Shown piece by piece: positions 1-35,968 of a stretch of 35,968 nt of DNA; the stretch's first letter is position 1; every line of letters begins with the position of its first letter. Both the position numbers and the translations under genes were made by a program. Below the pieces are notes generated by a model. It ran no database searches. It was not told the DNA's origin and saw nothing but the letters and a program-made list of their open reading frames with translations. Source of the DNA: Methylohalomonas lacus (GTDB taxonomy: Bacteria > Pseudomonadota > Gammaproteobacteria > Methylohalomonadales > Methylohalomonadaceae); NCBI RefSeq assembly GCF_024808875.1, contig NZ_JANUCT010000024.1, forward strand, positions 1 to 35,968, written 5' to 3'.

Positions 1-250
1 ACCCGTGGCTATCGGACACCGAATGAAATATTACTGGGGCAATCAACTGAACTGTTGACTGCATAACTTGATTGCACTTATTGATAGAATCCAAGGTTCA
101 GTCTGGAACAGTAATTGCAATATTCCCCGTCATTCAAGTCCTGGCAATAAGACCGGGCAGAAACTAATCCCGGCAAATTGGTGTCGTTTTTATTGACAAC
201 CAATAAGTTACAGTAAAGACTTAAATTTCGGCTGAAATAACTGGGGGATC
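1..250. other. non-coding region upstream of the MSHA locus
   Basis: No convincing gene is visible in this stretch on either strand. It is AT-richer than the coding DNA that follows. A TTGACA hexamer lies at 193-198, but no good -10 box sits 16-18 bp downstream of it, so it is not called as a promoter. Whatever gene precedes the MSHA locus lies outside the window. Confidence 0.5.
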
Positions 251-306
251 AGGGTGTCGCCTGCAAGAGACACTCTGGCATAACTATAAAAGCGGACAGG
301 CCTGTC
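251..306 (+). promoter_or_regulatory. candidate promoter/operator of the msh biogenesis genes
   Basis: Three elements crowd the 65 bp before mshI. An inverted repeat, AGGGTGTC-N10-GACACTCT, covers 251-276 with one wobble mismatch. A TATAAA -10-like hexamer lies at 285-290 with no clear -35 partner. A perfect 12-bp palindrome, GACAGGCCTGTC, lies at 295-306, close to the expected transcription start. A weak -35 plus two symmetric elements would suit an activator- or repressor-controlled promoter. That is inference; the symmetric sequences themselves are directly visible. Confidence 0.35.
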
Positions 307-315
307 ATTGGCTTG

Positions 316-1281
316 ATGCTGGGGAATAACTCATTGTTTTCACTTCTTAAAAAGAAGGTTGTCGAGGATGCGTTGGTGGCGGTTTGCCCTGTGGGGAGGG
401 GGATCGCGGTCGCCAGAGTATTGCGCGAAGCTGATTTGCCGCCGGTGCTTGAACACTGCCAGTTCGTGGACGTGACGGCTGAAAAACAGTCGGGATCGCT
501 CGCGCAACTGCGAAAATCGCTGGATCTGGAAGACTACGAGTGTGTCAGCGTCATGGCGCCGGGCAGTTATCATCTGCTGCTGGTCGAGACGCCGGATGTT
601 CAGCCGGCCGAATTGCGTGCCGCCGTGCGCTGGCGCGTCAAGGACTTGATCGATTTCCATGTCGATGACGCGGTGATCGATGTATTCGAGGTGCCGAATC
701 AGAAAACCGCGGGCCGGAATACAATGATGTATGCCGTGGTGGCACGCGCGAGTATCGTCAGGCAGCGTATCGATATGCTGACCGGGGCCGGAATCAATCT
801 GGCCGTGGTTGATATACCCGAACTGGCCTTGCGTAACCTGGCGGCCCTGGTACCCGAGGATGTTGGCGGGGTGGCATCAGTCTACCTCGATGCGCACACC
901 GGCCTGATTACCATAACGCGCCAGGGCGTTCTCTATCTGTCGCGACAGATCGATCTCGGCTACGAGGATCTGGCCGCATCCGGATCTGACAATGAACTGC
1001 TCCAGGAGCAGGCTGATCGTATTGTTATAGAAATCCAGCGTTCGCTGGACTATTACGAGAGTCACTTTTCGCAGCCGAATGTGGCGAACGTGATTATCAT
1101 GCCCAGCCCGGGACCGGCTACTGATCTGAGCTCCTATCTGAATAACCAGCTGGACTTGCAGGTACGCGAACTTGATCTTAACCAGCTGCTGGATCAGCCT
1201 GCCACGCTTGATCGCTCGACCCAGGCGCACTGTCTGCTGGCTGTAGGGGCAGCCCTGCGACAGGAGGGCAAATCGCTGTGA
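316..1281 (+). CDS. mshI: MSHA biogenesis protein MshI (PilM-like)
   Basis: This is the first gene of the MSHA pilus locus, 321 residues from ATG 316; a TTG directly before it at 313 is a less likely start. By position and size it matches MshI, the relative of the actin-like cytoplasmic protein PilM, which couples the cytoplasmic ATPase to the inner-membrane PilN/PilO-type proteins. There is no signal peptide or transmembrane segment, which fits a cytoplasmic location. The stop overlaps the GTG start of the next gene by 4 bp, so the two are probably translationally coupled. Its own ribosome site is weak. Naming rests mainly on gene order (mshI-J-K-L-M-N-E-G-F) and general similarity rather than a catalytic motif. 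Confidence 0.8.
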   Translation: MLGNNSLFSLLKKKVVEDALVAVCPVGRGIAVARVLREADLPPVLEHCQFVDVTAEKQSGSLAQLRKSLDLEDYECVSVMAPGSYHLLLVETPDVQPAELRAAVRWRVKDLIDFHVDDAVIDVFEVPNQKTAGRNTMMYAVVARASIVRQRIDMLTGAGINLAVVDIPELALRNLAALVPEDVGGVASVYLDAHTGLITITRQGVLYLSRQIDLGYEDLAASGSDNELLQEQADRIVIEIQRSLDYYESHFSQPNVANVIIMPSPGPATDLSSYLNNQLDLQVRELDLNQLLDQPATLDRSTQAHCLLAVGAALRQEGKSL

Positions 1282-1889
1282 ATCAGCAAATCAACCTTTA
1301 CCAGCCGATGTTTCGCCGCCAGGAGAAGGTTTTTTCGGCGGTGACCATGGTCCAGATCGTGGGCGTGATACTGCTGGTATTGACTGCTTTTTACGCCTAT
1401 AGCTGGTGGAGTCTGCAGCCCTTCGAACAGGAGCTGGCAAAAGTCAAGCAGGAACAGAACCGGTTGCAGAAAGAATTGGTGCGCCTTGAGGCGCAGGCGC
1501 CCGATCAGTCCAAAAGTCAGCTTCTGGAAGACGAGATTGAGCGTCTGAACCGTGAAGTGGAACAGAAGCAGCGTGTGGCCGAGCTGATCAGTGGCAAAAG
1601 TCTTGGCAATCGCGATGGTTTTGCGCCGTTACTGGAAGGATTGGCACGTCAGCATATGAGCGGTCTGTGGCTGACGCATGTCAGTCTCGAGCATGGTGGC
1701 AAAAGACTGTCACTCAGTGGCAAGGCCATCTCGTCCGAGTTGATCCCGCAGTATATACAGCAGCTTTCCAGGGAAAAGGTTTTCGCCGGCCTGGGTTTCA
1801 ACGTACTGGAAATCAAACGTAGCGACAGCGAACCGGGCGTGGTTGAGTTTGATCTTGCAACCAGGATCAACGAGCAGAGCAAAGGCTGA
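1278..1889 (+). CDS. PilN-like MSHA biogenesis protein (second MshI-type component)
   Basis: A 203-residue bitopic inner-membrane protein. A short cytoplasmic N-terminus carries QINLYQP, the counterpart of the INLLP-type motif by which PilN docks onto PilM. One transmembrane helix follows at about residues 22-44, then a long coiled coil (about 46-100) and a compact periplasmic domain. The start is GTG, supported by a strong AGGAGG at 1262-1267, and it overlaps the mshI stop by 4 bp. The pair therefore looks like a PilM/PilN module, with MshJ as PilO and MshK as PilP. In some annotations this second protein is also called MshI (MshI2). Confidence 0.75.
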   Translation: MNQQINLYQPMFRRQEKVFSAVTMVQIVGVILLVLTAFYAYSWWSLQPFEQELAKVKQEQNRLQKELVRLEAQAPDQSKSQLLEDEIERLNREVEQKQRVAELISGKSLGNRDGFAPLLEGLARQHMSGLWLTHVSLEHGGKRLSLSGKAISSELIPQYIQQLSREKVFAGLGFNVLEIKRSDSEPGVVEFDLATRINEQSKG

Positions 1890-1890
1890 C

Positions 1891-2595
1891 ATGGCAGATA
1901 ACCTCGCAAAACAGAAGTTAAAGACTTACCAGGACAAGGTCGACTCGCTGAGTATTCGTGAACGTGCCATGGTGTTGCTGGCAGTCATAGCTGTATTGGT
2001 TTTTGTCTGGGATACATTTTTCATGGCGCCACTGGATGCGCGCCAGAGCCGGGCCCAGTCGCAGCTTGAAACGGAACGCGCCCGGTTGTCTGCACTGAAC
2101 ATCCAGGTGCGTCAGGCGATTGCCAGACAAGGTGAGGATCCGGATGCGGATAATCGCGAACGACTTGCGGCCCTGCGTGATCAGCTGTCAACGATGGAAG
2201 ACAATATTCAGGATACGGCCACGAGCATGATAGCGCCGGCACGTATGCCCGAAGTACTTCGAAATGTGATTAACAGAACCCGCGGCATCAGTCTGACACA
2301 ACTCAAGGGGCTTGGCGCAACACCGCTACTGGATGATAAAACAACCGATAGTGATACAGGCAATAATGCTGGGGCAGATGCCGATAAAGAAACGGCCAAT
2401 GCCTACAAGCATGGTATGGAACTGGTTCTGGAAGGCGATTACTTGGCTGTGCTTGAGTACGTCAGGCGTTTGCAGGCGCTGGAATGGAACTTCTACTGGG
2501 ATGCATTTGAACTGGATGTTGGCGATTATCCACAAACCGAAACAGTCCTCAGAATCTATACGATCAGTCTGACCGAAGACTGGATACGAGCCTGA
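1891..2595 (+). CDS. mshJ: MSHA biogenesis protein MshJ (PilO/GspM-like)
   Basis: A 234-residue inner-membrane protein starting at ATG 1891, one base after the previous stop. An in-frame start at 1843 would overlap the upstream gene by 47 bp and is rejected. The layout is that of PilO/GspM: a cytoplasmic N-terminus, one transmembrane helix (about 26-44), a coiled coil (about 48-115) and a periplasmic ferredoxin-like region. It is expected to pair with the PilN-like protein in the alignment subcomplex linking the platform to the secretin. A polar, Asp/Thr-rich insert at about residues 150-170 separates the coiled coil from the C-terminal domain. Confidence 0.78.
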   Translation: MADNLAKQKLKTYQDKVDSLSIRERAMVLLAVIAVLVFVWDTFFMAPLDARQSRAQSQLETERARLSALNIQVRQAIARQGEDPDADNRERLAALRDQLSTMEDNIQDTATSMIAPARMPEVLRNVINRTRGISLTQLKGLGATPLLDDKTTDSDTGNNAGADADKETANAYKHGMELVLEGDYLAVLEYVRRLQALEWNFYWDAFELDVGDYPQTETVLRIYTISLTEDWIRA

Positions 2596-2596
2596 T

Positions 2597-2965
2597 ATGC
2601 GCTGGCTACTACTCATATTATTAGTGCCAACATTTGCAGCAGCGGAGTCGCTGCCGGATCCGACACGGCCATTTGGTTATGACACCAGTCCGATCGAGAT
2701 TGTCGAGGAAGATGAGTTGCCACGCGAGCAGGTCAACTGGAGGCTGAGTGGCATCCGTATATCACCTGATGACAGGTCTGCCATTCTCAATGGCAGGTTG
2801 TTGCGCGAAGGCGAGATGGTTGATGGTGCCGAGCTGGTCGAAATCAGACCGGCCTCCGTGTTGATTGATTTTGACAACAAGCGCATACGTGTCGACCTGC
2901 TGACTCTCGATATCAAGCAAGAACGAACATCAAGAAACACCACCACTGGTTCGGACAACAGCTGA
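2597..2965 (+). CDS. mshK: MSHA biogenesis protein MshK (PilP-like)
   Basis: A 122-residue exported protein. Residues 1-16 form a short signal peptide ending in an Ala-rich site (AAA before ES), followed by DPTRP, the motif typical of PilP/MshK/GspC-like periplasmic proteins. The remaining 70 or so residues are a small beta-rich domain. The probable role is to bridge the inner-membrane alignment proteins to the secretin MshL. The start ATG lies one base after the mshJ stop, so the genes are tightly coupled. The length is normal for MshK. Confidence 0.75.
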   Translation: MRWLLLILLVPTFAAAESLPDPTRPFGYDTSPIEIVEEDELPREQVNWRLSGIRISPDDRSAILNGRLLREGEMVDGAELVEIRPASVLIDFDNKRIRVDLLTLDIKQERTSRNTTTGSDNS

Positions 2966-2983
2966 TCACAACGGGTTTAATCA

Positions 2984-4711
2984 ATGAATAGCATTTATCA
3001 TACGAAACCAGCCACAGGCGTCCTGCTTGCATTGCTTCTTGTAATAAGCGGCTGTGCCACGGGGCCTGCCGATCAGAGCATACTGGATCGCAGTCGTGAT
3101 GAGCTGAAAAAGGCCAGTGACAGTCAGTCCGAGGTGGAAGATGTTCCTGAAAGCGTGCGTTCGGCACTGATCCCGGCGGTCGAGCTTGATGCCGCCAAGG
3201 TCCCTGAAATGCAGAAGGACATGCAGCGCTTTGACATATCGGTCAACAATGTGCCGGCCAACCAGTTCTTCATGAGTCTGGTGGACGAGACCCCTTACAA
3301 CATCGTCGTCCACCCGGAAGTGAGCGGTGACATATCGCTGAATCTGAACGATGTCACGATTCCCGAAGTGCTCGAGGCAACGCGTGATGTTTATGGTTTC
3401 GAATTCGTTGAGACCAGCTATGGGTTCCAGGTATTGCCGGGACGTCTGCAGGCACGCATCTACCAGCTCAATCACCTCAACATACAGCGCCGTGGCGGTT
3501 CGCGGACTATCGTCAATTCCGGTTCCGTAACCAGCGGCGGCGGTGGCGGCAGCAGTCTGGATGAAGCCGGCCAGCAGACTGCTGTGGGTGGTGGCTATTC
3601 CGGGCGTTTTGGCGGTAATAACGTCACGCCGGTACTTGGCACCGAAATCAATACCAACCAGCCGGAGACCACCTTCTGGGAGGAGCTGCGTACCTCAGTG
3701 CAGGCCATTATCGGCAGCGGTGAAGGGCGTAACGTGGTGGTGAATCCGCAGTCCGGTGTCGTCGTTGTCCGCGGCCTGCCCACCGAACTGCGCGAAGTCG
3801 AGGCCTATCTCGAGGCGACCCAGCTGGTTGTCCAGCGCCAGGTTATCCTTGAGGCCAAGATTATCGAGGTCACACTGAACGAGCGTTTCCAGACCGGCAT
3901 CAACTGGAGCGGTGTCATTGGTAGTGGCGATAGTACCGCCACGATCAGCACAATAGGTACCGGCACACCTGTCGATGATGTGCTCGGAAGCCTTGATGAT
4001 TTCGGTGGTGCCTTTTCCATGGCGCTTGAGTTGAATAATTTCAGTGCATTCATCGATCTGTTGAGTCAGCAAGGTAACGTGCAGGTTCTGTCAAGCCCGC
4101 GTGTGGCCACGACCAATAACCAGAAGGCCGTGATCAAGGTCGGCTCCGATGAATTCTTCGTCACCGATGTGAGTACGACCGCATTCGGTGGCCTGGGTAC
4201 CACCAATGCCAACCAGAATGTCACCCTGACGCCGTTTTTCTCGGGCATTGCACTCGATGTAACGCCCCAGATCAGTCAGGATGACTGGGTGACCCTGCAC
4301 GTGCACCCCTCGGTCAGCGAGGTCGAGGATCAAATCAAGACGCTGAGTATCGGCGGTGAAACCCAGCAGTTACCCCTGGCCCAGAGTACGGTACGGGAAA
4401 CCGACAGTGTGGTGCGCGCTCGTTCCGGCCAGGTTGTCGTTATCGGCGGCCTGATGCGCGACAGTATCAGTGACGAGCAGCAAGGCGCCCCCGGACTGAG
4501 TGATATCCCGGTTCTCGGCTCCCTGTTCAAGCAGACGCGCAAGCAGTCAACCAAGAGCGAGCTGGTTATACTGTTGCGGCCTGTCGTGATCCAGGGCAAG
4601 GATGCCTGGCGTGAAACGATTGATGAATCCAGTCGTTCGTTGGAAAGCCTGAGTAACACACTGAATAATCAGGAATGGTCCCGGAATCAGTTGCCCGGCA
4701 CGGACCGCTAG
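2984..4711 (+). CDS. mshL: MSHA outer-membrane secretin MshL
   Basis: A 575-residue lipoprotein secretin that forms the outer-membrane pore for the pilus. The lipobox is visible as VISGC, with the acylated Cys at residue 24. An STN/secretin N-terminal region follows at about 70-160, with a Gly/Ser-rich linker at about 172-190 that includes a run of five Gly. The secretin domain (about 320-545) contains VLSSPRVATTNNQKA and the late motif PVLGSLF followed by ELVILLRP. No AMIN domain is present here, unlike PilQ of classical type IV pili; an AMIN-like domain is found in MshN instead. The gene is 18 bp after mshK. Confidence 0.92.
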   Translation: MNSIYHTKPATGVLLALLLVISGCATGPADQSILDRSRDELKKASDSQSEVEDVPESVRSALIPAVELDAAKVPEMQKDMQRFDISVNNVPANQFFMSLVDETPYNIVVHPEVSGDISLNLNDVTIPEVLEATRDVYGFEFVETSYGFQVLPGRLQARIYQLNHLNIQRRGGSRTIVNSGSVTSGGGGGSSLDEAGQQTAVGGGYSGRFGGNNVTPVLGTEINTNQPETTFWEELRTSVQAIIGSGEGRNVVVNPQSGVVVVRGLPTELREVEAYLEATQLVVQRQVILEAKIIEVTLNERFQTGINWSGVIGSGDSTATISTIGTGTPVDDVLGSLDDFGGAFSMALELNNFSAFIDLLSQQGNVQVLSSPRVATTNNQKAVIKVGSDEFFVTDVSTTAFGGLGTTNANQNVTLTPFFSGIALDVTPQISQDDWVTLHVHPSVSEVEDQIKTLSIGGETQQLPLAQSTVRETDSVVRARSGQVVVIGGLMRDSISDEQQGAPGLSDIPVLGSLFKQTRKQSTKSELVILLRPVVIQGKDAWRETIDESSRSLESLSNTLNNQEWSRNQLPGTDR

Positions 4712-4718
4712 AGACATC

Positions 4719-5660
4719 ATGTACCTGGAACACTTCGGATTAAAACAGTTTCCGTTCACGATTACGCCGGACACCGGATTCTTCATGAACCGTGCCGGTT
4801 ACCAGGATGCACTCAATGTGTTGCTGGTGTCGTTGCGCAGCGGCGAAGGATTCGTGAAGGTTACCGGTGAGGTCGGCGTCGGCAAGACCATACTCTGTCG
4901 TAAGCTGCTCAATTCATTGTCGCGCGAAAATTTCGTTACCGCCTACATGCATAATCCGTATCTGCAGCCGGACAGCCTGCTGTTCGCAGTAGCCGATGAG
5001 TTGCGGGTCGGGTACAAGGAAACCGATAGCCAGCATGTATTACTGAAACGTATCACGCGTAGCCTGATCGACTATCATCGTAACGGTAAGGCGGTAGTGC
5101 TCTGCCTGGACGAGGTTCAGGCGATGCCGGTACAGACGCTGGAGGTGCTGAGATTGCTGACCAATCTCGAGACGGAAAAGCGCAAGTTGCTGCAGGTGGT
5201 TCTGTTCGGGCAGCCAGAACTGGATACATTACTGGAACAGCCATCTATTCGACAGCTCAAGCAACGAATAACCTTTTCCTACCGTTTGTTACCGTTGAAC
5301 CGTGTGGCCTTCCGTGCCTACGTCGATCACAGACTTGCTGTGGCCGGCCATGAAGGGACGCCGTTGATCCAGCGTCCGGCCTACGATCTGTTGTACAGAA
5401 CGAGTCAGGGTATCCCGCGACTGATTAACATCATCGGCCACAAGGCACTGCTGGCCGCCTATGGCAACGGCGACAGGCAGGTCAAGCCTGCGCATATCAA
5501 AATGGCAGTAGCTGACACGAGCGAGGCGAGAGCGGCGGGTCGTTGGGACCTGTTCTGGCCCTTTCCGCGCGCAGCCTGCTACCTGGCAGTTGCCAGCATC
5601 GTACTGGTTGCTGCTGTGGTTGTGTTCAACAACGGCTTTTTACCGGGTTATTGGCGATGA
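4719..5660 (+). CDS. mshM: MSHA biogenesis ATPase MshM (ExeA-like AAA+)
   Basis: A 313-residue protein with an ExeA/GspA-type AAA ATPase domain. Walker A is GEVGVGKT at residues 50-57, and Walker B is LCLDE with Asp131-Glu132. A hydrophobic helix at about residues 285-305 suggests anchoring in the inner membrane. ExeA-like proteins help place or insert the secretin through the peptidoglycan, so MshM probably works with MshL and with the AMIN-bearing MshN encoded next. The start is 7 bp after mshL and the stop overlaps the mshN start in an ATGA. Confidence 0.88.
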   Translation: MYLEHFGLKQFPFTITPDTGFFMNRAGYQDALNVLLVSLRSGEGFVKVTGEVGVGKTILCRKLLNSLSRENFVTAYMHNPYLQPDSLLFAVADELRVGYKETDSQHVLLKRITRSLIDYHRNGKAVVLCLDEVQAMPVQTLEVLRLLTNLETEKRKLLQVVLFGQPELDTLLEQPSIRQLKQRITFSYRLLPLNRVAFRAYVDHRLAVAGHEGTPLIQRPAYDLLYRTSQGIPRLINIIGHKALLAAYGNGDRQVKPAHIKMAVADTSEARAAGRWDLFWPFPRAACYLAVASIVLVAAVVVFNNGFLPGYWR

Positions 5661-7126
5661 GTCTGATCAATGACATGCTCAGCAATCTGGAACAGCGCGA
5701 TGACAGCGCCTCTGCCAGTAGCAGTGTCTTTGCAGGTTTGAAATCCGCCGAGTCGGTGTCCGAGCCAGAACCCTCCCGGGCAGGGCGGCTTTTCTTCCTG
5801 TTGTCGATCCCGGCCTTGATCGGTGCCGGCCTGTACTACGTCATGTTCGGTTTGCCCGTTGATTTGCCGGGTCAGCCACAGTCAGCAACGAAGCCTGCCC
5901 CGGAAGTTGCGGCTGTCGAGCCAGCCGCCGCCGAGAAACAGACTGAAGCAGAAACAAGCAGTCCGTCCCTGAAACTGGATGAATCGTTACTGAACAGCCG
6001 TATTGAGCAGACTCTGGCGACCCTGCCGCGGATGGCTGATGCCTCCGACACGACTGTTTTCCCGATACCGGAAGATACGCCGACAGCCATCCAGCTTGAG
6101 GATATTCGTATCGGCAAGCGAAATGATAAGTTGCATATGGAAATGCATTTTTCGGGACGGACAGACTATCGCAGCTATTTTCTGACGCAACCGGACAGGC
6201 TGGTGTTTGATATACAGACTGCCGAACTCGATCAGCCGACGGAGAAACTGTCGTTACCGGGTTACATAGAGAAAGTGCGTCACGGCCGGTATGGAGAACA
6301 ACTGCGTATGGTGTTCGACCTTGAAGCACCGTTAGAGATCGTCGATGAGCAGTGGTTGCACGATGAAGAGGGCTCATTGTTGACGGTCCAGCTGCGCGAG
6401 GAAAACAGCACGGCAGGTGTTGAAAAGGTCGCGTCTGCTGAAACGAACGCAAAAGACAAGCCATCCAAGCCGGCAGAAACGCAGGGCGAGACATCCCCCG
6501 TAGTCAACCCCCGCTCCATCTCGATCAAGTCAGGCGACGAGCGGCGCTCGCAGATTAGTGCCAGCGATTACCAGAAGGCCCTGCAGCACTATAAACGCCA
6601 GGATTACGGTAAGGCCATGAGCCTCCTGGAAAAACACCTGGCCGAAGCACCGAACGATGTCGCTGCACATAAACTCAAGGCGATGATCCTTGTCGCCGAA
6701 CAGAAACCGGAACAGGCGATGCGCGCGCTTGCGGTCACGATCGAACGGCTGCCGGAAGCCAGCGCACTCAAACAGCTTTATGCCCAGCTGCTCATGCAAG
6801 CGGGACAGCCGGAACAAGCCGTTTCCGTCCTGTCGGATGAGCCACCGTCATTGCGCCGGATGCCGGATTATCATGCGTTACTGGCTGCCCTGCTGCAGCA
6901 GCTTGGAGAGCATGACAAATCAGCGGCGCTTTATAAGCGGCTTGTTCAGGTCGAGCCCGAGCGTGGTGTCTGGTGGTTGGGATTGGCCATTTCGCTGGAC
7001 AAGATGCAGCGTAGTGAGGATGCCCTGGCCGCATATCGAAAGGCCCAGGAAAGGAACCTGTCGAATGACCTGCGTCGCTACGTGGCAGCCAGAATCAACG
7101 CACTATCCGGGGCACGCAACTCATGA
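5657..7126 (+). CDS. mshN: MshN: membrane-anchored AMIN-like plus TPR protein
   Basis: A 489-residue protein starting at ATG 5657, inside the ATGA overlap with mshM; an in-frame extension to 5543 lies within mshM and is rejected. In order: a short cytoplasmic segment (1-40), one transmembrane helix (about 44-65), a linker rich in Pro, Ala and Glu, an AMIN-like beta domain (about 145-250), a second linker, and TPR repeats (about 295-488). The AMIN pattern shows in SYFLTQPDRLVFDI, then IEKVRHGRYG and LRMVFDL. AMIN domains bind peptidoglycan in PilQ and AmiC, so this protein could hold the machine at the cell wall; that role is inferred. The TPR part and its place in the locus support MshN. The stop overlaps mshE by 4 bp. 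Confidence 0.85.
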   Translation: MSLINDMLSNLEQRDDSASASSSVFAGLKSAESVSEPEPSRAGRLFFLLSIPALIGAGLYYVMFGLPVDLPGQPQSATKPAPEVAAVEPAAAEKQTEAETSSPSLKLDESLLNSRIEQTLATLPRMADASDTTVFPIPEDTPTAIQLEDIRIGKRNDKLHMEMHFSGRTDYRSYFLTQPDRLVFDIQTAELDQPTEKLSLPGYIEKVRHGRYGEQLRMVFDLEAPLEIVDEQWLHDEEGSLLTVQLREENSTAGVEKVASAETNAKDKPSKPAETQGETSPVVNPRSISIKSGDERRSQISASDYQKALQHYKRQDYGKAMSLLEKHLAEAPNDVAAHKLKAMILVAEQKPEQAMRALAVTIERLPEASALKQLYAQLLMQAGQPEQAVSVLSDEPPSLRRMPDYHALLAALLQQLGEHDKSAALYKRLVQVEPERGVWWLGLAISLDKMQRSEDALAAYRKAQERNLSNDLRRYVAARINALSGARNS

Positions 7127-8880
7127 GCAGTCGTCGCAAGGTCAGGCTCGGGGATCTGCTGGTTGAGCAGAAACTGATATCCGAGGAACAGCTGCAGGCC
7201 GCACTCGCCGATCAGAAGAAAACCGGGCATAAGCTTGGCCGCGCCCTGATCGAGAATGGCTTTGTCGATGAGGAGCAGATCCTGCAGACATTGTCGAGCC
7301 AGCTCTCCATCCCGTACATCGATATTCTGCACTATAAACTTAAGCCGGAAACCGTACGGCTGATCCCGGAAATCCAGGCACGCCGCTTCCGTGCGGTGGC
7401 ACTGGAAGACAATGCCGACGGCGTGCTGGTCGGCATGGCGGATCCGACCAACATTTTCGCCTACGACGAACTGGCACGGTTGCTGAAGCGGCCGATACAC
7501 CTGGCCGTGGTTCGTGAACGGGATTTGCTACGTACGCTTGATTCCGTTTACCGCCGTACCGAAGAGATCAGTGGCTATGCCGAACAGCTCAGTGATGAAC
7601 TCGCCGAGGGCGATGTGGACCTGGCCAGCATGGTATCGAATGCCGATGTTGCCGATGCGCCGGTCGTCAAGCTGCTCAGCTCCCTGTTCGAGGACGCGGT
7701 ACAGATCGGTGCCTCGGATATTCACATCGAACCGGACGAGGAAGTGCTGCGCATACGCCAGCGTGTTGATGGTGCATTGCAGGAGCAAATTGTCGACGAG
7801 GCACGTATTGCACAGGCGCTGGTTCTGCGCCTGAAACTGATCGCAGGACTGGATATCTCCGAGAAGCGCCTGCCCCAGGACGGTCGCTTCAGTATCCGTG
7901 TGAAGGATCGCAACATAGACGTGCGCATGTCGACCATGCCGGTGGCCTACGGTGAGACCGTGGTCATGCGCCTGCTCGACCAGAGCAGCGGTATTCTGAG
8001 CCTGCCGGAGCTGGGCATGCCGCCCGACATCCGCCGGCGTTACGAGCTGCTTGCCGGCCGCCCGCACGGGATGGTCCTGGTAACGGGGCCGACCGGTAGC
8101 GGTAAAACCACGACCCTGTACGCCACGCTGAAGTTGCTTAACCGTACCGACAACAAGATCATTACCGTGGAAGACCCGGTCGAGTATCGCCTGCCGCGAA
8201 CCAACCAGATCCAGGTCAAGACCGAGATCGGTCTGGACTTTGCCCGTGTGCTGCGGTCGGCATTGCGTCACGACCCGGATATCATCCTGGTCGGTGAAAT
8301 ACGTGACGAGGAAACTGCGGAGATTGCCCTGCGCGCGGCGATGACGGGTCACCTGGTGCTATCGACCCTGCATACCAATGATGCCATCAGTACCATCAAC
8401 CGTTTGCTGGATATGGGCATCAAGAGTTACCTGCTGGCTGCGGCCCTGCACGGCATCCTGGCACAGCGTCTGGTTCGCCGGGTGTGCAAGAGTTGTGCGC
8501 GGCCACATACACTGACCGATCATGAACGCATCTGGCTCAAGGCGTACGCGGACGAGCGTGCGCTCAAGGCGCCCTATGTCAAGGGCAATGGCTGTGGTTA
8601 TTGTAATCACACGGGGTACGCCGGGCGTATCGGCGTCTATGAGTTGCTTGATATTGACCGGAACCTGACCGACATACTGGGTTCCGGCGACAGTGCGGCA
8701 TTTTCCCATGCGGCCCGGCGCGCACCGGGGTACGTGCCGCTTCAGCAGGTGGCACTCAATTATGCCAAACAGGGCATGACGACCATGGAAGAAGTCCTGC
8801 GCGTCGCCGTGGATATAGAGGCCATCATGCAGTACGACGGCCAGGATACACAGCCTGATCAACATGTGCTCGAAAGCTGA
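7123..8880 (+). CDS. mshE: MSHA pilus assembly ATPase MshE
   Basis: A 585-residue GspE/PilB-type secretion ATPase that powers pilin polymerisation from the cytoplasmic face. The N-terminus has the two 24-residue MshEN motifs, residues 8-31 (starting RLGDLLVEQK) and 37-60 (starting KLGRALIENG), separated by the characteristic 5 residues; this domain binds c-di-GMP in Vibrio cholerae MshE. Two consensus positions differ: Lys17 in place of Gly, and Lys37 in place of Arg. The motor has Walker A GPTGSGKT (322-329), Walker B VGEIRDEE (390-397) with Glu392, a His box with His410 and His417, and a zinc tetracysteine at C455, C458, C491 and C494. All catalytic elements look intact, so pilus assembly is probably active and c-di-GMP-controlled. 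Confidence 0.95.
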   Translation: MSSRRKVRLGDLLVEQKLISEEQLQAALADQKKTGHKLGRALIENGFVDEEQILQTLSSQLSIPYIDILHYKLKPETVRLIPEIQARRFRAVALEDNADGVLVGMADPTNIFAYDELARLLKRPIHLAVVRERDLLRTLDSVYRRTEEISGYAEQLSDELAEGDVDLASMVSNADVADAPVVKLLSSLFEDAVQIGASDIHIEPDEEVLRIRQRVDGALQEQIVDEARIAQALVLRLKLIAGLDISEKRLPQDGRFSIRVKDRNIDVRMSTMPVAYGETVVMRLLDQSSGILSLPELGMPPDIRRRYELLAGRPHGMVLVTGPTGSGKTTTLYATLKLLNRTDNKIITVEDPVEYRLPRTNQIQVKTEIGLDFARVLRSALRHDPDIILVGEIRDEETAEIALRAAMTGHLVLSTLHTNDAISTINRLLDMGIKSYLLAAALHGILAQRLVRRVCKSCARPHTLTDHERIWLKAYADERALKAPYVKGNGCGYCNHTGYAGRIGVYELLDIDRNLTDILGSGDSAAFSHAARRAPGYVPLQQVALNYAKQGMTTMEEVLRVAVDIEAIMQYDGQDTQPDQHVLES

Positions 8881-8900
8881 GCAGGAATGTCGGTGAGCTG

Positions 8901-10118
8901 ATGCCCTATTACGCTTACAAGGGTCGTAATCCGCGCGGCGAGTTGGTCCAGGGGAGTATCGAGGCTAACACGGCCGATGTCGTCGCCAGCCAGCTCATGA
9001 ATACCGGTGTCACGCCAATCGATATTGTCGAGACTGAAGGCGAACAATCGGGGCAGGGCAATGTGCTTGGCCGGGCGTTTGCCAAGCGGCCGGGCCTGGA
9101 TGATCTCATTCTTTTCAGCCGGCAGATGTACATCCTGATGAAATCCGGCGTACCGATCACCCGGGCCATGTCCGGCCTGATCCAGTCGACCCGGAACCCG
9201 TATATGGTCGAAGCGCTGCGCGAGGTGCTCGCGGATATCGAATCGGGCCATGACCTCGGTAATGCCCTGGGGCGGCACCCGGCCATATTCTCGACATTGT
9301 TTGTTAGCATGATCCGGGTCGGTGAAAACACCGGCCGCCTGGACGAGGCATTCCAGCGGATTTCCCAGTACCTGGAGCTGGAAAAGGATACCCGTCAGCG
9401 GGTCAAGGCGGCCCTGCGCTATCCGCTTTTCGTACTAGCGGCGATTGCCATCGCGATAGCAATCATCAATATTTTTGTCATCCCGGCCTTCGCCGACCTG
9501 TTTGGCCGGGCGGATGTCGAGCTGCCCTGGCAGACCCGGCTGATAATGGCGACATCCAGCTTTTTCGTGAACTACTGGCCGCTGCTCCTGCTCGGCGTGA
9601 TCGGCGGCATTGTAGGCTTTCGTGTCTATATCACCACGGAACGCGGCCGCTACTGGTGGGACAAGACCAAGCTCGAATTGCCATTGGTGGGCGATATCAT
9701 CAAGCGCGCTATTCTCGGCCGCTTCGCGCGCGCCTTTGCCATGGCGCTGAAATCGGGCGTGCCGCTGGTGCAGGGATTGACGGTGGTTGCCCGCTCGGTG
9801 GACAACGACTACATTGCCGAGCATATTCTCGGCATGCGCAATGGCATCGAGCGGGGTGAATCGATGACCCGTACCGCGGCCATGACCGGCCAGTTTACGC
9901 CGCTGGTCCTGCAGATGATGGCGGTCGGTGAGGAAACCGGCGAGGTCGACCGGCTGCTGGCCGAGGTTGCCGACTACTACGAACGCGAGGTCGATTACGA
10001 CATCCGCAACCTGAGCTCGACCATCGAGCCGGTGATGATCATTGCTATCGGCGTCATGGTCCTGGTCCTGGCACTGGGCGTGTTCCTGCCGATGTGGGAC
10101 ATGTCGAAGGCGATCTGA
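8901..10118 (+). CDS. mshG: MSHA inner-membrane platform protein MshG (PilC/GspF-like)
   Basis: A 405-residue polytopic protein with two tandem T2SSF domains (about residues 70-190 and 270-395), as in PilC and GspF. Each domain carries the G-E-x-T-G motif near its end (VGENTGRLDEAF, and VGEETGEVDRLL). Hydrophobic helices lie at about 170-192, 210-235 and 373-395. It forms the platform on which MshE acts and into which pilins are recruited. The length is typical of the family. The start ATG follows mshE by 20 bp. Confidence 0.93.
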   Translation: MPYYAYKGRNPRGELVQGSIEANTADVVASQLMNTGVTPIDIVETEGEQSGQGNVLGRAFAKRPGLDDLILFSRQMYILMKSGVPITRAMSGLIQSTRNPYMVEALREVLADIESGHDLGNALGRHPAIFSTLFVSMIRVGENTGRLDEAFQRISQYLELEKDTRQRVKAALRYPLFVLAAIAIAIAIINIFVIPAFADLFGRADVELPWQTRLIMATSSFFVNYWPLLLLGVIGGIVGFRVYITTERGRYWWDKTKLELPLVGDIIKRAILGRFARAFAMALKSGVPLVQGLTVVARSVDNDYIAEHILGMRNGIERGESMTRTAAMTGQFTPLVLQMMAVGEETGEVDRLLAEVADYYEREVDYDIRNLSSTIEPVMIIAIGVMVLVLALGVFLPMWDMSKAI

Positions 10119-10165
10119 TAAACCAATGCGCATGAATCAACACATGAATGACCGGAAATACAGCC

Positions 10166-10774
10166 ATGGCGCGTGAATCCCTGTTTGCCCGCTGGAGCGA
10201 CCACCGCCTGTCACGGCTCGAACTGGTGTTCGTGGTCATCGTCCTGCTGGTGCTGGTCAGCATGTTCCTGAATTACATGCTCGTCATGATGGCGCGCGCT
10301 GAGCGTTCCATGGTGGAAAGCTCGATTATCAACATGAACAGCGCCCTGCGCGTACAGGCCTTGCACGCCCTGGCCAATAATGGTGGTTCCGAAATTGAGA
10401 ATTTTCGCCACGCCAATCCGGTCGCCCTGCTCGAACGGGAGATCGATTGGGATCAGCTTGAAGCCAAGGACTCGGCCCGGGTGGCCACGCTGGTGCGGGC
10501 ACGGAATTCGGCCCTGCTGCCGAATTATGCCGGTGAGCTAACCACGGAAGCGGGAATGGAACTGGATCCGGGCAGCTGGTATTTCGACACGGAAAAGGAC
10601 GCGCTAGTCTACCTGGTACGCAACGCGGAAGTTTTTCGCAGTGAACTGCCGGGCCCGGCGCGCCTGCGCTATCAGCTGGAGATTGGTGCCGGCGGAAATC
10701 CGGAACAAGCCAGCGGTGCCACTATCGGTCAAATCCGCTTGCAGCCGATGGATAAATACCAGTGGCTGTTCTGA
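10166..10774 (+). CDS. mshF: MSHA biogenesis protein MshF
   Basis: A 202-residue bitopic membrane protein lying directly after mshG, the usual place of mshF. ATG 10166 is preferred over ATG 10148 because a GGA-type ribosome site lies 7-8 bp before it and the upstream site has none. A single strong transmembrane helix spans about residues 19-40, and the rest is soluble, probably periplasmic. The helix followed by MARAERSMVESS is pilin-like in outline, but there is no G-F-T-L-I-E cleavage site, so it is not called a prepilin. Its molecular role is not well defined in the family. Confidence 0.7.
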   Translation: MARESLFARWSDHRLSRLELVFVVIVLLVLVSMFLNYMLVMMARAERSMVESSIINMNSALRVQALHALANNGGSEIENFRHANPVALLEREIDWDQLEAKDSARVATLVRARNSALLPNYAGELTTEAGMELDPGSWYFDTEKDALVYLVRNAEVFRSELPGPARLRYQLEIGAGGNPEQASGATIGQIRLQPMDKYQWLF

Positions 10775-10802
10775 TCAGTAACACTATTGAGCTCGAGTCA
10801 TT

Positions 10803-11411
10803 ATGAGCGGATATAGCGCTGAACTTTACGGCATCCTGTCAGCCACGCTGTTCTGGATTGCGGCCCTGACGTTTCTGGTCGGTTTGCTCATGCTGCTGGT
10901 GCCGGGCTGGTTGTTGCGCGTAAGTGAAAGGCTGAACCTTTGGATCGACACCTCGGTCTGGTTCAAAAAGCTCGATGAGCAGCAGCATTTCGAGCGGCAG
11001 TTCTATCGCCATCACGTGTTGATGGGATTGCTCATCGTGGCCGGCTCGCTGTACAGCCTGTGGTTCCTCTGGCGCCTGCAGGGTGGCGAGCTGGCGGCGC
11101 TGCTGCCCGTCATGGCCAATCCCGTGTTGCAGGACATTGTTCAGGTGAGCCTGGCCTGTTTTCTGCTGGCCGGCAATCTCTTTGCGCTGCTGGTCGGCCT
11201 GGTCGTCCTGTTGCGGCCGAGCCTGCTAAAGGGGCTGGAAGCCCGGGCGAATCACTGGGTGGCCAGCGACCAGGCCCTGGGGCGGCTGGACCGGCAGGTT
11301 GATACGGCGGATCGTATGGTGCCCGGTCACCCGCGCCTGTTCGGCCTGCTGGTGGTGGTTGGTAGCCTGTACATCATGTCGAACACGCTGATCGCTGTTT
11401 TTCCGGGATAA
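10803..11411 (+). CDS. unrecognised duplicated membrane protein in the MSHA locus
   Basis: A 202-residue protein that I do not recognise. It consists of two diverged copies of the same unit, about residues 24-83 and 129-189. Each unit is a transmembrane helix ending LVGLxxLLxP, a polar loop of about 40 residues rich in Arg and Asp with a shared KLD/RLD, and a second helix ending GLLxVxGSLY. Four membrane segments in total are expected. It sits in the same orientation between mshF and mshA, 28 bp after mshF, in the position where minor pilins occur in other MSHA loci. The context suggests a role in pilus biogenesis or its control, but no function can be assigned from the sequence. Confidence 0.7.
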   Translation: MSGYSAELYGILSATLFWIAALTFLVGLLMLLVPGWLLRVSERLNLWIDTSVWFKKLDEQQHFERQFYRHHVLMGLLIVAGSLYSLWFLWRLQGGELAALLPVMANPVLQDIVQVSLACFLLAGNLFALLVGLVVLLRPSLLKGLEARANHWVASDQALGRLDRQVDTADRMVPGHPRLFGLLVVVGSLYIMSNTLIAVFPG

Positions 11412-11638
11412 AATAGGCCAAACTGTGACTTGGCGCACGCTAAATGAACGTTGAATGCTGGATTCTGGCCGCCATTCAAGGCCATGCGGCCGGAAGTAAA
11501 GATTTTATAGCCACAGGAAAGTGGTGCTGTCAGGCCTGTTCGGATGCAAGGAACATCCCGGTTCCGCCGCGGCGGGACCGAGCGGAGCAGGCAAGCGGGG
11601 CTGCGGCCTACTTGATACATCTAACGGAGGAATTCTCC
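11412..11638 (+). promoter_or_regulatory. long leader of mshA with strong hairpins
   Basis: A 227-bp gap in an otherwise tightly packed locus precedes the major pilin gene, suggesting separate transcription. An inverted repeat GGCCGC-N13-GCGGCC lies at 11467-11491. A very stable GC hairpin with a 9-bp stem (one G-T pair) and a 2-base apex lies at 11560-11579. GGAGG at 11626-11630 is a strong ribosome site 8 bp before the ATG. No T-run follows the hairpin, so it is more likely a leader or mRNA-stability element than a terminator. I cannot point to a convincing -35/-10 pair; TTTTATAG at 11503-11510 is the best -10-like sequence. Confidence 0.4.
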
Positions 11639-11989
11639 ATGAAGAAGCAACAATCGGGTTTTACCCTTATTGAACTGGTAGTCGTTATCGTCATTCTGGG
11701 CATCCTGGCCGCAGTGGCGACACCAAGATTTGTTAATCTTACCGATGATGCCCGTCAGGCAGTTGTTGATGGCGTGAAAGGTGCTTTCTTATCTCAGGCA
11801 GTTGTTAATCTTGGTTCGAATCAAGGAGCAGATACATGCGCTAACGTGCTAGCTGATTTGATTGTAGAAGCACCAGTAACTATTTCGGGTGGCGCCGATG
11901 CTGGGACGTTAACAGTTACACATGATGATGATAATACTATTACAAGTACAGCCACTATAAGTTCAGACCTTTGTACTGGTGATGTTTAA
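11639..11989 (+). CDS. mshA: major type IV prepilin MshA
   Basis: A 116-residue class III prepilin. The leader MKKQQSG is cut before FTLIELVV, leaving a mature N-terminal Phe and the Glu5 needed for assembly, followed by the hydrophobic helix [13 protein letters not shown]. Two cysteines, in DTCANV and near the C-terminus in DLCTGDV, would form the usual disulfide loop. At about 109 mature residues it is short for an MshA pilin. GGAGG before the ATG, an isolated leader and a strong terminator after the stop indicate high separate expression. Codon use is markedly AT-richer than in the neighbouring genes, as is common for diversifying or transferred pilins. An in-frame extension to 11444 is rejected because it lacks a ribosome site and would destroy the leader. 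Confidence 0.9.
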
Positions 11990-12020
11990 ATTGCATAATT
12001 TAATAAATATTGCGGTATAC

Positions 12021-12046
12021 AAGAGGGCCGTGAGGCCCTCTTTTTT
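12021..12046 (+). terminator. rho-independent terminator after mshA
   Basis: A perfect 7-bp stem GAGGGCC/GGCCCTC (12023-12029 and 12034-12040) with a GTGA loop is followed by six T. The AA just before the stem extends the pairing with the first two T. It lies 32 bp after the mshA stop, so it should separate the major pilin transcript from the minor pilin genes, or attenuate read-through into them. Confidence 0.9.
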
Positions 12047-12105
12047 ATTATGATGATAGGGTATAAATTTTAAAATTGTTGTTTAGCATATTAATCTGGC
12101 CATCT

Positions 12106-12543
12106 ATGAATAAAGGCTTTACTCTTATAGAGCTTGTGGTGATTATACTTATTGTGGGTATATTGGCCGCGTTTGTAGTGCCACGTTTAAACATTTCAGA
12201 TTATCGTGAGCAGGGGTTTATTAAGCAATCACTGGCAACGTTACGTTATGCACAAAAGCAGGCCATCGCCAGCGGCTGTAATGTGCAAGTCGATGTTTCC
12301 GCCAGTGGCTGTAACCTGAACATGCAGGCCAGTGCGCCGAACTGCAACGCCACGGCTCTTACCAATCCTATAACCAGCAGCCCTGATTTCTGTCTGGACT
12401 CCGGTGCGCCCGCCGGAAGCACGTTTGCGGCACCTTTCACTTTCGATAATATCGGTCGGCCTAGTGGCGGCGCCAAACAGTTCGTGCTCGGTGGCAGCAC
12501 CATCCGCGTCGAAGCAGAGACGGGTTATACCCATGAGCTTTGA
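12106..12543 (+). CDS. mshC: GspH-type minor prepilin, probably MshC
   Basis: A 145-residue prepilin with a minimal leader, MNKG cut before [10 protein letters not shown], and a hydrophobic helix (IVGILAAFVVPRL). The C-terminal pattern STIRVEAETGYTHEL is that of GspH/FimT-type minor pilins, and the position after mshA suggests MshC. Four cysteines are spread through the globular domain, two of them in repeated ASGCN segments. ATG 12106 is chosen over an upstream TTG (12076), which would bury the leader. The first 150 bp share the AT-rich composition of mshA; composition then shifts sharply to the local norm near 12250. Its ribosome site is poor. The end overlaps mshD by 11 bp. Confidence 0.78.
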   Translation: MNKGFTLIELVVIILIVGILAAFVVPRLNISDYREQGFIKQSLATLRYAQKQAIASGCNVQVDVSASGCNLNMQASAPNCNATALTNPITSSPDFCLDSGAPAGSTFAAPFTFDNIGRPSGGAKQFVLGGSTIRVEAETGYTHEL

Positions 12544-13057
12544 ACAGGACACCCGGCAGGTTGGTTTTACGCTGATCGAACTGATCGTTGCACTGGTAGT
12601 GCTCGGCGTTGGCGTCAGCGGTTTTCTCCTGCTCATCAACCAGGCGACGCGCGACAGCGTCGACCCCCTGATCCGCAACCAGGCCAATGCGGTGGCGCAG
12701 TCCTACCTGGAAGAAATTCTGCTGCAGTCGTTTTGCGATCCAGACAACGGCATGGACTGTCCGACCGACTGCACCAGCAGTCCGTGCAGTAGTAATTGCG
12801 GTGGCAACGATCCGGGACGCGCAAACTATGATGATGTATTCGACTACGCCGGCCTGAACCAGGCACCGCGGGACCGCAATGATTCGCCCATCACCGGACT
12901 GGGGGATTACACGGTGTCCGTGGGTATTCAGGATAACGGTGTCGGACTGGCCGGCCTGAACGGCAGTAGTTGTCAGGTCGTGCGGGTTGATGTGAATGTC
13001 GCGCATCCGGTGCTGTCCGGTCCCGTTACCCTGTCCGGCTTCAAGGTGAATTACTAG
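12533..13057 (+). CDS. mshD: minor prepilin MshD
   Basis: A 174-residue prepilin with leader MSFEQDTRQVG cut before FTLIELIVALVVLGVGVSG, similar to PilV/GspI-type minor pilins and matching MshD by order. ATG 12533 overlaps the end of mshC; the in-frame extension to 12404 lies inside mshC. A striking feature is five cysteines in 22 residues (C68, C76, C80, C85, C89), with a sixth near residue 148. They may form several disulfides in the periplasm, or bind a metal; the sequence does not decide which. Confidence 0.8.
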   Translation: MSFEQDTRQVGFTLIELIVALVVLGVGVSGFLLLINQATRDSVDPLIRNQANAVAQSYLEEILLQSFCDPDNGMDCPTDCTSSPCSSNCGGNDPGRANYDDVFDYAGLNQAPRDRNDSPITGLGDYTVSVGIQDNGVGLAGLNGSSCQVVRVDVNVAHPVLSGPVTLSGFKVNY

Positions 13058-13059
13058 CC

Positions 13060-13899
13060 ATGTTCCGGAAGATGGCAGGCCGCAACCGAATCAGGGGATT
13101 TACCCTGATCGAGCTGATCATCGTGATCCTGCTGATCGGCATTCTGGCTGGTGTGGTTGTGACCATCCTGTATGGTCCCGTCCGGGCGTCGTTCGATATC
13201 CAGGATCGGGCTGAACTGGTGGATATCGCCGAGACCGCCCTGCAGCGCATGACGCGCGAAATAAGACTGGCGTTACCGAACAGCATTCGTATTACCGGTT
13301 CCAATCAGGGTGTCGAGTTTCTGCGTACGGCGGATGGTGGCCGTTATCGTGCCGATCCACCGCCGGGTAATCTGCGTTTGCGGTTCAATAATTCGCCCCA
13401 GGGTGTCGATGGCGAATTCGAGGTGCTGGGTGGTCTGTTGCGTGTTGCTGCGCTGCCTGACTGTGCGCCCCTGTGTCTGCTGGTGATCTATAATACCGGT
13501 CAGCCCGGCGCCAATGCCTATAATGGTGACAATAGCGCCAATATCCAGGGCTTCGGCAGTAGCCCGACAACGATCGACTTCCAGCGTCCGTCCGGCACCG
13601 GTTTCCCGTATGAATCTCCGCAGCAGCGTTTTCAAATCGTCGACACGCCGGTCAGTTTTATCTGTGATCCGGGTACCGGTGAGGGTGAAGTCACTCGCTT
13701 CGACAACTATGCCGTTGATGGCAATCCCGCCGCCGGCAACGCCAATCTGCTGATCGACAAGGTGACGGCCTGTAACTTCAGCTACCAGCCAGGCAGCGCC
13801 ACGCGTTCTGGCCTGGTATCCATACGACTGACCATCGAGGCCGATAACGGTCAATCCATTGAACTGTTTCAGCAGGCCCACGTGGATAATCAGCCATGA
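13060..13899 (+). CDS. mshO: minor prepilin MshO
   Basis: A 279-residue prepilin, the largest of the set, with a basic 13-residue leader (MFRKMAGRNRIRG) cut before FTLIELIIVILLIGILAG. Size and order match MshO, a GspJ/PilW-type minor pilin that probably joins the tip complex priming the pilus. Cysteines in LPDCAPLCLL, FICDPG and VTACNF suggest disulfides. A second in-frame ATG at 13072 would give a 9-residue leader and is also possible. The start is 2 bp after mshD, and the stop overlaps mshP by 4 bp. Confidence 0.85.
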   Translation: MFRKMAGRNRIRGFTLIELIIVILLIGILAGVVVTILYGPVRASFDIQDRAELVDIAETALQRMTREIRLALPNSIRITGSNQGVEFLRTADGGRYRADPPPGNLRLRFNNSPQGVDGEFEVLGGLLRVAALPDCAPLCLLVIYNTGQPGANAYNGDNSANIQGFGSSPTTIDFQRPSGTGFPYESPQQRFQIVDTPVSFICDPGTGEGEVTRFDNYAVDGNPAAGNANLLIDKVTACNFSYQPGSATRSGLVSIRLTIEADNGQSIELFQQAHVDNQP

Positions 13900-14333
13900 C
13901 CCGGCCCATGCATTCATACCCCGGCAGGCAGAAGGGCTTCAGTGCCATCATTGCCATCGTGCTGATCGTCATTCTCGCTTTACTGGGTGCCTATGCGGCG
14001 ACCACGGTGGGCGTGCAGTCGTTGAGCACCACGCAGTCGGTTGGCGGCATGCAGGCCTGGTTTGCGGCGCGGGCCGGTATCGATCGCGGTATTGCCGCAG
14101 TGCTTGACGGCGGTGGCTGTGGCAGTGTGCCGGGAACACCGCTGGCGCTGAGTGGCGGTGGATTTGACGGCTTCAGCGTGACCGAGCTCAGTTGCAGCTC
14201 GGCGACCGTCCAGGAAGGCCCGGATACTTACGACGTCTACCAGCTCAGGGCGACCGCGAGCCGGGGTGGCAACGCCGGCGATATTGCCTACGTGTCGAGA
14301 ACGGTCGAGGTGACCGTCAGCGACAGTCCCTGA
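13896..14333 (+). CDS. mshP: MSHA biogenesis protein MshP (PilX/GspK-like minor pilin)
   Basis: A 145-residue pilin-like protein. After a 14-residue leader ending RQKG comes FSAIIAIVLIVILALLGAY, a hydrophobic helix that lacks the usual Glu5. This is typical of PilX and GspK tip pilins and of MshP. The residues AWFAARAGIDRGI are the conserved A-x-x-A-R-A-G segment of that family. It is the last recognisable gene of the MSHA locus: no mshQ follows, and the next gene is convergent. The start overlaps mshO in an ATGA. Confidence 0.82.
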   Translation: MTRPMHSYPGRQKGFSAIIAIVLIVILALLGAYAATTVGVQSLSTTQSVGGMQAWFAARAGIDRGIAAVLDGGGCGSVPGTPLALSGGGFDGFSVTELSCSSATVQEGPDTYDVYQLRATASRGGNAGDIAYVSRTVEVTVSDSP

Positions 14334-14410
14334 GTCTGTTTACGATACTCAAATACTGGAGGCGTCTGTCGAATACCGGTTCGTGCCGCCGCCGCTCCTG
14401 CGCTTTATGC

Positions 14411-14435
14411 GCCTCCTGGCCATGGGCAGGCTTTT
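14411..14435 (+). terminator. weak candidate terminator after mshP
   Basis: An imperfect hairpin (GCCTCC, then GGCAGGC with one mismatch) is followed by TTTT. It lies between the convergent mshP and trmL genes, where a terminator is expected. The stem is interrupted, so this is only a possible end for the minor pilin transcript. Confidence 0.25.
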
Positions 14436-14441
14436 AGCCGC

Positions 14442-14903
14442 CTAAGTCTCTAGCCCAAAGCCCTGCTGGCGCCACGCCTCGTAGACGACGATGGCGACGC
14501 TGTTGCCCAGGTTCAGGCTGCGTGACTGCGGCTGCATCGGTATTCGCAATACCCGTTCCGCCAGGTCCCGGCGTACGGCCTCCGGCAGGCCGCGGGTCTC
14601 GGGGCCGAACAGCAATGCGTCGCCGGTCTGGTAGCGGACGTCGCTGTAGTAGCGGTTGCCGCGGGTGGAGAAGCCGAACAGGCGACTGTCCGGGCAAGCG
14701 CTGCGGAACCCGGCCAACGAGTCATGCACCTGCATGTCCATCCATTCGCGGTAATCCAGACCGGCGCGCTTCATCTGCCGGTCGTCGAGCTGGAAGCCGA
14801 GTGGTCGAATCAGATGCAGAGTTGCCCCGCTGTTCGCACACAGGCGTATAATGTTGCCGGTATTTTGTGGAATTTCCGGCTCCAGTAGAACGACATGAAA
14901 CAT
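14442..14903 (-). CDS. trmL: tRNA (cytidine/uridine-34 2'-O)-methyltransferase TrmL
   Basis: A 153-residue SPOUT (trefoil-knot) methyltransferase that 2'-O-methylates the wobble base of tRNA-Leu in Escherichia coli, where it is called TrmL/YibK. Diagnostic segments are LEPEIPQNTGNIIRLCA at the N-terminus, LLFGPETRGLP, and the knot region IPMQPQSRSLNLGNSVAIVV. The length equals that of the family. It is convergent with mshP and divergent from pyrD. Its start codon lies 33 bp from the pyrD start chosen here, so the two promoters must overlap or lie inside the opposing gene. Confidence 0.95.
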   Translation of the reverse strand: MFHVVLLEPEIPQNTGNIIRLCANSGATLHLIRPLGFQLDDRQMKRAGLDYREWMDMQVHDSLAGFRSACPDSRLFGFSTRGNRYYSDVRYQTGDALLFGPETRGLPEAVRRDLAERVLRIPMQPQSRSLNLGNSVAIVVYEAWRQQGFGLET

Positions 14904-14936
14904 TCGGCCTTACCCCTCACGGACCAGGACCGGCAG

Positions 14937-15884
14937 ATGCTGGCCATGGATTTCTGTGGACTGCATTTCAACACGCCGCAGGTGCTGCTCTCCGGTTGTG
15001 TCGGTTTTGGCGAGGAATATACCCGCGTGAAGGGATTTTCCAACACCGACGTCGGCGCCGTCTGCCTCAAGGGGACGACACTGGCCGAACGCCTCGGCAA
15101 CGAACCGCACCGCCTGGCCGAGACGCCGATGGGGCTGCTGAACGCCATCGGTCTGCAGAATCCCGGTTCGGCCCGGGTGGTGGCCGAATACCTGCCGAAG
15201 CTGGATTTCAGCGAGACGCGTTTTATCGCCAACCTGTCCGGTTCGACGGTCGAGGAATACGCCGAGGTGACGCGAATATTCGACGATTCGCCCATCGACG
15301 CTATGGAGATCAATATCTCCTGCCCGAACGTCAAGGAAGGCGGTGTCGCCTTCGGCAACGATCCGGACATGTCCGCGCGCGTGGTCGAGGCCTGTCGCAC
15401 GCAGACCCGCAAGCCGCTGATCGCCAAGCTGTCACCCAACCAGACTGATATCGCCAACAATGCCCGTCGCTGTATCGAGGCCGGCAGCGACGCCCTGGCC
15501 GTGATCAACACGGTCATGGGCATGGCCATCGACCCGGAACAGCGCCAGCCCGTTATCGGCAACAACCAGGCCGGCCTCTCCGGCCCGGCGATCAAGCCGA
15601 TCGCGCTGCTGAAGGTGCACCAGGTCTACCAGGTGGCCGGTCCGCTCAACATCCCGATCATCGGCCAGGGTGGCGTCACCCGACCGGAGGACGCGCTGGA
15701 GTTCATCATCGCCGGCGCCAGCGCGGTCGGCGTCGGTACGGCGCTCTTCTATGACCCGCTGGTCTGCAGCAGAATCAACAGCGTCATGGTCGACTATCTC
15801 AAGCGCCACAACATGACGCACGTCAACGAGCTGGTGGGCAGTCTGCAGCTGCATGAACCGGCGACCAGCGTCTGCGCCAACTAG
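14937..15884 (+). CDS. pyrD: dihydroorotate dehydrogenase, class 1B-type catalytic subunit
   Basis: A 315-residue flavoprotein that oxidises dihydroorotate to orotate in pyrimidine synthesis. Class 1B is indicated by KGTTL, ETPMGLLNAIGLQNPG, EINISCPNVKEGG (Cys as the active-site base, not Ser as in class 2), NTVMGM, GLSGPAIKP and IIGQGGV. It lacks the N-terminal membrane helix of the class 2 enzyme usual in gammaproteobacteria. ATG 14937 is preferred: AGGA at 14926-14929 gives a good ribosome site and the length fits the family. An upstream ATG at 14895 has no ribosome site and would overlap the trmL start. No pyrK (electron-transfer subunit) is adjacent, so the electron acceptor is uncertain. 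Confidence 0.88.
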   Translation: MLAMDFCGLHFNTPQVLLSGCVGFGEEYTRVKGFSNTDVGAVCLKGTTLAERLGNEPHRLAETPMGLLNAIGLQNPGSARVVAEYLPKLDFSETRFIANLSGSTVEEYAEVTRIFDDSPIDAMEINISCPNVKEGGVAFGNDPDMSARVVEACRTQTRKPLIAKLSPNQTDIANNARRCIEAGSDALAVINTVMGMAIDPEQRQPVIGNNQAGLSGPAIKPIALLKVHQVYQVAGPLNIPIIGQGGVTRPEDALEFIIAGASAVGVGTALFYDPLVCSRINSVMVDYLKRHNMTHVNELVGSLQLHEPATSVCAN

Positions 15885-15916
15885 GGGCTCGCCGGTCACC
15901 AAGCAACATCCCCGTT

Positions 15917-15939
15917 CGTGCAGCAAGCTGCGCGCCTAC
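15917..15939 (-). repeat. REP-like hairpin 1 (GTAG head)
   Basis: This is the first of four hairpins in the 303-bp gene-free stretch 15885-16187. An 8-bp stem with one G-T pair is centred on GCAGC-AA-GCTGC (15917-15934) and is followed by CTAC at 15936-15939. Read on the minus strand this is GTAG followed by a hairpin, the layout of REP elements handled by RAYT transposases. Confidence 0.55.
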
Positions 15940-15968
15940 AGATGCCGGGGTTGGCAATGATCCAAACC

Positions 15969-15991
15969 GTAGACGCCGAATTCATTCGGCG
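15969..15991 (+). repeat. REP-like hairpin 2 (GTAG head)
   Basis: GTAG at 15969-15972 is followed, one base later, by a perfect 7-bp stem CGCCGAA/TTCGGCG (15974-15980 and 15985-15991) with a TTCA loop. It points in the opposite direction to hairpins 1 and 3, as in paired REP (BIME-like) arrangements. Confidence 0.55.
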
Positions 15992-16011
15992 AAACATGCG
16001 CCCGAGGGTTC

Positions 16012-16033
16012 GCGGATTAAAATCCGCTCCCAC
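16012..16033 (-). repeat. REP-like hairpin 3 (GTGG head)
   Basis: A perfect 7-bp stem GCGGATT-AA-AATCCGC at 16012-16027 is followed by TCCCAC. On the minus strand it reads GTGGGAGCGGATTTTAATCC and so on, very close to the GTGGGAGCGGATT-type extragenic repeat that is common in gammaproteobacteria such as Pseudomonas and Xanthomonas. Confidence 0.6.
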
Positions 16034-16091
16034 GAAAACCGATCTTGCCAATCACTAATCATCAATAACCAATTAACCAGTCAACCATAAC

Positions 16092-16114
16092 TGCAGAAGC
16101 CGACTGCAGTCGGC
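16092..16114 (+). repeat. REP-like hairpin 4 (variant head)
   Basis: A perfect 16-bp palindrome GCCGACTGCAGTCGGC lies at 16099-16114, preceded by TGCAGAA in place of a clear GTAG head. By position and stem length it belongs with the three hairpins upstream, but the head is degenerate. Confidence 0.4.
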
Positions 16115-16187
16115 GAATAGGCGGCCGCGGATATTTGTAGATTTTCCGTGCCGTGCCCGCAATTGGACGGTGGTATCGATGCCAGCG

Positions 16188-16514
16188 CTATTTTTGATCC
16201 CATTGTTTATGCAGCCGTTTGAGAAACACGCGCATTTCCTTGCCCGCCTGTATGTCGCCGTTGTTGTTCGCCGCGGCAATACCCTGTTCGTAGGCGTCGA
16301 TAGCCTGTTCGAGGTTGCCGCTGTCGGCCAGCGCGCCGGCGTAGGCCTTCCAGGCCGCGGTATAGCCGGTGTCGTGTTTGACGGCCTGGCCCAGGTGTTC
16401 TATCGCGGCGCTCAGGTCACCTTCTTTCAGGTAGGCGTTGCCGAGGCTGTAGCGCAGCAAGGCGTTGTCCTGACCATTGGCGAGGAGTTTTTCGAACTGT
16501 TCGATCGGATTCAT
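16188..16514 (-). CDS. small TPR protein
   Basis: A 108-residue cytoplasmic protein with about two and a half tetratricopeptide repeats (residues about 18-48 and 49-87). It has the features of a small conserved gammaproteobacterial family: LRYSLGNAYLKEGD near the start, TAAWKAYAGAL in the middle and KEMRVFLKRL at the end. TPRs mediate protein contacts; no partner is known from the sequence. It is the last gene of the long minus-strand run, 16 bp after the TPR-methyltransferase gene, so it may assist that enzyme. Confidence 0.75.
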   Translation of the reverse strand: MNPIEQFEKLLANGQDNALLRYSLGNAYLKEGDLSAAIEHLGQAVKHDTGYTAAWKAYAGALADSGNLEQAIDAYEQGIAAANNNGDIQAGKEMRVFLKRLHKQWDQK

Positions 16515-16530
16515 GAACCTGGCCTAAATC

Positions 16531-18630
16531 TTAATCTGGGGCACGCACCCAGAAGATGTACTGCGCGGCGAAGCTGTCCGGATGCGCCTGTTCGTAGGCC
16601 TGCCAGTATTGCAGGTTGATGGCATTCGGGTCATCCGGGTACTGCTGGCGATAATGCTGCAGGGTGGCGTAATCGTCGAACTCGAAGCCCAGGAACTCCA
16701 GCGCGAGTTCGTCAATAATTTCTGCAATGGCGCTGAGATCGAGCTGGTGTTCCTGCACATGGAACATGAGGTCGCGGCATTCCGAGACGCTGTAGAAGTC
16801 GGGCGAATGCAGCAGACCGCGCAGCGGATCGCCAGCGTCCAGCGCGGCGATATATTCGCGTACCCGGCGAATGCCGACAATATCCGCGTCGATGTTCTGT
16901 GCGGCGATGCGTTCGCGAATGGCGCGTATCGGCCCGCGCGCGGCGTGACTATACAGGCCGATGCGCATCACGCCGCCGGGGTTCAGCCGCCGGCGTAACG
17001 CCTGCCAGCCGGCTTGCGGATCGGCCAGATGATGCAGCACGCCGTAGCATTCGATGGCATCGAACGGACCGACGCTGTCGTCGAGCCGGACAATGTCCGC
17101 CTGGGCAAAATCAATGTCGTCGTGGCCGTGCGCGGCCGCCTGGCGCATACCGTAGGCGAGGCTGGTGCGGCTCATGTCGATCGCGGTGATCTGTGCATCC
17201 GGGATGCGCCGGGCCATGCGCAATGCCTGCAGGCCGGTGCCGCAGCCGGCGCAGAGGATTGCCGGTGCCGGGTCAAAGCCCGGTGGCCGTGCACGCAGGT
17301 GCGGGAACAGCAGGCAGAGGTAATTGCCCAGGCTGTAGCCGTCCGGTTGATCCAACATGCGCCAGCGCGGATACGGGTTGGCCTCGTATTGGGCGCGCAC
17401 GTCGGTCGAAGTGCCGTCATCGATCGTGGTCAGGGCCGGTAATTGTGATCGGTATTCATCTTCCTGCGCCGGTTCAACAACCTGTTGTTGCCAGACACAT
17501 GCCAGTGATGGGTCGCCGGTTGCCGCTTGTGGCGGCATTGCGTCGTCGATCGACAATCGCTGCGACAGCGGTCGGTAGCAGGCGTACAGACACAGCTCGA
17601 TCGCAGGCGTTTCGGCAATGGGCCTGCCGGCCAGCGCCTCGAGCCGGCTCTGTTCCGCAGCGCTGACTGGCCACAGGTACTCGTTCAGAAAACACTGTTC
17701 GGCCAGCGCCGCGACCAGTGGCAGATATTTTTCATCCAACAGCTCCGGTGTCAGCAGCAGTTGCTGCCGCACCCGGGTCAGTAATTGTTCCAGCGACCAG
17801 TCGCACAGCGGCTCGCGCTGCAGAAGGTTGAGCAGCAACGGCTGTTGCAGCCGATCCAGCAATGCTTCGTCGACGCTCAGCTGGTCACGCTGCAACAGGT
17901 CTAGCGCATCATAAAAGATCTGCGTGGCCAGGTACCGGCAGGCCATGCGGTTCAGCGTCCGGCCGTCGATGCGTTGCAGTTGCAGGCAGTCGAGCAGATC
18001 GGCGGCCGGCAGTTCGGCGTAGCTGGCCGGCGGCAGGTGCACCAGGCAGTCCGCCAGGTCCGAATGGATCTGCCAGGATTCCGGCTGCAGTTGGCGCGCG
18101 CGGCGCAGCGGTTCCAGCGCCGCCACGGCATCGTTCTGCTGCAGCAGCAGTCGGCCGAGATTGTGCCAGGCGCCGGCAAACGCCGGCCGGGCGTCGATGG
18201 CGCGGCGATAGGCGGCGGCGGCCTGCCCGGGATCACCGCGCTCGAGCCAGGCGTTGCCCATGTTGTTATGCAGTTCGGGGACGTCAGAGCGCAGCTTCAG
18301 CGCCTTGTCATAGCAGGCCAGTGCGTCGTCGAGGCGTGCGTGACGCTTGTACAGCATGCCGAGGTTGAGCAGCGCCTCGAATACTTCGGGCTGCTGGCGC
18401 AGGCAGGCCTGGTAGGTTCGCATGGCCTCCTGGTTTTGCCCCTGTTGCTGCTGGATGCGGGCGAGCAGCAGGTAGGCGCGCTGATCGGCAGGATTGATCT
18501 TGATCGCCTTGCGCAGGTGTTTGCTGGCGCTGGCGAGCCCGCCGCGCTGCTGTTGTTCCTGTGCGCGACTCAGCAGACGGCCGACTTCCACCGCCGCATT
18601 GCGCTTGCTGGTCTGGCCGGCTGCTTTCAT
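16531..18630 (-). CDS. TPR-methyltransferase fusion protein
   Basis: A 699-residue protein. The N-terminal third (about 17-215) is a run of TPR units. A middle helical region (about 215-420) has no recognised domain. The C-terminal part (about 440-600) is a class I SAM-dependent methyltransferase with motif I ILCAGCGTG (458-466), the acidic AIDMS of strand 2, QADI, and GVLHHLADP, followed by LNPGGVMRIGLYS. The C-terminal 100 residues extend beyond the usual fold. Such TPR-methyltransferases recur in proteobacteria, but their substrate is not established; a protein substrate held by the TPRs is plausible. The start overlaps the upstream methyltransferase gene by 4 bp. Confidence 0.8.
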   Translation of the reverse strand: MKAAGQTSKRNAAVEVGRLLSRAQEQQQRGGLASASKHLRKAIKINPADQRAYLLLARIQQQQGQNQEAMRTYQACLRQQPEVFEALLNLGMLYKRHARLDDALACYDKALKLRSDVPELHNNMGNAWLERGDPGQAAAAYRRAIDARPAFAGAWHNLGRLLLQQNDAVAALEPLRRARQLQPESWQIHSDLADCLVHLPPASYAELPAADLLDCLQLQRIDGRTLNRMACRYLATQIFYDALDLLQRDQLSVDEALLDRLQQPLLLNLLQREPLCDWSLEQLLTRVRQQLLLTPELLDEKYLPLVAALAEQCFLNEYLWPVSAAEQSRLEALAGRPIAETPAIELCLYACYRPLSQRLSIDDAMPPQAATGDPSLACVWQQQVVEPAQEDEYRSQLPALTTIDDGTSTDVRAQYEANPYPRWRMLDQPDGYSLGNYLCLLFPHLRARPPGFDPAPAILCAGCGTGLQALRMARRIPDAQITAIDMSRTSLAYGMRQAAAHGHDDIDFAQADIVRLDDSVGPFDAIECYGVLHHLADPQAGWQALRRRLNPGGVMRIGLYSHAARGPIRAIRERIAAQNIDADIVGIRRVREYIAALDAGDPLRGLLHSPDFYSVSECRDLMFHVQEHQLDLSAIAEIIDELALEFLGFEFDDYATLQHYRQQYPDDPNAINLQYWQAYEQAHPDSFAAQYIFWVRAPD

Positions 18631-19211
18631 GGCCGGCGCCAGCCGATGTATTGCACGCGATCGCGAAAGCCGTGGCTGCTATCACCTAGGCGGCCGGCCT
18701 CGTGGTAATGCACGACCTGCAGCTGCGGCAACAGCTGCAGCAGTTCGTTGTCCGCCAGGCGATAGGCCGGGTTGTTGGGGCCGGCGTCACTGACTGCGGT
18801 GCAGCTGAAGGTCTGGTAGAACAGCAGCCCCGCCGGTCGCAGCGCCCCGGCGAGCGCCGGCATGATCGTGCGATCGAGGAAATGGCTGACGACGATGACA
18901 TCGAAGCTGTCCGCGGCCGGCGGCGACTCGACAATGTTCCGGCACTGACAATCGATAGCCAGCTGTTCTGCCGCGGCAAGTTGTTCCAGATCCTGCAATG
19001 CCGTCGCGGCGTAGTCCCAGGCCTGGGTCTGTAAACCGTGGGCCGCCAGCAGCAGGGCATTGCCGCCGCGGCCGCAGGCGAGGTCGACTGCGGCGCCCGA
19101 GGCCGGCAGCAGATGCACGTGATCTGCCAGCACCGCTGCGGCCTGCGGTCGTTGCATGGTCTGGCTTTCCCGGTAGCGACGCTCCCAGCGATCGGTGCCG
19201 TTAACAGTCAT
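18627..19211 (-). CDS. class I SAM-dependent methyltransferase (TehB-like)
   Basis: A 194-residue methyltransferase. Motif I is VDLACGRGGN (from residue 42), followed by an acidic strand-2 region (WDYA) and FDVIVVSHFLDR, with RPAGLLFYQTF as the strand 5 region. The N-terminal WERRYRES is typical of the small TehB/UbiE-like group. The substrate cannot be inferred. The gene begins 9 bp after trkH and overlaps the TPR-methyltransferase gene by 4 bp, so two methyltransferases are translationally coupled. Confidence 0.82.
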   Translation of the reverse strand: MTVNGTDRWERRYRESQTMQRPQAAAVLADHVHLLPASGAAVDLACGRGGNALLLAAHGLQTQAWDYAATALQDLEQLAAAEQLAIDCQCRNIVESPPAADSFDVIVVSHFLDRTIMPALAGALRPAGLLFYQTFSCTAVSDAGPNNPAYRLADNELLQLLPQLQVVHYHEAGRLGDSSHGFRDRVQYIGWRRP

Positions 19212-19220
19212 GGCAACGAC

Positions 19221-20672
19221 TCATTTCTTCCAGAATGCCGGCGTCAGGATGACCAGCAGGGTGAAGATTTCCAGACGGCCGAGCAGCATGGCGACGACGA
19301 GTACCCACTTGGCGGTGTCGTTGATCGGGCCGTAATGTGCACTGACATCGCCGAGGCCCGGGCCGAGATTGTTCAGGCACGCCGCCATCGCCGAGAACGC
19401 CGTGATCTGATCCAGGCCGGTGGCCAGCAGCAGCAGCATCAACAGGGTGAAGACGGCAACATAGGCGGCGAAGAAGCCCCAGACCGCGTTGACCACCCGG
19501 TCGGGCAGACTGCGGCCGCCGAGCTTGATCGAGAATATGGCGTTGGGATGAATGAGCCGGCGTACCTCGCGCAAGCCCTGCTTGACCAGCAACAAAACGC
19601 GGATCACCTTGAGGCCGCCGCCGGTGGAAGTGGCGCAGCCGCCGACAAAACTGGCGAACAGCAGCAGCACCGGCAGGAAGGTCGGCCAGTTCTGGTAGCT
19701 GGCGGTGGTAAAGCCGGAAGTGGTGGCGATCGAAACACTCTGGAACAGACCGTCGCGCAGTGAGTCAGCGGCAGCTACCTCGGGACGTATGTAAAGCAGA
19801 TAAACGATCGTGACCAGGCTGAGTGCGAACAGGAACGTGACATAGGCCCGCACCTCTGAATCGTGCAGGTAGGGCCGCAGGCTGAACGAACGCCAGGCGA
19901 GAAAATGCAGGGTAAAATTCATCCCGCCCAGCAACATGAAAAAGACCGCGACGAGTTCGATGGCGGTGCTGTCGAAGTAACCGATGCTGGCATCATGGGT
20001 GGAAAAGCCACCGATCGAGACGGTCGAGAAACTGTGGGCGATGGCGTCGAATGGTGTCATGCCGGCGACCCAGTAGCTCAGGGCGCAGAGGATGGTCATG
20101 CCGAGGTAGACATACCACAGTGCCTTGGCGGTTTCGGTGATGCGCGGCGTGAGCTTGGCATCCTTGAGCGGACCGGGAATTTCTGCCTTGTAGAGCTGCA
20201 TGCCACCGATGCCGAGCATCGGCAGGATGGCGACGGCCAGCACGATGATGCCCATGCCGCCCATCCATTGCAGCTGCTGGCGATAGAACAGAACTGACAG
20301 CGGCAGGCTGTCGATGCCGGTCAGTACGGTGGCGCCGGTGGTGGTCAGGCCGGACATCGACTCGAACACCGCGTCGGTAATGCTGAGCCGCGGAAACTCG
20401 CTCAATAATAGCGGTATGGCTCCGGACAGGCCGAGGCTGACCCAGAACAGCACGACGACGATGAAGCCGTCGCGCAGCTTCAGTTCGGTGCGAATGTTGC
20501 GCACCGGTAACCACATGATCAGGCCGGCCGTCAGAATCAGTCCCCAGGCCAGCAGGAAGGCGAAAGCGGCACCATCCCGGGCAAACCAGGAGATGGCCAA
20601 TGGTGGCAGCAGCGTCAGGCTGAACAGCGCCAGCAGCAGACCAAGAATGCGTTGGATGGCGGTTAATTGCAT
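19221..20672 (-). CDS. trkH: potassium uptake protein TrkH/TrkG
   Basis: A 483-residue polytopic inner-membrane potassium channel subunit of the Trk system. Four pore-loop segments of the TrkH family are visible: GLTTTGATV, STVSIGGFST, SIATTSGFTT and ACLNNLGPGLG. GGCATSTGGGLKV precedes the cytoplasmic loop before the last repeat. Length matches Escherichia coli TrkH. It lies 14 bp after trkA, its regulatory partner, in the same direction; transport is expected to be gated by nucleotide binding to TrkA. Confidence 0.95.
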   Translation of the reverse strand: MQLTAIQRILGLLLALFSLTLLPPLAISWFARDGAAFAFLLAWGLILTAGLIMWLPVRNIRTELKLRDGFIVVVLFWVSLGLSGAIPLLLSEFPRLSITDAVFESMSGLTTTGATVLTGIDSLPLSVLFYRQQLQWMGGMGIIVLAVAILPMLGIGGMQLYKAEIPGPLKDAKLTPRITETAKALWYVYLGMTILCALSYWVAGMTPFDAIAHSFSTVSIGGFSTHDASIGYFDSTAIELVAVFFMLLGGMNFTLHFLAWRSFSLRPYLHDSEVRAYVTFLFALSLVTIVYLLYIRPEVAAADSLRDGLFQSVSIATTSGFTTASYQNWPTFLPVLLLFASFVGGCATSTGGGLKVIRVLLLVKQGLREVRRLIHPNAIFSIKLGGRSLPDRVVNAVWGFFAAYVAVFTLLMLLLLATGLDQITAFSAMAACLNNLGPGLGDVSAHYGPINDTAKWVLVVAMLLGRLEIFTLLVILTPAFWKK

Positions 20673-20686
20673 GCTGGCTGGTGCGC

Positions 20687-22060
20687 CTACAGAAAAGTAA
20701 TGCCGACCTGGAACAGGTGTTCGACCTCGGGAACCCGCGACTTGTTGGCGACCAGCATGATGATATGGTCGTCGGCTTCGATCACGGTGTCATGATGCGC
20801 GATCATGACCTCATCGCCGCGCACGATCGCGCCGATGCTGGTTTCCGGCGGCAGCTTGATCTTGCCGAGCGGACGCCCGACCACCTTGGATGAATTGACG
20901 TCGCCGTGCGCGATCGCCTCGATCGCCTCGGCCGCACCGCGGCGCAATGAATGCACGACGACGACGTCGCCCTTGCGGATATGCGCCAGAAGACTGCCGA
21001 TCGTGGCCTGCTGTGGCGAAATGGCGATGTCGATGACGTTGCTCTGTACCAGGTCGACGTAGGCGGCGCGGTTGATCAACGACATGACCTTGCGCGCGCC
21101 CAGGCGCTTTGCCAGCATCGAGGAAATGATGTTGGCCTCGTCATCGTTGGTGACGGCACAGAAGACGTCCGTCTGGTCTATGTTCTCGTCGGTCAGCAAT
21201 TCCTCGTCGGCGGCATCGCCGAGCAGTACCACCGTGCGTTCCAGGCTTTCGGCGGCCTGTTCGGCACGCAGCGGGTCCGACTCCAGCATCTTGATGTCGT
21301 ATTTCTTCTCCAGCGCGCGTGCCAGGCGTCGGCCGATGTTGCCGCCGCCGGCCAGCATGATGCGCTTGACGGCCCGCTCCTTCTCGCGAATGAAGCCCAT
21401 CAGCGAACGGATGTGTTTCGTCGCGCCGATGAAGAAGACTTCGTCGTCGGGTTCGATACTGGTATCGCCTTCCGGAATTAGCGGTTTGCCGCTGCGGAAA
21501 ATGACGACAACGCGGAAATCGATATCTTTCAGGTTCGCACGCAATTCACGCAGCGTGTGTCCGACCAGCGGGCCGTTGTAGTAGGCCTTGACGGCGATCA
21601 TCTGTACCTTGCCCTCGGCGAATTCCAGTACTTGCAGGGCGCCTGGGAAGGCGATGAGCCGGGCAATGTAATCGGTAACCAGCTGTTCCGGGCTGATCAG
21701 TACGTCGATGGGTAACGCTTCCTGGGCGAACAGCGCCGACTGCGACAGGTACTCGCCCTCGCGCACCCGCGCGATTTTGGTCGGTGTGTGAAACAGTGTG
21801 TAGGCGATCTGGCAGGCGAGCATGTTGATTTCGTCGCTGTTGGTTACGGCGATCACCATGTCCGCATCGCGGGCGCCGGCACGCTGCAACACCGAAGGAT
21901 ATGATGCTACGCCGGTGACCGTCTGCAGATCATAGCGTTCATTGAGCATGGTCAGGCGTTGCTGATCAATATCCACCACGGTGATGTCATTGGCTTCACT
22001 GGCCAGGTTGGCCGCCAGTGACGAACCGACCTGACCGGCGCCGAGGATGATGATTTTCAT
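20687..22060 (-). CDS. trkA: Trk system potassium regulatory protein TrkA
   Basis: A 457-residue peripheral cytoplasmic protein with two tandem RCK (TrkA-N plus TrkA-C) units. The first nucleotide-binding motif is GAGQVG at residues 7-12, and the second is AGGGNIGRRLA near residue 237. It binds NAD(H)/ATP-type ligands and gates TrkH. Length and architecture equal the family norm. It lies between ntrX and trkH; a gap of about 70 bp separates it from ntrX, with no clear terminator. Confidence 0.96.
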   Translation of the reverse strand: MKIIILGAGQVGSSLAANLASEANDITVVDIDQQRLTMLNERYDLQTVTGVASYPSVLQRAGARDADMVIAVTNSDEINMLACQIAYTLFHTPTKIARVREGEYLSQSALFAQEALPIDVLISPEQLVTDYIARLIAFPGALQVLEFAEGKVQMIAVKAYYNGPLVGHTLRELRANLKDIDFRVVVIFRSGKPLIPEGDTSIEPDDEVFFIGATKHIRSLMGFIREKERAVKRIMLAGGGNIGRRLARALEKKYDIKMLESDPLRAEQAAESLERTVVLLGDAADEELLTDENIDQTDVFCAVTNDDEANIISSMLAKRLGARKVMSLINRAAYVDLVQSNVIDIAISPQQATIGSLLAHIRKGDVVVVHSLRRGAAEAIEAIAHGDVNSSKVVGRPLGKIKLPPETSIGAIVRGDEVMIAHHDTVIEADDHIIMLVANKSRVPEVEHLFQVGITFL

Positions 22061-22132
22061 GATTGCAGACCTGATTCCAATGGTTGCTTGATTCTGGATG
22101 ACACTAGTCTGTCTGCCGTCGCTAGCATGGCC

Positions 22133-23503
22133 TCACTTGTCGCTGCCATCGGCTTTCAGTTCAATACCCAGTGAACGCATCTTGCGATAGAGATGCGTAC
22201 GCTCCATGCCGACGTTTCTCGCCACCTTGCTGACGCTGCCGTCGGCCTGCTTGAGCTGATACTCGAGGTAGGCCTTTTCGAATTGTTCGCGCGCTTCGCG
22301 CAGCGGCAGATCAAACCCCGGCAGATTGTTGTATTCGGCCGGCTGTTTCTGGCGCTTGCCGAGCACACTTTCGACTTCCTCGGTTTCAATGATTTCGTCA
22401 CGGCCGAGGATCAAGAGCCGTTGCACCAGGTTTTTCAGTTCGCGCAGGTTGCCCGGCCAATGGTAACTGCGCAGCCGGTTCTGGGCGGCGACGCTGAAAC
22501 GCCGATAGGTCAGGCCTTCACGTTCGGCAAAGTAGGCGACATAGTGTTCGAGCAGATCGGGAATATCCTCGTAGTGATCGCGCAATGCCGGCAATGGAAT
22601 GGGCACCACGCTTAACTGGTAGTACAGATCATCACGGAAATTGCCGTTGTGAACGAACTGTTCGAGGTTGTGCTTGGTTGCAGCCACCACACGGACGTTG
22701 CTGCTGATGGGTTCGACGCCGCCGACGCGCACGAACTGGCCACTGTCGAGCAAGTCCTGGAGTTTGCCCTGTACCGGCAGCGACATGTCGGCAATGTCCT
22801 TGAGGAACAGTGTGCCACCCTCGGCCTTTTCCAGCAGGCCGGTCTGTATGCGGCCGTCATCCTCCTCGCTGCCGAACAACTCGGCCGCCGAGTTTTCGGC
22901 GGACAGGCTCGAGACGCCGACGCTGATGAACGGGCTATTGGCGCGGTCGCTCATATTGTGCAGGTAGCGGGCGAATATTTCCTTGTCGGTACCGGATTCG
23001 CCGATGATCAGTACCGGCGTATTGTGATGCGCGACGCGCTGCAGCTGGTCACGCAACGCCTGCATCTGCTGGCTCTTGCCAATGGGTTCGTCGCTGGCCT
23101 GGCTGTAGTGGCGCAGGCGGGTGTTTTCCTGCTGCAGGGAGACGCGTTCGAGGGCGTGCTTGATGGTCAGCAGCAGCTTGGCCAGCGATAGCGGTTTTTC
23201 AATGAAATCGTAAGCCCCGAGGCGAGTGGCTTCGACCGCGGTCTCGACGCTGCCGTGGCCGGACATCATGACGACCGGGAATATCTCGTTGTGTTCGGCC
23301 TTCCATTCCTTCAGCAGGGTAATGCCGTCCTCGTCCGGCATCCAGATATCCAGCAGGACCAGATCCGGCTGGTGTTGATTGATCTGGTCGCGGGCGCGGT
23401 CGGCACTTTCGGCCACCTCGACATCGAAGCCCTCGTCCACGAGGATCTCCTGAACCAGTTCGCGAATATCCGGTTCGTCGTCGACAACGAGAATCTTGCT
23501 CAT
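22133..23503 (-). CDS. ntrX: NtrX response regulator with a degenerate AAA+ domain
   Basis: A 456-residue response regulator, partner of NtrY. The receiver domain is intact (Asp8, Asp9, phospho-acceptor Asp52 in LLDIWMPDEDG). The C-terminal Fis-type helix-turn-helix is intact (SVSKVARNVGMERTHLYRK). The central sigma54-type AAA+ domain is not. Walker A reads GESGTDKE (168-175) with Asp173 for the invariant Gly. Walker B reads TLFLKDIAD with Lys235-Asp236 for Asp-Glu. The GAFTGA loop is replaced by SEEDDGRIQTG, and the arginine-finger segment reads DLYYQL for DLYYRL. It should bind DNA under phosphorylation control but probably neither hydrolyses ATP nor activates sigma54. The frame is intact throughout, so it is not a pseudogene. 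Confidence 0.9.
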   Translation of the reverse strand: MSKILVVDDEPDIRELVQEILVDEGFDVEVAESADRARDQINQHQPDLVLLDIWMPDEDGITLLKEWKAEHNEIFPVVMMSGHGSVETAVEATRLGAYDFIEKPLSLAKLLLTIKHALERVSLQQENTRLRHYSQASDEPIGKSQQMQALRDQLQRVAHHNTPVLIIGESGTDKEIFARYLHNMSDRANSPFISVGVSSLSAENSAAELFGSEEDDGRIQTGLLEKAEGGTLFLKDIADMSLPVQGKLQDLLDSGQFVRVGGVEPISSNVRVVAATKHNLEQFVHNGNFRDDLYYQLSVVPIPLPALRDHYEDIPDLLEHYVAYFAEREGLTYRRFSVAAQNRLRSYHWPGNLRELKNLVQRLLILGRDEIIETEEVESVLGKRQKQPAEYNNLPGFDLPLREAREQFEKAYLEYQLKQADGSVSKVARNVGMERTHLYRKMRSLGIELKADGSDK

Positions 23504-25716
23504 ACGGTCGCTGTTCCCTGATTATCAGTATCGCTATCGTCAGCGTTATTGGCGTCGCTATCAAGCGGCAGCCGTATCACGGCTGAAGCCCCGGCTGCCG
23601 GCGTGTTGTTCTCCAGCCAGACCATACCACCATGTTCCTCGATGATCTTCTTGACGATCGCCAGTCCCAGACCGGTGCCCTTGGTCTTGGTCGTTATATA
23701 GGGTTCGAAAATCTGGCCGATGAGTTCATCGGAAATGCCGCAGCCGCTGTCGCTGATGCGTATCTCGACGAATTCCAGACCGCCCTGGCGGATTTTCTGG
23801 GTCGATAATGCCAGTTGTATGGGTTCATTGTCACAACTGGCGTCAAAGGCATTGTTGACGAGGTTGTTCAGTACCTGGCGCAGACGGCCGGGATCGGCGT
23901 TTACCGGTGGCAGGTTCGGTTCCAGGTCAACGTCGACCTGCGCGCCGGGATCCAGGTTGTGAAACAGGTCCAGTACCTCGCGCACCAGTTCATTGAGATC
24001 GATCGGTTGCGGTTCCAGCGCCGGCGCGCGGGCATACTCGGAAAATGTGTTGACCATATCCTTCATCGTCTCAACCTGCTGGATGATGGTATTGGTCAGG
24101 CGGTCCAGCGGTTTCAGATCCAGATCCGGAGTCTCGGCCTGCATATACTTGTGCCGGATGCGTTCGGCCGACAGCTGAATCGGCGTCAGCGGATTCTTGA
24201 TCTCGTGCGCCAGGCGCCGGGCGACCTCGCCCCAGGCAGCGTCACGCTGGCTCTGGATCAGGGTGGTGATGTCATCGAAAACAATGACAAAGCCGGCCTG
24301 TTCGGCGGTGGTACTCGGCAGCGAGGTGCCGCTGCACATCAGTACCTGGCGGCCGCTGCCACCGAACAGTGTGACCTGGGCGCGCCAGTCTTCCTGGCTT
24401 TCCAGGTGCGGTGTGATCACTTCTTCCAGGTGCAGCAGGTGCGGGTGTGTCTCGCACAGGTCGTGCAGATGCTTGCCGATCCAGGGCGAGATCGGCAGGC
24501 CGAGTATCTGGCTGGCGCTGACGTTGGAGGTGCGCAGGTTGCGTTCCTGGTCCAGCACCAGCACGCCGGACGACAGCCGTCCGAGCACCGCTTCGAGATA
24601 GGCGCGTTGGGCCTCGGCTTCCTGGCGGCTCTGGTGGACCGCATCGCGGGCACGGGCGATCTCGCGGGTCATGTCGTTGAACGACGCGACCAGTACGCCG
24701 AGTTCGTCGTTGCTGGGTACTGGCAGTTGCATGCTGTAGTCGCCGCTGGCAATCGCCTTGGTACCCATGGCCAGATCGCGGATCGGTGCGGCCAGCCGAC
24801 GGGCGGTATAGAACGCCGCCCAGACGATGCTGAAGATGCTGAACAGTAGCACCAGCGTCAGCAGCAGGGTGAAGCTCAGTTTCAGTTGTTCGCGCAGGTA
24901 GGACAGCTCGCGGTACTTTTCGTACGCCGATTCGACGCTGTCGGCAAGCTCGTTCATGCGTTGCGATACGGGGTACAATGCCTGCAGAACGCGATTGTCC
25001 GATTGTATCGAGATGTCCGGTACATTGACGGCGGTGCGGATCACCAGTTCGTTTTCCTTGACCGTATCCAGGCCGACGTAGCTGTTGCCCTGGCGCAGTT
25101 GCAGAAAGATGCTATCGCTCGGTGTGGTAGGCACCAGCTGGGTCGCATCGCTGGAACTGCTGGCGATAAAGCGGCCCTGGCGGCTCATCAGCGTCAGTTC
25201 CTCGGCGCCAATGCGACGGCGCATCTCGTCGATTTCGAACGATGCCGCGGCATTGTCGACGTCAATGAATTCATCCGCCACCTGCCGTGTTCGCCGCAGC
25301 ATGTCACGCATGCGGCCATCCAGTGCCAGACGGCTCAGTTCGAGCGAGTCATTCAATGCGCTCTCGACGCGCAGATCGAACCAGTTATCGATGCCGCGGT
25401 TGAGAAAATCGAGCGAGAACCAGTAGACGATGAGCACCGGCGTGACCGACAGCGTGGTCAGCATCAGTACCATGCGCACGGTCATGCGGGCGCCGGCGAC
25501 GCGGTTGCGGAGTTGCTGGATCAGCTGGCGGATATTGACGCCGATCAGAATCAGCATGACCAGCAGACCGACCGCATTCAATACCAGCAGGGCCGAATAC
25601 AGTCGGCCAAAGCGTTCGGAATTCTGCATGGCGTCGCTCATCAGCAGCAGCGACGCCAGCATGAAAAAGAACAGGCCGAGGCCACTGATGAAAATGATGC
25701 GGCTGTCGCGTTTCAT
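23500..25716 (-). CDS. ntrY: NtrY sensor histidine kinase
   Basis: A 738-residue membrane histidine kinase. N-terminal transmembrane helices (about 9-30, 40-62, 83-106) precede a periplasmic region, and another helix lies near 290-310. Then come a HAMP linker, a PAS domain (about 375-490), HisKA with His504 in LAHEIKNPLTP, and HATPase_c with NLVNNAFDA, DSGCGI and KGTGLGLAIV. This is the NtrY layout; the signal is linked in other bacteria to nitrogen, redox or envelope state. The stop overlaps the ntrX start by 4 bp, which ties the kinase to its regulator. Confidence 0.93.
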   Translation of the reverse strand: MKRDSRIIFISGLGLFFFMLASLLLMSDAMQNSERFGRLYSALLVLNAVGLLVMLILIGVNIRQLIQQLRNRVAGARMTVRMVLMLTTLSVTPVLIVYWFSLDFLNRGIDNWFDLRVESALNDSLELSRLALDGRMRDMLRRTRQVADEFIDVDNAAASFEIDEMRRRIGAEELTLMSRQGRFIASSSSDATQLVPTTPSDSIFLQLRQGNSYVGLDTVKENELVIRTAVNVPDISIQSDNRVLQALYPVSQRMNELADSVESAYEKYRELSYLREQLKLSFTLLLTLVLLFSIFSIVWAAFYTARRLAAPIRDLAMGTKAIASGDYSMQLPVPSNDELGVLVASFNDMTREIARARDAVHQSRQEAEAQRAYLEAVLGRLSSGVLVLDQERNLRTSNVSASQILGLPISPWIGKHLHDLCETHPHLLHLEEVITPHLESQEDWRAQVTLFGGSGRQVLMCSGTSLPSTTAEQAGFVIVFDDITTLIQSQRDAAWGEVARRLAHEIKNPLTPIQLSAERIRHKYMQAETPDLDLKPLDRLTNTIIQQVETMKDMVNTFSEYARAPALEPQPIDLNELVREVLDLFHNLDPGAQVDVDLEPNLPPVNADPGRLRQVLNNLVNNAFDASCDNEPIQLALSTQKIRQGGLEFVEIRISDSGCGISDELIGQIFEPYITTKTKGTGLGLAIVKKIIEEHGGMVWLENNTPAAGASAVIRLPLDSDANNADDSDTDNQGTATV

Positions 25717-25753
25717 CGCGTCGCTCCCGGGCCGGCGACAGACAGGGGCCGCT

Positions 25754-26335
25754 TCATGGATGAATCCGCCATTCGTGCCAGCCGCTGTTTAGTCGCCAGC
25801 TGGCGGAAATGTGTGCGGCCGGGCGCATCGGCGCCGGCAGGCTCTCGATATCCAGCCAGGCACGGATACGACCGCGGTAGTTCCCTTCGGCTTCCAGCTC
25901 GGTGCTGTCCAGCAACGGGTAATCGCTCATGGTTCCAATGAACTCCAGTGCTTCCTGGAGGGACAGGAAACTGCGCCGGCGGTACTTGTGCGTGACCAGG
26001 TAGTTCTTGCTCAGCGCCTGGCGCTCGAGGCGGAAATTCTCGCTGTGTTCGACCAGCGTGCGGTCCCAAAGCCAGAAGCGTTCCTTCAGTACCTCCAGTT
26101 CGACGACGATATTCAGGGCGACGCCATTATCCAGTGCCTTCAGCGCCTCTTCGCTGAGCTCAAAGTCGAGTTGCGCGCTGGCGGTGAGCTGGCCCGCCAC
26201 CAGGTTGCTGCCGGCCTCGCGGACCTTGATGCTCGCCGCCCGCGCGTCGGTGCCGGGCGCCAGCAACGACAGCACGAGCAGAGCCGCGATCGCAGCCAGC
26301 AGTGAGCGGAATCTAACGCTTGCCGAGGCGGGCAT
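25754..26335 (-). CDS. exported DUF4390 protein
   Basis: A 193-residue protein with a signal peptide (MPASASVRFRSLL through to a site near ARA-AS) and a mature beta-rich domain of unknown function. Segments such as LWDRTLVEHSENFRLERQAL and GTMSDYPLLD match the DUF4390 family, which sits between rsmB and ntrY in many gammaproteobacteria. The start at 26335 is chosen because it begins the signal peptide; a longer in-frame start at 26500 would lie inside rsmB. It still overlaps the end of rsmB by 23 bp. An envelope role connected with NtrY sensing is suggested by the conserved context only. Confidence 0.8.
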   Translation of the reverse strand: MPASASVRFRSLLAAIAALLVLSLLAPGTDARAASIKVREAGSNLVAGQLTASAQLDFELSEEALKALDNGVALNIVVELEVLKERFWLWDRTLVEHSENFRLERQALSKNYLVTHKYRRRSFLSLQEALEFIGTMSDYPLLDSTELEAEGNYRGRIRAWLDIESLPAPMRPAAHISASWRLNSGWHEWRIHP

Positions 26336-27614
26336 AGAAAAAACCGTCCATCTCCTTGTCGCCGGGCAGAATCTGGCGCCCGTGCAGCTGTTGCCGTCCC
26401 CAGGGCGCGGCGATGGGTTGTTCACTGGCGTCGTCGTGTTGTGCCAGAAAGCCGGCGATTTGTTCGCTGTTTTCCGCCGGCAGCACAGAACAGGTGGCAT
26501 ACAACAGCTTACCGCCCGGTGCCAGGAGCGGCCAGAGGGCGGTCAGCAGTTGTGTCTGCATTGCCACCGCCGCATCGATCGCTGCGCGATCGCGATGATA
26601 CTTGATATCCGGGTGACGGCGAATTACGCCGCTGCCGCTGCACGGGGCGTCGAGCAGGATACGATCGAATGCATTGCCGTCCCACCAGTCCCGCGGGCGG
26701 GCGGCGTCGGCGGCGATGCAGGTCGCGCTCAGTTGCAGGCGTTCGAGTCCGGACTGCAGCCGCGCCAGCCGATCGGCGCTGCGGTCGATGGCAACCACCT
26801 CGGCCAGGCCGGGTTCCTGCTCAAGCATGTGGGCGGTCTTGCCGCCGGGGGCGGCGCAGGCGTCGAGCACCCGTTGACCGGGCTCGAGGTCCAGCAGCCC
26901 GGCGGCCAGCTGGGCGGCCGGATCCTGCACCGAGACCAGGCCGTCGGCGAACCCCGGCAGGCGGCCGGCAGCCACCGCCGGTTCCACCCGCAGGGCATAG
27001 TCTGCGTCGGCATGGGGCGTGCCTGTCAGGCCGGCGGCGGTCAGCAGCTGGTGGTATTGCTCGCAGTCGCTGCGGCGCCGGTTGACGCGGATATAAAACG
27101 GCGGTCGCTGGTTGTTGGCCGCCGCGATCGTCTGCCAGTCTTCCGGCCAGGCCTTCTGCAGGGTCTTCAGCAGCCATTTCGGATGTGCCAGTGCCGCGGC
27201 CGGCTGTGCCGCCGCCTGTTGCTGGAGCTGCACGCGTTCACGCGTGGCACGCCGCAGTACCGCATTGACCAGTGTCGCCGCCCAGGGTTTGTCGAGTTCG
27301 CTACATGCATCGACGCCGGTGGCCACCGCGGCGTGATCGGGCGTGTCGAGATCGAGAATCTGGTAAAGACCGACCAGCAGCAGCAGGCCGATATCGCTGT
27401 CGGCTGTTTTCAGCGGCCGGTCGAGCAGCTGGCTGAGCTGGAAGCGTAACCGCGGCAGCCAGCGCAGCACGCCGTAGCAGAGTTCCTGCACGAAGGCCTG
27501 GTCGCGCTCTGGCAGCGCCACGCGCGCATTCGCGTTGCTGATTGCCCGTTCCAGCGGCACGTCGGTGTCGATAACCTCCGCCAGGATGCGGACGGCCAGG
27601 CTGCGGCTGTGCAT
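26313..27614 (-). CDS. rsmB: 16S rRNA (cytosine-967 C5)-methyltransferase RsmB
   Basis: A 433-residue Sun/Fmu enzyme that methylates C967 of 16S rRNA. It has an N-terminal NusB-like helical domain (about 1-140) and a C-terminal Rossmann methyltransferase domain. SAM binding is by DACAAPGGKTAHML. The two family cysteines are present: Cys325 in LLDAPCSGSG and Cys375 in ATCSVLPAENS, the latter corresponding to the nucleophile. Length matches the family. It follows fmt by 4 bp in the usual def-fmt-rsmB order. Confidence 0.96.
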   Translation of the reverse strand: MHSRSLAVRILAEVIDTDVPLERAISNANARVALPERDQAFVQELCYGVLRWLPRLRFQLSQLLDRPLKTADSDIGLLLLVGLYQILDLDTPDHAAVATGVDACSELDKPWAATLVNAVLRRATRERVQLQQQAAAQPAAALAHPKWLLKTLQKAWPEDWQTIAAANNQRPPFYIRVNRRRSDCEQYHQLLTAAGLTGTPHADADYALRVEPAVAAGRLPGFADGLVSVQDPAAQLAAGLLDLEPGQRVLDACAAPGGKTAHMLEQEPGLAEVVAIDRSADRLARLQSGLERLQLSATCIAADAARPRDWWDGNAFDRILLDAPCSGSGVIRRHPDIKYHRDRAAIDAAVAMQTQLLTALWPLLAPGGKLLYATCSVLPAENSEQIAGFLAQHDDASEQPIAAPWGRQQLHGRQILPGDKEMDGFFYARLGKR

Positions 27615-27618
27615 GGAC

Positions 27619-28545
27619 TCAGCCGGCGCTCAGGAAGTCGGGCCGGCCGTTCAGGAACTCGGCCGCCGTCAGCGGCCGGCCGCCGGGCAACTGCAGGCGC
27701 TGCAGGCGCAGCAGGCCGGCGCCGGTGGCGACATCGATGCCGTGCCTGTCACCGGCGACGACCCGGCCGGGGGCCGCGGTGACGGCGGCGTCGAGGGCTT
27801 CAGCCTGCCAGATCTTGCATTGTAGCCCGCTGAGTTTGGCGCTGGCGCCCGGTGCCGGATTGAAGGCACGCACCGCGCGCGCCAGCTCGCCGGCCGGCCG
27901 TTGCCAGTCGAGGCGCGCCTCCTGCTTGTGGATCTTGCTGGCATAACTGGCAGCGGCACCATCCTGCGGCGTCGCTGCCAGCCGGCCGAGTTCGGGCAGC
28001 CGATCGATCAGTGCAGCGGCGCCGATCTCGGCCAGTCGCGTCTGCAGGCTGGCCGTGGTGTCATTCTTATAAATAGGTGTGCGTACCTGGTCCAGCACCG
28101 GACCGGTGTCGAGGCCGACGTCCATCTGCATGAGGCTGACGCCGGTTTCGCTGTCGCCGGCGAGGATGGCACGTTGCACCGGCGCGGCACCGCGCCAGCG
28201 GGGCAGCAGCGAGAAATGCAGGTTGATGCAGCCGTGCCGGGGTCGCTGGAGCACGCTTTCGGTCAGCAGCAGGCCATAGGCGACGACGATAAGGGCGTCG
28301 ACGTCGGCCAGCTCGCTGTCCGCCGCCAGTTCGGCAGCGCTGGCGGGTTGCTGCACGCTCAGGCCGTGGTCTTCGGCGAGTGTCTTGACCGGGCTGGGCT
28401 GCAGCTTGCGGCCCCGGCCGGCCGGCCGATCCGGCTGCGTGTAGACGCGGCTGATGCGGTGCGGGGACGCCAGCAGCGCCGCCAGTACCGTGGCCGCCGG
28501 CGCCGGGGTGCCGGCGAACGCCAGTCGCAGGGCCGTGGCGGTCAC
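27619..28545 (-). CDS. fmt: methionyl-tRNA formyltransferase
   Basis: A 308-residue enzyme that transfers a formyl group from 10-formyl-tetrahydrofolate to Met-tRNA(fMet). Catalytic motifs are present: [17 protein letters not shown] (Asn and His) and [10 protein letters not shown] (Asp). The N-terminal [17 protein letters not shown] and the smaller C-terminal tRNA-binding domain are normal. The start overlaps the stop of def by 4 bp, so formylation and deformylation enzymes are translationally coupled. Alternative start codons nearby would shorten it only slightly. Confidence 0.96.
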
Positions 28546-29054
28546 AGCGTCTGGCGTTCGAGCTTCTGGCGTTTTTCCAGCTTCTTCTGGACCCGCTTGC
28601 GTTTCAGGCCGGACAGGTAGTCGACGAACAGGCGGCCGTTGAGGTGATCGATTTCATGCTGGACGCAGACGGCCAGCAGGCCATCGGTTTCCTGTTCGTG
28701 GGTCTCGCCGTCGAGATCCTGGTAGCGGAAGCGGATCCACTCGGCGCGTTCGACGACATCGAAATAGTCCGGTACCGACAGGCAGCCTTCCTCCATCTCC
28801 TTGCTGCCGCGACTCTCCAGCACTTCCGGATTCACAAGGTAAAACGGGCTGTTGCGCTCGGCCGACAGGTCAATGACCACGACGCGGTGCTGGACGTCGA
28901 CCTGGGTCGCGGCCAGGCCGATGCCGTTTTCAGCATACATTGTTTCCAGCATGTCGGCGGCCAGCCGGCGGATGCTGTCGTCAACCTGGGCGACCGGTTC
29001 GGCCTTCTTGCGCAGGTTCGGATCGGGATAATGAAGTACTTTGAGTTTTGCCAT
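28542..29054 (-). CDS. def: peptide deformylase
   Basis: A 170-residue metalloenzyme that removes the N-formyl group from nascent proteins. All three motifs are intact: GIGLAATQ (44-51), EEGCLSVP with metal ligand Cys91, and QHEIDH with metal ligands His133 and His137 and catalytic Glu134. It is the first gene of the long minus-strand run and lies downstream of a good sigma70-type promoter. The C-terminus is basic ([17 protein letters not shown]), as in many gammaproteobacterial deformylases, consistent with ribosome association. Confidence 0.97.
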
Positions 29055-29069
29055 AACCGCGGTAGCTTG

Positions 29070-29088
29070 ACCGGGTGATGAACCCGGT
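29070..29088 (-). promoter_or_regulatory. hairpin in the def leader
   Basis: A perfect 7-bp stem ACCGGGT/ACCCGGT with a 5-base loop lies between the predicted def transcription start (about 29119) and the def ATG (29054). On the minus strand no T-run follows, so it is a leader structure and not a terminator for this operon. On the plus strand four T follow, but nothing transcribed toward it from the left is visible. Confidence 0.4.
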
Positions 29089-29125
29089 TTTGGCCGTAAA
29101 TTATCTAATTGATTGACTATGAAGC

Positions 29126-29154
29126 ATTATAACCGATTTTGACCAAGGTCTCAT
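29126..29154 (-). promoter_or_regulatory. sigma70-type promoter for def-fmt-rsmB and downstream genes
   Basis: On the minus strand a perfect TATAAT (plus-strand 29126-29131) is preceded, with exact 17-bp spacing, by ATGAGA (29149-29154), which matches four of six positions of TTGACA. The expected start is near 29119, giving a leader of about 65 nt before def. Confidence 0.65.
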
Positions 29155-29180
29155 AAATGCGTTCGCAGATGGTGGAACGG

Positions 29181-29207
29181 TTGACATTTTGCTATTCTTC
29201 TTAAAAT
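29181..29207 (+). promoter_or_regulatory. candidate promoter for the LysM gene and downstream dprA-topA run
   Basis: A perfect TTGACA at 29181-29186 is followed by TAAAAT at 29202-29207 (five of six matches). The 15-bp spacer is shorter than ideal. It faces away from the def promoter in the 218-bp divergent region and would give a leader of about 60 nt. Confidence 0.5.
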
Positions 29208-29272
29208 CTACATTAAAGAACCGCCGTAACAGTCCTGATATCCGGCGCAAAATCTGATGCGGAATAAAAAAA

Positions 29273-30439
29273 ATGCGGAACAAATTACTCACCTTCCTGC
29301 TGTGCGCCCTGCTACCGGTCGCCTCGTTTGCCCAGTCGCCGGCGGTTAAATCCGATCACCCGGATCGCTATACGGTCGTCAAGGGGGATACCCTCTGGGA
29401 TATTTCCGCGCGTTTCCTGCGCGAGCCCTGGCGCTGGCCGGAAATCTGGGAAGTCAATCCGCAGATCGACAATCCGCATCTGATTTATCCGGGCGATGTG
29501 GTTTACCTGACCTATCGTGACGGCAGGCCGGTCCTGTCGGTCAATCGCGACGGTCGCACCGGCGCCGGCGGCAGCCGTACCGTCAAGCTGTCGCCAGAGA
29601 TACGCAGCTCCGCGAGTGACCGCGCGATTCCATCGATACCGGTCGAGTACATCCGGCCATTCCTGAGCCAGCAACGGGTCGTTTCCGAAAACGAGATGGC
29701 CGACTGGCCCTACGTCGTGTCGAGCTACGATCAGCGCCTGGTCGCCGCTACCGGCAACAAGATCTACGTTCGCGGTCTGGATGAAGCGGAAACCGCCACG
29801 GATTACACCATCTACCGGCAGGGGCCGGCCTACGTGCTGCCCAGCGATGCGGACGACTACGATCGCTCGCCGGTGGTGCAGTCCAAGTACAACTACCGCG
29901 AAATCGAGGGTGAGATCCTCGGCTATCAGGCCCTGTACGTGGGCGAGGCGGAAGTCGTGCGCAGCGGCGATCCGGCCTCGGCTATCATCACCGACTCCGA
30001 GCGCGAAATCCGCGTCGGCGACCGGCTGGTGCCGCAGACCGAGCAGTCCGGCCTGGGCGGTGATTTCATTCCCTCGGAGCCGGACGAGTCGATCGATGGC
30101 CGCATCGTTTCGGTTATCGACGGTGTCTCCGAGATTGGCAATTACCAGGTGGTGGTGATTTCTGCCGGCACCAATCAGGGGCTTGAGTCCGGCAACGTGC
30201 TGGCCGTCTACCAGAGCGGCGAGGTGGTGCGCGATAAAGTCCCTGCCCGCACGGCGTCGCGAAATAATCCTTACCTGGAATACTTTGGTGCGCCCAAGAC
30301 CCGCGGCGAGCGGGTCGTGCTGCCGGAAGAGTTCGCCGGCGTCATCGTCGTCTTCCGCACCTTTGAGAAAGTCAGCTACGCCCTGGTCATGGATACCGAG
30401 CGGCCGATTCATATCTACGACACTGTTACCAATCCGTAA
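29273..30439 (+). CDS. exported LysM-domain protein
   Basis: A 388-residue protein with a signal peptide (MRNKLLTFLLCALLPVASFA, cut before Gln) and one LysM domain at about residues 31-80, visible as YTVVKGDTLWDISARFLREP and later NPHLIYPGDVVYLTY. LysM binds peptidoglycan, so it is expected in the periplasm or at the wall. The rest (about 100-388) is a conserved region of unknown function. A LysM protein immediately before dprA is a common arrangement in gammaproteobacteria. No catalytic residues can be identified. Confidence 0.9.
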   Translation: MRNKLLTFLLCALLPVASFAQSPAVKSDHPDRYTVVKGDTLWDISARFLREPWRWPEIWEVNPQIDNPHLIYPGDVVYLTYRDGRPVLSVNRDGRTGAGGSRTVKLSPEIRSSASDRAIPSIPVEYIRPFLSQQRVVSENEMADWPYVVSSYDQRLVAATGNKIYVRGLDEAETATDYTIYRQGPAYVLPSDADDYDRSPVVQSKYNYREIEGEILGYQALYVGEAEVVRSGDPASAIITDSEREIRVGDRLVPQTEQSGLGGDFIPSEPDESIDGRIVSVIDGVSEIGNYQVVVISAGTNQGLESGNVLAVYQSGEVVRDKVPARTASRNNPYLEYFGAPKTRGERVVLPEEFAGVIVVFRTFEKVSYALVMDTERPIHIYDTVTNP

Positions 30440-30509
30440 ACGCTAGCGGCATGTATCGCTGCCGGCCCGTAAACGGAGGCCGCCAGCGATTGGCCACGGG
30501 AGTTGGTCC

Positions 30510-31658
30510 ATGGATGGAACAACCGCCGCCGCCGGCGCTGACCGGCGTAATTGGCTGGCACTGGCCAGCGTCAAGGGTGTCGGCCCGGCTGCCGCCCAGC
30601 GGTTATTGAAGCATTTTGGTTCGCCGGCAGCGCTGCTGGCCTGCAGCCGGGGGGAACTGATTGCCGCCGGGATGCCGGCCGATCGGGCCCGGGCGCTGTC
30701 GCAACCGGACTGGCGCGCCGTCGACCGTGCCTGTGCCTGGTTGGAGGAGGCCGGCGAGGCGCGTTGCCTGCTCACACTGCAGGATGTCACCTACCCCGAG
30801 CTGTTGCGCCAGATTGCCGACCCGCCGTTGCTGCTGTTCGTTCGCGGCCGCCGCGAGTGCCTTGCAGCGCCACAGCTGGCGGTGGTCGGCAGCCGCAACC
30901 CGAGCGCGGATGGCCGCGGCGTGGCGCGCGATTTTGCCCGCCAGCTGGGACACGCCGGCCTGACAATCAACAGCGGCCTGGCGGTGGGCATCGATGCCGC
31001 CGCCCACGAGGGCGCGCTGGATGCGGGCGGGGCGACGATCGCGGTGTCCGGGTGCGGTCCGGATCGCATCTACCCGCAACGCCATGCCGACCTGGCCTAA
31101 CGCATTCTTGCCGGCGCCGGTGCCCTGGTCAGCGAGTTTTTCCCCGGGACGCCGCGGCTGGCGGCCCACTTTCCGCGTCGCAACCGCATCATCAGCGGTC
31201 TCAGTGCCGGCGTTCTGGTGGTCGAGGCTGCCCTGCGCAGCGGCTCGTTGATTACCGCGCGCTATGCCAGTGAACAGGGGCGCGAGGTGTTTGCCATTCC
31301 CGGCTCCATTCACACGCCGCAGGCACGCGGTTGCCATCACCTGATCCGCCAGGGCGCCAAGCTGGTCGAATCGGAGCAGGACATCATCGAAGAGCTCGGT
31401 CCATTGCTGCATGTTGCGTGTTCGACGGCGATACCGGCCGCCGCCGGGTCGGCGGAAAATCTTTCGGATTTGTCCGCAGAGGCACTGCAATTACTGGCAC
31501 ACATCGGTGCAGCCCCCGTATCGGTGGACAGCCTGGTCGTGCGCAGTGGATTGACGGCTGATGCCGTTTCCTCCATTCTGTTATTACTAGAACTGCGCGG
31601 GCTGGTGGCTTCACAACCAGGCGGCACCTACTCACGCCTTCGAAGAGATAACACATGA
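30510..31658 (+). pseudogene. dprA: dprA interrupted by an in-frame TAA
   Basis: DprA loads RecA onto incoming single-stranded DNA during transformation. A single frame spans the whole gene, with a good GGGAG ribosome site and ATG 30510. It has an N-terminal helix-hairpin-helix region (ALASVKGVGPAAAQRLL), the Rossmann-like core (VVGSRNPSADGRG, SGLAVGIDAAAHEGAL) and a C-terminal winged helix (about 31460-31640). A TAA at 31098-31100 falls in the core between HADLA and RILAGAGALVSE. In relatives this position is commonly Glu or Ala, so GAA to TAA is the simplest change. All sequence after the stop keeps the frame and conserved motifs such as FPRRNRIISG and EAALRSGSLITARYA. It is therefore a recent nonsense mutation, a read-through codon, or a sequencing error. 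Confidence 0.88.
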
Positions 31659-32134
31659 AAGAAACCGTGTTAGACGTTCTCATGTATCTGTTTGACAATT
31701 ACATCGAAGACGACGTTGAATTTACCCCTGATGAGGACGTCCTCCGGGTAGAACTGAAAGAAGCCGGTTTCGGCGAACACCAGGTCAGCAAGGCATTTGA
31801 TTGGCTCGAGGGCCTGGCCATGCAGAAGGAAACGGTGGCCCTGCCGAAGCTGGCGCAGCGGCCCTCGACCCGCATTCTCTCGGATGAAGAAGCCAACAAG
31901 CTGGATACGGAATGCTATGGCTTCCTGATGTTCCTTGAAAATATCGGCGTACTGGATGGCAGTGATCGTGAAATGGTCATCGACCGTCTCATGGCCCTGG
32001 AGACCGAAGAGATCGAACTGCAGCAGCTTAAATGGGTGGTGTTGATGGTGTTGTTCAACCAGCCCGGCAAGGAAGCGGCCTTTACCTGGGTCGAGGACCT
32101 GGTCATGGATGAATTTAACGCCAGCCTGCACTGA
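31655..32134 (+). CDS. smg: Smg family protein
   Basis: A 159-residue acidic, helical cytoplasmic protein of the Smg (DUF494) family, encoded next to dprA and topA in most gammaproteobacteria. The beginning (MKETVLDVLMYLFDNYIEDD) and the ending, with WVEDLVMDE, are typical, and the length matches the Escherichia coli protein. Its function is not established. The start overlaps the dprA stop in an ATGA, so translation may depend on ribosomes reaching the end of dprA and could be lowered by the dprA nonsense codon. Confidence 0.93.
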   Translation: MKETVLDVLMYLFDNYIEDDVEFTPDEDVLRVELKEAGFGEHQVSKAFDWLEGLAMQKETVALPKLAQRPSTRILSDEEANKLDTECYGFLMFLENIGVLDGSDREMVIDRLMALETEEIELQQLKWVVLMVLFNQPGKEAAFTWVEDLVMDEFNASLH

Positions 32135-32196
32135 TTGCTTCCAAACCCTGTGTGGCAGGATGATGTCGCACAGCTAACCAACTGAATTATTCCTGC

Positions 32197-34539
32197 ATGA
32201 GCAAATCACTCGTTATCGTCGAATCGCCGGCGAAAGCGAAAACCTTGAGTCGCTACCTGGGCAAGGATTACGAAATCCTGGCTTCCTACGGGCACGTGCG
32301 CGATCTGCTGCCGAAAAGCGGTGCCGTGGATACCGAGCATCAGTTCGAGATGAAATACCAGGTCATCGACAAGAACAAGAAGCATGTCGATGCCATCGTC
32401 AAGGCGCTGAAAAAGGCCGACGACCTGTATCTGGCCACAGACCCGGACCGGGAAGGTGAGGCCATATCCTGGCATCTGTACGAGTTGCTCAAGGAAAAAG
32501 GCGCAATCGATGACAAGAACGTCCACCGCGTGGTATTCCACGAGGTGACCAAGAGTGCCATCCAGGACGCCATCGCCCACCCGCGCAAGCTGTCCACGGA
32601 TCTGATCGATGCCCAGCAGGCACGTCGCGCGCTCGATTACCTGGTCGGTTTCAATCTGTCGCCGTTACTGTGGAAGAAGATCCGTCGTGGTCTGTCGGCC
32701 GGTCGGGTTCAGAGTCCGGCCCTGCGCATGATCTGCGAGCGCGAGGCCGAGATCGAGGCGTTCGTGCCACGCGAATACTGGACCATCGAGGCGGATCTCG
32801 AGCATGACGGCAACGCCTTCAATGCGAAATTGACGTACTACAACGACGAGAAGCTGAAGCAGTTCTCGATCGACAACACCGAGCAGGCCAACGCCGCCCG
32901 CGAGGCCCTGTTGCAGGCCGCGCAGGGCAGCGATAGCCGCAAGGCGCTGACGGTCGATAATGTTGAGAAGAAACAGCGCCGCCGTCAGCCGGCGCCGCCG
33001 TTCATTACCTCGACGCTGCAGCAGGAAGCCTCGCGCAAGCTCGGCTTCACCGCCCAGCGCACCATGCGTACCGCGCAGCAGTTGTACGAGGGCATTGATA
33101 CCGGTGATGGTGCCGTGGGTCTGATTTCTTACATGCGTACCGATTCGGTGAACCTGGCCGAAGAAGCGATCAACGAGTTGCGGACCTATATCAGCCACGA
33201 ATACGGCAAGGATAATCTTCCCGCGCAGCCGCGCGTGTTCAAGACCTCGGCGAAAAATGCCCAGGAAGCGCACGAAGCGATCCGGCCGACCTCGGTTGAG
33301 CGACTGCCGCAGCAGATCAAGAGTCATCTGACCGATGATCAGTTCAAGCTATACGATCTGATCTGGAAGCGGGCCGTTGCCTGCCAGATGAAGCACGCGA
33401 CGATCAACACGGTGGCCGTGGACATGAAGTGCGGCGACGGCAACGTCTTCCGCGCCAACGGTTCGACTATTGTTGATCCCGGCTTTATTGCCGTCTATCA
33501 GGAAGACGTCGACGACAAGAAACCGGAGAATGACGACAAGACGCTACCGCCGCTGGAGCAGGGCGACAAGCCAGCATTGAACGAGATCCGCGCCGAACAG
33601 CACTTCACCGAGCCGCCGCCGCGCTATTCGGAAGCCAGCCTGGTAAAGACCCTGGAAGAGTACGGCATCGGCCGGCCATCGACCTACGCCAGCATCATAT
33701 CCACGCTGTTGCAGCGCGAATACGTGGAGCTCGATCGCAAGCGCTTCATCCCGACCGACGTTGGTCGCATCGTCAACAAGTTTCTGACCGAGCACTTCAC
33801 CGACTACGTCGATTACGACTTTACCGCCAAGCTTGAGGACCAACTCGACTCGATCGCCCGTGGCGAGCAGGACTGGATCCCGGTTCTGGATCAGTTCTGG
33901 AAGAGCTTCGACAGCAAGGTCAAGGAAAAGGAAGAAAGCGTCAGCCGCAAGGAGGCCGTGGCGGCGCGCGAACTCGGTACCGATCCGAAGAGTGGTCGGC
34001 CGGTCACCGTGCGCATGGGCCGTTATGGGCCGTTTGTCCAGATCGGCGAGCGCGAGGACGAGGAGAAACCGAAGTTTGCCGGTCTCAAGCCCGGCCAGCG
34101 CATGGATACCATCACGCTCGACGAGGCCCTGCCGCTGTTCAAATTGCCGCGCCAACTCGGTGAAACCGCCGACGGTGACGAGGTCGAGGCCAACATCGGC
34201 CGCTTCGGCCCGTATGTACGCTTTGGCAAGAAATTTGTCTCGCTCAAGGGCGAGGATGATCCCTACACAGTGACGCTGGAACGCGCGCTCGAGCTCATCG
34301 AGGAAAAGAAACAGGCCGATCTGGAACGGCAGATCAAGGTTTTCGACGAAGCCGGCATTTCCATCCTCAAGGGCCGCTATGGCCCCTATGTCACCGATGG
34401 CAAGAAGAACGTGCGGGTGCCCAAGGACCGCGAGCCGGACAGCCTGACGCTGGAAGAGTGCCAGGAAATGATCGCCAATGCGCCCGAGAAGCGTGGTCGC
34501 GGCCGGGCAGCGAAGAAAAAGAAAAAAACCGCCAGCTAG
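32197..34539 (+). CDS. topA: DNA topoisomerase I (type IA)
   Basis: A 780-residue enzyme that relaxes negative supercoils. The TOPRIM domain has Glu9 in VIVESPAKAKT and the acidic triad D82-x-D84-x-E86 in TDPDREGE. The catalytic Tyr312 is in SYMRTDS. After the core come three short Topo_C-type repeats, GRYGPFVQIGE, GRFGPYVRFGK and GRYGPYVTDGK, and a Lys/Arg-rich tail (KRGRGRAAKKKKKTAS). There are no C-terminal Cys4 zinc fingers, unlike the 865-residue Escherichia coli enzyme; this shorter form occurs in several other bacterial groups. It is 62 bp after smg. Confidence 0.97.
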   Translation: MSKSLVIVESPAKAKTLSRYLGKDYEILASYGHVRDLLPKSGAVDTEHQFEMKYQVIDKNKKHVDAIVKALKKADDLYLATDPDREGEAISWHLYELLKEKGAIDDKNVHRVVFHEVTKSAIQDAIAHPRKLSTDLIDAQQARRALDYLVGFNLSPLLWKKIRRGLSAGRVQSPALRMICEREAEIEAFVPREYWTIEADLEHDGNAFNAKLTYYNDEKLKQFSIDNTEQANAAREALLQAAQGSDSRKALTVDNVEKKQRRRQPAPPFITSTLQQEASRKLGFTAQRTMRTAQQLYEGIDTGDGAVGLISYMRTDSVNLAEEAINELRTYISHEYGKDNLPAQPRVFKTSAKNAQEAHEAIRPTSVERLPQQIKSHLTDDQFKLYDLIWKRAVACQMKHATINTVAVDMKCGDGNVFRANGSTIVDPGFIAVYQEDVDDKKPENDDKTLPPLEQGDKPALNEIRAEQHFTEPPPRYSEASLVKTLEEYGIGRPSTYASIISTLLQREYVELDRKRFIPTDVGRIVNKFLTEHFTDYVDYDFTAKLEDQLDSIARGEQDWIPVLDQFWKSFDSKVKEKEESVSRKEAVAARELGTDPKSGRPVTVRMGRYGPFVQIGEREDEEKPKFAGLKPGQRMDTITLDEALPLFKLPRQLGETADGDEVEANIGRFGPYVRFGKKFVSLKGEDDPYTVTLERALELIEEKKQADLERQIKVFDEAGISILKGRYGPYVTDGKKNVRVPKDREPDSLTLEECQEMIANAPEKRGRGRAAKKKKKTAS

Positions 34540-34566
34540 CCGGCTGGTTCACGCCAAGGCCTGCGC

Positions 34567-35145
34567 TTGAGCGCCGCAAACTCAGTCCCCACCTGGAAAA
34601 CCGCTCCGGCGCTGCGGGCGCTGACCGCGCACGGCGTTATCGCCTATCCCACCGAGGCGGTCTATGGTCTCGGCTGCCTGCCGCAACGCGCGCCGGTACA
34701 GCGGCTGTTGCGGATAAAACGCCGCTCACCGCGCAAGGGATTGATTTTAATAGGGGCATATCCCGACCAGTTCCGTCGCTACATCGATTTTGCCGATGCC
34801 CGGGTCGACTGGATGCAGGTTTTTGCCAGTTGGCCGGGGGCGGTGACCTGGTTGTTGCCCACGCGCCCGGGTACGCCGGCCTGGCTGACCGGCGAGCACA
34901 CCAGTCTGGCGGTGCGGGTGAGCGACCACCCACTGGTACAGGCGCTGTGCGCGCGGTCCGGCGCCATCATCTCGACCAGTGCCAACCCGGCCGGCTGTGT
35001 CCCGGCGCGCGACCCGGCGCGGGTCCGCGCCTACTTCGGCGGGCAGCTGGATTATGTGCTCAATGGGCCGCTTGGCGGGCGCAGTCAGCCCAGCGAAATC
35101 CGTTACGGCCTGACGGGGGCCGTAATCCGGCCGGCGACCGGCTAG
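34567..35145 (+). CDS. tsaC: threonylcarbamoyl-AMP synthase TsaC (YrdC/Sua5)
   Basis: A 192-residue enzyme that makes threonylcarbamoyl-AMP from Thr, bicarbonate and ATP for the t6A37 modification of ANN-decoding tRNAs. YrdC features are clear: IAYPTEAVYGLGCLP, RIKRRSPRKGLILI, PGAVTWLLPT, LAVRVSDHPLV and IISTSANPAG. The start appears to be TTG 34567, preceded by AAGG at 34556-34559; no ATG or GTG is in a suitable place. The family core is complete. It sits between topA and a tRNA cluster that includes tRNA-Thr, a t6A substrate. Confidence 0.93.
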   Translation: MSAANSVPTWKTAPALRALTAHGVIAYPTEAVYGLGCLPQRAPVQRLLRIKRRSPRKGLILIGAYPDQFRRYIDFADARVDWMQVFASWPGAVTWLLPTRPGTPAWLTGEHTSLAVRVSDHPLVQALCARSGAIISTSANPAGCVPARDPARVRAYFGGQLDYVLNGPLGGRSQPSEIRYGLTGAVIRPATG

Positions 35146-35177
35146 CGAAAATAGTTGGAAAATAGTCTCGGGATTGA

Positions 35178-35206
35178 TTGACAGGCTGTTGTTATTTTTC
35201 GAAAAT
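35178..35206 (+). promoter_or_regulatory. promoter of the tRNA-tuf operon
   Basis: TTGACA at 35178-35183 is followed after exactly 17 bp by GAAAAT at 35201-35206 (four of six matches to TATAAT). A GC-rich GCACGGC discriminator-like segment follows, a feature of stringently controlled stable-RNA promoters. The start would be near 35212, about 10 nt before tRNA-Tyr. Confidence 0.55.
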
Positions 35207-35222
35207 GCACGGCTTACATTTT

Positions 35223-35307
35223 GGAGGGATACCCAAGCGGCCAACGGGGGCAGACTGTAAATCTGCTGGCATTGCCTTCGGAGGTTCGAATCCTCCTCCC
35301 TCCACCA
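35223..35307 (+). tRNA. tyrU: tRNA-Tyr (anticodon GTA)
   Basis: Complete class II tRNA with acceptor stem GGAGGGA/TCCCTCC, discriminator A304 and encoded CCA (35305-35307). The anticodon stem is GCAGA/TCTGC with loop CTGTAAA, placing GTA at 35257-35259. It has a long variable arm, as bacterial tRNA-Tyr does, and the T loop TTCGAAT. It is first in the cluster before tuf. Confidence 0.97.
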
Positions 35308-35397
35308 GATATTATTCCGGCGTTATCAACCGGATAGCTGACAGGGTGGTGTAGAGCGAGCCCCGCTGACGGGCGGCGTATGTGTGCAAGGTTTAAG

Positions 35398-35471
35398 GCG
35401 GGTGTAGCTCAATGGTAGAGCCTCGGCCTTCCAAGCCGATGACGTGGGTTCGATTCCCATCACCCGCTCCA
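35398..35471 (+). tRNA. glyT: tRNA-Gly (anticodon TCC)
   Basis: Complete tRNA with acceptor stem GCGGGTG/CACCCGC, discriminator T and encoded CCA (35469-35471). The anticodon loop is CTTCCAA, with TCC at 35430-35432, reading GGA/GGG codons. The position after tRNA-Tyr matches glyT in the Escherichia coli thrU-tyrU-glyT-thrT-tufB operon. Confidence 0.97.
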
Positions 35472-35681
35472 GAATAGTTTAGTCAACGTTTTGTAAACTG
35501 CCAGGGCTATTTTGCAGTACGCCCTAGAAATTGTGTACTGGATTGGCCAGGGCCGGAATTGGCAAGGATCGATACGCGCTGCCGCTGCTGGCGCGAACGT
35601 CAGGCCAGGTCGCCGGGCTGGAGTTTAGGCATTGGTTTCTAATGCGCCGGCACGGCGGACCGGTGAAACAGTTTGAACAGC

Positions 35682-35757
<76 letters not shown>

Positions 35758-35840
35758 GTTTGCAGATTAGGCAGACATTATTAAATAGTAATTTATTGCG
35801 TCAGTCTGGGCGCAGATTATTCAACCATACAGTGAGATAG

Positions 35841-35968
<128 letters not shown>

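Follow-up and report, generated by a model that had tools for sequence, protein, structure and literature searches.

NtrX of Methylohalomonas lacus is probably a phosphorylation-switched, sigma54-independent DNA-binding regulator that keeps its AAA+ fold without ATP hydrolysis

NtrX is already known not to be a classical sigma54 activator, and both alphaproteobacterial NtrX proteins without GAFTGA and betaproteobacterial NtrX proteins without the AAA+ domain have been published. Brucella abortus NtrX is reported to bind ATP, to lack ATPase activity, not to oligomerise and to repress its own promoter. Sinorhizobium NtrX regulates cell-cycle genes via D53 phosphorylation and binds CAAN2-5TTG (PMC9223101). 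For beta- and gammaproteobacteria an rsmB-plrP-ntrYX cluster has been described, with PlrP as a proposed third component (PMC13001219). Bordetella PlrR, an NtrX-family protein described as consisting of a receiver and a DNA-binding domain, requires D52 phosphorylation (PMC13001219), and the absence of the AAA+ domain from betaproteobacterial NtrX is stated in the same paper, citing Atack 2013. According to papers citing Atack 2013, Neisseria gonorrhoeae NtrX controls respiratory genes, for example aniA and norB. Here, we analyze the ntrX gene in a 35,968-nucleotide stretch of the Methylohalomonas lacus genome (contig NZ_JANUCT010000024.1, hereafter the window) and conclude, with a probability of roughly 80%, that its product is a phosphorylation-switched DNA-binding regulator that needs neither sigma54 nor ATP hydrolysis and uses its AAA+ fold as a scaffold. 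What appears to be new is a fixed K-D Walker B, an added G173D in the P-loop and a selective, class-wide loss of hydrolysis residues, all three undescribed in the literature searched, which covered subscription journals only in part.

The gene and the domains of its product are laid out as follows.
22133..23503, minus strand: ntrX, response regulator with receiver, AAA+ and Fis HTH, 456 aa
23162..23494, minus strand: receiver domain, residues 4-114 (Pfam)
23348-23350, minus strand: codon of the phospho-acceptor Asp52 in the receiver
22340..23083, minus strand: AAA+ core and lid, about residues 141-388, fold retained (Pfam, predicted structure)
22163..22291, minus strand: C-terminal Fis-type DNA-binding region, residues 405-447 (Pfam)

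Receiver, Sigma54_activat, AAA+ lid and Fis HTH each score over the Pfam cut-off, the AAA+ fold (PF00158) with 157 bits. Together with the 456-aa reading frame this bears out the initial annotation, which had described an open frame with receiver Asp52 and Fis-type HTH intact. Among 113 NCBIfam matches, NF051870 (NtrX) ranks first, at 487 bits against a curated cut-off of 600; the protein is under the NtrX cut-off yet over that of Sigma54_activat. With Sigma54_activat passing and the NtrX model not, annotation pipelines would probably name the protein as sigma-54-dependent, a label that is likely wrong.

Around ntrX the gene order is rsmB-plrP(DUF4390)-ntrY-ntrX-trkA-trkH.
26313..27614, minus strand: rsmB, conserved upstream neighbour
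25754..26500, minus strand: plrP homolog (DUF4390, PF14334), proposed third component of NtrYX systems (PMC13001219)
23500..25716, minus strand: ntrY, sensor kinase, with NtrY_N (PF19312), HAMP, PAS, HisKA and HATPase over cut-off
20687..22060, minus strand: trkA, downstream neighbour
19221..20672, minus strand: trkH, downstream neighbour

With rsmB and the DUF4390 gene directly upstream of ntrYX, the locus fits the beta/gammaproteobacterial cluster. NtrY keeps an intact phospho-acceptor box (HEIKN, H504), and the ntrY stop codon and the ntrX start share 4 nt (ATGA). CAAN5TTG, one of the CAAN2-5TTG set, and GCAN9TGC, both motifs of alphaproteobacterial NtrX, occur in the window at chance frequency. 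Further along, positions 16531-18630 encode a 699-aa protein with TPR repeats (about residues 23-248) and a SAM methyltransferase domain (about 458-557), adjoined at 18627-19211 by a second, small TehB/UbiG-like methyltransferase gene.

The residues of the AAA+ motor that are altered or retained map to these positions.
22979..23002, minus strand: Walker A GESGTDKE, residues 168-175, with the G173D codon at 22985-22987
22838..22882, minus strand: loop 1 region ELFGSEEDDGRIQTG, without GAFTGA
22793..22813, minus strand: Walker B TLFLKDI, residues 231-237, K235-D236 replacing D-E
22634-22636, minus strand: first arginine finger R290, kept
22616..22618, minus strand: Gln296, replacing the second arginine finger (PspF R168 position)

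Against the canonical features of a sigma54 activator, the window NtrX lacks GAFTGA in loop 1, a GxxxxGK Walker A (G173D), an hhhhDE Walker B (K235-D236) and two arginine fingers (Q296). In loop 1, ELFGSEEDDGRIQTG occupies the place of the expected ELFG-x-GAFTGA, and Q296 lies in YYQL, residues 294-297. We take PspF R162 and R168 to be the two arginine fingers and align R290 and Q296 to them; residue 196, at the position of the PspF switch Asn64, is Gly, one more loss that had escaped the initial annotation. Re-reading residues 168-175 and 231-237 from the open reading frame confirms Asp173 and Lys235-Asp236 as first reported, as it does the missing GAFTGA and the YYQL. The accompanying statement that every ATPase and sigma54-contact signature had been lost holds for Walker B, GAFTGA, G173 and the second finger but is overstated, given that G168, G171, K174 and E175 of Walker A, R290 (FRDDL), the sensor-I T276 and the sensor-II R354 are still present. 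Judged from these residues, the protein should have no ATPase activity and its nucleotide binding should be absent or altered, although residual or altered binding is possible in view of the retained K174, E175, R290, T276 and R354.

To place these states in the family we searched 370 genomes of the class, of which 236 gave a match at E <= 1e-85; none of the genomes searched held a relative from the same GTDB family. The alignment comprises 193 gammaproteobacterial NtrX rows (L-numbers label rows or loci), which were recruited by similarity to the window NtrX and hence under-sample the most eroded NtrX proteins. Receiver residues D9, E10, D52 and K103 are found in all 193 rows and the HTH is well conserved. 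In the AAA+ domain, the phosphate-binding side is kept (G168 in 192, G171 in 191, G173 in 182, K174 in 163 and the sensor-II R354 in 166 of 193 rows), whereas on the hydrolysis side D235 is found in 87, E236 in 96, the switch Asn in 21 and the second arginine finger in 36; the K-D Walker B occurs in 23. Ranked by conservation among the 235 AAA+ columns, binding residues lie at 1-66 (G168 1, G171 6, G173 31, K174 56, R354 66) and hydrolysis and finger residues at 87-203 (D235 187, R296 189, N277 197, N196 203), a difference with a one-sided rank-sum p of 0.002 for a small, hand-chosen residue set. This pattern points to class-wide selection that holds the nucleotide-binding residues and has released the hydrolysis residues. 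It is also what would be expected if the AAA+ domain were a nucleotide sensor, binding ATP or ADP without hydrolysis so that the energy state modulates dimerisation or DNA binding alongside Asp52 phosphorylation: across the class the Walker A glycines and Lys are conserved together with the sensor-I Thr and the sensor-II Arg, unlike the hydrolysis residues, and the closest solved relative, Brucella NtrX, has been crystallised with ATP and with ADP. A non-hydrolysing AAA+ domain of NtrX could indeed respond to ATP or ADP levels. For the window protein, however, we consider such a sensor doubtful, given that the Gly before the P-loop Lys is Asp throughout its clade and the Mg-binding Asp is Lys, and that D173 and K235 are both expected to hinder Mg-ATP binding. 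Among K-D rows, one subclade (L018, L162, L188 and L197) has a Walker A Lys to Arg change (GESGSGRT and similar), a second P-loop change other than G173D.

The paralogous activators of the genome are intact by the same measures. In each of ten other full bEBPs, Walker A has its G/K, Walker B its DE and both arginines are retained; loop 1 reads GAFTGA or GSFTGA in nine and GAFTSA in one. The same genome encodes rpoN. Genome-wide bEBP decay or sigma54 loss is thereby ruled out, and the loss is specific to NtrX. In the tree, the window NtrX groups among the gammaproteobacterial NtrX rows and separately from six bEBPs encoded in the same genome. The presence of rpoN and ten intact bEBPs, with the retained R290 and R354, would be compatible with a working sigma54 activator whose AAA+ site is unconventional, for instance if NtrX formed mixed rings with one of the intact bEBPs. 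We regard this as highly improbable, because GAFTGA is found in loop 1 of none of the 193 NtrX rows, neither the Mg-binding Asp nor the P-loop Gly is preserved and NtrX relatives without any AAA+ domain exist. The apparent GAFTGA of one NtrX row, L058, is at residue 382 and not in loop 1.

Trees were built with the trait columns left out. D173 and K235-D236 are shared by 7/7 rows of the window clade (bootstrap 100, SH-aLRT 97), that is, by six other genomes from two other GTDB families. These residues can therefore be put down neither to a fault in sequencing or assembly nor to a mutation private to this gene, given that the six orthologs share both states and that the frame is intact. The sister row L002 has K235-D236 with an intact Walker A (G173), hence K235 preceded D173. 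Brucella NtrX is the first branch within NtrX, next outside the gammaproteobacterial rows, and it lacks GAFTGA but has intact Walker A, Walker B and arginine finger, hence GAFTGA was lost first. By parsimony D235 changed about 25 times, or was lost about 30 times if never regained. Rather than an oddity of a single gene, the window NtrX is part of a graded, recurrent loss, in which the loss of GAFTGA is older and shared with Brucella. The K-D rows fell in two places in the first tree. In a mixture-model tree of 51 rows all 23 K-D rows lie with the non-K-D row L165 on one side of a branch that has 99/97 support for the remaining rows, so that K235-D236 is present in 23 of the 24 rows of this K-D clade, and an AU test on a subset did not reject K-D rows held together (p-AU 0.77). 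These results fit, without proving, a single origin of the K-D Walker B that was retained since, rather than random drift. A tentative further suggestion is that a putative D173-K235 salt bridge from P-loop to Walker B plugs the nucleotide pocket and replaces Mg-ATP, which would make this a nucleotide-free, phosphorylation-only NtrX, selected rather than decayed; if true, the bridge would lock the AAA+ domain in one state.

The AAA+ domain is under strong purifying selection in close ortholog pairs whose Walker B is dead. For pairs with dS < 1, AAA+ dN/dS is 0.07 for L167/L169 (K-D), 0.09 for L076/L084 (K-N), 0.09 for L010/L159 (S-E) and 0.05 for L070/L210 (E-D); it is 0.16 for L127/L128, a very close pair with few changes. 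All these figures describe relatives, since dS is saturated between the window gene and L002 and within the D173 clade. Low dN/dS in relatives after loss of Walker B indicates that the AAA+ domain functions without hydrolysis, and a relaxed, unconstrained domain is unsupported (0.05-0.16). AlphaFold2 predicts a full fold for the window NtrX with an AAA+ pLDDT of about 91-97; the top Foldseek matches to the model are Brucella NtrX entries with ATP, with ADP and with neither, and its AAA+ part matches those of FleQ and NtrC1 with Z about 31 and rmsd 1.6-2.0. Eroded end points do exist in the class. Among class genomes without a strong full-length NtrX match, the open reading frame downstream of plrP and ntrY encodes a 431-440 aa NtrX with a shrunken or strongly eroded AAA+ domain and conserved receiver and HTH in L239 (contig G239:C293), L240 (G106:C36) and L243 (G203:C79), in the last of which Walker A and B are both unrecognisable; in L235 (G202:C1) and L238 (G096:C1) the product, 234-240 aa, consists of receiver, linker and HTH only. 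Such AAA-less and near-unrecognisable forms, and AAA+ columns that are more variable than those of receiver and HTH (mean entropy 1.67 vs 1.08 and 1.21), would suit a view of the window AAA+ domain as a functionless, decaying relic on its way to domain loss. This is unlikely: the selection data weaken it, with dN/dS far below 1 in Walker-B-dead pairs, D173, K235 and D236 are fixed over deep divergence within the clade, and an intact fold is predicted with high confidence.

Taken together, the sequence evidence supports well the core of what had been proposed at the outset, a DNA binder that is controlled by phosphorylation and lacks both ATPase and sigma54 activity: Asp52, HTH and NtrY are all in place, hydrolysis residues have been lost across the class and AAA-less NtrX relatives exist. 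In the phosphorylation-switched regulator that we favor, NtrY, probably tuned by PlrP, would phosphorylate Asp52, and the phosphorylated receiver would reposition the dimer of AAA+ and HTH, allowing the Fis-type HTH to bind its target sites and to repress or activate promoters of sigma70-type polymerase; we infer both the sigma70 targets and the sign of regulation. The AAA+ fold would serve as a structural scaffold through which dimers or oligomers make contact and the receiver is coupled to the HTH. Its earlier assignment to oligomerisation only goes further than the data, which show selection on the domain in relatives and suit a dimer scaffold or coupling between domains just as well. The window NtrX would then represent one stage in the conversion of the whole NtrX family into plain DNA-binding switches. 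GAFTGA would have been lost before the split from alphaproteobacterial NtrX; constraint on Walker B, the switch Asn and the second arginine finger would next have been lifted; Lys235 would have replaced the Mg-binding Asp in one clade; and Asp173, expected to obstruct or reshape the nucleotide pocket, would have replaced the last P-loop Gly in the subclade with the window gene. Gammaproteobacterial NtrX proteins may thus be sampled intermediates between ATP-driven NtrC-like activators and AAA-less betaproteobacterial NtrX, with an order of loss readable from the tree (sigma54 loop, hydrolysis residues, P-loop, domain). For many gammaproteobacterial proteins that carry a sigma-54-dependent annotation, the prediction is that they do not activate sigma54, with consequences for automatic annotation and for sigma54 regulon predictions.

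Among known systems, Brucella abortus NtrX (PDB 5m7n, 5m7o, 5m7p) is the closest solved relative by sequence (E 5e-112) and, like the window NtrX, has a receiver-AAA+-Fis architecture without GAFTGA. It keeps Walker A as GPSGAGKE, Walker B as LYLDEV, and FREDLFHRL, in contrast to D173, K235-D236 and Q296 in the window. Caulobacter and Rhodobacter capsulatus NtrC are likewise bEBP-like proteins without GAFTGA that act at sigma70 promoters; in Caulobacter NtrC, unlike the window NtrX, Walker A and B are intact and required, and R. capsulatus NtrC needs ATP binding (PMC10274813). Vibrio cholerae VspR, a bEBP-type protein without GAFTGA, acts at sigma70 promoters without needing ATP (PMC10274813), and structures of V. 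cholerae VpsR, likewise of bEBP type, match the window NtrX model with Z about 26-28. Neither VspR nor VpsR is an NtrX ortholog, and VpsR, going by structure titles, binds c-di-GMP. Betaproteobacterial NtrX/PlrR (Bordetella PlrSR, Neisseria NtrX) has the same rsmB-plrP-ntrY-ntrX order as the window locus but, as in L235 and L238, no AAA+ domain, whereas the window NtrX retains the AAA+ fold.
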